From: Asanoa iriomotensis
GTDB lineage: Bacteria; Actinomycetota; Actinomycetes; Mycobacteriales; Micromonosporaceae
DNA: 64,000 nt
NCBI RefSeq assembly: GCF_016862515.1
Contig: NZ_BONC01000005.1
Location: forward strand, 124,001-188,000
Direction: 5' to 3'
Shown here: positions 1 through 64,000 of the stretch, one piece after another
How the letters are laid out: each line of letters opens with the position of its first letter
Numbering within the stretch: position 1 is the first letter of the stretch
Notes under the pieces: model-generated
The model's database searches: none
The model's input: only the letters and a program-made list of their open reading frames with translations
Told to the model about the DNA's origin: nothing
Program-made: the position numbers and the translations under genes

Positions 1-330
1 CGTCAGCGGCACCGACAGGTAGGGCAGCAGCGCGGCGGCGCCCGTGCCCTGGCCGATCGCGTTGCCGGCGGTGTGCTCGGCGACCTGGCTGGCGCCGATG
101 CCGACGATGATCACCTCGGCGAACCGGCCCAGCGGGGCGAGCACCGCGTGGCGGGGCGCGATCACGGCCGGCAGCCCGGCGACGATCAGCAGCGCCACCC
201 ACCAGAGCTGGTCGAGCTGCTGCGTGGTGAGCAGCACCAGCACCGCCACGAGCGCGAGCATCACGATGCGCGCGGCCACGGCGAGGGGGTGAGCGCGGAT
301 CGGGGTGGGTGGTGGCGCCTCGGGGGTCAT
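1..330 (-). CDS. Membrane protein, N-terminal fragment
   Basis: The reading frame starts at an ATG (330-328) and runs off the window after 110 codons. After a Pro-rich N-terminus it has about three hydrophobic segments (roughly residues 17-36, 41-57 and 67-85), so it is the membrane-inserted front of a larger protein. The start overlaps the stop of the upstream acyl-CoA synthetase gene by four bases (ATGA), so the two are co-translated in one operon. Families with such N-terminal helical blocks include sensor kinases, but no signalling domain lies inside the window and I assign no function. Confidence 0.6.
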   Translation of the reverse strand, partial: MTPEAPPPTPIRAHPLAVAARIVMLALVAVLVLLTTQQLDQLWWVALLIVAGLPAVIAPRHAVLAPLGRFAEVIIVGIGASQVAEHTAGNAIGQGTGAAALLPYLSVPLT

Positions 331-2120
331 CGGCGATAGATCTCGTCAATCACGGCCTGGTGTGCCTTGATCACGACGCTCCGCTTGACCTTCATCGACG
401 GGGTCAGCTCGCCGGTCGCCTCGGTGAAGTCGGCCGGCAGGATGCGGAACTCCTTGATCGACTCGGCGTGCGAGACGGCCTTGTTGGCGTCGTCGATCGC
501 GGTCTGGATCTCGGCGAGCATCCTCTCGTCGGTGCGCAGCTTCTCGACCGGGGTGTCGGCCGGCAGCCCCGCCGACTCCAGCCACCGGGGCAGCGCGTCG
601 GGGTCGACGGTGACCAGCGCGGCGATGAACCGCTCCCGGTCGCCGATCACCAGCGCCTGGCTGACCAGGTGGTGGGCGCGGATCCGGTCCTCGAGCACGG
701 CGGGCGCGACGTTCTTGCCGGCCGCGGTGACGATGATCTCCTTCTTGCGCCCGGTGATCGACAGGTAGCCGTCGTCGTCGAGCTCGCCCAGGTCGCCGGT
801 GGCGAACCAGCCGTCGTCGTCGAGCACCTCGGCCGTCGCCTCGGGGTTGCGCCAGTATTCCTTGAACACCAGCGCGCCCTTGACCAGGATCTCGCCGTCG
901 TCGGCGACCCGCACCGTGACACCGGGCAGGGGCCGGCCGACGGTGCCGATCCGGGTGGCGGTCTCCAGGTTGACGGCGATGGCCGGGGAGGTCTCGGTGA
1001 GGCCGTACCCCTCGTAGACCGTGACGCCGATGCCCCGGAAGAAGTGTGCGAGCCGGGCACCCAGCGGCGCGCCGCCGGAGATCGCCCGCGTGCACTTGCC
1101 GCCGAGCGCGGCCCGCAGCCGGCCGTAGACCAGCTTGTCGTAGAGGGCGTGCTGCATCCGCAGCCCGAGCCCGGGGCCGTCGCCGTCCATCGCCGTGGAA
1201 TAGGCGATCGCGGTCTGCTCGGCCTTGGCGAAGATGCCGCCCTTGCCCTCGGCCACGGCCCGCTGCTTGGCCGCGGTGTGCACCTTCTCGAACACCCGAG
1301 GCACCGACAGCAGGAACGTCGGCTGGAAGTCCTTGAGGTCGTCGACCAGTGTCTTCGTGTCGGGCAGGTGGCCCATGGTCGCGCGGGCCTGCACCATGCC
1401 GATCTGGATCAGCCGGGCGAACGAGTGCGCCAGGGGAAGGAACAGCAGCGTCGAACCGCCCTGGTGGAACAGGTCGGGCAGCACCGGCACCGCGTTGGTG
1501 ATGTCGGACAGGAGGTTGCGGTGGGTCAGCACACAGCCCTTGGGCCGGCCGGTCGTGCCGCTGGTGTAGATGATCGTGGCAACGTCGTCGGCGGTGGAGG
1601 TGCGCCGCTGCTCCTCGATCACGGCGGCGTCGACGGTCGCGCCCCGCTCGCGGAGCAGGTCGAGGTCGTCGGAGTCGATCCGCCACACCTCGGTCAGCGT
1701 GGGCAGGTCGGGGCGGACGCCGGCGAGCAGCAGCGCGTGCGCCTCGGTCTCGACGAACACGGCGACCGCGCCGGAGTCCTCGAGGATCCAGCCGACCTGC
1801 TCGGCGCTGGAGGTCTCGTAGATCGGCACGGTGACCCCGCCCACCGACCAGATCGCGTAGTCGATCAGCGTCCACTCGTAGCGCGTGCGGCTCATCAGCC
1901 CCACCCGCGCGCCGGGCTGGATGCCGGCCGCGACCAGGCCGCGCGCGAGCGCGACGACCTCGTCCCGGAACTGCCCGCAGGTGACGTCGGCCCACGCGCC
2001 GTCGCGCCGGCGGCGGAACTGCACCGCGTCGGGCGCCGCCGCGGCGTTGTCCCATACCGGGTCGGTCAGGTTGGCCGCGTCCCCGACCGTCACGACCGGG
2101 GGTACGGAGAATTCGCGCAC
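327..2120 (-). CDS. Long-chain acyl-CoA synthetase (FadD15-like)
   Basis: An AMP-forming fatty-acid CoA ligase of 597 aa that would activate long-chain fatty acids to acyl-CoA for lipid synthesis or degradation. The adenylation signature is complete: the phosphate loop YTSGTTGRPKG near residue 190, YGLTETSP in the middle, and the hinge region GWFATGDLGELD followed by GRKKEIIVTAAGKNV, whose lysine is expected in the second half-reaction. The GTG start at 2120 is preceded by a strong AGGAGG. The gene is first in an operon with the membrane protein at 330. FadD15-type identity rests on the overall motif pattern and on the SRPBCC neighbour, as in mycobacteria. Confidence 0.92.
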   Translation of the reverse strand: MREFSVPPVVTVGDAANLTDPVWDNAAAAPDAVQFRRRRDGAWADVTCGQFRDEVVALARGLVAAGIQPGARVGLMSRTRYEWTLIDYAIWSVGGVTVPIYETSSAEQVGWILEDSGAVAVFVETEAHALLLAGVRPDLPTLTEVWRIDSDDLDLLRERGATVDAAVIEEQRRTSTADDVATIIYTSGTTGRPKGCVLTHRNLLSDITNAVPVLPDLFHQGGSTLLFLPLAHSFARLIQIGMVQARATMGHLPDTKTLVDDLKDFQPTFLLSVPRVFEKVHTAAKQRAVAEGKGGIFAKAEQTAIAYSTAMDGDGPGLGLRMQHALYDKLVYGRLRAALGGKCTRAISGGAPLGARLAHFFRGIGVTVYEGYGLTETSPAIAVNLETATRIGTVGRPLPGVTVRVADDGEILVKGALVFKEYWRNPEATAEVLDDDGWFATGDLGELDDDGYLSITGRKKEIIVTAAGKNVAPAVLEDRIRAHHLVSQALVIGDRERFIAALVTVDPDALPRWLESAGLPADTPVEKLRTDERMLAEIQTAIDDANKAVSHAESIKEFRILPADFTEATGELTPSMKVKRSVVIKAHQAVIDEIYRR

Positions 2121-2241
2121 CGGGCCTCCTACAGAACGCGATCAGCTAAATGCAACCTACCCGTATCGACATCGAGTCCGATGCGGGGGACCAGCGAGCC
2201 GTCAGCCAGCCGACAGGGCGCAAAGAGGTAGCCTGCCCCAC

Positions 2242-2697
2242 ATGGCGGACTCCTCCACCCAGGCGATCGCGATCGACGCCACACCGGCCCAGGTCGCGGC
2301 GGTGATTTGCGACTTCGTGCGCTACCCGGAGTGGACCACGGCGATGAAGTCGGCCGAAGTGGTCGAGGAATACGAGGACGGTTATGCGAGCCAGGTCCGG
2401 TTCGTGATCGATGCCGGCGTGCTGGTGGACGAATACACCCTCCAATACGAGTACGCCGAGGACATCTCGCGCATCGAATGGCATCTTGTCGCGCCGTCGA
2501 AGATGCAGAAGACGCAGGACGGCTCGTACGACATCGAACCGGCCGGCGACGGCGGTTGCGTGGTCACCTACACGCTCGAGGTCGACCTGGCGGTGGGCAT
2601 GCTCGGCATGTTTCGCAAGAAAGCCGAGAAGATGATCATGGATGCCGCGTTGAAGCAGCTCAAGGGGCGGGTGGAGTCGCTCTACCCGCGGGCCTGA
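2242..2697 (+). CDS. SRPBCC / polyketide cyclase-like lipid-binding protein
   Basis: A 151-aa single-domain START/Bet v1-fold protein. The N-terminus has the typical pattern (IAIDATPAQVAAVICDF..YPEWT), followed by alternating beta strands and a long C-terminal helix. Such proteins bind hydrophobic ligands in a cavity; no catalytic residues can be assigned. An in-frame extension upstream exists, but the ATG at 2242 matches the family start and has a TAGCCT hexamer (2229-2234) seven bases upstream, suggesting a leaderless transcript. It is divergent from the acyl-CoA synthetase. A homologue sits near fadD15 in mycobacteria (Rv2185c, from memory), which suggests a lipid-related role. Confidence 0.82.
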   Translation: MADSSTQAIAIDATPAQVAAVICDFVRYPEWTTAMKSAEVVEEYEDGYASQVRFVIDAGVLVDEYTLQYEYAEDISRIEWHLVAPSKMQKTQDGSYDIEPAGDGGCVVTYTLEVDLAVGMLGMFRKKAEKMIMDAALKQLKGRVESLYPRA

Positions 2698-2730
2698 CCG
2701 GCCCGCCCCCGCATCTACCCGAGGAACGAG

Positions 2731-3348
2731 ATGGCACCGCAACCCGACCCATCGTCCGCCCGCGGCGAGGCCGAGCGCCTCGTCGCGTCCGTGCTCGCCA
2801 TGGCTCGCCGCGCCGGCGACGGCCCCGGCCTGGCCGCCGGCTTCGGCGCGCTCGGCTCGCTCACCGACGTGCTCGGCAGCGCGTTCGGCCAACCGCATCA
2901 CCCGTCCGGGGGAACGGGACCACAAATCGCGACCGGCACCGATGAGTGCTGCGTGTGCCCGATCTGCCGGGTGATCGTCGCGTTGCGTGACCCCAGCCCC
3001 GAGTTCGCCGAGCGGCTCGCGACCGGCGCCGGGGACTTCGCGGCCGGCGTGGCCAGCCTGCTGCGCGCGGTCAACAGCTCCACCGCGGTCCGGGAGCCGC
3101 AGCCGCCGCCCGCGCCGGCGCCCCGGTTCTCCGACGACGAGATCTGGCGCGCGGCCACCCGTACCCGCGATGATGTTGAGCCGGCCCCCGCGGCCGGTGA
3201 CGTCTGGGCGGCGGCCACCGCCGCGGAGCGGGCGGCCGACGACGAGGTCGCGCCCCCTGGGAAGCAGAAAAAGCCGATGGCCCGCAAGGCCGTCAAGCGC
3301 GTGGTGCCTCCGGCGCCACGGTCCGACGACGACAACTTGGGGTCATGA
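2731..3348 (+). CDS. Hypothetical protein with a CCVCPIC motif and acidic/basic tail
   Basis: A 205-aa protein I do not recognise. The first 60 residues are Ala/Gly-rich and helical. A cysteine cluster (CCVCPICR, about residues 72-79) could bind metal. The rest is a disordered Pro/Ala region with two repeats of the type DEIWRAAT/GDVWAAAT, ending in a Lys-rich patch and acidic tail. A GAGGAACG ribosome site precedes the ATG. It lies 33 bases after the SRPBCC gene and about 50 bases before the sugar kinase, so it is probably part of that transcription unit. No signal peptide is visible. Confidence 0.65.
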   Translation: MAPQPDPSSARGEAERLVASVLAMARRAGDGPGLAAGFGALGSLTDVLGSAFGQPHHPSGGTGPQIATGTDECCVCPICRVIVALRDPSPEFAERLATGAGDFAAGVASLLRAVNSSTAVREPQPPPAPAPRFSDDEIWRAATRTRDDVEPAPAAGDVWAAATAAERAADDEVAPPGKQKKPMARKAVKRVVPPAPRSDDDNLGS

Positions 3349-3394
3349 TCCTCAATCGGCACAGTGTCGGGCACAGCAGAGGGGAGCGGCAGCG

Positions 3395-4342
3395 GTGACG
3401 CTGACCATCGGAGTCGACGTCGGGGGCACCAAGGTCGCCGCTGGGGTGGTCGACGCGGACGGCACGGTCGTGACGACCATCCGGCGCGACACGCCCGCGG
3501 ACGACGTCGCGCGTACCCGGGACACGATCGTCGAGGTCACCGCCGAGCTGGCCGCCGGTTATCAGGTCGACGCCGTCGGCATCGGCGCGGCCGGGTGGAT
3601 CGACGCCTCCCGGTCGACCGTCCTGTTCGCGCCCAACATCGCCTGGCGCGACGAGCCGCTGCGCGACTACGTCAGCGACAAGGTCGGCCTGCCGGTCATC
3701 GTCGAGAACGACGGCAACGCCGCGGCCTGGGCCGAGTTCCGCTTCGGGGCCGCGCACGACGCCGACGACTCGATGGTGATGTACACGATCGGCACCGGCG
3801 TCGGCGGCGCCATCGTGCTCGGCGGCGAGCTGGTCCGCGGCACCAACGGCATCGCGGCCGAGCTGGGCCACCTGGGCCTGGTGCCCGGCGGGCACAAGTG
3901 CGGCTGCGGTCGGCTCGGCTGCATCGAGCAGTACGCGAGCGGCAACGCGCTGGTCCGGTTCGCCCGGGCGGGCGCACGCCAGGAGCCGCACCGCGCCGAG
4001 CGGCTGCTCGGGCTGGCGGGCGGTGACCCCGACCGGATCAACGGCCCGATGGTCACCGCGGCCGCCCGCGACGGCGACGGCGTTTCCTGCGAGGCGTTCG
4101 CGCAGATCGGCACCTGGCTGGGCATGGGCCTGGCCGACATGGTCCAGGTGCTCGACCCGCAGGTGCTGGTCGTCGGTGGCGGTGTGGTCGAGGCGGGCGA
4201 GCTGCTGATGGGCCCGGCCCGCGCGTCCTACCAGGAGTCGCTCGCTCAGCGGGGTCGCTGGCCCGTCGCCGACCTGCGGGTCGCCAAGCTCGGCAACGGC
4301 GCGGGCCTGGTGGGCGCCGCCGACCTGGCAAGACGCCGATGA
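3395..4342 (+). CDS. ROK-family glucokinase
   Basis: A 315-aa ATP-dependent sugar kinase of the ROK type, about the length of streptomycete glucokinase. It shows the N-terminal phosphate loop VDVGGTKVAAGV, the ENDGNAAAWAE segment carrying the catalytic Asp, GTGVGGAIV, and the zinc-binding CGCGRLGCIEQYAS cluster typical of ROK kinases. There is no DNA-binding N-terminus, so it is an enzyme rather than a ROK repressor. The GTG at 3395 starts the conserved fold and follows GGGAGCGG; the longer open frame is not needed. It would feed glucose released by the nearby beta-glucan enzymes into glycolysis (inference). Its stop overlaps the next gene by four bases. Confidence 0.9.
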   Translation: MTLTIGVDVGGTKVAAGVVDADGTVVTTIRRDTPADDVARTRDTIVEVTAELAAGYQVDAVGIGAAGWIDASRSTVLFAPNIAWRDEPLRDYVSDKVGLPVIVENDGNAAAWAEFRFGAAHDADDSMVMYTIGTGVGGAIVLGGELVRGTNGIAAELGHLGLVPGGHKCGCGRLGCIEQYASGNALVRFARAGARQEPHRAERLLGLAGGDPDRINGPMVTAAARDGDGVSCEAFAQIGTWLGMGLADMVQVLDPQVLVVGGGVVEAGELLMGPARASYQESLAQRGRWPVADLRVAKLGNGAGLVGAADLARRR

Positions 4343-5007
4343 CAGCTCGGATCCGGGTGGTCTCGTACAACATCCACAGCTTCAAGGACGACCCACACGC
4401 GCTCGCCGCCGTCGTCGCGGACCTCGCGCCCGACGTGCTGGTCGTGCAGGAAGGCGCGCGCCGGTTCCGCTGGCGGCAGAAGAACGCGGCGCTGGCCGAC
4501 CGCCTGCGGATGGTGGTCGGCGGCGGCGGCCTCTGGTCGCTGGGCAACCTGGTGCTGACCACGCTGCGGGTCCGGGTGCTGGAGACCCGCGACGTCCGGT
4601 TCCCGCTGGTGCCGGGGCACCACATGCGCGGCGCGGTGTTCGCGACGTGTGCGGTGCCCGGGGCGCAGTTCGTGGTGACCGGTTCGCACCTGTCCACCGA
4701 CGCCGCGGTGCGGCCGACCCAGGCGGCGGCCTGGCGGGCCGAGATGCGCGGGTACGAGCTGCCCGTCATCGCCGCCGGCGACCTCAACGCCGAGCCCGCC
4801 GACCCGACCTGGGCTGCGGTCGCCGACGGCCTGCGGATCGCCGGGACCGCGCCCACGCACCCGGCCTCCGGCCCGCGCCGAGCCATCGACGGCGTCTTCG
4901 TCGACAAGCGCATCGAGGTGTCCCGGTTCCAGGTGGTCTCCTCGGAGGCGACGCTCCGCGCGAGCGACCATCTTCCGATCGCCGTAGATCTGGTGATACC
5001 CGACTAG
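4339..5007 (+). CDS. Endonuclease/exonuclease/phosphatase family protein
   Basis: A 222-aa EEP-fold metal-dependent phosphoesterase. Diagnostic pieces are VVSYNIHSFKDD (metal Asn), VLVVQEGARRF (metal-binding Glu), the GDLNAEPADPTW segment, and a C-terminal SDHLPIAVDL, where Asp and His form the catalytic pair. There is no secretion signal, so it should be cytoplasmic. The family includes nucleases, sphingomyelinases and inositol phosphatases, and the substrate cannot be read from the sequence. It is translationally coupled to the glucokinase through an ATGA overlap. Confidence 0.8.
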   Translation: MTARIRVVSYNIHSFKDDPHALAAVVADLAPDVLVVQEGARRFRWRQKNAALADRLRMVVGGGGLWSLGNLVLTTLRVRVLETRDVRFPLVPGHHMRGAVFATCAVPGAQFVVTGSHLSTDAAVRPTQAAAWRAEMRGYELPVIAAGDLNAEPADPTWAAVADGLRIAGTAPTHPASGPRRAIDGVFVDKRIEVSRFQVVSSEATLRASDHLPIAVDLVIPD

Positions 5008-5040
5008 ACAGAACCGGCCGTCAGTCGGAAGGATCGTCCG

Positions 5041-6465
5041 GTGTCCACCCCCACCGGCAACGAACGCTTCGACCCCTCGACCACCCTCTGGCGTGACGGC
5101 CGACCGGTCTACGACCGGCGCGACACCGTCTGCGTGGTCGGTGCCGGCGCCAGCGGCCTCGCGGCCGTCAAGAACCTGCGCGAGCACGGCTTCGGCGTCG
5201 ACTGCTACGAGCGGGAGACCAGCGTCGGCGGCGCGTGGAACTGGCGGCACGACCGCAGCCCGGTCTACGCCTCCACCCACCTGATCTCGTCGAAGCCGTT
5301 CACCCAGTTCCCCGACTTCCCGATGCCGGACACCTGGCCGGACTACCCGCACCACAGCCAGCTGCTGTCGTACCTCGAGCGCTACGCCGCGCACTTCGAC
5401 CTGCTGCCGCACGTCTGGTTCGGCACCGAGGTGGTCAAGATCGAGCCGGCCGACGACACGAGCTGGGACGTCACCACCCGCAGCAGCGGCGGCTACGGGT
5501 CCGAGCGGACCCACCGCTACCTCGCGGTCGTCATCGCCAACGGGCACAACTGGCAGCCCAAGGTGCCCACGTTCGAGGGGCTCGACGAGTTCCGCGGCCA
5601 GACCATGCACGCCTCGTCCTACAAGGACCCCAAGGAGCTGCGCGGCCGCCGGGTGCTGGTGGTCGGCGGCGGCAACACCGGCTGCGACATCGCCGTCGAG
5701 GCGGCCACCGCGGCCACGCAGACCTGGCACTCCACCCGGCGCGGCTACTGGTACCTGCCGAAGTACCTGCTCGGCCGGCCCACCGACCAGGTCAACGACC
5801 GGATGCAGGCGGCCAGGCTGCCGCTGGGCATGCGGCAGTGGCTGGCGGCCCGCACGCTGCGGCTGACCGTGGGCGATCAGAGCCGGTTCGGCCTGCCGAA
5901 GCCGGACCACAAGGTCTTCGAGACCCACCCGATCGCCAACAGCCAGCTGATCTACCACCTCGGCCACGGCACGATCACCCCGGTGCCGGACGTACGCCGG
6001 TTCCACCGAAGCTCGGTCGAGCTGACCGACGGCCGGCACGTCGAGGCCGACGTGGTCGTCTTCGCCACCGGCTACCTGCCGCGCTTCGAGTTCCTGGCCC
6101 CGGAGATCCTCGGCGCCGACGAGCACGGCCGGCCCACCCTCTACCTGCACGCGTTCCCGCGCGAGCACCCGACGCTCGCCGTGGCCGGCCTGCTGCAGCC
6201 CGACTCGGGCCTGTTCCCGCTGGTGCACTGGCAGACCGTGCTGATCGCGCGCTGGCTGCGGCTGCGCGACCGCGACCTGCAGCGGGCCGCGGCGTTCTGG
6301 TCGCGCGCCTCGGCCGACGTGGGCAAGCGCTGGAACCGGGCCCGGGTCAAGGACTCGACCCGGCACTGGTTCGAGGTCAACCATGTCGACTATCTGCGCG
6401 AGCTGCAGCGCGCGCTGGACGAGCTGTCCCCGGCCACCGCGACGACGGCGAGGAGCGCGCGATGA
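5041..6465 (+). CDS. Flavin-containing monooxygenase
   Basis: A 474-aa class B flavoprotein monooxygenase. It has the FAD Rossmann motif VVGAGASGLAAVKNL near residue 32, a second dinucleotide site for NADPH (VLVVGGGNTGCDIAVEA, near residue 203) and the FATGYLP signature near residue 342. A region between the nucleotide folds resembles the FMO fingerprint (substrate-side sequence GHNWQPK). It would oxygenate soft nucleophiles or ketones with NADPH and O2; the substrate is unknown. The GTG start at 5041 follows GGAAGGATC. It ends in an ATGA overlap with the alpha/beta-hydrolase-fold gene, so the two are probably functional partners. Confidence 0.88.
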   Translation: MSTPTGNERFDPSTTLWRDGRPVYDRRDTVCVVGAGASGLAAVKNLREHGFGVDCYERETSVGGAWNWRHDRSPVYASTHLISSKPFTQFPDFPMPDTWPDYPHHSQLLSYLERYAAHFDLLPHVWFGTEVVKIEPADDTSWDVTTRSSGGYGSERTHRYLAVVIANGHNWQPKVPTFEGLDEFRGQTMHASSYKDPKELRGRRVLVVGGGNTGCDIAVEAATAATQTWHSTRRGYWYLPKYLLGRPTDQVNDRMQAARLPLGMRQWLAARTLRLTVGDQSRFGLPKPDHKVFETHPIANSQLIYHLGHGTITPVPDVRRFHRSSVELTDGRHVEADVVVFATGYLPRFEFLAPEILGADEHGRPTLYLHAFPREHPTLAVAGLLQPDSGLFPLVHWQTVLIARWLRLRDRDLQRAAAFWSRASADVGKRWNRARVKDSTRHWFEVNHVDYLRELQRALDELSPATATTARSAR

Positions 6466-7271
6466 CCTCCGTGCGGATCATGCGTACCCGCGACTGGGCC
6501 GACCCGGTGCCGCCGGCCCGCCGCGAGCTGCTCACCGCGACGCCCGAGATCGCCGACGAGGGCAAGCCGCCGGTGCTGTTCGTGCCGGGCTTCGGTCACG
6601 GCGCCTGGGCGTACGCGGAGCACTGGCTGGAGCACGCCGCCGCGCGCGGTTTCGCGGCGCACGCGGTCAGCCCGCGTGGCCACGGCGCCAGCGCCCCCGC
6701 GCCGAAGGCGACTCTGCGGGCGTACGCGCACGACGTCGTGCAGGAAGCGGCGCGGTTGCCGCGGCAGGCGGTGCTGGTCGGCCACGGCGCCGGCGCCCTG
6801 GTGGTCGCGCACGCGCTGGCCCGCTACCCGGCCAAGGCCGGCGTGCTGGCCGCACCGGTGTTCGGCGGCTGGGGCACGCTCGGCCTGGCCCTGCGCCGCA
6901 ACCTGTTCGGCACGCTGCCGGCGGCGTTCGGTGGCCGGCTGCGGCTGGGCCGTCGGCAGCTGTTCGGCCGCGAGCTGCCGGACGCGCAGGCCCGCGGCTA
7001 CGCCAAGCGGGTCGGCCACGCCTCGGCGAAGGCACAGTGGGAGCTGCTGCGGGCCCGTCCGCCGGAGCACCCGGTCGGCGACCCGCCGGTGCTGGTGGTC
7101 GGCACCCCCGACGACCGGGTGGTGCCGAGGACCGCGCTGGACAAGGTGGCCCGCCGCTACGGCGGCGCCCCGCTGCTGTTCCCGGGCATGGGCCACGACC
7201 TGATGCTCGACGCGCGCTGGCAGGAACCCATCGACGCGATCCTCGACTGGCTGGAGAAGGACGGCAACTAG
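6462..7271 (+). CDS. Alpha/beta-hydrolase-fold protein lacking the nucleophile serine
   Basis: A 269-aa protein with the full alpha/beta-hydrolase layout: oxyanion segment FVPGFGHGAW near residue 40, nucleophile elbow near 107-111, late Asp (GTPDDRVV, 217-218) and His (GMGHDLML, H245). The elbow reads G-H-G-A-G, so residue 109, normally the nucleophile Ser, is Gly; the codons are unambiguous (GGC CAC GGC GCC GGC). It may be a non-hydrolytic lyase, binding protein or pseudoenzyme. It is coupled to the monooxygenase by a four-base overlap, and its stop overlaps that of the convergent lacI gene. Confidence 0.8.
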   Translation: MTSVRIMRTRDWADPVPPARRELLTATPEIADEGKPPVLFVPGFGHGAWAYAEHWLEHAAARGFAAHAVSPRGHGASAPAPKATLRAYAHDVVQEAARLPRQAVLVGHGAGALVVAHALARYPAKAGVLAAPVFGGWGTLGLALRRNLFGTLPAAFGGRLRLGRRQLFGRELPDAQARGYAKRVGHASAKAQWELLRARPPEHPVGDPPVLVVGTPDDRVVPRTALDKVARRYGGAPLLFPGMGHDLMLDARWQEPIDAILDWLEKDGN

Positions 7272-8308
7272 CTGCTCGCGCGGAGCACCAGCATCGGCTC
7301 GAACACCACCGAGGTGGTGTCGAGGGTCGGGTCGTCGACGCGAGCCAGCAGCAGGCGGGCCGCCTCGGCGGCCATGTCCTCCAGCGGCTGGCGCACCGTG
7401 GTCAGCTGCGGGCGGGCGGCCAGAGCCGCGCTGCTGTCGTCGAAGCCGACGACCGCGACGTCGGCCGGCACGCGGCGGCCGGCCTCGTGCAGCGCGCTCA
7501 ACGCGCCCTGTGCCATCAGGTCGTTGGCGACGAACACGCCGTCGAGGTCCGGCTGGTCGGCCAGCAGCTCGCGCATCGCGCGCTCGCCGCTCTCGTGGGT
7601 GAAGTTGCCCGTGGCCGCCGGCACGTAGGACCGGCCGTGGCGGGCCATCGCCGCCCGGAAGCCGTCGACCCGGTCGACGCTGGCCGGCACGTCCACCGGG
7701 CCCGTGATCATGCCGATCCGGCGCCGGCCGCGGGCCACCAGGTGGTCGGCGGCCAGCGCGGCGCCGCGGTCGTTGGCGACGTCGACGTGGCTGAGCGGCA
7801 CCGGCCGGGCCGGGCGGCCGATCACCACGCCGGGCAGCCCGGCGTCGGCGAGCAGGTGCGGCAGCGTGTCGCCGGGGTGCAGGGAGAGCACCACCGAGCC
7901 GTCGGCCTGGCCCTGGCGCAGGTCGCCGACCAGCCGCGCGCGGGCCTGGTCGGCGCCGACGAGCTGCAGCGCGAGCTGGACACCGGCCGGGCGCAGCGCG
8001 CTGAGCAGGCCGCCCACCACCCGGCCGAAGAACGGGTCGCTGAAGAACCGGCTCATGAACGGGTCGTCGTCGTGGCTCTCGGAGTCGGAGACGACCAGCG
8101 CGATCGTGCCGGTGCGCCGGGTGACCAGCGACCGGGCCGCGCGGTTGGCCACGTAGCCGGTCGCGTTCACCGCGTTCCAGACCACCTCGTGCAGCTCGGG
8201 GTTGACGTTGCGGATGCCGTTGATCACCCGGGAGACCGTGGCCCGGGAGACCCCCGCCAGCCGGGCCACGTCCTCCAGGGTGGGCAGGCGTGCGTTGTCA
8301 GTGGTCAC
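7268..8308 (-). CDS. LacI-family repressor of the beta-glucan genes
   Basis: A 346-aa LacI/GalR regulator. Residues 10-55 form the helix-turn-helix and hinge helix (LEDVARLAGVSRATVSRVING), followed by a periplasmic-binding-protein-like sensor domain. The GTG start lies 22 bases from a perfect palindrome that contains the same 14-bp core as two sites upstream of the glycosidase genes. It therefore probably represses itself, the large GH16/GH2-like gene and the GH1 gene, much as CebR/BglR regulators do for cello-oligosaccharide or beta-glucan use. The inducer is inferred to be a beta-gluco-oligosaccharide. Confidence 0.9.
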   Translation of the reverse strand: MTTDNARLPTLEDVARLAGVSRATVSRVINGIRNVNPELHEVVWNAVNATGYVANRAARSLVTRRTGTIALVVSDSESHDDDPFMSRFFSDPFFGRVVGGLLSALRPAGVQLALQLVGADQARARLVGDLRQGQADGSVVLSLHPGDTLPHLLADAGLPGVVIGRPARPVPLSHVDVANDRGAALAADHLVARGRRRIGMITGPVDVPASVDRVDGFRAAMARHGRSYVPAATGNFTHESGERAMRELLADQPDLDGVFVANDLMAQGALSALHEAGRRVPADVAVVGFDDSSAALAARPQLTTVRQPLEDMAAEAARLLLARVDDPTLDTTSVVFEPMLVLRASS

Positions 8309-8330
8309 TCGCGCGGTGGCCTCTCCATGG

Positions 8331-8360
8331 TCGGGGGCGGAGAGCGCTCTCCGCCCCCGA
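8331..8360. promoter_or_regulatory. 30-bp perfect palindrome with the LacI operator core
   Basis: Every base of this 30-nt stretch pairs with its mirror position. Its centre, 8339-8352, is GGAGAGCGCTCTCC, the same 14-mer as at 11791 and 11897. It lies between the stop of the secreted glycosidase (8375) and the start of the lacI gene (8308). It may serve both as the repressor's autoregulatory operator and, as RNA, as a GC-rich hairpin ending the glycosidase transcript. Confidence 0.8.
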
Positions 8361-8374
8361 AGGCTAGCAGGGGA

Positions 8375-11755
<3,381 letters not shown>

Positions 11756-11790
11756 GGGGTTGCCTTTCCGGAGAGGGGACGGTGCCCTTT

Positions 11791-11804
11791 GGAGAGCGCT
11801 CTCC
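11791..11804. promoter_or_regulatory. LacI-type operator upstream of the secreted glycosidase
   Basis: A perfect 14-bp palindrome, GGAGAGCGCTCTCC, 36 bases upstream of the GTG of the glycosidase gene. It is identical to the core of the palindrome next to the lacI gene. The CG-centred shape is that of LacI-family operators. Confidence 0.85.
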
Positions 11805-11896
11805 AGTGCCTCGCAGTGTTGCGCTCGACATTCATCGATGTCAAGGCGTGCGGCCTTGACAGGAGATCGGTCGTACCGGACGCTGGAGGGCGTTTC

Positions 11897-11910
11897 GGAG
11901 AGCGCTCTCC
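11897..11910. promoter_or_regulatory. LacI-type operator upstream of the GH1 gene
   Basis: A second exact copy of GGAGAGCGCTCTCC in the divergent intergenic region, ending 15 bases before the TTG start of the beta-glucosidase and abutting its AAGGAG ribosome site. Bound repressor would block initiation. With the site at 11791 it covers both divergent promoters. Confidence 0.85.
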
Positions 11911-11925
11911 AAGGAGTGATACGGG

Positions 11926-13245
11926 TTGAGTGGGTTTCCATCGACGTTCTGGTGGGGAGCGGCGACCGCGGCCTACCAGATCGAGGGCGCGGTGACCGCG
12001 GACGGGCGGGTGCCGTCCATCTGGGACACCTTCGCCGCGACGCCGGGCAACGTCGTCAACGGCGACACCGGCGCGCGGGCGGCCGACCACTTCCACCGGT
12101 ACGCGAGCGACGTGGCGCTGATGGCCTCGCTCGGGCTGACCGCCTACCGCTTTTCGGTCGCCTGGCCACGCGCTGCCAATCTCGACTTCTACGACCGGCT
12201 CGTGGACGCGCTGCTGGCACACGGCATCCGCCCGGTGGCCACGCTCTACCACTTCGACCTGCCGCAGTGGGTCGAGGACGCGGGCGGCTGGACCAACCGG
12301 GACACCGCCTACCGGTTCGCCGAGTTCGCCGAGGCGGTCGGTGCCCGGCTCGGCGACCGGGTCGCGATGTGGAACACGCTCAACGAGCCGTGGTGCTCGG
12401 CGTTCCTCGGCTACGGCACGGGCGTGCACGCGCCCGGTCGCCGCGCCGACCTGTTCGCGGCCGTCCACCACCTGCTGCTGGCGCACGGGCTCGCCGTGCC
12501 GGTGCTGCGGGCCGCGTCGCCCGGTTCGCAGGTCAGCATCGCGCTCAACGGGGGCACGGTGCGGGCGGTCAGCGCGGAACCGGGCGACGTGGACGCGGCC
12601 CGGCGGATCGACGGGCTGCTCAACCGGATCTTCTTCGACCCGGTGCTGCGCGGCGCCTATCCCGCCGACGTCGTGGCCGACACGGCCGCGGTGACCGACT
12701 GGGCGTTCGTGCGCCCCGGCGACCTGGGCGTGATCAGCGCGCCGTTGGACGCGCTCGGGGTCAACTACTACCAGCCCGATCTCGTCGGCGCGGCCGCGTC
12801 GCCGGTCGAGGACGGCAGCCCGTACCCGACCGGTGGCCGGGTCGTGCACCACGACCTGCCCGGTCCGGTCACCGACATGGGCTGGCCGATCGACCCGACC
12901 GGGCTGCGCGACATGCTGCTACGGGTGACCGCCGACTACGGACCGATCCCGCTGTACGTGACGGAGAACGGCGCCGCGTTCGTGGACACGGTGGTCGACG
13001 GTCGGGTGCGGGACGCGCAACGGGTCGACTACCTGCGCTCCCACCTGGCCGCCGCGCACGAGGCGATGGCGGCGGGCGTCGACCTGCGCGGCTACTTCGC
13101 CTGGTCGCTGCTCGACAACTTCGAGTGGGCCCTGGGTTACGGCAAGCGTTTCGGGCTGGTGCACGTGGACTACCGGACGTTCACGCGTACGCCGAAGGAC
13201 AGCGCCTTCTGGTACCGCGACGTCATCCGCCGCGGGGGTCTCTAG
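11926..13245 (+). CDS. GH1 beta-glucosidase
   Basis: A 439-aa family 1 glycosidase, the normal length for the family. It opens with the family N-terminal signature [15 protein letters not shown]. The acid/base Glu is E154 in TLNEP and the nucleophile is E347 in YVTENGAAF. There is no signal peptide, so it would hydrolyse imported cellobiose or other beta-glucosides in the cytoplasm. The start is a TTG at 11926 with AAGGAG ten bases upstream. Its operator matches those of the secreted enzyme and the repressor, giving an outside-inside pathway: depolymerise, import (no transporter in this block), hydrolyse. Confidence 0.93.
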
Positions 13246-14657
13246 GCCTGGGTGAGCCGGGTGGCGAGGACGCCGGTGCGGTCGAGGGCGGTCAGGTAGG
13301 CGCGGGCCCAGGCGCGGATGTCGTGCGCCCGCAGGTGGGCGCGCATCGCCCGCATCCGCTCCTCGACGTCGTCCGGCGCGGCCCTGGTCGCGTGCATGAG
13401 CACCGCCTTGAGGCCGTCGAGGTCGTGCGGGTTGCACAGGTAGGCCTGGGTGAACTCGGCGGCGGCGCCGGCGAACTCGCTGAGCACCAGGGCGCCGGTG
13501 TCGTCGACGCGGGACGCGACGTACTCCTTGGCCACGAGGTTCATCCCGTCGCGCAGCGGCGTGACGGCCATGATGTCGGCGACGCGGTAGAGGGCGGCCA
13601 GCTCCGCCCGGTCGAACGGCTGGTTGAGGTAGTGGATCGCGGGCTCGCCGACCCGGCCGTACTCGCCGTTGATCCGGCCGACCTCGCGCTCGACCCGTTC
13701 GCGCAGCGCCTTGTACTGCTCGACCCGCTCCCGGCTGGGCACCGCGACCTGCACCATCACGGTGTCGCGGACCTTGACCTGGCCGCTGTCGAGCAGCTCG
13801 CTGTAGGCCTTGAGCCGCTGCTCGATGCCCTTGGTGTAGTCCATGCGGTCGACGGACAGGATCACGTGCTTCGGCTCGCCGAGGTCGGCGCGCAGCTGCC
13901 GGGCGCGGTCGACGACGCCGCGGCTGGCCGCCAGCGACGCCATGTCCGCGGTGTCGATCGAGACCGGGAAGGCGCCGACCCGGACGATCCGGTCACCGAT
14001 CGCGATCCGCCGGTCGCTGGCCTGCAGGCCGAGCACCTTGACGGCGAGCTGGGCGAAGTTGTGCGCGGCCTGGGCGCGCTGGAACCCGATCAGGTCGGCA
14101 CCGAGCATGCCGCGCAGCAGCTCGGCGCGGCGGGGGAGCTGCATGAACAGCTCGGGCGGCGGGAACGGCACGTGCATGAAGAACCCGATGGTCAGGTCGG
14201 GCCGCAGCTCGCGCAGGATCCCGGGGACGAGCTGCAGGTGGTAGTCCTGCACCCAGACGGTGGCCCCGGGCTCGGCGAGGTCCGCCGCTGCTTCCGCGTA
14301 GCGCTGGTTGATCCGCTGGTAGGCCTCCCACCAGCGCCGGTGGTAGACGGGTTGCTCGACCGCGTCGTGATAGAGCGGCCACAGCGTGGCGTTGGCGAAC
14401 CCCTCGTAGTGCTCGGCGATGTCCTCGGTGCTCAGCGGCACCGAGTGCATGTGCACGCCGTCGAGGTCGGGCACGTGCCGTGCGGGGCCGGTCTGCCCGG
14501 CCCACCCGACCCAGGTGGCCGGGCTCTGGCGCAGGATGGGATGCAGGGCGCTGACCAGCCCACCGGGCGAGCGCCGCCACTCACAGGCGCCGTCGGGCGC
14601 GACGCTGTCATCAACGGGCAGGCGGTGGGCGACAACCACGAAGGCGCTTCTACGCAT
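13242..14657 (-). CDS. otsA: Trehalose-6-phosphate synthase
   Basis: A GT20 glycosyltransferase of 471 aa from the chosen ATG, joining UDP-glucose and glucose-6-phosphate. Family features are the [11 protein letters not shown] loop, [12 protein letters not shown], the [11 protein letters not shown] stretch, the [10 protein letters not shown] segment (nucleotide-sugar site) and the [14 protein letters not shown]-terminal donor motif. The N-terminal [10 protein letters not shown] has His where most relatives have Asn. A GTG start 45 bases upstream is possible, but the ATG at 14657 begins at the conserved strand. No trehalose-phosphate phosphatase is adjacent. The last four bases overlap the convergent GH1 stop. 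Confidence 0.9.
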
Positions 14658-14779
14658 GGGGCAGCAGGCTCCGCTCGAGCGGTGGCGAAAGACAGTCACC
14701 AATTCCTACTGACGCCACGTTACGCGACGATTACAACAAGCCGTGCCACAGGTGCACCGACTGTCCACTTTAGCCAGAT

Positions 14780-15355
14780 TTAAGGATTTCCACGAACCCG
14801 GGCCTGATTCCGCTGTTCCGCAACCAGCCGAGAAAGCGTCCGGTGGAACGGGTGGCGCTTGTCCTGGGCCAGATTGAGCGGCAGCTCCAGCGACCTGATC
14901 AGCTCGTGCTCGACGTCCCAGGACCGGTCGACGACGGTCCATACCACCCGCGCGTTGGCCGCCATCCATTCGGTGAGCCGGGCCTCGCCGGCGTCGAAGG
15001 TGAGCCGTGTCCCGCTGCCCACCCGCGTCAACCGGATGCCCAACTCATCCGCCAGCAGCGACCCGAGCGTGAGCCGCAGCGTCGAACCGTACGCGTTGCC
15101 GCGGAAGTGATAGCGAATGCGTTGCCGGATCGTCTGCCTGCTGGGCGGACGTCCGTTCATTGCCGGCGCCTTCGGGGAGATCCCCACGTACAACAGAGTC
15201 GCTCCACCGAAGCGATGACAGCCCTCGACCGGCACCAGCGACGGGACGACCGGGAAATACCAGGCGTAGACGCCGGCCGCCGCCGGCACGGGACCGGGCC
15301 GCGCGAGCACCGAGGCCGCGGTGTGTAGTTCTGCCGGCTGGAGCAACGAGTCCAC
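14780..15355 (-). CDS. GIY-YIG domain protein
   Basis: A 191-aa protein with a GIY-YIG nuclease-like core: GVYAWYF (about 28-34), the paired strand LLYVGIS (54-60), and a following helix rich in Arg (TIRQRIRYHFRGNAYGSTLR). The C-terminal half has conserved-looking WTVVDRSWDVEHELI and LNLAQDKRHPFH segments. The GTG at 15355 has GAGGAG seven bases upstream. It stands alone, with no intron, transposase or UvrB/C partner nearby, so a free-standing repair or defence nuclease is possible, but the role is unknown. Confidence 0.7.
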   Translation of the reverse strand: MDSLLQPAELHTAASVLARPGPVPAAAGVYAWYFPVVPSLVPVEGCHRFGGATLLYVGISPKAPAMNGRPPSRQTIRQRIRYHFRGNAYGSTLRLTLGSLLADELGIRLTRVGSGTRLTFDAGEARLTEWMAANARVVWTVVDRSWDVEHELIRSLELPLNLAQDKRHPFHRTLSRLVAEQRNQARVRGNP

Positions 15356-15385
15356 AACGCTCCTCGGTGGGTCTTTCGGTCTGGT

Positions 15386-15463
15386 CACCGCGGAGGTGGC
15401 AGCGCAGCGAAGCGGAGCGGTGTCTGGCGGGAGCGACGGTCGCGCCCCCGGCGGGCCCGAGCA
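15386..15463 (-). repeat. Interspersed intergenic repeat, copy 1
   Basis: Read on the minus strand, this stretch matches 62741-62811 read on the plus strand. The shared core GACCGTCGCTCCCGCCAG is followed by CACCGCTCCGCT and, after an 8-base insertion here, by GCCA and CTCCGCG-like sequence. It lies in the gap between the GIY-YIG gene and the DUF308-like gene. No ORF is shared. Confidence 0.65.
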
Positions 15464-15474
15464 GGGAAAGCTCC

Positions 15475-16368
15475 TCAGACCTTGGCGCCGTCGTCCGGGT
15501 CGTAGTCGTCGTCGTTGCCGTGGCGGAGGCGGGAGATCAGGGTGACGAAGCCTGCCAGGATGGCGAGGAAGCCGGCGACCGTGACGATCGTGCGGTCGAT
15601 CGGGATCATGTCGGGGAACAGGAAGAGGACGAAACCCAGGACGATGCCGAGCAGGCCGGCCACCGCGTATTTCGAGATGCGGGGCAGCGGCGGCGGTGGC
15701 GGCGGGGTGTAGCCCTCGTCGTCGGTCGGCTCGCCGGGCAGGTCGTTGCCGAACGTGTCCAGACCCTCGAGCAGGCTCGGGCCGTCGTCGGTGCGTGGGC
15801 CGAGGGTGACGCCGGAGATGTCGGTGGCCGACGGGCGGCGGGCCGGTGACGGAGCGGGCGGCTCGACATGGCGGGTCGGGTCCGCCGGGGCCGTCAGCGT
15901 GTCGGCCGTGGCGTCCGGCAGGTTTTCCGCGGCCGGCCACGGCGTCGTGTCGGGCTCCTTGTCGTAGCCTGCGACGATTTTCGCCCAGGCGGCCTCGACG
16001 TCCGGATCGTGCCCGTTCGTGCGTGGGGCCGGCTCTTCCTCGGAGGCGAGCTTGGCCAGATAGCCCCGGGCCGTCTCGAGGTGCGTGCTGTCGACGTAGA
16101 GGCGGTCGACCGGGCGCGCCGGCATCGTGGTGGTGCGGGTCACGGGGTTGAGGTCCGAGGACGGCTGCAGGTAGGCGGCTATGCCGCCCGCGCCGAGCAC
16201 CTCGAGCAGGTGTTCGCCGACCCGCGGGTCGACGTCGCCGGCCACGGCGAAGTCGGCCGCGTCGAGACCGTTGTCCCGCCGGCCACGGCGTGCACCACCC
16301 GCGGACACCGCATTTCCTCCTGCCTGCCCGCGGGGATCGCCCGCGAGCCGTGCCGCCAATCGTGACAC
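15475..16368 (-). CDS. Membrane protein, C-terminal two-helix domain (DUF308-like)
   Basis: A 297-aa protein with a soluble N-terminal part and two closely spaced transmembrane helices (about 233-256 and 262-281, the first beginning YAVAGLLGIVLGFVLFLFP). Residues 50-110 (DVDPRVGEHLLEVLGAGGIAAYLQP, then STHLETARGYLAKL) resemble the small DUF2007-type signal-transducing fold. The middle is acidic and Pro-rich and precedes the helices. The GTG at 16368 has AAGGGG upstream and is divergent from plsC. Function is unknown; architecture suggests a membrane-tethered sensor or adaptor. Confidence 0.65.
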   Translation of the reverse strand: MSRLAARLAGDPRGQAGGNAVSAGGARRGRRDNGLDAADFAVAGDVDPRVGEHLLEVLGAGGIAAYLQPSSDLNPVTRTTTMPARPVDRLYVDSTHLETARGYLAKLASEEEPAPRTNGHDPDVEAAWAKIVAGYDKEPDTTPWPAAENLPDATADTLTAPADPTRHVEPPAPSPARRPSATDISGVTLGPRTDDGPSLLEGLDTFGNDLPGEPTDDEGYTPPPPPPLPRISKYAVAGLLGIVLGFVLFLFPDMIPIDRTIVTVAGFLAILAGFVTLISRLRHGNDDDYDPDDGAKV

Positions 16369-16473
16369 GTCCGCAGCCCCTTCCAGTAGTCCGTTGTGGC
16401 ATGGCGTACGCGCTTCGTAGGCTCAATGTCGTAGCGTCTGCTCGCAGGCACTGCGGGGGAGAAGGGGCATCGG

Positions 16474-17208
16474 TTGCTGTACTGGCTGCTGAAGTACGTG
16501 ATCCTCGGCCCGTGGCTGCGTCTGGTCTTCCGCCCGGTCGTCGAGGGGCGCGACAACGTCCCGGAGACCGGGGCGGCGATCATCGCGAGCAACCACCTGT
16601 CCTTCTCCGACTCGATCTTCATGCCGCTGATGGTTCGGCGGAAAGTGACGTTCGTCGCGAAAGCCGAATACTTCACCGGCAAGGGCCTCAAGGGGTGGCT
16701 GGTGAAGATGTTCTTCGTCGGCACCGGCACGATCCCCGTCGACCGGGCCGGTGGCCGGGCCGCCCAGGCCGCGCTCGACACCCAGTTGCGGGTGCTGCGC
16801 GCCGGCAACCTGGCCGGCATCTATCCCGAGGGCACCCGCTCGCCGGACGGCCGCCTCTACCGGGGCAAGACCGGCGTGGCCCGGCTCGCGCTGCTCAGCG
16901 GTGCACCCGTCGTGCCCGTGGTGATGCTCAACGCCGACGAGATCCAGCCGCCGGGCAAGGTCATTCCCAAGATCAAGCGGGTACGCATCCGGTTCGGCGA
17001 GCCGATGGACTTCGCCCGGTACGCGGGGATGTCCGGTGACCGGTTCGTCGAGCGGGCGGTGACCGACGAGATCATGTACGAGCTGATGGAGCTGTCCGGC
17101 CGCGAGTACGTCGACATCTACGCGCAGAAGGCCAAGAACGCGGCCGCCGCGGCGCGGGTGCCCGGCCCGGCGAAGGCCGCCGACCCGCCCACGGCCGTCG
17201 CCGCCTAG
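16474..17208 (+). CDS. 1-acyl-sn-glycerol-3-phosphate acyltransferase (PlsC type)
   Basis: A 244-aa lysophosphatidate acyltransferase family protein. The catalytic NHLSFSD (NHx4D) lies near residue 41, and the glycerophosphate-binding EGTRS lies near 115. A hydrophobic N-terminus (LLKYVILGPWLRLVF) would anchor it to the inner membrane face. The Ala-rich tail is not conserved. It starts with a TTG at 16474 after a GAAGGGGC site. An acyltransferase lies in the same relative place in the mycobacterial fadD15 block (Rv2182c, from memory). It converges on the cyclase gene with a four-base stop overlap. Confidence 0.9.
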   Translation: MLYWLLKYVILGPWLRLVFRPVVEGRDNVPETGAAIIASNHLSFSDSIFMPLMVRRKVTFVAKAEYFTGKGLKGWLVKMFFVGTGTIPVDRAGGRAAQAALDTQLRVLRAGNLAGIYPEGTRSPDGRLYRGKTGVARLALLSGAPVVPVVMLNADEIQPPGKVIPKIKRVRIRFGEPMDFARYAGMSGDRFVERAVTDEIMYELMELSGREYVDIYAQKAKNAAAAARVPGPAKAADPPTAVAA

Positions 17209-20200
17209 CTGGCCAGCGTCGCCTCGGTGGACGGCTCGCCCGTGAGCCGGAGCAGGCCCGGTGCCTGGTTGCGGTTGGCGAACGCGCGGACCTCGGTCAG
17301 CGCCACCTCGGCCGCTGCCCGCTCGCCGGCGAGGGTGAAGCTCCGCGCGGCCAGTGCCAGGGCCATCATCCGGTCGGTGACCGCGGGAATCTGGCCGTAG
17401 ATGCCGGCCGCCGCCGCGTAGAGCTGGCCGGCCCGGCCCTCGTCGCCCCCGGCCGCGGCCAGAGCCGCGCTGACGGTCCGCAGCGCCGCCTCGGCCCAGG
17501 GGGTGCGGTGGCTGACCCGGTCGAGCATGCCGCGCACCCGCATCGCGGCGTCGCGGTCGGTCAGCGCCGCCGCGAAGGCCGCCGCCGAGATCCATTCGCC
17601 GCTGGCCAGGGCCGGCACGGCCGACCACGACTCGGCGAGCTCGTCGATCAGCGTGCCCGCCTCCTCGGTGCGGCCCTGCAGGGCCCGGACCTGCGCGGCC
17701 AGCCCGAGCGTGGTCCACCGAGGCCGGTAGAAGCCGCTGTCGCGGGCGAACTCGAGGGCGTCGGCCACGTCGTCGGTCTCGCCCGCGGCGGGCACCGGCT
17801 GGTCGCGCAGCACCCGCAGGCAGGCCCGCAGGCCGCGGACCTGGATGTCCCAGCGCCCGTCGGGCGTGTCGACGAACGCGTCCGCGGCGACCAGCAGGCG
17901 CTCGAACTCGCCACCGAAGTACGCCCGCATCGCGTCGCCGGAGAACGCCGTGTTGAGCGTGTGTCCGGCGGGGACGGCGGAGGCCGTCTCGGAGACCAGC
18001 TCCCGGGAGCGGACCCAGTCGCCCTCCTCGCTCAAGGCGTACCCGAGGTTCTGGATGGCCCGGGGCAGGGCGAGCAGCCCGTGCGAGCGGCAGAACTCGG
18101 TCACCTCGTACAGCTCGGCCAGCGCGCCCCGGTCGCCGGCCTGGTAGCGGGCCATCGCGACGGTGATCCGGGCGTTGGTCTGCGTCTCGACGTTGCCCAA
18201 CCGTTCGGCGATCTCGGTGGCCGCGGTGGCCGCGGCGATCGCCGGGTCGCGCTCGTAGTTGAGCATGTGCAGCCGGCCCAGCTCGGCGTAGGCGTCGGCC
18301 TTCTCGGTGGAGTCGGCCACCGCGTCGAACAGCTCGACCGCGCGGTCGAGGCAGGACAGCGCGGCCCGGCGGTCGGTGCGCAGCCAGGCGGCCTGGCCGA
18401 GCAGGGTCCAGGCGCGTGCGGCGGAGGCGGCGTCGCCGTGCGCGTAGAGCCGGTCGGCGAGCGCGACCAGTTGGTCCGGGCCGCCGCCGGTGAGGAACTC
18501 GGCGCGGTCGCGGTAGAACGAGATCTCCGTGCGCAGCAGTTCGAGCTGGAGCCGGCCGCCCGGGTCGGACTGGTCGGCCAGCGCGATCGCCCGCTCGACG
18601 TGGTTGGTGGCCGCGTCGAGGGCGTGCAGGGCGTACGCGCGCCGCGCGGCCCGGTGCAAGGCCTCGCGGGCCGGAGCGCCGAACGGCGCCGGGTCGACGC
18701 CGAGCGTGCGGGCGATCTCGTGGGCCGCCCACCGGTGGTGGGCCAGCACCTCGGCCAGGTCGGTGTCGCGGCCGCGGGACAGCGCGTCGAGCCACTCGGC
18801 GGTGCGTTCGTGCCGGGCCACCCGCTCGGTGCGCGGCAGCCGCTGGTAGCAGACGTCGCGGACCAGCACGTGCCCGAACCGGAACTCGGCCTGACCGGCC
18901 ATCGTGGAGGCCGGCTGCTCGTGCACGAAGTCGCGTTGCTCCAGCCGGCGCAGCGAGCGCTCGACCGACTCGACGTTGCGGCCCAGCGCCGCGGCCACCG
19001 CGCCGGGCCAGAACACCATGCCGACCACGGACGCGGCGAACAGCACCGTGCGGTCCTTGGGGTCGAGCAGGTCGAGCCGGTTGGCGATGACGGCGTGCAC
19101 GCTGTCGGGCATCGGCAGGTCGAGGCGCTTCTCCAGCGACCAGCCCCGGCCGGACTGGCGCAGTGCGCCCTGCTCGATCAGCATCCGCACGTACTCGTGC
19201 GCGTAGAGCGGGTTGCCGTCGGCCAGCTCGACCAGCGGGCTGAGCATGTCGGCCGAGAACGCCGCCTGGCCGAACATGTGCGCGTAGAGGGCCGCGATGC
19301 CGGTGGCCCGCAACGGCGGCAACGTGATGGCCAGCGAGCCGGGCAACGACGCGGCCCAGCCGGGGTCGCGGTCGATCAGCTCCGGCCGGGCGGTGCAGAG
19401 CAGCAGCAGGGGTACGTCCCGGGCGGACGCGCCGAGCAGCTCGACGAACCGCAGCATGCTCTCGTCGGCCCAGTGCAGGTCTTCGAAGACCAGCACGGTC
19501 GGCCGGCGCGCGGCGAGGGCCACCAGGAACCGGCGCCAGGCGGACTCGGCGTCCTCGGCCGCGAGCCGGCTCCCGGGCAGGCCGACCAGCGGTCGCAACG
19601 CGTCGATCAGGCGGTCGGCCTCGCTCGCGCCGACCAGCTCGGACACGGCCTTGGTCAACCGCTGTGCGGCGGTGCCGGCGGGGTCGGTGTCGAGGATGCC
19701 CGCTTCGGCCTTGACGATGTCGGCGACCGCGGCGAAGGCGACGTTCTCGCCGAACGGCGGACAGCGGCCCGTGCGCCAGGCGACCGGCTCGTCGATCAGC
19801 TGCTCGGCGTGCTTGAGCAGCTCGCGGACCAGCCGGCTCTTGCCGATGCCGGCCCGGCCGAAGACCGTGACCACCTGCGGCAGCCGCTCGCGCAGCGACC
19901 GGTGCAGCGCGTTGACCAGCAGGCCCAGCTCGTGCTCGCGGTCGACCAGCGGGGTGGCGTCGGGCTCCTTGTCGACGTGGGGACGGCGGCGTGGCGCGAC
20001 CGCGAGCCAGACCTCGGTCGGTGTGGACCGGCCGCGCAGCGTGACCGCCGGCTGGGCCTGGTAGCGGACGGTGTCCTTGGTCAGGGCGTAGGTGTTGCCG
20101 CAGACCAGCACGCCGCCGGGCGGCGCGGCCGACTGCAGCCGGGATGCGGTGTTGACCACGTCGCCGGCGACGATCGCCTGCCCGCCGTTGCGCGCCGCGG

Positions 20201-20738
20201 CGACGTCGACCAGCGCCTCGCCGGTCACCACGCCCACGCGGAACCGCAGGCCGGTCGCGTCGGCACCGTCGGGTGCGAAGCGGGACAGCACCCGCTGCAG
20301 CTCCAGCCCGGCGCGGACGCAGCGCAGCGGGTCGGTCTCGGTGGCGACAGGCGCGCCGAACAGCGCCATCACCGCGTCGCCGATGTATTTCTCGACCACG
20401 CCGCCGTACTGCCCGACGACCCGGCGCGCGGCGGAGAAGAACCCCGTCTGCATCGCCCGGACCTGCTCAGGGTCGGACCGCTCGGCGTACGGAGTGAAGT
20501 CGATCAGGTCCACGAACAGCACGCTGACGCGGCGCCGGTCTTCCTGCGGGTCGCCGTTGCTCACCTCGGCGCGGTTGCCGCCCTCGCGCGGTGTGCCGCA
20601 GTTGGTGCAGAAAGCGGCATCCGCGGGGATGGGCCGGCCGCACTGTCGACACGGTGGAGCCAGCTCGGCACCGCAGCCGCCGCAGAATCGGTCCTTCTCG
20701 GCGGGGGTCCGGCCACAGCGTGCGCAGGCGGCGGGGAT
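17205..20738 (-). CDS. Zinc-ribbon / class III adenylate cyclase / ATPase / TPR regulator
   Basis: A protein of about 1177 aa. The first 50 residues hold two zinc ribbons (CARCG..CGGCG and CRQCG..CTNCG). A class III cyclase domain follows, with VLFVDLIDFT (metal Asp), EKYIGDAVMALFG (Lys typical for ATP substrate, second metal Asp) and VVNTASRLQ (transition-state Asn/Arg), so it looks active. Then come a STAND-type ATPase with Walker A GRAGIGKS and Walker B VLVFEDLHWAD, and a long TPR-rich C-terminus. The zinc-ribbon frame has no ATG, GTG or TTG before its upstream stop (20769-20771). AGGAG (20750-20746) sits seven bases from an ATC at 20738, which I take as start; the GTG at 20564 would cut off the ribbons. 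Confidence 0.85.
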   Translation of the reverse strand: MPAACARCGRTPAEKDRFCGGCGAELAPPCRQCGRPIPADAAFCTNCGTPREGGNRAEVSNGDPQEDRRRVSVLFVDLIDFTPYAERSDPEQVRAMQTGFFSAARRVVGQYGGVVEKYIGDAVMALFGAPVATETDPLRCVRAGLELQRVLSRFAPDGADATGLRFRVGVVTGEALVDVAAARNGGQAIVAGDVVNTASRLQSAAPPGGVLVCGNTYALTKDTVRYQAQPAVTLRGRSTPTEVWLAVAPRRRPHVDKEPDATPLVDREHELGLLVNALHRSLRERLPQVVTVFGRAGIGKSRLVRELLKHAEQLIDEPVAWRTGRCPPFGENVAFAAVADIVKAEAGILDTDPAGTAAQRLTKAVSELVGASEADRLIDALRPLVGLPGSRLAAEDAESAWRRFLVALAARRPTVLVFEDLHWADESMLRFVELLGASARDVPLLLLCTARPELIDRDPGWAASLPGSLAITLPPLRATGIAALYAHMFGQAAFSADMLSPLVELADGNPLYAHEYVRMLIEQGALRQSGRGWSLEKRLDLPMPDSVHAVIANRLDLLDPKDRTVLFAASVVGMVFWPGAVAAALGRNVESVERSLRRLEQRDFVHEQPASTMAGQAEFRFGHVLVRDVCYQRLPRTERVARHERTAEWLDALSRGRDTDLAEVLAHHRWAAHEIARTLGVDPAPFGAPAREALHRAARRAYALHALDAATNHVERAIALADQSDPGGRLQLELLRTEISFYRDRAEFLTGGGPDQLVALADRLYAHGDAASAARAWTLLGQAAWLRTDRRAALSCLDRAVELFDAVADSTEKADAYAELGRLHMLNYERDPAIAAATAATEIAERLGNVETQTNARITVAMARYQAGDRGALAELYEVTEFCRSHGLLALPRAIQNLGYALSEEGDWVRSRELVSETASAVPAGHTLNTAFSGDAMRAYFGGEFERLLVAADAFVDTPDGRWDIQVRGLRACLRVLRDQPVPAAGETDDVADALEFARDSGFYRPRWTTLGLAAQVRALQGRTEEAGTLIDELAESWSAVPALASGEWISAAAFAAALTDRDAAMRVRGMLDRVSHRTPWAEAALRTVSAALAAAGGDEGRAGQLYAAAAGIYGQIPAVTDRMMALALAARSFTLAGERAAAEVALTEVRAFANRNQAPGLLRLTGEPSTEATLAS

Positions 20739-20899
20739 GGCGACACTCCTAGCGACTTTCTGTCCCGGTCAAGGGCTTCGCAGCCTACGCGCGTCCAGCG
20801 GCTGTCAGGAACTGTCCTGTTGGCTTGCGGACAGTCCATTCCGATCGGCCGTCGGTAGAGTCGGCGCGGCGGAGATCCAATCGCGACAGGAGGACATCG

Positions 20900-21190
20900 A
20901 TGGTTCACGTGCAGCTGGAGAAGGACTGGACCGACGGGACCGGGGTCGAGCACGCCGCGGGGGCGAGCGTCGACGTCGACGCCGCGACCCTGGCTCAGCT
21001 CCAGGCTGACGGCGTCGTGGCCGGTGACGAGGTGAAGGCGCAGGGCTGGATGGGTCCGACCCGCGAGGAGCCCGCGGCGCCCGAGCCGACGACGGACACC
21101 AAGGCGCAGGGGTGGATGGGTCCGACCGCGCCGCCGAAGGACACCAAGGCGGACGGCTGGATGGGCCCGACGGCGCCGCCGGCCGACTGA
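20900..21190 (+). CDS. Small protein with three KA(Q/D)GWMGPT repeats
   Basis: A 96-aa protein with a strong AGGAGGAC ribosome site. Residues 1-45 form a small acidic domain (KDWTDGTGVEHAAGASVDV) resembling short phage-type DUF7210 proteins. The C-terminal half carries three near-identical nonapeptides, KAQGWMGPT (46-54), KAQGWMGPT (68-76) and KADGWMGPT (83-91), separated by Pro/Glu/Thr linkers. There is no signal peptide. It is divergent from the giant cyclase gene and followed by a strong terminator, so it is monocistronic. I do not recognise a described family. The repeats could be short linear binding motifs or modified peptides. Confidence 0.75.
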   Translation: MVHVQLEKDWTDGTGVEHAAGASVDVDAATLAQLQADGVVAGDEVKAQGWMGPTREEPAAPEPTTDTKAQGWMGPTAPPKDTKADGWMGPTAPPAD

Positions 21191-21202
21191 GCGACCTGAC
21201 CG

Positions 21203-21229
21203 AGCCCCTGGCGCCACGCGCCGGGGGCT
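21203..21229. terminator. Intrinsic terminator between the repeat protein and crp-like genes
   Basis: A 12-bp GC-rich stem (AGCCCCTGGCGC / GCGCCGGGGGCT, one G-U wobble on the plus strand) with a CAC loop, 12 bases after the stop of the repeat protein. A short TTCGTCGT follows in place of a clean U tract. It lies between convergent genes and could act in both directions. Confidence 0.8.
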
Positions 21230-21243
21230 TCGTCGTATCCGGG

Positions 21244-21936
21244 TCAGCGGTCGGGCATGCCGGCGCGGCGGCGCAGCGCCGCGACGTCGGTGACCACGAT
21301 CCGGCGGCCCTCGGTGCGCAGCCAGCCGCGGTTGGCGAACGAGCCGATCGCCTGGTTGACGCTCTGCCGCGAGCCGCCCGCCATCTCGGCGAGCTGGCTC
21401 TGGTTGAGCTCGATGGTGATCATCGGCGCCTGGCTCTCACCGGCCAGCCGGACCAGCGTCTTGGCCACCCGGCCCGGCAGGTCGAGGAAGACGTGGTCGG
21501 CGTTCTGCTCGGTGAGGCGGCGGATCAGCGCGCCCAGCGAGCGCATCACGGCGTCGAGTATCCGCGGGTTGGAGTGCACCAGCTCCATGAACGCCGAGCG
21601 GGACAGCGCCAGCGCGGTGCAGTCCTCGATCGCCTCGGCGGACGTCGACCGGGTCGACGCGTCCAGGAGGGACACTTCGCCGAGTGTCCCGGGAGGACGG
21701 ACGACCGAGAGCACGGCGCGCTCGCCGGTCGGCGCGGTGACGAACACCGCGACAGCACCCCGGCGCAGCACGATCAGCGATTCGCCGGGGTCGTTCTCGA
21801 CGAACAGCAACTGACCTTTGCGGTACGTGCGGGGCACGGCGGCGGCGATGACCCGCTGCCGAACCTCGGGCTCGAGCCCGGCGAACAGCTCGACCCCGGT
21901 CAGAGCGTCGCCAGGATCTGGCAGGCGACCCTCCAC
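21244..21936 (-). CDS. Crp/Fnr-family transcriptional regulator
   Basis: A 230-aa regulator. The N-terminal cyclic-nucleotide-binding beta roll includes GESLIVLRRGAVAVF and GTLGEVSLLDASTRSTSAEA in the phosphate-binding-cassette position, followed by a long dimer helix. The C-terminal winged helix contains QSQLAEMAGGSRQSVNQAI. The GTG at 21936 has a GGGGAGGGG ribosome site nine bases away; a GTG at 21972 would add 12 residues but has a weaker site. The giant adenylate cyclase is about 500 bp further along, so this Crp protein is a plausible cAMP receptor (inference). Confidence 0.85.
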   Translation of the reverse strand: MEGRLPDPGDALTGVELFAGLEPEVRQRVIAAAVPRTYRKGQLLFVENDPGESLIVLRRGAVAVFVTAPTGERAVLSVVRPPGTLGEVSLLDASTRSTSAEAIEDCTALALSRSAFMELVHSNPRILDAVMRSLGALIRRLTEQNADHVFLDLPGRVAKTLVRLAGESQAPMITIELNQSQLAEMAGGSRQSVNQAIGSFANRGWLRTEGRRIVVTDVAALRRRAGMPDR

Positions 21937-22160
21937 GGCCCGACCCCTCCCCGGCTCTTGGACACATCCCACTGACCGACCTATTCAGTCGGCAGCGTCA
22001 ACACATCAGATCATGTCGTTCCTGTCGCGTGCTGTACACCCCTGAAATCGCTTCCGTGACAGTCCCGTGTTGTCCGTTCGGGCAGGCTCAGTGCCAGACC
22101 CGCTGCTGGTGGGGGCCGGACGGGGGACTGGCGGGCCCGCTGGGGGGACGCGGGGCGGAC

Positions 22161-22199
22161 CGGTCGGAAGAGATCACTGGGGGGTGTCTCTTCCGGCCG
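22161..22199. other. Strong RNA hairpin in the crp / phosphotransferase divergent region
   Basis: A long stem: CGGTCGGAAGAGATCAC pairs with GTGTCTCTTCCGGCCG, with one bulged T and one wobble, around a G-rich loop. It lies 51 bases upstream of the GTG at 22250 between divergent genes, where no terminator is needed. It may be a 5' UTR element of the downstream gene or the end of a small RNA. The rest of 21937-22160 shows only G-rich tracts and no ORF. Confidence 0.5.
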
Positions 22200-22249
22200 T
22201 TCGCCCATTTCCCGGCCCGCACACCCATCGGCGGCGCATAATCCCCGCC

Positions 22250-23116
22250 GTGGCAGACGACGCGGTCGCGCTCGCGGCCCTGCGCGGCGGATGGCAGCAC
22301 GTGCCGCGCCAACTCGACCCGGTGCGGCTCGGCAGCACCGAGGTCACCACCTGGGCGTCCAGCATCGCCGGCGCGGGTCACCTGGTCATCCGGGTGCCCG
22401 TGCGCAGGCGCCAACGGCTGGAGGCCGGCGTGGCCGCGGCCGGTCACCTCGCCGAGCGGGGCGTGCCGGTGGGCGAGCCGGTCCGGGGACTGTCCGGCGC
22501 GCTGGTCGCCGAGCACGACGGCTTCGCGTACGCGCTGGTGCGCTGCCCACCCGGCCGCCCGCTGGCCGCCGGCGACCCGATCGACCAGCAGTGGTGGGGC
22601 GACGCGCTGGGCCGGCTGCACGCCGGCATGGACGGGTTCGCCCACCCGGGTCTGGGGCCGTGGCACCGGGTGCGCCCGGACGCGGCACACCTCGACGTCG
22701 AGCCGTGGCTGCGGGGGGCGGTCGGGTCCGCGTACGCCGCGCTGACCCGCCTGACCGTGACCGACCGGCTCACCTACGGCGTCCTGCACGGCCGGCCGCG
22801 GGCCGCCGCGTTCCACCTCGACCCGGCGACCGGCCGCACCGGGGTGGTCTGCTGGGGCTGTGCGGCCACCGGCCCGTTGGTCGCCGACCTCGCGGCGGCC
22901 GTCAACCTCGCCGGCGACGCCGGCACCGACGAGCTCGTCGAGGGCTACGCCGCCACCGGGACCGTGCACCGCGACGAGATCGACGCCGCGCTGCCGGTGC
23001 TGCTGCGGTTCCACTGGGCGGCCCGGGCGGACGCCGCCGCCCGCCGGCTCACCGCGTCGCCCACCGACGACGAGGCCTGGACGACGCTGACCGCCGCCGC
23101 GGAGGCTCTCGCTTAA
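22250..23116 (+). CDS. Aminoglycoside-phosphotransferase-fold protein lacking catalytic Asp residues
   Basis: A 288-aa protein with a phosphotransferase-like fold: a small N-lobe (LVIRVPVRRRQRLEAGVAAAGHLAERGVPV), a hinge (FAYALVRCPPGRPL), DALGRLHAGM, and a C-lobe. The catalytic loop reads LHGRPRAAAF (residues 179-188), where active relatives have HGD and Asn. The metal-binding loop reads VVCWGC (199-204), where they have I/V-D-W/F-G. Both essential Asp residues are therefore absent, so phosphotransfer is unlikely and a ligand-binding or scaffolding role is more plausible. It converges on the DUF1028 gene with overlapping stops. Confidence 0.7.
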   Translation: MADDAVALAALRGGWQHVPRQLDPVRLGSTEVTTWASSIAGAGHLVIRVPVRRRQRLEAGVAAAGHLAERGVPVGEPVRGLSGALVAEHDGFAYALVRCPPGRPLAAGDPIDQQWWGDALGRLHAGMDGFAHPGLGPWHRVRPDAAHLDVEPWLRGAVGSAYAALTRLTVTDRLTYGVLHGRPRAAAFHLDPATGRTGVVCWGCAATGPLVADLAAAVNLAGDAGTDELVEGYAATGTVHRDEIDAALPVLLRFHWAARADAAARRLTASPTDDEAWTTLTAAAEALA

Positions 23117-23946
23117 CCTTCGGCGCCGCGCAGGTGGGCCAGCACCAGCGGGTCGATCTTCCCGGGCACGATCCGTTCCTCGAGGTTCTCGACGCCGGCC
23201 CAGCTCGCCAGGGCCTCGTCCAGCGACGCGCCCTCGTGCCCGGCGGCGACCAGCCGGCCGCGCACCTCGGCCGCCAGCGTGCCGTCGAGCGGCAGCAGGG
23301 TGGCCGGGTCCGGCTTGCCGAACAGCAGTTCGTGGATGTCGAGCAGCCGGGTCAGCTCGGGCAGCGGCTCGGCGTGGTCGTCCACCCGCAGGTCGGCCAC
23401 GACGTCGCTGGTCCCGCCGTAACCCTCGCCCCGCGCGACCACGAGCAGCGCCGCGCTCTGCCGCCCGCGCTTGTCGCCGCCCGCCTCGTCGCCGGCCCGC
23501 AGCGCGGCCAGCAGCCGCCGGGCCAGCGGGTCGGCCGGGTCGCCGGCCAGCCACGCCTCGTGCATCGCGTCCACCACCTGGGGACCGACCAGGATGTTGC
23601 CCTGGATCGCGACCCCGTCGCCGGCCACGCCGCCCGCCCAGTCGTGGCAGTCGGCGCCGGTGTAGGTGGCCCCGTCGCCGGTCGCGCCGACGACGCCGAC
23701 CTGCCGCTGTGTCCGCCCGTCGTCGGCCGCGGTCAGCCCGGCGACCACGCCCGCGGCGTCCACACCGGTGCGCAGCAGCGCCAGCCCCTGCGGCCGGTAG
23801 GCCAGGTTGGCGTACGACTGCGTCGCGACGGCGCCGACCTGCGCCTCGGCGGCCGGCACGGCGGCGCCGACCGCGAGGAACTTGCTGGCGACAGCGATGC
23901 CGTGGGAGTGCCCGTCAGCGGACCGCGCCACGATCGAGAACGTCAT
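23113..23946 (-). CDS. DUF1028 family protein
   Basis: A 277-aa protein of the DUF1028 family, which has an Ntn-hydrolase-like fold. It starts MTFSIVARSADGHSHGIAVASK and has the family segments VGAVATQSYANLAYRPQG, NILVGPQVVDAMHEAWL and YGGTSDVVADLRVDDH. The C-terminal 70 residues carry a small peptidoglycan-binding-like extension. The ATG at 23946 is divergent from RNase AS. Family members are poorly characterised; some accompany peptide or amino acid degradation operons, which is not the case here. Confidence 0.8.
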   Translation of the reverse strand: MTFSIVARSADGHSHGIAVASKFLAVGAAVPAAEAQVGAVATQSYANLAYRPQGLALLRTGVDAAGVVAGLTAADDGRTQRQVGVVGATGDGATYTGADCHDWAGGVAGDGVAIQGNILVGPQVVDAMHEAWLAGDPADPLARRLLAALRAGDEAGGDKRGRQSAALLVVARGEGYGGTSDVVADLRVDDHAEPLPELTRLLDIHELLFGKPDPATLLPLDGTLAAEVRGRLVAAGHEGASLDEALASWAGVENLEERIVPGKIDPLVLAHLRGAEG

Positions 23947-23996
23947 GACCGGGCACGGTAACGAATCTCCTGGCGGATGGGCCAGGATGGTGGTCG

Positions 23997-24506
23997 ATGA
24001 CCTACCGCTATTTCTACGACTGTGAGTTCATCGAGGACGGCCTGACGGTCGACCTCGTCTCGATCGGCGTGGTCGACGAGAACGGCCGCGAGTTCTACGC
24101 CGTGTCGACCGAGTTCGACGGTTCACGGGCCGTGCCCTGGGTGCGCCGCAACGTGCTCGACAAGCTGCCGTCGCCCGCCGACCCGGCCTGGCGCTCGCGC
24201 GAGCGGATCCGCGACGACCTCTACGAGTTCCTGGTCGAGCCGCTGCGCGGGTCGGGCACCGGCGGCTCGCTGGAGCTGTGGGCCTGGTACGCCGCGTACG
24301 ACCACGTGGCGCTGGCCCAGCTCTGGGGCGCGATGCCGGCGTTGCCGCGGGTGATACCCCGGTTCACCAAGGAGCTCCGGCAGCTCTGGGACGACCTGGG
24401 CAAACCGCCGCTGCCGCCGGCCCCGGCCGACCAGCACGACGCGCTGGCCGACGCCCGGCACAACCTGGCCCGCTGGCACGCCATGCGGGCACCCGCCCGA
24501 CCCTGA
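23997..24506 (+). CDS. RNase AS-type 3'-5' exoribonuclease
   Basis: A 169-aa DEDDh exonuclease. Residues 6-11 (FYDCEF) supply the first Asp/Glu pair, the YDHVAL region the third acid, and HDALADARHN the final His/Asp pair. Length and sequence match mycobacterial RNase AS (Rv2179c), which trims adenylate-containing RNA tails. In M. tuberculosis it sits next to the class II DAHP synthase gene (from memory); here about 21 kb separates the two. Confidence 0.88.
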   Translation: MTYRYFYDCEFIEDGLTVDLVSIGVVDENGREFYAVSTEFDGSRAVPWVRRNVLDKLPSPADPAWRSRERIRDDLYEFLVEPLRGSGTGGSLELWAWYAAYDHVALAQLWGAMPALPRVIPRFTKELRQLWDDLGKPPLPPAPADQHDALADARHNLARWHAMRAPARP

Positions 24507-24679
24507 CAGTTCATGTCACGGTGGGTGGGTCGCGCTGGTAGGCGAATTGCCCGGCGACTACAGTGCGCAGTTGGCGGCCCGCCCCGGGCCGGCAACGACG
24601 CCGATCAACGATCCTGGGGCTTTCTGGCCATTTGTGCCCCCTATGGGGCGAGGATCGCGATCAGGAGGATGAGCAGATC

Positions 24680-25708
24680 ATGCGAATCGGCGTGCTTACC
24701 GGCGGCGGAGACTGTCCCGGTCTGAACGCGGTGATCCGCGCGGTCGTCCGCAAGGGCGTCTCGACGTACGGTCACGACTTCGTGGGCTTCCGGGACGGCT
24801 GGCGCGGTCCGCTGGAAGGCCTCACCATGCCGCTGGGCATCCCCGAGGTCCGCGGCATCCTGCCGCGCGGCGGCACGATCCTCGGCTCCTCCCGCACCAA
24901 CCCGTTCAAGATCGAGAACGGCGTCGAGCAGATCAAGAACAACCTGCACGCCATGGGCGTCGACGCGCTGATCGCGATCGGCGGCGAGGACACGCTCGGC
25001 GTCGCCACCAAGCTGTACGACCTGGGCGTGCACGTGGTCGGCGTGCCGAAGACGATCGACAACGACCTGGGCTCGACCGACTACACGTTCGGCTTCGACA
25101 CCGCGGTCAACATCGCGATGGAGGCGATCGACCGCCTGCACACCACGGCGGAGAGTCACCACCGCACGCTGGTCGTCGAGGTCATGGGCCGGCACGCCGG
25201 CTGGATCGCCCTGCACGCGGGCCTCGCCGGCGGCGCCAACGTGATCCTGCTGCCGGAGCGCAACTTCGACGTCGAGCAGGTCGCGGGCTACGTCGAGAAG
25301 CGCTTCCAGCACCAGTACGCGCCGATCGTCGTCGTCGCGGAGGGCGCGCAGCCGCTGGACGGCCAGATGGTCCTGCACAACCAGGAGCTCGACGCGTTCG
25401 GCCACGTCCGGCTGGGCGGCATCGGCCAGTGGCTGGCCGAGCAGCTCGAGGCCAAGACCGGCAAGGAGGCCCGCACGGTCGTCCTCGGTCACATCCAGCG
25501 CGGTGGCACGCCGACCGCGTTCGACCGGGTGCTCGCCACCCGGCTGGGCCTGCACGCGATCGACGCGGCCAACGACGGCGACTGGGGCAAGATGGTCGCC
25601 CTCCAGGGCACCGACGTGGTCAGGGTGCCGCTGGTCGAGGCGACCAAGGAGCTCAAGACCGTGCCGCTGGAGCGCTACACCGAGGCTGAGGTCTTCTTCG
25701 GTTCCTGA
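24680..25708 (+). CDS. 6-phosphofructokinase, predicted PPi-dependent
   Basis: A 342-aa PfkA-superfamily enzyme phosphorylating fructose 6-phosphate. The phosphate loop GGGDCPGLNAVIRA is at 8-21 and the catalytic TIDND at 125-129. The donor-selecting residues are D104 (GGEDTLG) and K124 (PKTIDND). ATP-dependent enzymes have Gly at both places, while PPi-dependent enzymes such as that of Amycolatopsis methanolica have Asp and Lys. PPi as donor, and hence a reversible reaction, is therefore predicted. AGGAGG lies at 24663-24668. Monocistronic or leading into proC 28 bases later. Confidence 0.92.
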   Translation: MRIGVLTGGGDCPGLNAVIRAVVRKGVSTYGHDFVGFRDGWRGPLEGLTMPLGIPEVRGILPRGGTILGSSRTNPFKIENGVEQIKNNLHAMGVDALIAIGGEDTLGVATKLYDLGVHVVGVPKTIDNDLGSTDYTFGFDTAVNIAMEAIDRLHTTAESHHRTLVVEVMGRHAGWIALHAGLAGGANVILLPERNFDVEQVAGYVEKRFQHQYAPIVVVAEGAQPLDGQMVLHNQELDAFGHVRLGGIGQWLAEQLEAKTGKEARTVVLGHIQRGGTPTAFDRVLATRLGLHAIDAANDGDWGKMVALQGTDVVRVPLVEATKELKTVPLERYTEAEVFFGS

Positions 25709-25736
25709 TCGACGCGGCACGAGGGGGCGGGCAGCC

Positions 25737-26549
25737 ATGACGGACAAGACGGTCGCCGTGATCGGCGCGGGCAAGATCGGTGAGCTGATGCTCTCCGGCC
25801 TCCTGCGCGCCGGTTGGCCCGTCGGCCGGCTGCTCGCCACCTCGCGCCGCCAGGAGCGGGCCGACGAGCTGCGCCAGCGGTACGGCGTCCGCGTCGTCGA
25901 CAACCTCACCGCGGTCGCCGAGGCCGACGTGCTGGCCATCTCGGTCAAGCCGCAGGACGCGTCCGCGCTGCTGGCCGACATCGGCCCGAAGGTGCCCGGC
26001 GACAAGCTGGTCATCTCCCTCTGCGCCGGCCTGCCGACGAGCTTCTTCGCCAAGCGCCTGCAGGACGGCGTGCCGATCGTGCGGGTCATGACCAACACGC
26101 CGGCGCTGGTCGACGAGGCGATGACGGCGATCTCCGCCGGCCCGCACGTGACGCCCGCTCACCTGGCCCTGGCCGAGGAGATGTTCAAGCCCCTCGGCGC
26201 GACGATCCGCGTGCCGGAGTCGCAGCAGGACGCGGTGACCGCACTCTCGGGCTCCGGACCGGCCTACTTCTACCTGCTGGTCGAGGCGATGGTCGACGCC
26301 GGCATCCTGCTCGGCCTGCCCCGGCAGGTCGCGCACGACCTGATCGTGCAGACCGCGATCGGCTCGGCCGTGATGCTCCGCGACTCCGGCGAGCACCCGG
26401 TCAAGCTCCGCGAGGCGGTCACGTCGCCGGCCGGCACGACCATCTCGGCGATCCGCGAACTGGAGAACCACGGCGTCCGTGCGGCCCTGCTCGCGGCCCT
26501 CGAGGCGGCCCGCGACCGGGCGCGTGAACTGGCTGAACAGAACTCCTGA
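25737..26549 (+). CDS. proC: Pyrroline-5-carboxylate reductase
   Basis: A 270-aa NAD(P)H-dependent enzyme making proline from pyrroline-5-carboxylate in the cytoplasm. The N-terminal Rossmann motif is AVIGAGKIGELM; the substrate/dimer signature is near residue 160 (DAVTALSGSGPAYFYLL) and the C-terminal family motif reads LREAVTSPAGTTISAI. Length is normal. The ATG at 25737 lies 28 bases after pfk, preceded by GAGGGGGCGG, so the two may be cotranscribed. It is not part of an evident amino-acid operon. Confidence 0.95.
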   Translation: MTDKTVAVIGAGKIGELMLSGLLRAGWPVGRLLATSRRQERADELRQRYGVRVVDNLTAVAEADVLAISVKPQDASALLADIGPKVPGDKLVISLCAGLPTSFFAKRLQDGVPIVRVMTNTPALVDEAMTAISAGPHVTPAHLALAEEMFKPLGATIRVPESQQDAVTALSGSGPAYFYLLVEAMVDAGILLGLPRQVAHDLIVQTAIGSAVMLRDSGEHPVKLREAVTSPAGTTISAIRELENHGVRAALLAALEAARDRARELAEQNS

Positions 26550-26658
26550 GCACCCGTTCGTGGTGATTCATTCACGCTGCTGAGGCTTTCGGACCTCCGC
26601 CACCGGGCCTTACTGTCATTACAGATGGTGAATCCCCGGTTGCAGGGAGGTACGGGCC

Positions 26659-27042
26659 ATGCGACGTCTCGCCACCGTAGTCGCCGCCACCGCGGCGGCC
26701 CTCTGGATCGCCGCGCCGGCCTCCGCCTTCGCACACGCCAACGTCCTCAACCCGTACGCGCACACCGCGCTGGACGTGCTGACCCTCGGAGTGGTGACCG
26801 CTCCGCTGTGGACCGCCTACCTCTGGGCCGGCCGCCGCCTCGCCCTGGTGGCGCTGGTCGCGATCGTCCAACTGCCGGTGGCCGTGCTCGGGTTCACGCA
26901 GATCCTCGACCCCGCCTGGCACGCCGTCGCGCTGGCCACCGCACTCACCCTGACCTTGTTCTCGCTCGTAACCGTGCGGCGGCTCGCCACCGCCCACGCG
27001 GGCCCGACCGTCGCGGAACCCGCCGCCGCGCCGGCCGACTAG
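26659..27042 (+). CDS. Small exported membrane protein
   Basis: A 127-aa protein with a signal-peptide-like start (cleavage after ASA, about residue 22) and three hydrophobic segments (about 39-58, 63-82 and 87-106). The tail is Ala/Pro-rich. A GGGAGG ribosome site precedes the ATG. I do not recognise a family; there are no catalytic motifs. It stands alone between proC and the convergent sortase operon. Confidence 0.6.
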   Translation: MRRLATVVAATAAALWIAAPASAFAHANVLNPYAHTALDVLTLGVVTAPLWTAYLWAGRRLALVALVAIVQLPVAVLGFTQILDPAWHAVALATALTLTLFSLVTVRRLATAHAGPTVAEPAAAPAD

Positions 27043-27126
27043 CCCGGGCCCGGGACCGGTGCCCTACCCGGGGAACGCCGGCACCACGACCGGGGATTCG
27101 CGGTCCCTGGTAGCCGACACGTGGTG

Positions 27127-27438
27127 TCAGTGGGGAGTGGGCACCGGCCCCAGGGTGGCCAACTGGTCGCGCACCGCGTCGACGGAGGGGCAGCCCCGGC
27201 GCGGTGCGCCCCACCCGTGCGGTCCGGCGTACGCGGTGAACCGGCAGTGCGGCTCGTCCACGTACCCCCAGGCCATGAAGACCTCGACACCGGCGTAGCG
27301 GTAGACGCCGACGGACTCGATCCGCGACCCGGCCGTGCGGCGATGGAAGGTCGCGTGCAGGCCGGGCAGCACCGTGCCGTCGAGGTCCGCGTCGGTCACC
27401 TCGCGGTGCACCGTGAATTGCGACAGGTCGGGCAGCAC
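27127..27438 (-). CDS. Hypothetical protein downstream of the sortase
   Basis: A 103-aa frame starting at a GTG 15 bases after the sortase stop, with only a weak AGGT ribosome site, so translation would depend on coupling. Its composition is that of a folded soluble protein (aromatic and charged residues, VGVYRYAGVEVFMAWGYVDEPHCRF). No signal peptide or known motif is visible. Codon use resembles the neighbours, which supports coding, but the family is unknown. Confidence 0.5.
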   Translation of the reverse strand: MLPDLSQFTVHREVTDADLDGTVLPGLHATFHRRTAGSRIESVGVYRYAGVEVFMAWGYVDEPHCRFTAYAGPHGWGAPRRGCPSVDAVRDQLATLGPVPTPH

Positions 27439-27453
27439 GACCTGATCAACGAG

Positions 27454-28179
27454 CTACCACTCCGTCGGGCCGTGGCCCTTGGACGTCCGCGGCAGCTCGG
27501 GCGTGCGGGCGTCGACCGCGTAGACCACCACGTTGTCGCGGTAGGACCGCCTGCTCCGGTCGAACTCGCCGCCGCAGGTGATCAGCCGCAGCTCGGAGCC
27601 GGGCGTCGCGCCGTACACCCGGGTCGTGGGGAACTTGTCCTTCGGGTAGTGGCCGGTGGCGACCACGCGGAACGGCAGCCAGGTGTCGCCGCGGCGGACC
27701 TCGACGGTGTCGCCGGGGCGCAGCTCGCGGAGGCGGTAGAAGACCGCCGGGCCGCGGTAGGAGTCGACGTGGCCCGCGATCACCGCCGGGCCGGGCTCGC
27801 CGGGCAGCGTGCCCTGCTCGTACCAGCCGGCCTTGGCGTAGTCGACCGGTGCCTCCAGCTCGCCCTTGCTGTCGAGGTCGAGACCGACCAGTGAGGACCG
27901 GATCGCGACCCGGGGTATCCGCACCTCGGACGGCGGCGGCAGCGCGGCGAGCGGGTCGACCGCGGCGGCCTCGACCGGTCGCGCGCAGTCGGAGCCGCAG
28001 CCGACGTGCCAGCGGGCCGTTGGCGGCGGCGCGCTCGCGTCGCCGGCCGCGAGGCCGAGGGTCGTGCCGGCGGCGGCGCAGAGGGTGAGCGCGGTCAGCG
28101 TCAGGCCGAGGGCCGGCACGGGCCAGCCCCCGCGGTGCCGTCTGACCGCGGGGGAAGGCCGGGCGTCGCTCGCGCTCAC
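27454..28179 (-). CDS. Class F sortase
   Basis: A 241-aa membrane-anchored transpeptidase that would cleave sorting signals on exported proteins. An N-terminal transmembrane helix (about 19-42) precedes the sortase beta barrel. The catalytic residues are visible: H137 in AGHVDS, C202 in LITCGG and an Arg near 210-214 before DNVVVYAV. The Cys context (L-I-T-C) and lack of a C-terminal helix fit class F. The GTG at 28179 is four bases after the stop of the DUF4397 protein, its likely substrate, and the pair forms one operon. Confidence 0.85.
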   Translation of the reverse strand: MSASDARPSPAVRRHRGGWPVPALGLTLTALTLCAAAGTTLGLAAGDASAPPPTARWHVGCGSDCARPVEAAAVDPLAALPPPSEVRIPRVAIRSSLVGLDLDSKGELEAPVDYAKAGWYEQGTLPGEPGPAVIAGHVDSYRGPAVFYRLRELRPGDTVEVRRGDTWLPFRVVATGHYPKDKFPTTRVYGATPGSELRLITCGGEFDRSRRSYRDNVVVYAVDARTPELPRTSKGHGPTEW

Positions 28180-28183
28180 CGAC

Positions 28184-29056
28184 TTACCAGGTGCGTCGGG
28201 CCCTGCGCCGCAGCCCGAGGGCTCCCACGCCGACGACGCCGGCCAGCGCGACCAGGCCGAGTCCGGCGGCGAGGGCCATCGTGCCGGCGCCGCTGGTGCC
28301 GCCCGCTCCGGTGTCGACGCCGCCCTGCGGGGTGATCTCACCGGCCTTGGCGTCGACCTTGAGGTCGGTGGTCAGGCCGTCCTTGCCGTCGAGCACGAGC
28401 AGCGAGTAGGTCGTGCCGCCGGCGAGGTCGCAGGTCGCCTTCGCGGGCGTCCCGCCGGCCTCGGGCGTGAGGTCGAGCGTCCAGTTGCCGGGCTTCACGC
28501 CGCGGTAGTCGCTGGTCGTGGCGAACTTGAGCCCGTCGCCGACCTCCTGGCCACCGGTCGTCCTGATGTCGAGGACCGGCGACTTGACCGAGGCCTGCAG
28601 CACCCGGATCTTCGCCTGGTCGGCCGGCGGCGCGGTGATGTCGTCGTCGATCACCGACAGGCCGAGCTCGGCGAACCGGCCGGTGCCGGCGACGGTGTGC
28701 GCGCTGCCCTCGGTGACCGTGACGCTCTCGGTGAGCACCGGCTTGGACTTCGGGTCGGCGCCGACCTTGCGCATCGAGACCGCGTAGGTGCCGGGCGGCA
28801 CCGACAGGTAGTCGGACATGACGCCGTACGGCACGGCGTCGAACTTGAGGCCCTTCATCTTGCCGCCGAGATCGTCGACGTAGACGTCGACCGGCGGGGT
28901 GTCGGGGGAGAGGTGGGCCAGGCGCACGTAGCCGACGCCGGCCTCCGCGGACGCGGGGGCGGCGATCGCGGCGGACAGGCCGGCACCGATGAGGACGGCA
29001 CCGGCGGCGGCAACCAACCGGTGCAGCGCGCGGGGGGAGGGACGCGCAGGGATCAT
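28184..29056 (-). CDS. DUF4397 surface protein with a sortase-type tail
   Basis: A 290-aa exported protein. Residues 1-37 are a signal peptide (cleavage after ASA). DUF4397-type repeats follow, in which GVGYVRLAHLSPDTPPVDVYVD and IRVLQASVKSPVLDI mark the repeat starts. The tail has the three parts of a cell-wall sorting signal: PQGGVDTGAGG (about 243-253), a hydrophobic helix, and RRRARR at the C-terminus. The motif is not LPxTG. The ATG at 29056 follows GGAGGAAG. Cotranscription with the class F sortase suggests the two are enzyme and substrate; the surface role is unknown. Confidence 0.82.
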   Translation of the reverse strand: MIPARPSPRALHRLVAAAGAVLIGAGLSAAIAAPASAEAGVGYVRLAHLSPDTPPVDVYVDDLGGKMKGLKFDAVPYGVMSDYLSVPPGTYAVSMRKVGADPKSKPVLTESVTVTEGSAHTVAGTGRFAELGLSVIDDDITAPPADQAKIRVLQASVKSPVLDIRTTGGQEVGDGLKFATTSDYRGVKPGNWTLDLTPEAGGTPAKATCDLAGGTTYSLLVLDGKDGLTTDLKVDAKAGEITPQGGVDTGAGGTSGAGTMALAAGLGLVALAGVVGVGALGLRRRARRTW

Positions 29057-29217
29057 GAAACTTCCTCCAGCGGACGAGGATCGCAACACGCGAAACAGAG
29101 TCCCGTCAGTCGGACCGGACCGCAAGCCCTGGAAGGTGTAAAAATCTGGCAATCCCGCGGATCATGTCCAGTTGGCCGACGGGGGACCCTGAACGGCGTC
29201 CCCCGAGCGGATCTCGT

Positions 29218-29703
29218 CTACGGGAGGTGGCGTTCGACGGTCGCGACCAGATCCGGCTCCTCGGGGGTGACCTGCGGGCCGAACCGCGCGGCGACCGTGC
29301 CGTCGGGCGCGACCAGGAACTTCTCGAAGTTCCAGCGGATGTCGCCGGTATGGCCGTCGGCGTCGGCGGTGTCCACGAGGGCCGTGTAGAGCGGGTGCCG
29401 GCCGTCGCCGTTGACCTCGACCTTCTCGGTCAGGGGGAAGGTGACGCCGTAGTTGACCGAGCAGAACTCGGCGATCTCCTCGGCGCTGCCGGGCTCCTGG
29501 CCCATGAACTGGTTGCACGGCACGCCGAGCACCACCAGGCCGCGGTCGGCGTAGGTGTCGTAGAGCTTCTGCAGGCCTTCGTACTGGGGGGTCAGGCCGC
29601 ACTTGGATGCCACGTTGACGACGAGCACAGCCTTGCCTGCGTACTGCTTGAGGTCGGCCGGCCCGCCGGTGAGGGCGCCGATCTCGGTGTCGAGCACTGT
29701 CAT
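29218..29703 (-). CDS. Glutathione/thioredoxin peroxidase
   Basis: A 161-aa GPx-family peroxidase reducing hydroperoxides. The peroxidatic Cys is in VASKCGLTPQYEGLQ (near residue 36), the Gln in CNQFMGQEPGS (with a possible resolving Cys) and the Trp in RWNFEKFLV. Actinobacterial members usually take electrons from thioredoxin, not glutathione. The ATG at 29703 fits the family length; the longer frame adds an atypical N-terminus. The ribosome site is weak. It is divergent from the chitinase and not obviously linked to it. Confidence 0.88.
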   Translation of the reverse strand: MTVLDTEIGALTGGPADLKQYAGKAVLVVNVASKCGLTPQYEGLQKLYDTYADRGLVVLGVPCNQFMGQEPGSAEEIAEFCSVNYGVTFPLTEKVEVNGDGRHPLYTALVDTADADGHTGDIRWNFEKFLVAPDGTVAARFGPQVTPEEPDLVATVERHLP

Positions 29704-29766
29704 GGCGGTGACGTTACTAGATCCAGTCAGAAATCGATGTATGCACATCTTGACGAGGTGTTGAGG

Positions 29767-29807
29767 TGGTGAGTAGCGTCTCACCAACATCTATTTGGAA
29801 AGTTTCC
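29767..29807. promoter_or_regulatory. Two palindromes upstream of the chitinase gene
   Basis: An inverted repeat TGGTGAG-N6-CTCACCA (29767-29786) and an 11-bp palindrome GGAAAGTTTCC (29797-29807) lie between the divergent peroxidase and chitinase genes. The second is 20 bases before the chitinase ATG, where a bound repressor would block transcription or initiation. They differ from both LacI operator types in this window, and no DasR-like TGGTCTAGACCA is visible. Confidence 0.5.
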
Positions 29808-29827
29808 TAACTAAAAGGAGACGCGCT

Positions 29828-31441
<1,614 letters not shown>

Positions 31442-31470
31442 CCCCCTTCGGTCGACGCAAAACCCCACGG

Positions 31471-31507
31471 GGAGCGGAGGGTCGGTCGATGGCCCTCCGC
31501 TCCTTTT
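31471..31507 (+). terminator. Rho-independent terminator of the chitinase gene
   Basis: A perfect 11-bp stem (GGAGCGGAGGG / CCCTCCGCTCC) with an 11-base loop is followed directly by TTTTCT, 30 bases after the chitinase stop. Confidence 0.92.
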
Positions 31508-31601
31508 CTCATGGGGGAAGATGTCCGGAGCGGTTGCTCGGCGCCGACGTCTCGGGTGGAGGCGCCACCAGGGCGCCGGCACCGGCTCCGAGGAGACGAC
31601 G

Positions 31602-32018
31602 ATGAAATACATGATCATGCTGGCCGGCTCGCAGCGTGACTTCGACATGATCACCGGCAACGGTCCCGACGGCGCCGCCTGGACTCCCGAGGACCTCGCC
31701 GCGCTGCACGAGTTCATGACCAAGTGGAACAACGAGCTCGTCGAGTCCGGCGAGTTCGTCGACGGGCAGGGCCTGGCCGCGCCGGTGCACACGCGCCGGA
31801 TCACGCTGCGCGACGGTGCGCCCGTGGTGACGGACGGGCCGTACGCGGAGACCCAGGAGGTCCTCGCCGGCTACACGATCGTCGACTGCGCGAGCTTCGA
31901 CCGCGCCACGGAGATCGCCGCGAAGCTGGCCGCCACCCCGCACCCGTCGGGCGCCCAGCTCGCCAACGAGTGGTACGTGGACGTGCGGCCGATCGCCGGG
32001 GCGCCCGAGTTCGGCTGA
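31602..32018 (+). CDS. YCII/DGPF-domain protein
   Basis: A 138-aa YCII-related protein. It starts MKYMIMLAGSQRDF and carries the DGPF-type motif TDGPYAETQEVLAGY. Such proteins form small dimeric alpha/beta barrels of unknown reaction and are regularly encoded next to ECF42-type sigma factors, as here. The stop shares bases with the start of the sigma gene (TGATG), so translation is coupled. It is probably a member of the sigma factor's own regulon or its partner. The upstream ribosome site is GAGGAGACGACG. Confidence 0.85.
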   Translation: MKYMIMLAGSQRDFDMITGNGPDGAAWTPEDLAALHEFMTKWNNELVESGEFVDGQGLAAPVHTRRITLRDGAPVVTDGPYAETQEVLAGYTIVDCASFDRATEIAAKLAATPHPSGAQLANEWYVDVRPIAGAPEFG

Positions 32019-33229
32019 TGGTGGACCCGCCGGGCGAGGACCTGCTGCGCGAGCTGGCGCCGCAGGTCCTCGGCGCGGTCGTCCGCCGCTACGGCCACTT
32101 CGACACGGCCGAGGACGCGGTGCAGGAGGCCCTGCTCGCCGCGGCCCGCCAATGGCCGGCCGAGGGCGTGCCCGACAACCCGCGCGCCTGGCTGATCCGG
32201 GTGGCCGCCCGCCGCCTCACCGACCTGCTGCGCGCCGACCAGGCCCGCCGCGGCCGCGAGGAGGTGGTCGCCGCGTGGCCGGTCCCGGCTCCCGGCCCGG
32301 CGACGGACGACTCGCTGGTGCTGCTGTTCATGTGCTGCCACCCGGCCCTGTCGCCGGCGTCGCAGATCGCGCTGACGCTGCGCGCGATCGGCGGCCTGAC
32401 CACGGCCGAGGTGGCGCGGGCGTTCCTGGTCCCGGAGGACACCATGACCCGGCGGATCACCCGGGCCAAGAAGTCCATCAAGGACAGCGGCGTCCCGTTC
32501 GGCCTGCCGCCCGCCGCGGAGCGCGCGGCCCGGCTGACGGCGGTCCTGCACGTGCTGTACCTGACCTTCAACGAGGGCTACGTCGGCACGAGCGGCCCGA
32601 CGCTGCAGCGGGTGGAGCTGTCGACGGAAGCGATCCGGCTGGCCCGGCTGGTGCACCGCCTGCTGCCGGACGACGCGGAGGTGACGGGCCTGCTGGCGCT
32701 GATGCTGCTCACGGACGCCCGCCGCGCCGCCCGCACGGCTCCCGACGGCACGCCGGTGCCGATGGACGAGCAGGACCGGTCGCGCTGGCACCAGAATCAG
32801 ATCGCCGAGGGCGTGGAGCTGATCTCGTCGGCGCTACCCCGCGGCGACGCGGGCCCGTACCAGATCCAGGCGGCGATCGCGGCCCTGCACGACGAGGCCG
32901 CGCACCCGTGGGACACGGACTGGCCGCAGATCATGCTGCTGTACGAGGTCCTCCTGACCCATTCCGACAACCCGGTGGTGGCCCTGAACCACGCGGTCGC
33001 GGTGGCGATGGTGCACGGCCCGGCGGCGGGCCTGGCCCTGCTGGACCCGCTGGGCAAGGACGACCGCCTGACCGCGGACCACCGCTGGCACACGGCCCGC
33101 GCCCACCTGCTGGAGCTGGCAGGCGACCGCGAGGCGGCCCGCGCCGCCTACCTGACCGCGGCGGCCAGGGCCACCAGCCCACCCCAGCAGCGCTACCTGC
33201 ACCGCCGCGCCGCCCGCGTCGCGGGGTAG
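32018..33229 (+). CDS. ECF42-type RNA polymerase sigma factor with C-terminal extension
   Basis: A 403-aa sigma-70 family factor. Region 2 (YGHFDTAEDAVQEALLAAARQWP, then PRAWLIRVAARRLTDLLR) and region 4 (LTLRAIGGLTTAEVARAFLVPEDTMTRRITRAKKSI) lie within the first 170 residues. The remaining 230 residues form the long helical, TPR-like extension typical of ECF42, with FNEGYVGTSG and AVAVAMVHGPAAGL segments. No separate anti-sigma gene is nearby; the extension probably controls activity. It is coupled to the preceding YCII gene. Confidence 0.9.
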   Translation: MVDPPGEDLLRELAPQVLGAVVRRYGHFDTAEDAVQEALLAAARQWPAEGVPDNPRAWLIRVAARRLTDLLRADQARRGREEVVAAWPVPAPGPATDDSLVLLFMCCHPALSPASQIALTLRAIGGLTTAEVARAFLVPEDTMTRRITRAKKSIKDSGVPFGLPPAAERAARLTAVLHVLYLTFNEGYVGTSGPTLQRVELSTEAIRLARLVHRLLPDDAEVTGLLALMLLTDARRAARTAPDGTPVPMDEQDRSRWHQNQIAEGVELISSALPRGDAGPYQIQAAIAALHDEAAHPWDTDWPQIMLLYEVLLTHSDNPVVALNHAVAVAMVHGPAAGLALLDPLGKDDRLTADHRWHTARAHLLELAGDREAARAAYLTAAARATSPPQQRYLHRRAARVAG

Positions 33230-33251
33230 CGCTCGCTGGCATACTCGCCGC

Positions 33252-34253
33252 ATGAAGGGTGTGACCATCGGAGACGTCGCCGCGGCGTCCGGGGTCAGCC
33301 CGACCACGGTCTCGCACGTCTTCAGCGGTCGCCGGCCCATCAACGCCACGACCCGGCAGCACGTCGAAGAGGTCGCCCGCCGGCTCGGCTATCGGCCCAA
33401 CGGAGTGGCGCAGAGCCTGCGCACCCGGCGCACCAACACCGTCATGGTCGTGGTCCCCGACATCACGAACCCGTTCTATCCGGACTTCGCCCGTGGCGTT
33501 CAGGACGTCGTCGGGCCGGCCGGCTATCACTGCCTGTTCTGCAACACCGACGCGCGCGAGGCCGAGGAGCTCGCGCTGCTCGAGGTCGCGATGTCCCGCC
33601 GGCTCGACGGGCTGATCTTCAACGGCTTCCGGGTGCCCGACTCCGAACTGCTGCCGGTGACCGAGGCGGGCCTGGCCGTGGTGAACCTCGGCAGCGTTCC
33701 TCTGCCCGACTCGACGATCGACAGTGTCTGTTTCGAGAATCCGCCCGCGATCGCCGAGGCGACCCGGTTCCTGGTCGAACGCTACGGTCCGTCGATCGCG
33801 TTCATCTACGCGGAGGCCGAGGCGCGGGTCGGCAAGGTGCGGCGAGCCGGCTTCGAGGAGGCGTGCCGGGAACTGGGCGTGCGGCTCGGCCCGGACGACG
33901 TCGTGCTCACCGAGTTCACCCGCGACGGTGGTGTGGAGGGCATGCGCCGCCTGCTCGACCGGCCCGACCCGCCTCGCTCGGTGCAGTGCGCCAACGACAT
34001 GATCGCGTTCGGGGCGATGGACGTGGCCAGAGAACGCGGCCTGCGAATCCCCGAGGACGTCGCGATCGTCGGCTTCGACGACGTGTTCCCGGCGACCCTC
34101 GTCAGCCCGCGGCTGACGACGGTGCGCACCGACGCCCGGCGGTTCGGTGCCGAGGCCGGGCGGCTGCTGCTGAGCCGGATGACCGGTGAGTACGACGGCG
34201 CCGGCCGCCACGTCGTCATTCCGCACGAACTGGTGGTCCGCGAGTCCGCCTGA
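33252..34253 (+). CDS. LacI-family regulator of the furanoside locus
   Basis: A 333-aa LacI/GalR regulator: helix-turn-helix VTIGDVAAASGVSPTTVSHVFSG at 4-26, hinge, then a sugar-sensing domain ending IPHELVVRESA. A CATACT hexamer six bases before the ATG suggests a leaderless transcript of its own. It lies directly before the ADP-ribosylglycohydrolase/GH32/ABC operon and opposite GH127, whose promoters carry A/T-rich CAAA..TTTG palindromes that I assign to it. The inducer may be a furanoside sugar (inference). Confidence 0.88.
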   Translation: MKGVTIGDVAAASGVSPTTVSHVFSGRRPINATTRQHVEEVARRLGYRPNGVAQSLRTRRTNTVMVVVPDITNPFYPDFARGVQDVVGPAGYHCLFCNTDAREAEELALLEVAMSRRLDGLIFNGFRVPDSELLPVTEAGLAVVNLGSVPLPDSTIDSVCFENPPAIAEATRFLVERYGPSIAFIYAEAEARVGKVRRAGFEEACRELGVRLGPDDVVLTEFTRDGGVEGMRRLLDRPDPPRSVQCANDMIAFGAMDVARERGLRIPEDVAIVGFDDVFPATLVSPRLTTVRTDARRFGAEAGRLLLSRMTGEYDGAGRHVVIPHELVVRESA

Positions 34254-34275
34254 CAAGTTCGTGTCTCGCTGACTC

Positions 34276-34305
34276 TTGACACCTCTCGATCTCGGCGGGC
34301 AGAGT
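34276..34305 (+). promoter_or_regulatory. Candidate sigma-70 promoter of the furanoside operon
   Basis: A perfect TTGACA (34276-34281) is followed after 18 bases by CAGAGT (34300-34305). It points at the operon and lies upstream of the operator cluster at 34338-34370, so the operators would overlap the initial transcribed region. Confidence 0.55.
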
Positions 34306-34337
34306 CACCGCTCACAGCGAGCGCCAGCTTCCAAATG

Positions 34338-34370
34338 TTTGCGCAAATCCTTTTGCGCAAATGCATTTGC
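34338..34370. promoter_or_regulatory. Operator cluster of the second LacI regulator
   Basis: Three overlapping palindromes occur in 33 bases: TTTGCGCAAA at 34338-34347, TTTGCGCAAA again at 34352-34361, and GCAAATGCATTTGC at 34357-34370. They lie 33-66 bases before the ATG of the ADP-ribosylglycohydrolase gene. The CAAATGCATTTG core recurs at 37121 and, in diverged form, at 42452. A/T-rich flanks with a CG or GC centre fit LacI-family sites. Confidence 0.8.
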
Positions 34371-34403
34371 ATCCGCCCCGGACCGCTCTTAGACGAGGGG
34401 ACC

Positions 34404-35720
34404 ATGCACGACCCACTGAGCTCCTTCGACCTTGTCCACGACGAGCTCGACCAGGCACGAGAGACCGGGCACCTGGTCGACGACCTCGCCGCCGAGCTCG
34501 CGACCCTCGATCCGGGCGACAGCGTCGCGCTCGAGGCGCTCTACGTCCGGGTGCTCGCCGCGCCGCGCGGCACGGACTGGCCCTACGAGGAGCCGGAGGG
34601 CCTCGATGCGATCCTGGCGAGCCTGCCGGCGGCACCTCGCGGGCCGGTCGGCGCCGGGTTGACCGGGGCCACGCTGGCGGACAAGGTGCGGGGCGGGTGG
34701 CTCGGCCGGATCGCCGGCTGCAACCTCGGCAAGCCGGTCGAGAACGGCGCCCATTGGACCTCGGCCCACCTGCGCGACTACCTGGAGCGGGCCGGCGCCT
34801 ACCCGCTGCGCGACTACCTCCCGGTCCTCGACCCGATGCCGGCGGAGTTCGTGCTGCGGGAGAACTGGGAGTCGACGACCCGGGGCCGGGTGAGGGGCTC
34901 CGACCGCGACGACGACATCGACTACGCGATCCTCGGCCTGCACCTGCTGGAGCAGCACGGCGCCGCGCTCACCCCGCACGACGTCGCGAACGCGTGGCTC
35001 ACGCTGCTGCCCTACCTGCAGACGTACACCGCCGAGCGGGCCACCTACCGGAGCCTGTTGAGCGGCGTGCCGGTCGAACTGGCCGCGTCGACCCGCAACC
35101 CTTACCGGGAGTGGATCGGCGCCCTGATCCGCGGCGACGCGTTCGGCTGGACCAACCCGGGCCGGCCGCGCGACGCGATCCGGCTCGCCTACCAGGACGC
35201 GTCGCTGTCGCACACCGGCAACGGCGTTTACGGCGAGCTGTGGGCCGCGGCGATCGTGGCGAGCGCGTTCACCGCCGGCACCGTGCGGGAGGCGTACGAC
35301 CACGCCCTGCACTTCGTCCCGCCGGGCTCGCGGCTGCACGAGGCGCTGGCCGCCGTGCGCGACCTGCGCGACTCGGGCGTGACCTGGGACGTCGCGCTGG
35401 TCACGATCCAGGAGCGTTGGGGGCACTACAGCTGGGTCCACACCGTCAACAACGCCGCGGTGATCGCGGCCGGGTTGCTGTGGGGCGAGGACGACTACGC
35501 GACCACGGTCGGCCTGACCGTGCAGGGCGGCTGGGACACCGACTCCAACGGGGCCACCGCCGGCTCCGTCGTCGGCGTCGTGCTGGGCGCGGACCGCCTG
35601 CCGGAGCACTTCGTCGGGCCGTTGGAGGACCGCACCCGGTCGGCCCTCTTCGGCTACGACAACTCGCTGATCTCCGAACTGGCGCGCCGCACGCTGGCCC
35701 TGACGAAGGTGGACCGATGA
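34404..35720 (+). CDS. ADP-ribosylglycohydrolase-family protein
   Basis: A 438-aa protein with the all-helical DraG/ARH fold. The metal-binding acids are visible: DRDDDIDY (D167-D173) and GGWDTDSNGATAGSVVG (D378, D380). An N-terminal segment of about 95 residues precedes the fold (GWLGRIAGCNLGKPVE). The family cleaves ribosyl bonds. Members in sugar operons probably act on small ribosides or related furanosides, not ADP-ribosylated protein (inference). The ATG at 34404 follows GAGGGG. Its stop overlaps the GH32 start (ATGA). Confidence 0.88.
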   Translation: MHDPLSSFDLVHDELDQARETGHLVDDLAAELATLDPGDSVALEALYVRVLAAPRGTDWPYEEPEGLDAILASLPAAPRGPVGAGLTGATLADKVRGGWLGRIAGCNLGKPVENGAHWTSAHLRDYLERAGAYPLRDYLPVLDPMPAEFVLRENWESTTRGRVRGSDRDDDIDYAILGLHLLEQHGAALTPHDVANAWLTLLPYLQTYTAERATYRSLLSGVPVELAASTRNPYREWIGALIRGDAFGWTNPGRPRDAIRLAYQDASLSHTGNGVYGELWAAAIVASAFTAGTVREAYDHALHFVPPGSRLHEALAAVRDLRDSGVTWDVALVTIQERWGHYSWVHTVNNAAVIAAGLLWGEDDYATTVGLTVQGGWDTDSNGATAGSVVGVVLGADRLPEHFVGPLEDRTRSALFGYDNSLISELARRTLALTKVDR

Positions 35721-37108
35721 TCCCGTCCCGCCCGCGCTATCACGTCACCGCGCCGACCAACTGGCTCAACGATCCGAACGCCCCGCTCTACTGGGACGGC
35801 GAGTACCACCTGTACTACCAGCACAACCCCGACGCACCCGTCTGGGGGCTGATGCGCTGGGGGCACGCCGTCTCGACGGACCTCGTGCACTGGACGGACC
35901 GGGGCATCGCCATGCGGCCGACCCCGGGCGGCCCGGACGCGGGCGGCTGCTTCTCCGGCAACGCCCGGATCGTCGACGGGCAGCCGGTCGTGTTCTACAC
36001 CGGCGTCACCGGGACCGGCTACCCGCACCGGCAGGTGCAGTTGCGGGCCGTCGCCGACGGGAGCCTCGACCGGTTGCGCCTGGAGCCGGCGACCCCGGTC
36101 GTGCCCGCCGCCACACCCGAGCAGGGAACCCGTCACCAGCGCGACCCGTTCCTGGTCCGCTACGCCGACCGCTGGATCATGGTGCTCGGCACCGGGCTCA
36201 GGACCGACGAGCCGGGCGGCCGCGGCGCGATCGTCGCGTACGAGTCGACCGACACGTTCGAGTGGACCTACCGGGGCGTCGTCTACTCGAAGGCGGGCGG
36301 CGGCCCCGGGCTCGACACCGGGCCCGTCTGGGAATGCCCGGTGCTCGTCCAGGTGGACGGCGCGTGGGTGCTGATCGTCTCCGCACAACTGCCCCTCAAG
36401 GCCGGCGTCCTGTGTCCGTACGCGCTGTGGTTCGTCGGCGACTTCGACGGAGAGCGGTTCACACCGACCTCGACCGGGCGGATGGACGCCGGCGACGTGT
36501 TCTACGCGCCCACGGTCACCGAGGGCGTGCCGGACGGCCGGACGCTGCTGTTCGGCTGGCTGCAGGACGACCGGAGCTGGGTGGCCGAGGGGTTCGCCGG
36601 GGCGCTCAGCCTGCCCCGCGAGCTGTCGGTCGTGGACGGGCGGCTGCTCATGCGCCCGGCCGCCGAGGTGGCCGAGCTCTTCGGCTCGCCGATCGTCGAC
36701 GCCGACGCGATCACGGTCGCGCCCGGCGTGCCGCGTCTGCTCGCGGACGGCGTCCCGGCCACCTATCGGTTGCGGTTCGAGGTCGGGTCCGGCACGACTC
36801 ACGCCGGCGCCGTGCTCGGCCGTGACGCGAACGGCGCCGAGGTCTGGGTCGGGGTGAGCGGCGGCCGCCTGGTCGCCGGTGCCGTCGGTCCGGACGGCCT
36901 CGTCGAACGCCACGGCGTCGATCTGGCCGGCGGTGACACCACCGTCACCGTCCACGTTGACCACTCCATCGTCGAGGTCTTCGCGACGACGGCCGTGCTG
37001 ACCTTCCGGGTCCACCCGGACATCGACTCCACCGACGGCGTCCGACTGGTCGCCGAGGACGTCACCACCACCTTCCGCCGCGTCGCCTTCGCCGTCGCGG
37101 CGCTCTGA
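35717..37108 (+). CDS. GH32 beta-fructofuranosidase-family enzyme
   Basis: A 463-aa five-bladed-propeller glycosidase with a C-terminal beta sandwich. The nucleophile is D19 in WLNDPNA, the transition-state stabiliser is D143 in QRDPF and the acid/base is E206 in WECPVL; DAGDVFYAP is a further family motif. The C-terminal module ends with HVDHSIVEVFA. There is no signal peptide, so it works on imported sugar. Substrates would be sucrose, fructo-oligosaccharides or related fructofuranosides. It is fused by ATGA to the preceding gene. Confidence 0.92.
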   Translation: MIPSRPRYHVTAPTNWLNDPNAPLYWDGEYHLYYQHNPDAPVWGLMRWGHAVSTDLVHWTDRGIAMRPTPGGPDAGGCFSGNARIVDGQPVVFYTGVTGTGYPHRQVQLRAVADGSLDRLRLEPATPVVPAATPEQGTRHQRDPFLVRYADRWIMVLGTGLRTDEPGGRGAIVAYESTDTFEWTYRGVVYSKAGGGPGLDTGPVWECPVLVQVDGAWVLIVSAQLPLKAGVLCPYALWFVGDFDGERFTPTSTGRMDAGDVFYAPTVTEGVPDGRTLLFGWLQDDRSWVAEGFAGALSLPRELSVVDGRLLMRPAAEVAELFGSPIVDADAITVAPGVPRLLADGVPATYRLRFEVGSGTTHAGAVLGRDANGAEVWVGVSGGRLVAGAVGPDGLVERHGVDLAGGDTTVTVHVDHSIVEVFATTAVLTFRVHPDIDSTDGVRLVAEDVTTTFRRVAFAVAAL

Positions 37109-37120
37109 CCACCCGTACCC

Positions 37121-37132
37121 CAAATGCATTTG
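37121..37132. promoter_or_regulatory. LacI operator before the ABC transporter genes
   Basis: A perfect 12-bp palindrome CAAATGCATTTG, 18 bases before the ATG of the sugar-binding lipoprotein and just upstream of its GAGAGGAGT ribosome site. The core is identical to that at 34358-34369. It suggests an internal regulated promoter or a roadblock within the operon. Confidence 0.82.
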
Positions 37133-37149
37133 CACGAGAGGAGTCAGAC

Positions 37150-38412
37150 ATGCGAGCCAAGGGCGTTGGAGCCCTCATAGCGGTCACGGCACTCGCCCTC
37201 ACGGGGTGCCAGGAGAGCAGCGCGCCGGTCGACCCCGACCAGATCGGCGGCACCGTCACCCTCTGGTATCTGGAGGACCCGGTGCCGGAGTTCCTCGAAG
37301 CGGTCAAGGCCGGCTTCGAGGACAAGTACCCCGGGACCAAGGTGGAGATGACCGAGGTGCCCGAGGACGGCTTCGTCACCAAGATCGACACGGCGTTGCT
37401 CGCCAAGGAGCCGCCGGACGTCGCCTTCATCTACGAGTCACGGTGGATGAAGGCCGGCAGCGTCATGAAGCTCGACGACGTCATCAACGCGCAGGGCATC
37501 GACACCGCCAACATGAACCAGGTCGCGCTCAGCGAGTGCGAGCTGGACGGACACCTCTACTGCCTCGGCTCGCTGACCGGCTCGGTCGTCCTCCTCTACA
37601 ACAAGGACCTCTTCGACAAGGCCAAGGTCGCCTACCCGCCGGCGGACAAACCGATGACCATCGACGAGTACGACGCGATGGCGCGGCAGTTGCAGGCCGC
37701 ACTCGGCAAGGACGTCTACGGCGGGTCCGTCGGGTCGCCCTACACCTGGGCCGGCCGGCTGACCCACTTCAGCGAGGACGGCCGAAAGGTCGACGGCTTC
37801 GCCAACGACCCCTCCACCCTCCACCTGTACGACGTCCTCGGGAAGCTCTCGCGCGACAAGGTGTCGCCGACGGCCGCCGAGGAGGAACTGACGCCCCGCC
37901 ACGACCTGCTCGGCAGCGGCAAGGCGGCGATGGCCGTCACGGACTTCGAGATCGGTGCCAAGACCCTCGAGGCGGCCGGCGCCCGCTGGGGTGCCGCACC
38001 ACCGCCGGTGGAGAAGGCCGGCGACGACTCGTTCGTCTTCGTCGGCACCGACAAGTACGGCGCGTTCACCGACTCGAAGAACCCCGCGACGGCGAAGGCG
38101 CTCGTCGCCTACATCGGCACCGAGGGCAGCAAGATCCGGGCGGAGAAGACCGACCAGCCGCCGCTGGACGCCACGATGCTCCAAGCGTGGGCCGGCACGA
38201 ACGAGTCCCGCCAGGAGGTCGTCAAGGTCCTCTCCACGAGCACGAAGCCGGGCCTGTTCGTCCCCGGGTTCTGGGAGGTCACCTCGACGTTGAGCGACAT
38301 CTACGCCCAGATCCTCGCCGGTGAGACGGACACGAGCGCGATACAGAAAGAGGCTCCCGAGCTCCAGAAGAAGCTCGACCGGGAATGGGAGACCTGGGAG
38401 AACATCAAATGA
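37150..38412 (+). CDS. Sugar ABC transporter substrate-binding lipoprotein
   Basis: A 420-aa family 1 extracellular solute-binding protein. The lipobox ALTGC gives lipidation at C20, anchoring it outside the membrane. The mature part has the CUT1 pattern VTLWYLEDPVPEFLEAVKAGFEDKYPGTKVEM and a Trp-rich C-terminus. As first gene of the transporter it should define specificity; the enzymes around it suggest a furanoside oligosaccharide. Its stop overlaps the first permease gene by four bases. Confidence 0.92.
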   Translation: MRAKGVGALIAVTALALTGCQESSAPVDPDQIGGTVTLWYLEDPVPEFLEAVKAGFEDKYPGTKVEMTEVPEDGFVTKIDTALLAKEPPDVAFIYESRWMKAGSVMKLDDVINAQGIDTANMNQVALSECELDGHLYCLGSLTGSVVLLYNKDLFDKAKVAYPPADKPMTIDEYDAMARQLQAALGKDVYGGSVGSPYTWAGRLTHFSEDGRKVDGFANDPSTLHLYDVLGKLSRDKVSPTAAEEELTPRHDLLGSGKAAMAVTDFEIGAKTLEAAGARWGAAPPPVEKAGDDSFVFVGTDKYGAFTDSKNPATAKALVAYIGTEGSKIRAEKTDQPPLDATMLQAWAGTNESRQEVVKVLSTSTKPGLFVPGFWEVTSTLSDIYAQILAGETDTSAIQKEAPELQKKLDREWETWENIK

Positions 38413-39380
38413 CGGCCGGGGTGGCGGCGACCGTCCCGCCGGCTTCGCCGCCACCCGCGGCACGTCCTGAGCCGAGGCGCCGCCGGACCGCGTCGCAGCG
38501 GCGGGAGGCTCGCGCCGGCCTGCTGTTCGCCAGCCCGTGGCTGATCGGCATGCTCACCTTCACCGTCGGGCCGATCGTCGCCTCGGTCGTCATCAGCCTG
38601 ACCGACTGGAGCCTCGCCTCGCCGCCGACGTTCGTCGGCGTCGACAACTACGCGGACATGTTCGCGAGCCGCGACTTCCGCAACTCGGTCACGGTCACCC
38701 TGACCTACGTGCTGATCGGCGTGCCGCTGTTCCAGGTCGCCGGGCTCGCGCTCGCGCTGCTGCTCAACCTCAAGCTGCCCGGGATCCGGATCTTCCGCAC
38801 GATCATGTTCCTGCCAGCCGTGCTCAGCGGGGTCGCGGTCGCCGTGCTGTGGGTGCAACTGCTGCGCCCGGAGGGCGCGGTCAACAACACGCTGCGGTTC
38901 TTCGGCATCGACGACCCGCCCGGCTGGCTGGCGAGCCCGGACTGGGCGGTGCCCGCGGTGGTCCTCATCGGACTGTGGAGCATCGGCACCGGCGCGATCA
39001 TCTACCTCGCCGGGCTGCAGAACGTGCCGCCGGAGCTCTACGAGGTCGCGCGGATCGACGGCGCCGGGCCGGTGCGGGCCTTCTTCAGCATCACCCTGCC
39101 GATGATCACACCGACGCTGCTGTTCACGTTGCTCAACGGCATCATCGGCGCGTTCCAGGTCTTCGACATCGCCTACGTGCTCGGCGGCAGCCGCGGCGGC
39201 AGCGGCGGGTCGCTCTCCTTCTACCTGCTCTACCTGTGGAACGAGGGCTTCCGCAACGGTCGGTTCGGCTACGCCTCCGCGCTGGCCTGGGTCTTCGTGC
39301 TGGTCGCGGCCGTCCTGATCGTCACGATCCTGAAGACGTCGAACCGGTGGGTCCACGACGAGTCCGAGGAGAAGCCATGA
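38409..39380 (+). CDS. Sugar ABC transporter permease, MalF type
   Basis: A 323-aa inner-membrane permease with six predicted helices after a Pro/Arg-rich cytoplasmic N-terminus of about 40 residues. The EAA loop, which contacts the ATPase, reads LYEVARIDGAGPVRAFFSITLP near residue 210. The ATG at 38409 overlaps the binding-protein stop; an upstream in-frame start would run into that gene. No ATPase gene follows, so a shared MsiK-type ATPase encoded elsewhere is expected, as in other actinomycetes. Confidence 0.9.
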   Translation: MTAGVAATVPPASPPPAARPEPRRRRTASQRREARAGLLFASPWLIGMLTFTVGPIVASVVISLTDWSLASPPTFVGVDNYADMFASRDFRNSVTVTLTYVLIGVPLFQVAGLALALLLNLKLPGIRIFRTIMFLPAVLSGVAVAVLWVQLLRPEGAVNNTLRFFGIDDPPGWLASPDWAVPAVVLIGLWSIGTGAIIYLAGLQNVPPELYEVARIDGAGPVRAFFSITLPMITPTLLFTLLNGIIGAFQVFDIAYVLGGSRGGSGGSLSFYLLYLWNEGFRNGRFGYASALAWVFVLVAAVLIVTILKTSNRWVHDESEEKP

Positions 39381-40231
39381 CGTCCGTGCGACTGGTCCGC
39401 AAGACGGTGTCCACGTCGGCGGCCTACGTCCTGCTGCTGGCGCTCAGCTTCACGATCCTGCTGCCGCTCGGCTGGATGCTCACCGTCGCCCTCAAACCTG
39501 ACTTCGCACCGGTCTTCACGCAGCCGACGCAGTGGTTCCCCACCGGCGACTGGCACTGGGAGAACTTCGGCCGCGCGTTGACCGACCCGTCGCGGCCGTT
39601 CCTGCGCTACACGATGAACACGCTGGTGATCGTCGCGCTCAACATCGTCGGCACGATCATCTCCTGCTCGCTCGTCGGCTATGCCTTCGCGCGGCTGCGG
39701 TTCCGGGGACGGGAGTTCCTCTTCGGCATCCTCATCGTCACGCTGCTGATCCCGTGGCACGTCCTGCTGATCCCGCAGTTCCTGATGTACTTCAAGCTCG
39801 GTTGGTACGGCACGATCCTGCCCCTGGTCGTGCCCGCGTTCTTCGGCAACGCGTTCTACATCTTCCTCATCCGCCAGTACATCCGGACTCTGCCGCGCGA
39901 GCTGGAACTCGCGGCCACCGTGGACGGTTGCAACCACTTCCAGGTGTTCTGGCACATCATCCTGCCGCTCATCCGGCCGGTGCTCGCGGTGTGCGTGGTC
40001 TTCTCGTTCCTCAGCTCGTGGAACGACCTGCTCGGTCCGTTGATCTACCTGTTACGCAACGAGGACTACACGGTCGCGATCGGGATGGCCAACATGGTCT
40101 CGCGCGCCAACCCCAAACTGAACCTGCTGATGGCCGCGAACCTGATCATGATGATTCCGGCGATCGTCCTCTACTTCGTGGCACAGGACAAGCTCGTCGG
40201 CGGCATCGCCTCGGTCGGCATCAAGGGCTGA
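39377..40231 (+). CDS. Sugar ABC transporter permease, MalG type
   Basis: A 284-aa permease with six predicted helices. The EAA loop reads ELELAATVDGCNHFQVFWHIILP near residue 180. Its ATG overlaps the stop of the first permease gene (ATGA). It ends the operon and its last 11 bases overlap the convergent GH127 gene. Confidence 0.92.
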   Translation: MTSVRLVRKTVSTSAAYVLLLALSFTILLPLGWMLTVALKPDFAPVFTQPTQWFPTGDWHWENFGRALTDPSRPFLRYTMNTLVIVALNIVGTIISCSLVGYAFARLRFRGREFLFGILIVTLLIPWHVLLIPQFLMYFKLGWYGTILPLVVPAFFGNAFYIFLIRQYIRTLPRELELAATVDGCNHFQVFWHIILPLIRPVLAVCVVFSFLSSWNDLLGPLIYLLRNEDYTVAIGMANMVSRANPKLNLLMAANLIMMIPAIVLYFVAQDKLVGGIASVGIKG

Positions 40232-42431
40232 CCGTCCGGTAGGCCGCCAGCCGCGCGCAGGTGACGAAGACGCGTGGGCCGTACTCGCCGTGCGAGCCCG
40301 TCCCGATCAGCCGCAGCCCGGTCGCGGTGACCGGCGCGGCGAGCACGACCTCGAAGACCTCGCCGGCGCGCAGGCCGCCGTTGTCAGCGGCCGTGGTGTC
40401 CGGATAGCCGTCCACGGTGGCGATGGTGGCCCACTGTCCCTGGCCGGTGCGGGCCTCGATCCGGGGCGGGCCGGCCGACGTGTCGAACCATCCGCCGTGC
40501 ACCAGCGAGCGGCCGTGCGCGACGACGACCCGGTCGAAGGTGGCGGGGCGGTCGAGGTCGAGCGCGAACCACTGCTCCTCGCCGGCCGGCCCGACGTCGG
40601 TCGCGGCGAACGCGGCCGGGTCGTAGTCGGCCACCGACCCCTTCCCGAGGCTGCCGGAGCTGCGCGACTCGATCGCGCCGTGCAACACCGACAGGTCTTC
40701 GCCGCCGGGGGCATGCGCCAGCCACACCCGGGTCGGGCCGCCGTCGGCGCCGAGGTCGGCGAAGGGTGCGAGCACCGCGGTCCGCTGCCCGCCCGGTGCC
40801 AGGCGGTTGTCGACCCGCCACGCCGACGGGTCCCTGGTGACCGGGCCGAAGTCGTGGCCGTCGAAGACGTCGAAGGCCGTCGGCTGCGGGCCGTCGGCGC
40901 GGTACGCGAGCACCAGCGGCCCCCAACCCAGCGCGACCCGCGACGCGTTCCATCCGGTGCCCGCGACGGTGTGCGCGCCGAGACCGAAGCGGACGGTGAT
41001 CCGCTCACCGCCCTGCCATTCGCGGGTCGGCAGCACGAACCAGCCGTCCGCCTCGGCCGCCCCGTCGACGTGGAAGCCGTCGGCCCACGGCGGGCGCCGC
41101 AGCCGCACCGAGAAGGTGGCCGGGCGGTCGAGGTCGAGCGTGAGCACGGCGCCGCCGTCGAACGGCACGGCGCTCGCCAGCGTCACCCTGACCGCGCGCC
41201 CGTCCAGCTCGACCGTGGCCGCCGCGTCCTGGTAGAGCGAGACCACCAGCTCGTCGCGCTCCGCCGCGACCGCGAACACCGAGGCGGCGCCGGTGGCCAC
41301 GCCGCGCGGGCCGCTGGAGACGCAGCAGCTGATGCCGGGGCCGTAGTCGCGGTAGCCGTCGAGCGGGGTGTAGTAGGACCAGCCCGAGCCGTCGGGGAGC
41401 TGCGCCGCCCGCAGGTGGTTGAAGAGGGTCCGTTCGATCTCGTCCGCGAACACGCACTCGCCGGTGAGCGCGAACAGTTGCCGGGTCAGGTGCAACCAGG
41501 TGACGGTGACACAGGTTTCGCCCATGTGCACCGACGTCGAGTCGGGCAGCTCGTCCGGCCGGTGGAAGTGTTCGCCGAAGCTCGCCGTGCCCGTGATGTA
41601 CCGGTGGTGTGCCACGACGTCGTGCCAGGCGCGGACGGCGGCGGTGAAGTGCCGGTCGTCGCCGGAGATCCGGGCCAGCTCGACGAGGCCGACGATGTTC
41701 GACAGCATCTCGTAGGCCTTGCCGTTGCCGACCTCGCTGACCCGCCCGCTGTCCAGCAACGTGGAGAGCACCCGCGGGCCGTTCGGCTGGTCCCACGCCG
41801 CGACGATGTGCTCCGCGAACGCCAGGTAGCGGGGATCGCCGGTGTGCCGATGCAGGAGCACGACGGGTTCGAGGACGCTGGTCGCCGCCATCCCGGTGTG
41901 GGTGCCGGCGGCGATGATGTCCTGACTCCCGGTCTGGAACGTCGCGACGAGCAGGTCGCCGGCCTTGCGGGCGGCGTCGAGCGCCCGCCGCTCGCCGGTG
42001 TGTGCGTAGTAGCTCAGCAGGCCGACGAGGGCGTACTTGTGCACCCAGACGTCCCAGTCGGATCGGGGGTCGGGGTGGGTGCCCAGCCGGGTGCCGGCGG
42101 CGTAGGTGCCGAGGTAGCCGTCGTCCTCCTGGCTCGCGATCAGCACGGTCACCGCCTCGTCGAGCTTGGCCCGCAACCGGTCGTCGCCGGTCGCAGCCCA
42201 GGTCAGCGCTGCGGCGTCGAGCCATTTACCGATGTGCTCGCCGATCCACGGGTGCTCGCCCGGCCGGCTCCGGAAGCCGGCGAGCAGCGGGGCCAGGTCG
42301 ACCGCGAGCAGCCGGCGCAGATTTCCCGCGACCCGCTCGCCCAGGTAGGACTCCGGCGCGAGGCCGGTCGAGGTGACCGGCTCGAACAGGTCGGGCCGCC
42401 CGGCGGGAACGACCCAGGAAAGTCTTCTCAT
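40221..42431 (-). CDS. GH127-family (DUF1680) beta-L-arabinofuranosidase-like enzyme
   Basis: A 736-aa (alpha/alpha)6-barrel glycosidase with a C-terminal beta-sandwich/F5/8-like region. Family motifs are GEHIGKWLDAAA, SQEDDGYLGTY, the GETCVTVTWLH stretch and SCCVSSGPRG, with Cys369/Cys370 in the region that supplies zinc ligands and the Cys nucleophile in characterised members. It lacks a signal peptide. It is transcribed toward the ABC operon from the other end of the locus, and its own promoter carries a CAAA..TTTG operator. Activity on beta-L-arabinofuranosides or related furanosides is expected. Confidence 0.88.
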   Translation of the reverse strand: MRRLSWVVPAGRPDLFEPVTSTGLAPESYLGERVAGNLRRLLAVDLAPLLAGFRSRPGEHPWIGEHIGKWLDAAALTWAATGDDRLRAKLDEAVTVLIASQEDDGYLGTYAAGTRLGTHPDPRSDWDVWVHKYALVGLLSYYAHTGERRALDAARKAGDLLVATFQTGSQDIIAAGTHTGMAATSVLEPVVLLHRHTGDPRYLAFAEHIVAAWDQPNGPRVLSTLLDSGRVSEVGNGKAYEMLSNIVGLVELARISGDDRHFTAAVRAWHDVVAHHRYITGTASFGEHFHRPDELPDSTSVHMGETCVTVTWLHLTRQLFALTGECVFADEIERTLFNHLRAAQLPDGSGWSYYTPLDGYRDYGPGISCCVSSGPRGVATGAASVFAVAAERDELVVSLYQDAAATVELDGRAVRVTLASAVPFDGGAVLTLDLDRPATFSVRLRRPPWADGFHVDGAAEADGWFVLPTREWQGGERITVRFGLGAHTVAGTGWNASRVALGWGPLVLAYRADGPQPTAFDVFDGHDFGPVTRDPSAWRVDNRLAPGGQRTAVLAPFADLGADGGPTRVWLAHAPGGEDLSVLHGAIESRSSGSLGKGSVADYDPAAFAATDVGPAGEEQWFALDLDRPATFDRVVVAHGRSLVHGGWFDTSAGPPRIEARTGQGQWATIATVDGYPDTTAADNGGLRAGEVFEVVLAAPVTATGLRLIGTGSHGEYGPRVFVTCARLAAYRTVSP

Positions 42432-42451
42432 CGAGCGCCCTCGCCAGTTTC

Positions 42452-42463
42452 CAAATCGGTTTG
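42452..42463. promoter_or_regulatory. LacI operator upstream of GH127
   Basis: CAAATCGGTTTG keeps the CAAA/TTTG arms of the sites at 34358 and 37121 but has TCGG in the middle. It is 21 bases upstream of the GH127 ATG. It would place the divergent gene in the same regulon. Confidence 0.65.
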
Positions 42464-42556
42464 CATGCCGGTTGTGGAGGAAGCTAGGCCGCCGCGCCGC
42501 CGCGTGTCAACGGTCGCGGAATACGTTCGACAGGACCGGCGTTCCTTCGTACCGTG

Positions 42557-42634
42557 ATGGTCATGTTCTTCAGCAGCCCCGCGCGGCCCGCAGGTTTCCT
42601 CCTGCGTTGTGCCGCCGACGGCGCTGATCTCTGA
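42557..42634 (+). CDS. Possible leader peptide upstream of the EF-Tu gene
   Basis: A 25-codon frame, beginning with [11 protein letters not shown] and ending CAADGADL, lies in the 372-bp gap between GH127 and EF-Tu. It ends 169 bases before the EF-Tu start. It is followed by an inverted repeat CAGAACC (42651-42657) / GGTTCTG (42683-42689), which would form a hairpin enclosing other GC-rich helices. No clear ribosome site is seen, so it could be chance. If real, it could regulate the EF-Tu by translation-dependent attenuation. The remainder of the gap has no gene. Confidence 0.3.
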
Positions 42635-42803
42635 CCCCTTCCCGCAGCAGCAGAACCCGCGGGTAGGGGTTGGTCCCGGCCCGGTTCTGGCGCGGAGTCT
42701 TCTGTCATCAAGGCCCTTAACGCGGCCCCGACGCGGGGTGGCGCCCGCCCGCGCACGTCTCCAACCGCCTCCTTGCATCCAGTTCTGGAGGACTGAACCA
42801 ACC

Positions 42804-43991
42804 ATGGCGAAGAGCCAGTTCATACGCACGAAGCCGCACCTCAACATCGGGACGATGGGGCACGTCGACCACGGGAAGACGACCCTGACCGCCGCCATCA
42901 CGAAGGTGCTCGCCGAGGCCGACCCGGCAACCAACCGGTTCGTCGCCTTCGACGGCATCGACCGTGCGCCGGAGGAGATCGTCCGGGGCATCACCATCAA
43001 CATCGCTCACGTCGAGTACGAGACGGCGACGCGGCACTACGCCCACGTCGACATGCCCGGCCACGCCGACTACGTGAAGAACATGATCACGGGTGCGGCG
43101 CAGGTCGACGGCGCGATCCTGGTCGTGTCGGCGCTCGACGGTGCGATGCCGCAGACCCGGGAGCACGTGCTGCTCGCCCGCCGGGTCGGCGTGCCGTACC
43201 TGGTGGTGGCGCTCAACAAGGCCGACGCCGTCGAGGACGCGGAGCTGCTCGACCTGGTCGAGCTCGAGGTCCGGGAGCTGCTCTCCGAGTACGGCTTCCC
43301 GGGCGACGAGGTGCCCGTGGTGCGGGTGTCCGCGTTGAAGGCGCTCGAGGGTGACCCCGGCTGGACGAAGTCCATCGTGGACCTCCTCGACGCGGTCGAC
43401 CGGTACGTCCCGGTGCCGCCGCGGGCCGTCGACGAGCCGTTCCTGATGCCCATCGAGAGCGTGCTGACGATCTCCGGGCGGGGCACGGTGGTCACCGGCG
43501 CGATCGAGCGGGGCACGCTGAAGGTCGGCGACCCGGTCGAGGTCGTCGGGCTCGGTGACACCCTGACCACGGTGGCGACCGGGCTCGAGACGTTCGGCAA
43601 GTCGCTGGTGACGGCCGAGGCCGGTGACAACGCGGCGATCCTGCTCCGCGGCGTCAAGCGCGACCAGATCCAGCGCGGTCAGGTCGTGGCGGCGCCCGGG
43701 TCGGTCGCGCCGCACCGCCGGTTCGCCGCGCGGCTGCACGCGCTGACCGCGGCCGAGGGTGGGCGGCACACGCCGTTCTTCGCCAACTACCGGCCCCAGT
43801 TCTACTTCCGGACCACCGACGTGGCCGGGGCGATCGAGCTGGGGGAGGGGGTCACGATGGTGCTGCCCGGTGACACGGTCGACCTGACCGTCGAGCTGAG
43901 CCGCCCGGTGGCCATGCACGTCGGGCTCGGTTTCGCCGTCCGCGAGGGCGGCCGCACCGTCGCCGCGGGCACGGTCACCGAGATCCTGTAA
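42804..43991 (+). CDS. Divergent elongation factor Tu (tuf3-like)
   Basis: A 395-aa full-length EF-Tu delivering aminoacyl-tRNA to the ribosome. All GTPase motifs are present: GHVDHGKT (19-26), RGITIN (61-66), DMPGH (Cys replaced by Met) and NKAD (138-141). It differs from housekeeping EF-Tu in several usually fixed places. R127 corresponds to E. coli Gln124 and A278 to E. coli Gly275; changes there confer kirromycin-type and GE2270A resistance respectively. It is not in an rpsL-rpsG-fusA-tuf operon. A GGAGG ribosome site precedes the ATG by 11 bases. It is probably an accessory, inhibitor-tolerant or stress EF-Tu. Confidence 0.93.
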
Positions 43992-43993
43992 GT

Positions 43994-44042
43994 AAGGAAC
44001 GGACCGTTGTTGACGCTATGCGTCAACAACGGTCCGTTCCTT
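43994..44042. terminator. Perfect 23-bp stem bidirectional terminator
   Basis: Left arm 43994-44016 (AAGGAACGG...GACGC) pairs with right arm 44020-44042 without a mismatch around a TAT loop, with A-rich and T-rich edges on both sides. It begins three bases after the EF-Tu stop and touches the stop of the convergent DUF4389 gene at 44043. Confidence 0.93.
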
Positions 44043-44693
44043 TCACGGCGCCAGGCGGAACGGCGGATAGCGGTCCGTGACCAGCGTGAACGCGTACGCC
44101 GTGACCCGGTTCTGCCAGCGCAGCACCCCTTCGACGTAGTCGAACAGCGGCCGCGGGTAGCGCCCGGTGAACAGGATCGCGAACCACGTGATCACCACCG
44201 CGACCACGGCGCCGATGTGCAGGAAGAACAGCACGACGTAGTGCGGGACCGCGAGCAGCCACTTGACGATCGGCAGGAACCGGTTGAGCGTCCCGCCGGG
44301 ATAGAGGTAGTCGAGCCGCACCGACTGCTGGTCGTCGGTGGCCGGGTAGCGGTCGTCCATCAGCGCGAAGTAGACGGTCACCCGGTTGGCGAACCGCTGC
44401 AGCTCCAGGTTCCAGTCGAACCACCAGCGCGGGTACTTCTTCCGGAACAGGATCATCAGCAGCGGCCCGAAGAACAGCACACCGCCGAAGCCGTACGCGA
44501 CGTTCTGGGCGTGGTTGCCGTTGTCGCCGCCCCACTGGCCCCACTCGGCGCCACCGCTGTAGACGGTGCCGAGCACGATCACGATCGGGATGATCGTGAA
44601 CAGGCGGAAGAAGCTGGTCAGCCGGTTGAGCGGTCGGTCGGGATAGGCCACGGAGAAATTCACCGGGTACGGCGGTGGAGCGGTCGGTTGCAT
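44043..44693 (-). CDS. DUF4389 membrane protein
   Basis: A 216-aa protein with about four transmembrane helices: FFRLFTIIPIVIVLGTVY, YGFGGVLFFGPLLMILFRK, and a pair near the end (LLAVPHYVVLFFLHIGAVVA, VITWFAILFTG). Two copies of the family pattern are visible around RYP.LFDY and NRVTAY. The ATG at 44693 has GGAGGGG upstream; the longer frame has no good site. Family function is unknown. It is divergent from the lipoprotein gene. Confidence 0.82.
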   Translation of the reverse strand: MQPTAPPPYPVNFSVAYPDRPLNRLTSFFRLFTIIPIVIVLGTVYSGGAEWGQWGGDNGNHAQNVAYGFGGVLFFGPLLMILFRKKYPRWWFDWNLELQRFANRVTVYFALMDDRYPATDDQQSVRLDYLYPGGTLNRFLPIVKWLLAVPHYVVLFFLHIGAVVAVVITWFAILFTGRYPRPLFDYVEGVLRWQNRVTAYAFTLVTDRYPPFRLAP

Positions 44694-44818
44694 CGGCGCG
44701 TCCCCTCCGTACCAGCAAATGACCTGTATGAACATCTTGCGGGTTTTAATCCGCTTTGGGGCACGAATGGGAATCCCGTTCAGCGCCCGACAAGGAATGT
44801 GTGCCAGACTCACGAACC

Positions 44819-45304
44819 GTGTTGAACCGACGTCGCGCGCTGGCCGTCGCGAGCCTGACCGCGGCCCTGGCACTGGGTGGCTGCACGCTCGCCGACAAGA
44901 TCGTCGGCGCGGACCCGGTCCCGGTCGACGAGAGCCCGCAGAAGGCCCGCGCCCACGTCGAGTCCTACCTGGCCGCCATGGCCAAGCGGGACGCGGCCGC
45001 CGGCCGCAAGCTGCTCTGCCCGACGCTGGCCGGCACGTTCGACAAGACCGCCAAGGGCGAGGGCGGCGACTTCAACCCCAAGACCAAGGTGTCCGGTGGC
45101 CTGGTGACCGACGTCCGGGCCGAGGGCGAGGGCCAGAAGGTGACCGCTGCGATGCTCGTCACGCCCGCGGGTGGCGAGCGGACGCCGGTCAGCGTCGCGT
45201 TCCTCGTGACCAACATCGATACCGGCTGGTGCATCGCCGCCGAGGAGACGGCCGTGGTGCTGCCGTCGATGCCCGCCGCGCCCAGCCCCACACCTTCCCA
45301 GTGA
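44819..45304 (+). CDS. Hypothetical lipoprotein
   Basis: A 161-aa protein with a lipoprotein signal (RRRALAVASLTAALALGGC; C22). The mature part resembles small NTF2/DUF4878-like domains: a helix with Tyr and Ala (ARAHVESYLAAMAKRDAAAGRKLLCP), then beta strands. The GTG at 44819 places the Arg cluster correctly; longer starts would not. No ribosome site is evident. It lies 24 bases before the DAHP synthase gene, but that gene has its own -10 element. Confidence 0.72.
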   Translation: MLNRRRALAVASLTAALALGGCTLADKIVGADPVPVDESPQKARAHVESYLAAMAKRDAAAGRKLLCPTLAGTFDKTAKGEGGDFNPKTKVSGGLVTDVRAEGEGQKVTAAMLVTPAGGERTPVSVAFLVTNIDTGWCIAAEETAVVLPSMPAAPSPTPSQ

Positions 45305-47759
<2,455 letters not shown>

Positions 47760-47839
47760 CAGGATCGCGTGCTTTGCTGAATGGAGCACGCCCCTGACCT
47801 GACCCGGTTCGGGGGAGCGACGGTTCGGCGGAGGTTGCC

Positions 47840-49357
47840 ATGGCCACCACGGGCCTGTGGCGCCAGTCCGCCTGGGCCTTCTTCGCGATCGAGGGCGCTC
47901 TGATCCTCGCCGCGTTGATTTCGGGTGCCCCCATGCTGACCGCGATCGCCGCGGTCGCCGCCGTCGTGGTCTCGGTCGTCGTCCTGATTGCCCGCCGGCC
48001 GCCCCGGGCCGCTGCCTGGTGGTCGTTGACCGTGGCATCCGGGTCCGTGAGCCTCTCCCGGGTGACGGTCGCGGCCGGCAACCGGCCGGTCGCGCTGGAC
48101 CGGGGCCTGGCCTACGGAGACATTCGCGCCCTGATCCTGTACCCGGCGCTGGTGATCGGGCTGCTGGTGCTCGGCGGAACCGGCGCGCTCGCCGATACCC
48201 TCGATGCCTCGGTGGCCACGCTCGGCATCTTCGTCCTGCTCTGGTTGCTATTGCTACACGGCAGTCTCGTGCCGGAGGGGACCCAGCTCGCGGTCGCCGC
48301 CCTGCGCCCCATCGGCGTCTCTCTGGTCGTGGGGGCGCTGGTGCGGCTGTTGTTCCTGGTGAATCCCCGGGCGCCCACCGTGCGCCTGGTGGTGGCCAGC
48401 GTGATCTGCGCGTTGCTGGCGTCCGTCGCGGTGATCGGAGCGCGAGCCGGCTACCGCATCGAGGGCACCCAGGCGAACACCGGCCTGTTCGCGACGCTCT
48501 TCTGCGTCCTTCTCGCCGCCGCCCTGGTGCATCCCTCCTCGAGGACCTCGTTGACCCGCGCGCGGACCAACAGCCGGCGGCTGCGCCGGGGACGCGTCAT
48601 CATGTTCGTCGGGCTGACCCTGCTGGGCCCGCTCGCCTGGTCGCTCGCGGTCGCGATCGGCCGATTCGATCCGGGGTCGCCGGCCGACTTCGGCCCGCCG
48701 GTGCTGGCCGGCGCGGTCATCTCGCTGTTGCTGCTGTGGCGGCTGGCACTCGTGGCGCGGGTCGCCGACCGGCGGGCCGAACAGCTCGGTGTGGCCGTCG
48801 GCGAACTGCAGGGGCTGCAGGCGGAGCTGTCCTACCGGGCGGCGCACGACCCGCTGACCGGGCTGGCGAACCGGTCGGTGCTGTCGGAGCGGTTGACCGC
48901 GCTGCCGCGAGGCGGGCCGCACGCGCTGCTGCTGATCGACCTCGACGGTTTCAAGGAGATCAACGACTCGCTCGGTCACCCGGCTGGCGACGAGTTGCTG
49001 GTCGCGGTCGGGCGGCGGCTGACCCGGCTGGCACCCGTCGGCAGCACGCTGGTCCGGCTCGGTGGCGACGAGTTCGCCGTGCTGCTGCCGGAGACCGACG
49101 AAGCCGCCGCGATGGCCTTCGGGGCCGCGGTGTGCGGCCGGCTGCGGCTGCCCTATCCGTCGGCGCACGGTTCCCTCGCGGTCAGCGCCAGCGTCGGCGT
49201 CACCGCGGGGGCGCTGGGTGCGCGTGATCCGGCAGAGGTGCTCCGGGAGGCCGACGTCGCGCTCTATTCGGCGAAGGAGGCCGGCAAGGACCGGGTGGCG
49301 CCGTACCGGTCGGGCCGCACGCCGCTGCGGCGGCGGGTCCGGCAGCGGCCGCGCTGA
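47840..49357 (+). CDS. Membrane-bound GGDEF diguanylate cyclase
   Basis: A 505-aa protein with about nine hydrophobic helices over the first 310 residues and a GGDEF domain (about 330-490). The active site is intact: DPLTGLANR, IDLDGFKEINDSLGH and LGGDEF at 408-412. The RxxD inhibitory site is absent, so product feedback through that site is not expected. It would synthesise cyclic di-GMP, a developmental signal in actinomycetes, in response to an unknown membrane cue. No EAL domain is present. Confidence 0.92.
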   Translation: MATTGLWRQSAWAFFAIEGALILAALISGAPMLTAIAAVAAVVVSVVVLIARRPPRAAAWWSLTVASGSVSLSRVTVAAGNRPVALDRGLAYGDIRALILYPALVIGLLVLGGTGALADTLDASVATLGIFVLLWLLLLHGSLVPEGTQLAVAALRPIGVSLVVGALVRLLFLVNPRAPTVRLVVASVICALLASVAVIGARAGYRIEGTQANTGLFATLFCVLLAAALVHPSSRTSLTRARTNSRRLRRGRVIMFVGLTLLGPLAWSLAVAIGRFDPGSPADFGPPVLAGAVISLLLLWRLALVARVADRRAEQLGVAVGELQGLQAELSYRAAHDPLTGLANRSVLSERLTALPRGGPHALLLIDLDGFKEINDSLGHPAGDELLVAVGRRLTRLAPVGSTLVRLGGDEFAVLLPETDEAAAMAFGAAVCGRLRLPYPSAHGSLAVSASVGVTAGALGARDPAEVLREADVALYSAKEAGKDRVAPYRSGRTPLRRRVRQRPR

Positions 49358-49363
49358 GCGCGC

Positions 49364-50335
49364 TCAGTCCAGCTCGGCCATCAGTTTGCCGCCGCGGTCG
49401 GTGAGGCGGTAGACGACGGCGCGGCCGACCCGGGCGCCGGCGACGACGCCGGCTTCGCGGAGCACGGCCAGGTGGGTGCTGACGGTGCCGAGCGAGACCT
49501 CCAGGGTGTACGCGAGCTGCGTGCTGGTCGCCGGCCGGCGCAGCTCGCGGAGCACCCGGGCGCGGCCCGGGCCGAGCAGCGTGGCGAGCGCGTCGCCGGC
49601 CGGGTCGGTGAGCTCCGCGGCGGGACCGCGGGCCGGGTAGACGAGCGCGTACAGGGGCGGGCGTTCGCAGGTCCACGCGCCGACGCCCGTTGTCTTGGGC
49701 ACGAACACCAGCCCCTCGTCGGTGATCCAGCGGTCCGGGTAGTCCTGGTCGCTGAACCGGATCGCGTCGTCGCCGACCCAGACGGAGTGGCGGGTCATGT
49801 TCCGCACGGTCTCCTTCCAGCCGTAGGCGGCGAGTAGCCCGGCGCGGTGCATGATGTCGCGTTCCAGCAGCGCCCGGCGGCGGGGCCAGTCCGGCTCGAC
49901 GAACCGGCGCCAGCCCTCGGCGAGCGCGGTCGCCACCTTGGGGCCGAGGCCGGTGGTGTCCAGCCAGGCGGTGTCCTGCGGTTCCCAGGCTTTGGCGACC
50001 GCGTCCGCGACCGTCGCCCGGGTCTCCTCGTCGCTGAACGCGGCGACCGCCGCGAGCTCGTCGCGCAGCCGGGTGCCGGTGCCGCCGGTCGGTGGGACCG
50101 CGACCAGGTCGGGCAGGAACTTCGTCGCCGAGACCAGGTGCATCAGCCCGGTCGCGAACGGGTCGCCGGCCAGCCAGGCCCGGTAGCCGGGCCGGTGGCG
50201 TTCGTGCCAGTCGCGCAGCCACGGCTCGGGTGCGGGCCGGTGCAGGGTGATCAGGGCGCCGAGCGTCTCCGCCAGCGGGGACAGGGCGAACCGGCAGCGG
50301 GACAGCGCGGTGGGTGTGAGCCGCAGGAGAGTCAT
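49364..50335 (-). CDS. DUF5937 / ArsR-type transcriptional regulator
   Basis: A 323-aa regulator. The first 240 residues are a DUF5937-type domain (MTLLRLTPTALSRCRFALSPLAETLGAL start). The C-terminus is an ArsR-like winged helix (RARVLRELRRPATSTQLAYTLEVSLGTVSTHLAVLREAGVV). AAAGG precedes the ATG at 50335. It is divergent from the MFS transporter gene with only 58 bases between them, the usual layout for an efflux repressor and its pump. The effector is unknown. Confidence 0.85.
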   Translation of the reverse strand: MTLLRLTPTALSRCRFALSPLAETLGALITLHRPAPEPWLRDWHERHRPGYRAWLAGDPFATGLMHLVSATKFLPDLVAVPPTGGTGTRLRDELAAVAAFSDEETRATVADAVAKAWEPQDTAWLDTTGLGPKVATALAEGWRRFVEPDWPRRRALLERDIMHRAGLLAAYGWKETVRNMTRHSVWVGDDAIRFSDQDYPDRWITDEGLVFVPKTTGVGAWTCERPPLYALVYPARGPAAELTDPAGDALATLLGPGRARVLRELRRPATSTQLAYTLEVSLGTVSTHLAVLREAGVVAGARVGRAVVYRLTDRGGKLMAELD

Positions 50336-50393
50336 CGTTACGCCTTTCGCCGCAAGGTTAGCCGCCGTCCACCGCGGCCGGCAGGCTGCCCGG

Positions 50394-51572
50394 GTGCTGC
50401 TGCTCGCCCCGCCGTTCCGCAACTTCTACCTCGGCCGGCTGGTCTCCCTCGCCGGGAGTGCGATGACCCCGGTCGCGCTCGCCTTCGCCGTGCTCGACGC
50501 CAGCGGCCGGCCGGGCGACCTCGGCATCGTGCTGGCCTGCCAGCTCGGGCCGCACCTCGCGCTGCTGCTGGTCGGTGGCGCGGTCGCGGACCGGCTGCCG
50601 CGCCGGGCCGTGCTGGTGCTGGCCAACCTGGGCGCCGGCGTGACACAGGGGGCGATCGCGCTGGTCTTCATCGGCGGCGCGTACCGGCTCTGGCTGGTCG
50701 CCGGACTGGCGCTGCTGGCCGGCGCCGTCGAGGCGTTCACCTCGCCAGCGCTGCGGGGGATCGTGCCCGAACTGGTCGGGCCGGACGACCTGGGACGGGC
50801 CAACGCGCTGCTGTCGACCACCCGCAGCGCGGTGCTGATCGTCGGGCCGACGGTCGCCGGGCTCGTGGTGGTCGCGGCCGGCGGTGGCTGGGCGATCGCG
50901 GTCGACGCGGTCAGCTTCGTCGCGGCGGCGTTCTTCCTGAGCCGGCTGCCCCGGGTCGCCCCGGTGCCCTCCGATTCCGGACTGGTGGGCGGCATCCGGG
51001 ACGGGTGGCGGGCGTTCGTGGCGATCCCGTGGGTCTGGCCGGTGGCGCTCGCGTACGCCGTGATCAATCTGGTGAACACCGGGCCGTGGCAGATCCTCGG
51101 GCCGTCGCTGACGGCGGCCCGCGCGGGCGAGGCCGCCTGGGGCGTGGTGCTGAGCGTGCGCGCGGTGGGTCTGCTGGTGATGAGCGCGGTGATGTACCGG
51201 CTGCCGCCCCGGCGGCCGCTGCTGTTCGGGCGGCTGTGCGGCGCGCTCGGCGCCTGCGGGTTGCTCGGGCTCGGGCTCGGCGTCGGGCCGGTGTGGCTCG
51301 CCGCCTGCGCGTTCCTCGGCGGGGTCGGCTTCGCCGCGTCGGGGATCACCTGGGACAGCGCCCTGCAGCGGCACGTCGACAGCGCGCATCTGGGCCGGGT
51401 CGCGTCGATCGACGACCTGCTGTCGTTCGCGGCGATCCCGCTCGGGCAGCTGCTGGTCGGGCCGGCCGCGGCGGCGTTCGGCGGCGCGCGGGTGGCCGTG
51501 TGCTGCGGGCTGGTGTTCGCGGTCGCGGCGCTCGCCCCGCTGGGCGTGCGCGCGGTCCGGGTCCTTAGCTGA
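50394..51572 (+). CDS. MFS transporter
   Basis: A 392-aa major facilitator protein with about 11-12 hydrophobic helices. The loop between helices 2 and 3 reads GGAVADRLPRRAVLVLANL, the typical drug-H+ antiporter motif A. The C-terminal half keeps the second six helices. The GTG at 50394 fits the usual N-terminus (LLLAPPFRNFYLGRLVS); earlier frames overlap the divergent regulator. Function as an exporter controlled by the DUF5937 regulator is inferred. The last eight bases overlap the convergent endonuclease gene. Confidence 0.85.
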   Translation: MLLLAPPFRNFYLGRLVSLAGSAMTPVALAFAVLDASGRPGDLGIVLACQLGPHLALLLVGGAVADRLPRRAVLVLANLGAGVTQGAIALVFIGGAYRLWLVAGLALLAGAVEAFTSPALRGIVPELVGPDDLGRANALLSTTRSAVLIVGPTVAGLVVVAAGGGWAIAVDAVSFVAAAFFLSRLPRVAPVPSDSGLVGGIRDGWRAFVAIPWVWPVALAYAVINLVNTGPWQILGPSLTAARAGEAAWGVVLSVRAVGLLVMSAVMYRLPPRRPLLFGRLCGALGACGLLGLGLGVGPVWLAACAFLGGVGFAASGITWDSALQRHVDSAHLGRVASIDDLLSFAAIPLGQLLVGPAAAAFGGARVAVCCGLVFAVAALAPLGVRAVRVLS

Positions 51573-52401
51573 CCAGCCCCCGCAACGTGGCGATGTCGGC
51601 GGCGTGGCCCTCGTGCGTCTTGCCCGACGGGGTCTCGACGACGACCGGCAGCCCTGCGGTCGACGGATGTCCGAGCAGCTCCGCGAACGCCGCCGTGCCG
51701 ATCGAGCCCTTGCCGATCGTCTCGTGCCGGTCGCGCAGCGAACCGCAGGTGTCCTTGGAGTCGTTGGCGTGCACCAACTTCAGCCGGCCCGCGCCGACCG
51801 TCTCGGTCAGCAGGTCCAGCGTCGCCGTCATGCCGCCCGGCGCGGCCAGGTCGTGGCCCGCGGCCCAGGCGTGGCAGGTGTCGAAGCAGACGCCGAGACG
51901 CGGGTGCCAGTCGACGGCGGCGAAGTAGTCGGCCAGGTGCTCGACCCGGGACGCCAGGCAGCGCCCGCCGCCGGCGCTCGGCTCGACCAGCAGCTCGGGG
52001 CCGTCCTGGTCCAGCAGCGGCAGGAGTTCCTCGCGCACCTGCTTGAGGGCGGCGTCGTGGTGCGTCGGGTCGACCGCGCTGCCGGCGTGGAAGACCACTG
52101 CCCGGGCGCCGATCGCCGTGCCCCGGCGCAGCGCGTGCGCGAGCGTCGCGGCCGACCGCTCGACGGTTTCCGCCGTCGGTGAGCCGAGGTTGACCAGCAG
52201 CGACGCGTGCACGTAGACCGCCGCCGCGCGCTCCGCGCAGCCCGCCCTGAACAGCTCGTCCTGCGCCGGGTCGCCGGGCGGGAGCGCCCAGCCGCGCGAG
52301 TTCGACACGTAGACCTGGGCCACCTGGGACCCGGCCGCGTCGAGGTAGGGCAGCGCGGTCCTGGCGATGCCGCCGGCGGTGGGTGTGTGCGAACCGATCA
52401 C
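51565..52401 (-). CDS. nfo: Deoxyribonuclease IV (AP endonuclease family 2)
   Basis: A 278-aa endonuclease IV, cutting DNA 5' of abasic sites. It starts IGSHTPTAGGIARTAL and has the family metal ligands in VYVHASLLVNLGSP, LLVEPSAGGG, LGVCFDTCHAWAAGHD, KLVHANDSKDTCGSLRDRHETIGKG and PVVVETPSG. The GTG overlaps the kinase stop by four bases (GTGA), so it is cotranslated with the PASTA kinase, an unusual pairing. Confidence 0.92.
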   Translation of the reverse strand: MIGSHTPTAGGIARTALPYLDAAGSQVAQVYVSNSRGWALPPGDPAQDELFRAGCAERAAAVYVHASLLVNLGSPTAETVERSAATLAHALRRGTAIGARAVVFHAGSAVDPTHHDAALKQVREELLPLLDQDGPELLVEPSAGGGRCLASRVEHLADYFAAVDWHPRLGVCFDTCHAWAAGHDLAAPGGMTATLDLLTETVGAGRLKLVHANDSKDTCGSLRDRHETIGKGSIGTAAFAELLGHPSTAGLPVVVETPSGKTHEGHAADIATLRGLVS

Positions 52402-54368
52402 TGGCAGAAGAGTACGACCTGGCTCCCCGGCGGCACCGGGGTGTTCTCGTTGGGCTGCTGTGCGAAGACCGTCCCGTTGGGGTTGATCTGCGGGTTGGGC
52501 TGCAGGCCCATGCCCTGGAGCTGCTGCACCGCCTGCTGGCAGGGCAGGCCGACCACCCGTGGCACGACCGTCTGCGGCGGACCCTCGCTGACCTGCAGCT
52601 CGACCTTGGCGCCCTTTTCCACGCCGGCACCGTCGTTGGGCGACTGGCCGATCACCTCGTCGCGCGGCTTGTCGGACTGCTTGTAGGCGATCAGCGGCTC
52701 GAGCCCGAGGCCGATCAGCTCGTTGCGGGCGTCGTTGACGTTCTTGCCGACCACGCGGGGAACGGTCAGCGGCGCCTTGCCCTTGCTGACGAAGACGGTC
52801 ACCTTGTCGCCGGGCTTGGTCTCGGTGCCGGCCGCCGGGTCGACGGCCACCACGACGCCCTTGGGCAGGTTGTCGTCGTAGCGGTCCGCGCCTTTGACGA
52901 TCTGCAGCTTGGCCTGCTCGAGCTCGGCGGTGGCCAGGTCGAGCGTCATGCCGGAGACGTCCGGGACCTGGTAGCGCTCGGCGCCGAGCGAGAGGACCAG
53001 CGTGATCGTGCCGCCCTTGAGGATCCGGCCGGCGGCCGGCGGGTCCTGGGAGAGCACGACGTCCTTGTCGACCTTCTCGTCGAACTGGCCGGCCGCGTAG
53101 GAGATCGTGAAGCCGCCGCGGGTGGCCTGCGCCTCGGCGGCGGCCTTGGTCATCGACGCGAGCTGGGGAGCGACCGTGTAGCGGCCCATGCCCCACCACC
53201 AGCCGCCGATCGCCGCGACCAGGCCGAACACGACGATCGCGGCGGCCACCGCCATCCGGCCCCGGGGGTGCGACATCACCATGCGGTAGCGGTCGGCGAT
53301 CTTCCCGCCGAGTCCGGCGCGGCCGTCGTCGTAGTCGTCGTAGTCGGGCTCGGGTGCGCGGCGTCGCCCGCTGGGCGGTGGTTCGGCCAGGCGCGCCCAG
53401 GACGGCCGTTGCGGCTCGGCGTTGACGCGCGGGATCGTCACGGTGCGGGCGGAGACCTGTTGGAGCAGGGCCGTGTTGGCGTTGGCCGTGCCGAGGTCGT
53501 CGCGCACGACCTGCACCTCGGAGAGGAACGTGCCGGCGTCGGTCGGCCGGGCGTGCGGGTCGCGGCGGGTGGCCCGGGCGACCAGCTCGTCGAGCACGGG
53601 CGGGATGCCCGCCACGAGGCTCGACGGCGCGGGGACGTCGCGGTCGACGTGCTGCCAGGCGACCTCGACGGGCTGGTTGCCGTCGTACGGGACCCGGCCG
53701 GTGAGCATCTCGAACAGCACGATGCCGGCGGAGTAGACGTCGCTGCGCGGGTCGGCGCGGCCGTCGGTGACCAGCTCGGGCGCGACGTAGGCGACGGTGG
53801 CCATGAGCTGGCCGCCCTCGGCGTCGGTGGCGCTGGCCTCGACCGCGCGGGCCAGGCCGAAGTCGGCGACCTTGACCACGCTGTCGACGAGGTTGCCGGG
53901 CCCGCCGCTGGGCGCCTCGGCGACCAGCACGTTCTCGGGCTTGACGTCGCGGTGCACGAGGCCGGAGCGGTGGGCGGCGGAGATCGCGGCGAGCATCTGC
54001 TCGAGGATCGCCAGTGCCTCGCCCGGGTTGAGCCGGCGGCGCTGCGCGAGCACGTCGCGCAGCGTGTGGCCGCGCACGTATTCCATCACCAGGTAGGGGA
54101 GGCCGGCGTGCACGCCCTGGTCGTAGACCGCGACCACGTTGGGGTGGGTCAGCCGGGCGATCGTCTTGGCCTCGTCGGTGAACCGGTCGAGGAACTGCGG
54201 ATCGCGGGCCTGCGTCGGGTGAATGATCTTGAGGGCGACCGTGCGCTCGAGGCGCTCGTCGGTCGCGGTGTAAACGGTCGCCATGCCGCCACGGGCCACC
54301 CGCCCACGGATGCGGTAGCGCCCGTCGACCAGTGTGCCCAAGAGCGAGTCAGCGACCTGGATGTCCAT
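52398..54368 (-). CDS. PASTA-domain Ser/Thr protein kinase (PknL/PknB type)
   Basis: A 656-aa transmembrane kinase. The catalytic domain (about 18-280) has the Gly-rich loop RVARGGMATVY, K47, HRDVKPEN (139-146), DFG (169-171) and an activation loop with several Ser/Thr. A juxtamembrane linker leads to a transmembrane helix (about 371-391), and about four PASTA repeats lie outside. PASTA domains sense peptidoglycan fragments. TAGACT eight bases before the ATG suggests a leaderless transcript. The position, near Rv2175c and the mannosyltransferase, corresponds to mycobacterial pknL. Confidence 0.93.
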   Translation of the reverse strand: MDIQVADSLLGTLVDGRYRIRGRVARGGMATVYTATDERLERTVALKIIHPTQARDPQFLDRFTDEAKTIARLTHPNVVAVYDQGVHAGLPYLVMEYVRGHTLRDVLAQRRRLNPGEALAILEQMLAAISAAHRSGLVHRDVKPENVLVAEAPSGGPGNLVDSVVKVADFGLARAVEASATDAEGGQLMATVAYVAPELVTDGRADPRSDVYSAGIVLFEMLTGRVPYDGNQPVEVAWQHVDRDVPAPSSLVAGIPPVLDELVARATRRDPHARPTDAGTFLSEVQVVRDDLGTANANTALLQQVSARTVTIPRVNAEPQRPSWARLAEPPPSGRRRAPEPDYDDYDDGRAGLGGKIADRYRMVMSHPRGRMAVAAAIVVFGLVAAIGGWWWGMGRYTVAPQLASMTKAAAEAQATRGGFTISYAAGQFDEKVDKDVVLSQDPPAAGRILKGGTITLVLSLGAERYQVPDVSGMTLDLATAELEQAKLQIVKGADRYDDNLPKGVVVAVDPAAGTETKPGDKVTVFVSKGKAPLTVPRVVGKNVNDARNELIGLGLEPLIAYKQSDKPRDEVIGQSPNDGAGVEKGAKVELQVSEGPPQTVVPRVVGLPCQQAVQQLQGMGLQPNPQINPNGTVFAQQPNENTPVPPGSQVVLFCQ

Positions 54369-54441
54369 CGGCAGGCAGTCTATGTGCACGCGGCGTTCGA
54401 GCGACACAGCCGTGCCGGCATCTTCACCGGTAACCCCGCAT

Positions 54442-55119
54442 TCAGGGGTTTTCGTCCGGGTGACGGTGGTGATGACGGCGCGGGCGGCCTTCGTACGGCT
54501 GGGCGTCGCTGCTCTCGGACGCGCTCGCGGTCGGTGACGGGCTCGGCTCGGCGGTGGGGGTCGGCTCCGCCGGTGTCGGGCTCGGGGTGGGCGTCGGGTC
54601 TTCCGTCGGGGGCGGGTCCGACTCTTCGGGCTGCGGGTCGCCGGGGTCGCCCGGGTCGCGCTCCGGATCCGGGGCGGGTCCGACGTCGGTGGGTGCGCCG
54701 TCGTGCGTATCCGATGATCCGGCGCCGCCCGACGCGGCCTGCCGGCCGGCGACGGTGAGCGGGCCACCCTCCCGGGCGATCCGCACCGGTTCCCGCAGGC
54801 TCACCTCTTCCGGGCGCTGGCCGGTGCCGTCGGCGCCGGCCACGACGCTCACGGGTTGTTCCGTCGCTTCCGGCTGGTTCAGCAGCGCGCCGAGGCCGTT
54901 GACGACGACGAAGTAGGTGCCGACCGCGCCGACGAGGCTGACCAGGGCGAACCCGCCGGTGGCGACCAGGCGGCGGGGTGGTGCGGCGTGCTCCGGGAAG
55001 ATCAGCTCAGTGGTCTCCTCGCCGTCCGCGTTCTTGCGGTTGCGCGCCCGGGTCAGGTCGTACTGCACCGACCGCCACGCGCCCACGAGTTCCTTGCGCA
55101 CACCCCGCCAGGTGGTCAC
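54442..55119 (-). CDS. Single-pass membrane protein with Pro/Thr/Ser-rich exterior
   Basis: A 225-aa protein. Residues 1-50 are a basic cytoplasmic part (ELVGAWRSVQYDLTRARNRKN), 51-76 a transmembrane helix, and the rest an exported low-complexity region rich in Pro, Asp, Glu, Thr and Ser with a His-rich tail (RRHHHRHPDENP). The GTG at 55119 follows GGAAGGATC. It lies upstream of the PASTA kinase on the same strand, so a cell-envelope role or kinase substrate is possible, but no family is recognised. Confidence 0.7.
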   Translation of the reverse strand: MTTWRGVRKELVGAWRSVQYDLTRARNRKNADGEETTELIFPEHAAPPRRLVATGGFALVSLVGAVGTYFVVVNGLGALLNQPEATEQPVSVVAGADGTGQRPEEVSLREPVRIAREGGPLTVAGRQAASGGAGSSDTHDGAPTDVGPAPDPERDPGDPGDPQPEESDPPPTEDPTPTPSPTPAEPTPTAEPSPSPTASASESSDAQPYEGRPRRHHHRHPDENP

Positions 55120-55213
55120 GGGAGATCCTTCCGAAATGATCGTGCGGTACGGCGGTACCCCGTACCGGGTGGTTCGGTGGTGTCACGCCGCGTCGGCGTG
55201 GCAATGTGAGCGG

Positions 55214-55555
55214 GTGACCGAAACCGTTCCCGCTCAGTGGCTGCCCTTGCCCGACGTGGCGGAGCGCCTCGACGTGTCGATCAGCAAGGTGAACCAGATG
55301 GTCCGCGACGGCTCGCTGCTCGCGGTCCGCCGCGACGGCGTCCTGCGGGTGCCGGCCGAGCTGGTGGCGAACCGCACCGTGCTCAAGCACCTGCCGGGCG
55401 TCATCACGTTGCTGCACGACGCTGGGTACAACGACGAAGAGTGCCTGCGGTGGCTCTACGCGGAGGACGCCACCCTCCCCGGCTTCCCGGCGGTGGCCCT
55501 CGGCGGCGACCAGGCCACCGAGGTGAAGCGCCGAGCGCAGGCGCTGGGCTTCTAG
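55214..55555 (+). CDS. Rv2175c-family DNA-binding protein
   Basis: A 113-aa protein. An N-terminal winged helix-turn-helix (LPLPDVAERLDVSISKVNQMVRDGSLLAVRRDGV) is followed by a C-terminal helical domain (LVANRTVLKHLPGVITLLHDAGYNDEECLRWLYAED). This is the architecture of mycobacterial Rv2175c, a DNA-binding protein phosphorylated by PknL. Here the PASTA kinase gene is close by on the other strand. The GTG at 55214 starts the fold. Only two bases separate its stop from the lycopene cyclase gene. Confidence 0.88.
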   Translation: MTETVPAQWLPLPDVAERLDVSISKVNQMVRDGSLLAVRRDGVLRVPAELVANRTVLKHLPGVITLLHDAGYNDEECLRWLYAEDATLPGFPAVALGGDQATEVKRRAQALGF

Positions 55556-55557
55556 AT

Positions 55558-55881
55558 TTGCGCTTCGCGTACCTGGCGGTCCTGCTGGGCTGCCTGGCCG
55601 GTGCCCTTTGGCTCGAACCGGCCCTGCGGGTCAACGTCCTGGCCCGCTGGCGGCGGTTGCTGTTGACGGTGGTGCCGGTGATGGCGGTGTTCGCGGCGTG
55701 GGACATCGCGGCGATCGCGGCGGGCCACTGGTCGTTCGACCCGCGCCAGACGACCGGTGTGCTGCTGCCCGGCGGCCTGCCGCTGGACGAACTGCTGTTC
55801 TTCCTGGTGGTCCCGCTGTGCGCGATCCTGGGCTTCGAAGCGGTCCGGGCGGTCCTGCGACTCCCGGCGGGTGACGAGTGA
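55558..55881 (+). CDS. Lycopene cyclase heterodimer subunit, CrtYc type
   Basis: A 107-aa membrane protein with three helices (YLAVLLGCLAGALWLE, LLLTVVPVMAVFAAWDIAAI, LPLDELLFFLVVPLCAILGFEAV). The segment AGHWSFDP and the PLDELLFF motif are the lycopene cyclase domain signature. It starts with TTG two bases after the Rv2175c stop, without its own ribosome site, so it depends on coupling. With the next subunit it would cyclise lycopene ends; beta versus epsilon specificity cannot be told. Confidence 0.85.
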   Translation: MRFAYLAVLLGCLAGALWLEPALRVNVLARWRRLLLTVVPVMAVFAAWDIAAIAAGHWSFDPRQTTGVLLPGGLPLDELLFFLVVPLCAILGFEAVRAVLRLPAGDE

Positions 55882-56234
55882 GCTATACGACGGCTGCCCT
55901 GGTCGGCGTCCTGGCCGCGCTCTTTCTCGACCTGTTCGTGCTGCGTACCCGGCTGGTGCTGCGTCGGGTGTTCTGGGCCACGTACCCGATCATCGTGTTC
56001 TTCCAACTGCTGTCGAACGGGGTGCTGACGGGTCCGGAGATCGTGCGCTACGACCCTTCGGCGATCGTGGGGGTGCGGCTCGTGTACGCGCCGGTCGAGG
56101 ATCTGCTGTTCGGGTTCGCGTTGGTCCTGGTGACGCTGTCGCTGTGGGTGTTCTGGGGTCGGGTCGGTGTTCAGCGCCGGCCGTCGGCGGGCACCGGCTC
56201 GTCCTGGCTGCTGCGCCGGCTCCGCCGGCGGTAG
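55878..56234 (+). CDS. Lycopene cyclase heterodimer subunit, CrtYd type
   Basis: A 118-aa protein with three helices; AYAPVEDLLFGF-like sequence (VYAPVEDLLFGFALVL) matches the second half of the cyclase domain. The GTG overlaps the CrtYc stop by four bases. The last 64 bases overlap the end of the convergent mannosyltransferase gene, so the basic tail after residue 95 may be poorly conserved. Partner enzymes (polyprenyl synthase, CrtI) are encoded within 8 kb. Confidence 0.83.
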   Translation: MSYTTAALVGVLAALFLDLFVLRTRLVLRRVFWATYPIIVFFQLLSNGVLTGPEIVRYDPSAIVGVRLVYAPVEDLLFGFALVLVTLSLWVFWGRVGVQRRPSAGTGSSWLLRRLRRR

Positions 56235-57955
56235 GCGGTGATAGCTCCGGCGACGATGGCCACGTCGAGGATGGCACCCGGGAGTTTGGTCAGGACCGGG
56301 ATGCCCAGGCCGTTGGGCAGGGTCAGCGCGGTGACGACGACCGCGGCCGCGGCGAGGGCGGTTCTGGTCCGGCCGGGTTTGGTGGCGCAGGCGAGGACGG
56401 CCAGGGGGACCAGGGCGTACCAGGGGTAGAAGACCGGTAGCAGGATCGCGGCAGCCACGAGGGTCCACCCGCAGGCTGCGACGATCGTTCGCGCGGCCGC
56501 TTTGTCTTCGGTTAGCCGCGCGGGCCGGTCGTGGACGACGGCCGCGGTTGACCGGGCCTGGGTGGTGGCCGGCACTGTCGCGCCGGCCAACTCGCGGGGC
56601 CTCTCCGCGGGTTGCGGCCTCCCGCCTGATGGCGCCAGCCGAAGAGTGGCTCGCAGCGCCCGCCAGCAGAGGGCGAGACCGATGATCACGAGCGCGGCGA
56701 GGCCGCACACGCGGGCGACGTCGACCGCAGTGTCGACGGAGTCTGGCTGTCCGGCCGTCCGCAGGACGTAGCCGGCGGTCATCCCGAGGCCGGTGGGCAG
56801 CGAGGTCCACTGGACGAGGCTGCCGGTGTCGGAGAGCGCCCGGACCCAGCCGAGGCCGAGCCCGGTGCCGAGACTGGCGGCGGCGAACACCAGCGCGCCG
56901 CTCCCGGTGACGGCGGTCGCGGCGAGCGCGATGGTGGGCCAGGGCTTGGCGCCGAGGCGGATCCGCCGGCCGGCGACGAGCATGACCACGAACGGGAGCG
57001 CGATGACCGCGGTGACCTTGACCCCGACGGCAAGCCCGAGGAACGCACCGGCGGCGAGCGCGGACCCCCACGGGGACAACTCCCCGTTTTTCGTGCTGGC
57101 CGCACCGTGAGCGCCGCCGCCGGCGGCCCACATCCGGCCCGCGGCCGGCACGGACACCGCCAACGCCGCCACGATCAGGCCGGCGGTGAGAGCGTCGTTG
57201 TGCGCACCGGAGACCAGGTGCACCGCCACGAGCGGTGACAGCAGCCCCAGCCAACGGGCGGCTTCCGGCGCGACGCCGACCGCGCGCGCGAGCCGGCCGG
57301 CGTAGACGGCGATCAGCAAGCCACCGACCAGCGCGACAACCCGCAGCACGGCGACCGCGACGAGCAACTGATGGTCTGCCGGCCCGCCTACGGCACGCGC
57401 CACCGCCGCTGCGACACCGGACAACGCGACACCAACCGACCCATACGGCGCGGGGGTGTGCTGCCAGAGGTCGGGCACCGCGCCGGCCCACTGGCAGCCG
57501 CCGTCTACGGCGCCGACGGCGTAGGGGTCGAGCCCGGACCGCCAGATCTCGCCCTGGCAGGCGTAGGAGTAGACGTCCCGGCTGGCCAACGGCGGCGCCA
57601 GCAACAAAGGCAGCGCCCAGAGCGCGCCGGTCGTGAACAACCAGCGGTTACCGACGGCGCCGAGCCGCCTGCCGATCCGCCACCAGGCGCCGGACATGAT
57701 CGCAAGGCCGACCACCCACCCGGCCAGCCCCAACCAGAAGCCGAATTCAGGCGTGCCCGGGCCACGGAGACCCGCACCGGGGTCCCGCCCCGGCAAGGCT
57801 CCCGCTCCGTATGCCCCAGCGGCGACAACGGCGACCCCGACAAGCCCGGTGACGCGCAGACCCCACGGGCTGTCCAGGCCACGCACGCCATCGATAATCC
57901 CACGCCAGCCCAGAACCCCACCGAGCCCGCCCACCGGGTCTCCCGACGACAGCAC
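56171..57955 (-). CDS. Polyprenol-phosphate-mannose-dependent alpha-(1->6)-mannosyltransferase (MptA/MptB type)
   Basis: A GT-C fold membrane glycosyltransferase of 594 aa from the chosen GTG. It has about 13 hydrophobic helices. The first extracellular loop carries SRDVYSYACQGEIWRSGLDPYAVG, the metal/catalytic region of MptA/MptB, and HNDALTAGL follows. It would extend a mannan core using polyprenyl-phosphate mannose on the outer face of the membrane. The locus matches mycobacterial Rv2174 (mptA). A GTG at 57886 is an alternative start. It would be a candidate for lipoglycan synthesis. Confidence 0.85.
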   Translation of the reverse strand: MLSSGDPVGGLGGVLGWRGIIDGVRGLDSPWGLRVTGLVGVAVVAAGAYGAGALPGRDPGAGLRGPGTPEFGFWLGLAGWVVGLAIMSGAWWRIGRRLGAVGNRWLFTTGALWALPLLLAPPLASRDVYSYACQGEIWRSGLDPYAVGAVDGGCQWAGAVPDLWQHTPAPYGSVGVALSGVAAAVARAVGGPADHQLLVAVAVLRVVALVGGLLIAVYAGRLARAVGVAPEAARWLGLLSPLVAVHLVSGAHNDALTAGLIVAALAVSVPAAGRMWAAGGGAHGAASTKNGELSPWGSALAAGAFLGLAVGVKVTAVIALPFVVMLVAGRRIRLGAKPWPTIALAATAVTGSGALVFAAASLGTGLGLGWVRALSDTGSLVQWTSLPTGLGMTAGYVLRTAGQPDSVDTAVDVARVCGLAALVIIGLALCWRALRATLRLAPSGGRPQPAERPRELAGATVPATTQARSTAAVVHDRPARLTEDKAAARTIVAACGWTLVAAAILLPVFYPWYALVPLAVLACATKPGRTRTALAAAAVVVTALTLPNGLGIPVLTKLPGAILDVAIVAGAITAYRRRSRRSSQDEPVPADGRR

Positions 57956-58126
57956 CCGATCGCCACCAGGACGCCGATGGGCGCGGTCCTCAGGGCACTC
58001 GCCACGACGACTTGGGCGCTGAGCCTCGCTACAACCGCGCCGCCAGGGCGCAGCCTCAGGGCCGTGCTCCTGGCGCGAGCATCGCGGCAAGATCGCCGGC
58101 CTCGGCCGGCGCGAACGTGGCGGTTC

Positions 58127-59269
58127 TCAGTCTGTGCGGGTCGTGGCTGCGTGGGCGAGGTCGATCAGCGCCGCCCGTGCCTCGTCCTCGATCGGGGCCG
58201 TCTCGATATGCGACAGGGCCGCGTCGAGGAGCGCGCCGATCCGGCGCTCGGTCCGTTCGGCGGCGCCGCAGCCCACGATGATCTCGCGGAGGTGGCCGAT
58301 TCCTTCAGCGTCCAGGTCGGGTGAGCCCAGGAGGCGTTCCAGGTCGCGGCGGCCCGGCTCGTCGGCGGCCTCGAACGTGGCCGCGACCAGGAACGTGCGC
58401 TTGCCCTCGCGGAGGTCGTCGCCCGCCGGCTTGCCGGTCTGCGCCGGGTCGCCGAACACGCCGAGCATGTCGTCGCGGAGCTGGAACGCCTCGCCGAGCG
58501 GCAGGCCGAACCCGGAGTAAGCGTCCGTCACCCCGGCGGGCGCCGCGGCGAGCGCCGCGCCCAGCAGCAGCGGGCGTTCGACGGTGTACTTCGCCGACTT
58601 CAGCCGCGCGACCTTCCCGGCACGCTCGACCGAGGTGTCGCCGGTGGCCTGGGTGAGGACGTCGAGGTACTGGCCAATGGTCACCTCCGTGCGCATCTCG
58701 TCGAATACCGGGCGGGCGCGGGAGAGCGCCGCGGGGTCGAGGCCGCCGGCGTGCAGCAGTTCGTCGGACCAGACCAGGCACAGGTCGCCGAGCAGAACGG
58801 CGGCGGAGTCGCCGAAGCCGTCGGCGTCGCCGGCCCAGCCGTGTGCCCGGTGGCGGCCCGCGAAGCGGCGATGCACCGCCGGCTCACCGCGCCGGGTGTC
58901 GGACCGGTCGATCAGGTCGTCGTGGATCAGCGCGCTGGCCTGGACCAGCTCCAGCGCCGACAACGCGGTGACCAACTGGTCGGAGTCGTGCCCACCCGCA
59001 CCCCGGAACCCCCAGTAGCCGAATGCCGGCCGCAACCGCTTGCCGCCGCGCAGCACGAAGCCCTCGATGGCGTCGGCCACCGGCGCCAGGGCGCTGTCGA
59101 CCTCGGCCATCCACGCCCGGCGGTCGGCCAGGAACCAGGCCAGCGACTTGTCGACCCTCTGCCGCAACCTGACCCGGTCGGTGACGGCCAGGCTTGTGGC
59201 GATGATCGGGCGGACGGAGTCGGCAGGGCCCGGGCCGGCGGCGTCGGAAGGGCTGGTCGGCGCGGTCAC
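58127..59269 (-). CDS. Polyprenyl diphosphate synthase (GGPP-type)
   Basis: A 380-aa trans-prenyltransferase joining isopentenyl diphosphate to allylic diphosphates. The first aspartate-rich motif is HDDLIDRSDTRRG (DDxxD) and the second is QLRDDMLGVFGD. GGKRLRP and KSAKYTVERP are further family marks. It could supply geranylgeranyl diphosphate for the carotenoid genes or polyprenyl carriers; mycobacterial idsA2 occupies the same position. The GTG lies six bases after TAGCGT, so the transcript is probably leaderless. Confidence 0.93.
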   Translation of the reverse strand: MTAPTSPSDAAGPGPADSVRPIIATSLAVTDRVRLRQRVDKSLAWFLADRRAWMAEVDSALAPVADAIEGFVLRGGKRLRPAFGYWGFRGAGGHDSDQLVTALSALELVQASALIHDDLIDRSDTRRGEPAVHRRFAGRHRAHGWAGDADGFGDSAAVLLGDLCLVWSDELLHAGGLDPAALSRARPVFDEMRTEVTIGQYLDVLTQATGDTSVERAGKVARLKSAKYTVERPLLLGAALAAAPAGVTDAYSGFGLPLGEAFQLRDDMLGVFGDPAQTGKPAGDDLREGKRTFLVAATFEAADEPGRRDLERLLGSPDLDAEGIGHLREIIVGCGAAERTERRIGALLDAALSHIETAPIEDEARAALIDLAHAATTRTD

Positions 59270-59466
59270 GCCACGACGCTAGGGTCAAACCGGCCGAACG
59301 ACAACCGCAGCGGTAACTGGCAGGCACCGGACCACCGCATACGGCGGCGGGACCACCCCCGACCGGCGGCCCCCGACCCGCACCGGCTGACCACCGATCG
59401 CCCGCCGGCACCCCGGACCGCCGCCGACCCGGCCCGCGCTCGTCGATGCGCCCCACGCGCGGCCAC

Positions 59467-60852
59467 CTAGCCATCGCCGGCCGCCCGATGCGCCGCGGCC
59501 GGCTCGCCGGCCAGCGGCCGCGGCAGGTAGGGCCGCGCCGACACCAGCAGGTCCGCGTAGTCCCGGGCCAGCGGGAGCCGGGCATACGGCGCGAGCCGCT
59601 CGCCGAACCCCGTCAGCAGGTCGCACGCCCGCGTCGACCCGGACCGGATGGTGTCGAGCACCGCCGCCCCGGCCACGAGCAGCGCGCCCTCGACCTCGCC
59701 GGCGTCGAGCCGGGCCCGGGCCAGCCACGCCTTGTCGAGCGCGGCGGTGCGCGGCTGACCCGAACGGGCCACGGCCCGGGACAGCAGTGGCAACGCCCGC
59801 CCCGGCCGGCCGAGCACGACCAGGCACCGGCCGGCCAGCGCGTCGAGCTCGCCCTCGTCGAGCCAGTAGAGCCAGGGCGGGTCGTGCTCGGCCGCACGCC
59901 GCTCGGTCGCCCGCTGTGCGGCGCCGAGCGCGGCCTCGGCGGCACCACGGAGCCCGGCCGACGCCGCGGCGAACGCGATCCGGTGCAGCAGCAGCGCCCG
60001 GCCCGACGCGGACAGGGCTCGCCGCGACCCCGCGTAGGCGGTGCGGGCCAGCAGCAGCGCCGGCGCCGGGTCGCCGGTGCCGGCGAGCAGGTGGCTCGCC
60101 GAGCCGAGCACGTGACCGGCGAGCGGCCGGTCGTCGGCGGCCGCCGCCGCACCCAGCGCGCAGCGGTAGGCGGACAGCGCACCGAGCGGGTCGCCCGCGT
60201 CGGCCAGGGTCCAGCCGCGGAGCTGGGCGACCTCGGCCCGCAGCCGGGCCGCCTTGCGGGTCAGCGCGATGCCGGCCGGCTGCGTGGTGGCGTGCCCGAC
60301 GGCCCTCGCCAGCCCCTGCACCGCCGCCGCGAGCTCGACGCCACCGAGCACGTCGTCGAGCCGGCGGGCGGCGACCAGTCGGGCGGTCACCTCGACCACG
60401 GTCGGCCGCGCGGCCCGGTCGCCGGCCGGCGGCACCGACCGTGGCGGACCGATCAGCGGCGTCTCGTCGCTGGTCAGCCAGGTGTGCGCGAGCCCGAGCA
60501 GGTCGAGCCCGACCCGGTCGCGACTCTCCGCCCGACCGGGGCCGTCCCGCCCGGGCGCGACCAGGCGGTGCCGGACCCGGCTGCGTTCGGCCGCGTCGGC
60601 CAGACCGTCGGCCGGCACGTCGAGGACGACGGCGAGCCAGCCCAGCCAGAAGTCGGCCGGCAGCCGCTCCTCGCGTTCCCAGCGGCTGATCTCGTGCCGG
60701 GTCACGGTCGGGCTGCCCGACGCGGCGCAGAGCTGTTCGGCCAGCCGTAGCTGGCTCCAACCCCGGCGTAGCCGCAGCTGCGCCACATAGGGGCCGAACG
60801 ACGGACGCGGACCGGCCGCGTCGAACGGGTGCGCTGGCGACGCCGACATCAT
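59467..60852 (-). CDS. XRE-family regulator with helical-repeat domain
   Basis: A 461-aa protein. Residues 17-80 are an XRE helix-turn-helix (VAQLRLRRGWSQLRLAEQLCAASGSPTVTRHEISRWERE). The rest is a TPR-like all-helical domain rich in Ala and Arg, as in transcriptional regulators that respond to signalling peptides or nucleotides. GGGGAGGG precedes two adjacent ATG codons (60852 and 60849). It is divergent from metF. Region 59270-59466 on its downstream side shows no gene. Confidence 0.83.
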   Translation of the reverse strand: MMSASPAHPFDAAGPRPSFGPYVAQLRLRRGWSQLRLAEQLCAASGSPTVTRHEISRWEREERLPADFWLGWLAVVLDVPADGLADAAERSRVRHRLVAPGRDGPGRAESRDRVGLDLLGLAHTWLTSDETPLIGPPRSVPPAGDRAARPTVVEVTARLVAARRLDDVLGGVELAAAVQGLARAVGHATTQPAGIALTRKAARLRAEVAQLRGWTLADAGDPLGALSAYRCALGAAAAADDRPLAGHVLGSASHLLAGTGDPAPALLLARTAYAGSRRALSASGRALLLHRIAFAAASAGLRGAAEAALGAAQRATERRAAEHDPPWLYWLDEGELDALAGRCLVVLGRPGRALPLLSRAVARSGQPRTAALDKAWLARARLDAGEVEGALLVAGAAVLDTIRSGSTRACDLLTGFGERLAPYARLPLARDYADLLVSARPYLPRPLAGEPAAAHRAAGDG

Positions 60853-61079
60853 GGACCCTCCCCGTAGCAGCGGTGCACGCCTGTGGCCCCCGGACACCGC
60901 GAACGGCATCCTCACGCGCCGCCCAACGGACCGTGGGGGCGGTCCGCGACGCGCAGAACACATCTACCCCACAGGTGCGACGTTTTCCCGTCCCCAACCA
61001 GCCACCAACGCCGTAACCAGCATCAACCCGTGTTATCCACAGCCCTTCGACACGGCGGCCCCACAGAACCCCCAGCCGG

Positions 61080-61085
61080 TACGCT
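61080..61085 (+). promoter_or_regulatory. -10 element of metF (leaderless)
   Basis: TACGCT lies six bases before the GTG at 61092 and no ribosome site is present, which indicates a leaderless transcript starting at the GTG. The divergent region 60853-61091 otherwise shows nothing recognisable. Confidence 0.55.
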
Positions 61086-61091
61086 CGACCC

Positions 61092-62009
61092 GTGGCGCTC
61101 GGACTCCCTTCGATCCTCCCGGGATCGCAACCGTCGATCGGTGACCTCATCCGCGATGCGGGCCCGACCTTCTCGTTCGAGTTCTTCCCGCCCAAGACTC
61201 CCGAGGGCGAGGTGCAGCTGTGGCGCGCGATCCGCGAGCTCGAGCCCCTACAGCCGTCCTTCGTCTCGATCACCTACGGAGCGGGCGGCACCACCCGCGA
61301 CACCACGGTCGCGGTGACCGAGCGCGTGGCCACCGAGACCACGCTGCTGCCGATGGCCCACCTGACCGCCGTCAACCACTCGGTCGCCGAGCTACGCAAC
61401 GTGATCGGCCGCCTGGCCGGGGCCGGCATACGCAACATCCTCGCCGTGCGCGGCGACCCGCCCGGCAACCCGGGCGGCGAGTGGGTCCGCCATCCCGAGG
61501 GCGTCGACTACGCCGAGGATCTCGTCCGGATCATCCGCGAGTCGGGCGACTTCTGCGTCGGCGTCGCCGCGTTCCCCTACAAGCACCCAAGGTCGGCCGA
61601 CGTCGCCAGCGACACCGAGCACTTCGTCCGCAAATGCCGTGCCGGCGCCGACTTCGCGATCACCCAGATGTTCTTCGACGGCGACGACTACCTACGGCTC
61701 CGCGACCGCGTGGCCGCCGCCGGCTGCGAGACCCCGATCCTGCCCGGCGTCATGCCGGTGACCAGGATGAGCACGATCGCCCGCTCCGAGCAGCTATCCG
61801 GGGCGCCGTTCCCCCCGGCGTTGGCCGAGCAGTTCGCGCGGGTGGCCGACGACCCCGACGCGGTGCGCAAGCTCGGCATCGAGCAGGCCAGCGAGATGTG
61901 CCGCCGGCTGCTCGACGAGGGCGTTCCCGGCATCCACTTCATCACCCTCAACCGATCCACGGCGACCCGCGAGGTCTGGCAACACCTACGGGTCGACGCC
62001 GCCGTGTGA
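61092..62009 (+). CDS. metF: Methylenetetrahydrofolate reductase
   Basis: A 305-aa flavoprotein reducing 5,10-methylene-THF to 5-methyl-THF for methionine synthesis. Family motifs include [14 protein letters not shown] (catalytic Glu), [21 protein letters not shown] and the flavin-binding VAAFPYKHP and AITQMFFD segments. The end [10 protein letters not shown] is typical. Translation starts at GTG, apparently leaderless. It is followed by the CDP-alcohol phosphotransferase gene after 30 bases. Confidence 0.94.
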
Positions 62010-62039
62010 CCTCGACCGCCGATCAACGGTTGAGCTGAC

Positions 62040-62717
62040 GTGAGCACACGGTTGGGCTGGCACGACTACGCGGCACGCTGGGCGGCACTGCACGGCGGCT
62101 TCGACCCACGGCAGGCCGGCGCGGTGGTCCGGGGTTGGGTCCGGCTGTCCTACGAGATCGGCTCCCGCCTGGGTCGCCTGCGGGTGAGCCCGACGGCGGT
62201 CACGGTCGGCGGTCTCGCCCTGTGCGCGGCCACACCGATCGCGGCGACCCGCGCGCCGGAGGGCCTGTTCACCGCCGGCATCCTGGTCGTCCTGGCAGCG
62301 GTGGCCGACAGCGTCGACGGCGCCGTAGCCGTATCCACGGACCGCACGACCCGCCTGGGCTACGTCTACGACTCGGTCGCCGACCGCCTCGGCGAGCTCT
62401 GCTGGCTGACGGCCTTCTGGGTGGCCGGCGCCCCGACACCCCTGGTCTTCACGGCGGGCGCACTCTCCTGGCTGCACGAGTACGTCCGCGCCCGCGCCAC
62501 CGCCGCCGGCATGACCGAGATCGGCACGGTCACGATCGGCGAACGCCCGAGCCGCGTCAGTGTCACCACGGTCGCCTTCCTGACCGCCGCGGCCGCCGGC
62601 GGCCTCGACCGCGACCTGGTCCCGGGCACCCTCACGGTCTTCCTGGTGATCTGGATCCTCCTGGCCGCCTTCGGCCTGGCCCAGCTGTCACGCGCGGTCC
62701 GCCGCCTGTTGCGCTGA
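62040..62717 (+). CDS. CDP-alcohol phosphatidyltransferase-family protein
   Basis: A 225-aa membrane enzyme with about six helices. The signature is DSVDGAVAV-N8-GYVYDSVAD: the four Asp and two Gly are all at the correct spacing, but the usual Arg after DGxxA is Val. It would transfer a phospho-alcohol between CDP and a lipid or polyol. The N-terminal 55 residues are soluble. Substrate unknown; phosphoinositol-type lipids are possible in this group. The start is GTG at 62040. Confidence 0.82.
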   Translation: MSTRLGWHDYAARWAALHGGFDPRQAGAVVRGWVRLSYEIGSRLGRLRVSPTAVTVGGLALCAATPIAATRAPEGLFTAGILVVLAAVADSVDGAVAVSTDRTTRLGYVYDSVADRLGELCWLTAFWVAGAPTPLVFTAGALSWLHEYVRARATAAGMTEIGTVTIGERPSRVSVTTVAFLTAAAAGGLDRDLVPGTLTVFLVIWILLAAFGLAQLSRAVRRLLR

Positions 62718-62740
62718 CCGCAAGACCGAAGTTCCACGAT

Positions 62741-62811
62741 GGACTCGGGCCCGCGGTGCTCCGGACCGTCGCTCCCGCCAGCCACCGCTCCGCTGCCATG
62801 TCCGCGTTGGG
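62741..62811 (+). repeat. Interspersed intergenic repeat, copy 2
   Basis: This is the plus-strand counterpart of 15386-15463 on the minus strand. Shared blocks are CTCGGGCCCGC, GACCGTCGCTCCCGCCAG, CACCGCTCCGCT and TCCGCG. It lies just downstream of the CDP-alcohol phosphotransferase stop, in a 377-bp gap without a gene. Confidence 0.65.
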
Positions 62812-62828
62812 TCGCTGTGAAGGCAAAG

Positions 62829-62940
62829 GCCGCAAACGCCTTCTGGAACGCTGCCGTCGACCTCGGCCACCGGGGTGGCTGAGGCGTTTAGCGGCAGATC
62901 TTGGCAATCGGTCGCTGCTCCAGCAGCAACCGATTACCAA
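62829..62940. other. Structured intergenic region with nested and adjacent hairpins
   Basis: Outer arms 62829-62840 and 62883-62895 (GCCGCAAACGCC / GGCGTTTAGCGGC) enclose an 11-bp hairpin, CCTCGGCCACC / GGTGGCTGAGG (62861-62884), with one G-U pair on the plus strand. The 40-base near-palindrome at 62901-62940 pairs with U-G wobbles on the minus strand. The two hairpins would suit termination from opposite sides, but the nesting could also be an RNA gene. No ORF covers 62718-63094. Confidence 0.5.
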
Positions 62941-63094
62941 CGTGCGCCGCGTCGAGTGGCCTGCGTTCCCGTGTCGGTGTGACCTGGTCGCCCGGGATCC
63001 CGGGGCAGCCGCGGCAACACCCCGCCCACGTTGCGCGAGCGCAGCCACTCCTCGGTGACCGCCGGCGACGGCTCCGGCAGCGGTGGCAGGCGCA

Positions 63095-64000
63095 TCAGGC
63101 CGGGCCGATCTGGCCGGCCACGATGCCGGCCGACAGGGCGACCATCGGCAGGCCGCCGCCCGGATGGGTGGAGCCGCCGACCAGGAACAGGCCGCGGACC
63201 GGGCCGCGGTTCGGTGGGCGGAGCAGGCCGCCGGCCGTTCCGTAGATCGCGCCGCCCGGGGCGCCGGCCGTCCCCTCCAACCACGCCGGCGTCAGGACCT
63301 CGCGGAAGCGCACCCGGTCGCGGACGTCGACGCCGCGCGCGGCCAGCACCGACAGCACCCGGTCCGCGTAAGCGGACGCCAGCCCCGGCCGGTTCCAGTC
63401 GACCGCACCGCCGCCCACGCCGTGCCGAGGCGTGTTGACCAGCACGAACCAGGCCTCGTGACCCTCCGGCCGGACCGCCGGGTCGTCGGCCACCGTGACG
63501 AAGACCGTCGGGTCCGGCGCCGGGCGGCCGCCGAAGACCGCGTCGAACTCCGCGTCGTAGTCGCGGGGGAAGAACACCGTGTGGTGCGCCAGGCCCGGGG
63601 TCCGACCCTCGACGCCCAGCAGCAGCACGAAGCCCGCCAGGCTGCGGTCCGCGAGCCCGGCCAGCCGGCGCGGCGTCGGCAGCAGGTCCCGGTACAGGGT
63701 CAGGGCGTCCACGTTGGACACCACAACGTCCGCCGGAAGAACCGCCCCGCCGACCCGTACACCCGAAACCCGCCCACCGGCGGTCTCGATCCGGGTCACC
63801 GCCTCGCCCGTCCGCACCGACACGCCGAGGGCGACAAACCGTTCCAGCAGCGCGTCCGCCAAGGTCGCCAGGCCGCCGGGCAGGTACCAACCACCGAACG
63901 ACAGCTCCGCGTACGGCACCGCGGCCAGTGCCGCCGGTGCCCGCCGGGGGTCCGCGCCCGTGTAGGTCGCGTACCGGTCAAGCAGCATCCGCAGCCGCGG
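63095..64000 (-). CDS. crtI: Phytoene desaturase (CrtI-type), C-terminal part
   Basis: The last 302 residues of an FAD-dependent carotenoid desaturase; the N-terminal FAD motif is beyond the window. Visible family segments are GGWYLPGGLATLADAL, HTVFFPRDYDAEFDAVFGG and the C-terminal FLVGGSTHPGGGLPMVALSAGIVA, which closes the FAD site. It would desaturate phytoene towards lycopene, the substrate of the CrtYc/CrtYd pair at 55.6 kb. Gene orientation suggests the rest of a carotenoid operon lies past 64000. Confidence 0.9.
   Translation of the reverse strand, partial: PRLRMLLDRYATYTGADPRRAPAALAAVPYAELSFGGWYLPGGLATLADALLERFVALGVSVRTGEAVTRIETAGGRVSGVRVGGAVLPADVVVSNVDALTLYRDLLPTPRRLAGLADRSLAGFVLLLGVEGRTPGLAHHTVFFPRDYDAEFDAVFGGRPAPDPTVFVTVADDPAVRPEGHEAWFVLVNTPRHGVGGGAVDWNRPGLASAYADRVLSVLAARGVDVRDRVRFREVLTPAWLEGTAGAPGGAIYGTAGGLLRPPNRGPVRGLFLVGGSTHPGGGLPMVALSAGIVAGQIGPA

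Follow-up and report, generated by a model that had tools for sequence, protein, structure and literature searches.

Class F sortases and related systems

In the excerpts available of papers up to 2026, the role of class F sortases is termed unknown or inconclusive (PMC13251363; PMC13257024; PMC6998099). One of the closest described systems is that of Actinoplanes missouriensis, which has four class F sortases, two of them encoded beside secreted proteins with a C-terminal helix and a basic end; as far as the excerpt goes, the authors suspected both proteins as substrates and set them aside, there being no pentapeptide, and a strain lacking all four class F genes showed no visible phenotype (PMC13251363, 2026). 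This null phenotype counts against the importance of such pairs, which may matter only under other conditions. Here, a motif for class F partners is stated and compared across 174 class F sortases.

Another enzyme termed class F is SrtF of Propionibacterium (Cutibacterium) acnes (PMC7451113; PMC7913060, both in excerpt), the class F enzyme that has been assayed, which is reported to use LPQTGE (PMC7451113). A class F structure, 5uus, is given in the excerpt of PMC8361268. Among class E enzymes, SrtE1 of Streptomyces coelicolor is likewise actinobacterial and likewise has a non-LPxTG signal, LAxTG, and its excerpted description differs from our enzyme in that SrtE1 retains its Arg (R329) and a signal with Leu at P4 (PMC5148588), whereas an Asn stands at the place of the Arg in the sortase studied here.

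Among curated models, NCBIfam names NF058571 "GVDTG sorting domain-containing protein" (GVDTG_CTERM), so its curators had already seen a GVDTG signal. Searches of the open-licence PMC literature on class F sortases, DUF4397, GVDTG and DUF4331 turned up no statement of the motif.

A DUF4397 protein and a class F sortase in Asanoa iriomotensis

The window, by which we mean the whole stretch of 64,000 nucleotides that was analysed, comes from a host assembly of 8.57 Mb in 187 contigs, and carries a DUF4397 surface protein and a class F sortase as neighbours (Table 1). The DUF4397 gene starts with ATG at 29056 and ends with TAA at 28186-28184, and its product matches PF14344 with 127.6 bits (cut-off 30.6). 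The tail of this protein, ITPQGGVDTGAGGTSGAGTMALAAGLGLVALAGVVGVGALGLRRRARRTW, runs from PQGGVDTGAGG into a hydrophobic helix and then into RRRARR. The sortase gene, with a GTG start codon, has an N-terminal hydrophobic segment encoded ahead of its catalytic domain, and its product is placed in class F by NF033748 with 175.8 bits against a curated cut-off of 166, and matches PF04203 with 78.8 bits. An earlier, sequence-only reading of the window had given the coordinates, the tail and the four-base gap, all of which agree with the translations and the gap itself, and it had called the adjoining gene a class F sortase, as NF033748 now does. Its statement that LPxTG is absent also holds, in that none is seen by eye in the DUF4397 protein and neither TIGR01167 nor Gram_pos_anchor matches it in NCBIfam and Pfam at E up to 1.

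Table 1. Features of the gene pair, in window positions.
Feature	Position	Strand	Basis or remark
DUF4397 surface protein, proposed substrate, 290 aa	28184..29056	minus	translation; Pfam PF14344
N-terminal signal peptide, residues 1-37, end APASA	28946..29056	minus	by eye on translation
DUF4397 domain, copy 1	28562..28933	minus	profile match
DUF4397 domain, copy 2, partial	28352..28615	minus	profile match
GVDTG sorting domain NF058571	28202..28333	minus	32.9 bits vs cut-off 29 (protein scan); 37.2 bits (genome search)
Motif P243-Q-G-G-V-D-T-G-A-G-G253	28298..28330	minus	motif search; proposed cut T249/G250
Hydrophobic helix and RRRARR, residues ~259-288	28193..28282	minus	by eye
Four-base gap between the two genes	28180..28183	minus	
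Class F sortase, 241 aa	27454..28179	minus	NF033748, PF04203
Catalytic His137	27769..27771	minus	kept in 161/161 Asn-type rows
Lys180, proposed stand-in for catalytic Arg	27640..27642	minus	row counts, Asn-type vs Arg-type
Catalytic Cys202	27574..27576	minus	kept in 161/161 Asn-type rows
Asn216 at the catalytic-Arg place	27532..27534	minus	alignment

The C-terminal match to NF058571 covers all 44 model positions (1-44) at an E value of 6e-8, so that the window tail itself does not differ from the curated GVDTG signal, and no other NCBIfam model matches it at E up to 1. The motif that the sequence-only reading had presented as a non-LPxTG signal is therefore real and, as described below, conserved, but it is not new to databases. 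In addition, GVDTG is one variant only: the same gene pair occurs in three other Asanoa species, found as relatives of the DUF4397 protein, where the tails have GGVETG in place of the GGVDTG of the window protein and where H137, C202 and N216 of the sortase are identical.

The nearby genes are ordinary (glutathione peroxidase, a family 18 chitinase with CBM2, pyrroline-5-carboxylate reductase and phosphofructokinase). A minus-strand ORF of 103 aa (27127-27438) begins 15 bases past the sortase stop and is a possible third gene of the operon; it has no Pfam match at E up to 0.01. No solved relative of DUF4397 was found at E up to 1 in a single-sequence search.

A predicted substrate-sortase pair

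The layout of the tail, the adjacency of the genes, the recurrence of the motif next to class F sortases on proteins that are otherwise unalike, and the His, Cys, Asn and Lys that the enzymes conserve all point to a dedicated substrate-sortase pair, and we judge it likely that the DUF4397 protein and the class F sortase form one, with a cut predicted within the tail. The signal peptide of the DUF4397 protein would direct its export, and the C-terminal helix and arginines would keep it in the membrane, where the sortase would recognise P-Q-G-G-V-D-T-G-A-G-G just before the helix. By analogy with LPxT|G, the cut most likely falls between T249 and G250, and it would proceed through a thioester at Cys202, after which the protein would be handed to a cell-wall acceptor, presumably lipid II. 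Among the sortases of the cell, this one alone may act on the DUF4397 protein.

In another reading, the sortase does cut the tail, but what results is set free or linked to a different protein instead of to the cell wall, the two genes being a maturation or polymerisation module. One partner in the wider comparison (L218:15-1079) has a motif-like stretch three times, as VHTGGGALAA twice in the chain and as MHTGGGGLAS at the tail, as might suit such a module; such repeats were noticed in this partner only. The tail is laid out as wall-anchored proteins usually have it, and NCBIfam and Pfam show no pilin domain in the DUF4397 protein, so that we consider release or polymerisation unlikely.

Seven class F sortases in one genome

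Ten sortases were found in the Asanoa genome with PF04203, and NF033748 assigns seven of them to class F, each with a score above its cut-off. With NF058571, five tails pass the cut-off and two more fall short of it at E under 0.001; each of the seven stands directly upstream of one of the seven class F sortases, and the weaker matches in the genome begin at model position 10 or later and mainly cover the helix. Besides PQGGVDTGAGG of the window, the partner motifs in this genome are PTGGVDTGDGS, PSRGPATGFGG, PSHGPHTGGGG, PKGWVDGGVAG and PNGGVPGGAGG, the last of which occurs twice. The two proteins with PNGGVPGGAGG belong to near-copy pairs of a class F sortase and a tail protein (L003 on contig C141 and L009 on contig C16), both at contig ends, and the C16 partner matches DUF4331 with 273 bits. 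Two class E-like sortases of the genome that were aligned keep the Arg and miss a five-residue stretch before it. Three anchors with LPVTG, as read by eye, were found in the genome with TIGR01167.

Adjacency in the family sample

In the family sample of 31 genomes, the Asanoa genome included, there are 87 sortases matching NF033748 at E up to 1e-10 (in 26 of the genomes), 41 tails matching NF058571 at E up to 0.001, of which 16 are over cut-off, and 25 DUF4397 proteins by PF14344, with the domains of one protein counted once. Adjacency was taken from coordinates as a distance of at most 2.5 kb from a class F sortase on a shared strand. All 16 tails over cut-off are adjacent in this sense, as are all 15 weaker tails whose match begins at model position 5 or earlier, against 1 of the 10 weaker matches that begin later in the model. 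DUF4397 proteins adjacent to class F sortases, which the sequence-only reading had proposed to collect, make up 23 of the 25, one of the two exceptions being a sub-cut-off match, so that DUF4397 comes close to being a class F partner domain in this sample. In one genome (G404, locus L141), a DUF4397 protein beside a class F sortase has a tail whose motif has decayed, with RRVDTMDAT where GGVDTG would stand.

These counts bear on the idea that adjacency is a side effect and that the tail is processed by some other enzyme (an exosortase- or rhombosortase-like protease, for instance, or a class E sortase). The signal is indeed glycine-rich, and the tail of one paralogue (L008) comes near to MYXO-CTERM, with 18.1 bits against a cut-off of 20. 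The window tail, however, matches only NF058571 in NCBIfam at E up to 1, and all 31 full motif matches of the family sample have a class F sortase beside them, which leaves processing by another enzyme highly improbable.

A sorting signal wider than GVDTG

Class F matches in a phylum sample of 149 genomes number 94 (E up to 1e-15) and come from 31 genomes. Seven belong to the Asanoa genome, and the remaining 87 were joined to the 87 of the family to give 174 sortases, whose flanks were read for 1.5 kb on both sides as far as the contigs reached. Directly upstream of the sortase, the flanks hold a hydrophobic-plus-basic tail in 75/87 family and 54/87 phylum cases, as compared with 13 of the 281 gene-like ORFs present in 400 kb of random stretches from one relative genome, which furnished the small set of 13 control tails. 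Unsupervised motif search on the 129 upstream tails gave P-x-G-G-[VP]-x-[T/A/S/G]-G-x-G-[G/S], with frequencies of P 0.69, x, G 0.57, G 0.71, V/P 0.53/0.28 and x in the N-terminal half, followed by T/A/S/G 0.52/0.26/0.09/0.09, G 0.94, x, G 0.86 and G/S 0.73/0.10 in the C-terminal half. As compared with LPxTG, the Gly at P1' is retained; P1 is small, P3 is mostly Val or Pro and P4 mostly Gly, and a Gly-rich stretch follows. Across 135 motif-tail loci, the residue at P1 is most often T (72 loci), followed by A (38), S (13) and G (12).

While 125/129 tails outscore all 13 control tails, this figure comes from a motif learned on the same tails that it scores, and the held-out figures are fairer: a family-trained motif places 49/54 phylum tails above all controls, and when body groups are held out, 119/122 tails beat all controls. 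In addition, 119/129 tails lie above the 99th percentile of shuffled windows. Chance or composition as the source of the motif was considered and is ruled against by the shuffled windows and the held-out tests. The sequence-only reading had made its claim depend on the tails of homologues being conserved, and they are: the motif pattern fits 73/75 family and 47/54 phylum upstream tails vs 1/13 controls, a pattern that was composed after the tails had been inspected, for which reason the held-out tests remain the fairer measure. The 122 motif-bearing partners fall into 29 body groups by single-linkage BLAST of ORFs untrimmed to start codons, the two largest with 45 and 35 members, and among ten chosen partners three have a Pfam match over cut-off (DUF4397, DUF4331 and CHRD).

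The tail could also be a plain membrane anchor, with the sortase serving other proteins that carry LPxTG or LAxTG. This would agree with the LPQTGE reported, in excerpt, for the P. acnes class F enzyme (PMC7451113) and with the three LPVTG tails in the Asanoa genome. A plain anchor, however, needs no conserved motif, yet the motif occurs on 29 body groups; the three LPVTG proteins are on contigs without any sortase match; and the pattern test finds LPxTG in 1/75 family and 0/54 phylum upstream tails and LAxTG in 4/75 and 1/54, counts on which LPxTG and LAxTG were rejected as the partner signal. The class F structure of the excerpted PMC8361268, 5uus, is moreover a weak sequence match to this group, at only 20.3 bits. 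The plain-anchor reading is therefore improbable in our view.

NF058571 only partly covers this wider motif. Among the ten chosen partners, it passes three in the protein scan, leaves five below cut-off (one of which, L009, passes in the genome search) and misses two, and the wider motif is therefore only partly in the databases used.

A His-Cys-Asn active site with a conserved lysine

The catalytic Arg expected after the Cys is missing from the window sortase, where Asn216 takes its place. A change of Arg to Asn in actinobacterial class F sortases has been reported before (PMC6998099, in excerpt), so that Asn216 does not exclude class F. Among the 174 class F rows, 161 are His-Cys-Asn, nine are His-Cys-Arg and four are other, the His and Cys being present in 9/9 Arg-type rows as well, and the two types align without gaps around the active site. 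Of the four others, L068 has Ser and retains a motif-bearing partner, L266 is a partial match, and L158 and L159 are degenerate copies.

Residue 180 is Lys in 151/161 and basic in 156/161 Asn-type rows, as against Lys in 0/9 and Arg in 3/9 Arg-type rows, where the loop differs and the residue is hard to align; P184 is present in 155/161 Asn-type vs 2/9 Arg-type rows. As far as we have seen, Lys180 is the new part of the active-site picture. From the sequence it appears to lie in the beta6/beta7 loop, which in class E touches the sorting signal (PMC5148588, in excerpt). We propose that Lys180 may stand in for the Arg, and that the glycine-rich signal may be read by the rebuilt loop. The AlphaFold models, built from four-row alignments, had mean pLDDT values of 48 and 40, too poor to place Lys180, and solved relatives are weak by sequence, with 35.2 bits for 4d70 and 20.3 bits for 5uus. 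The latter we take to be the P. acnes class F enzyme. Because these solved relatives match weakly, the LPQTGE-using class F enzyme may be a poor guide to the Asn-type group.

A motif tail lies within 1.5 kb of 0/9 Arg-type sortases vs 132/161 Asn-type sortases. Since the Arg type is one clade from three genomes and a single change on the tree, a link between the Arg/Asn state and the presence of the motif is suggestive only. Columns ~206-212, between Cys and Asn, vary with Pro at P3 (Fisher tests down to ~1e-15); the tree gives only two independent pairs on supported branches, and no claim is made for specificity residues there.

Pairing across 174 sortases

Motif tails were counted at a score of 3 within 1.5 kb, a threshold that may admit chance matches (one on the other strand, at L186, looks like one) and that misses tails which look right by eye (L204, L225, L256). 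Counted in this way, 126 of the 132 Asn-type sortases with a motif tail have it directly upstream on the same strand, made up of all 74 such cases among 84 in the family and 52 of 58 such cases among 77 in the phylum sample. The 29/161 Asn-type sortases without a motif tail within 1.5 kb, some of which are at contig ends, count against dedicated pairing; the ten in the family include three at contig ends (L058, L128, L144) and the decayed motif of L141. One Asn-type clade (L132, L135, L221, L228, L232, L237 and perhaps L186) lacks a convincing motif tail within 1.5 kb and may have its substrates elsewhere. At three loci of genus code g8 (L211, L215 and L217, in G023, G107 and G128), a motif-tail protein is on the strand opposite the class F sortase and a second motif tail lies further upstream on the same strand, perhaps two partners each.

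In the reverse test, which started from 29 GVDTG-tail loci as the best match per genome (L051 being just under cut-off), a class F sortase was found in 25/29, and contig ends truncate two of the four loci without one. The remaining two, with the tails PEGAVATGAGG (L033) and PARGPDTGAGG (L036), have no class F sortase within 1.5 kb and are not contig-end cases; they are probably unlinked substrates, and count against strict pairing.

The motif also tracks the phylogeny of the sortases. On a FastTree tree of 173 sortases, with 200 shuffles as the null, the P1 residue changes 26 times (shuffled mean 54.6, minimum 45) and the P3 class 8 times (shuffled mean 32.7, minimum 28). Likeness to the motif of the nearest sortase in another genome is 0.69 (n=134), as compared with 0.46 among class F pairs of the same genome (n=118) and 0.43 at random. 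Such tracking is expected from dedicated pairs, and also from joint inheritance of neighbours.

A possible separate actinobacterial type

From these comparisons a broader reading can be put forward, tentatively and with a slight lean towards doubt. Most actinobacterial class F sortases would be a separate His-Cys-Asn type with a substitute Lys in the beta6/beta7 loop, having left LPxTG for P-x-G-G-[VP]-x-[T/A/S/G]-G-x-G-[G/S] with any of four small residues at P1; each enzyme would have one adjoining substrate, and the Asanoa genome would run seven insulated one-to-one lines beside class E enzymes for LPxTG/LAxTG proteins. While the window pair itself is of a known sort, the interest lies in the wider motif, the pairing and the Lys/Asn site. 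The sequence-only reading saw the operon as an enzyme-substrate pair useful for defining class F recognition, a use that the comparison extends from one pair to ~130 candidate pairs. With 29 partner groups, seven enzyme-peptide pairs in one genome and the P1 variants, class F specificity becomes directly testable, and sortases with signals other than LPxTG for protein ligation could result.

Degenerate class F copies also occur: in genome G417, L158 and L159 have lost active-site residues, and an intact class F sortase with its partner lies ~1 to 2 kb away from them.
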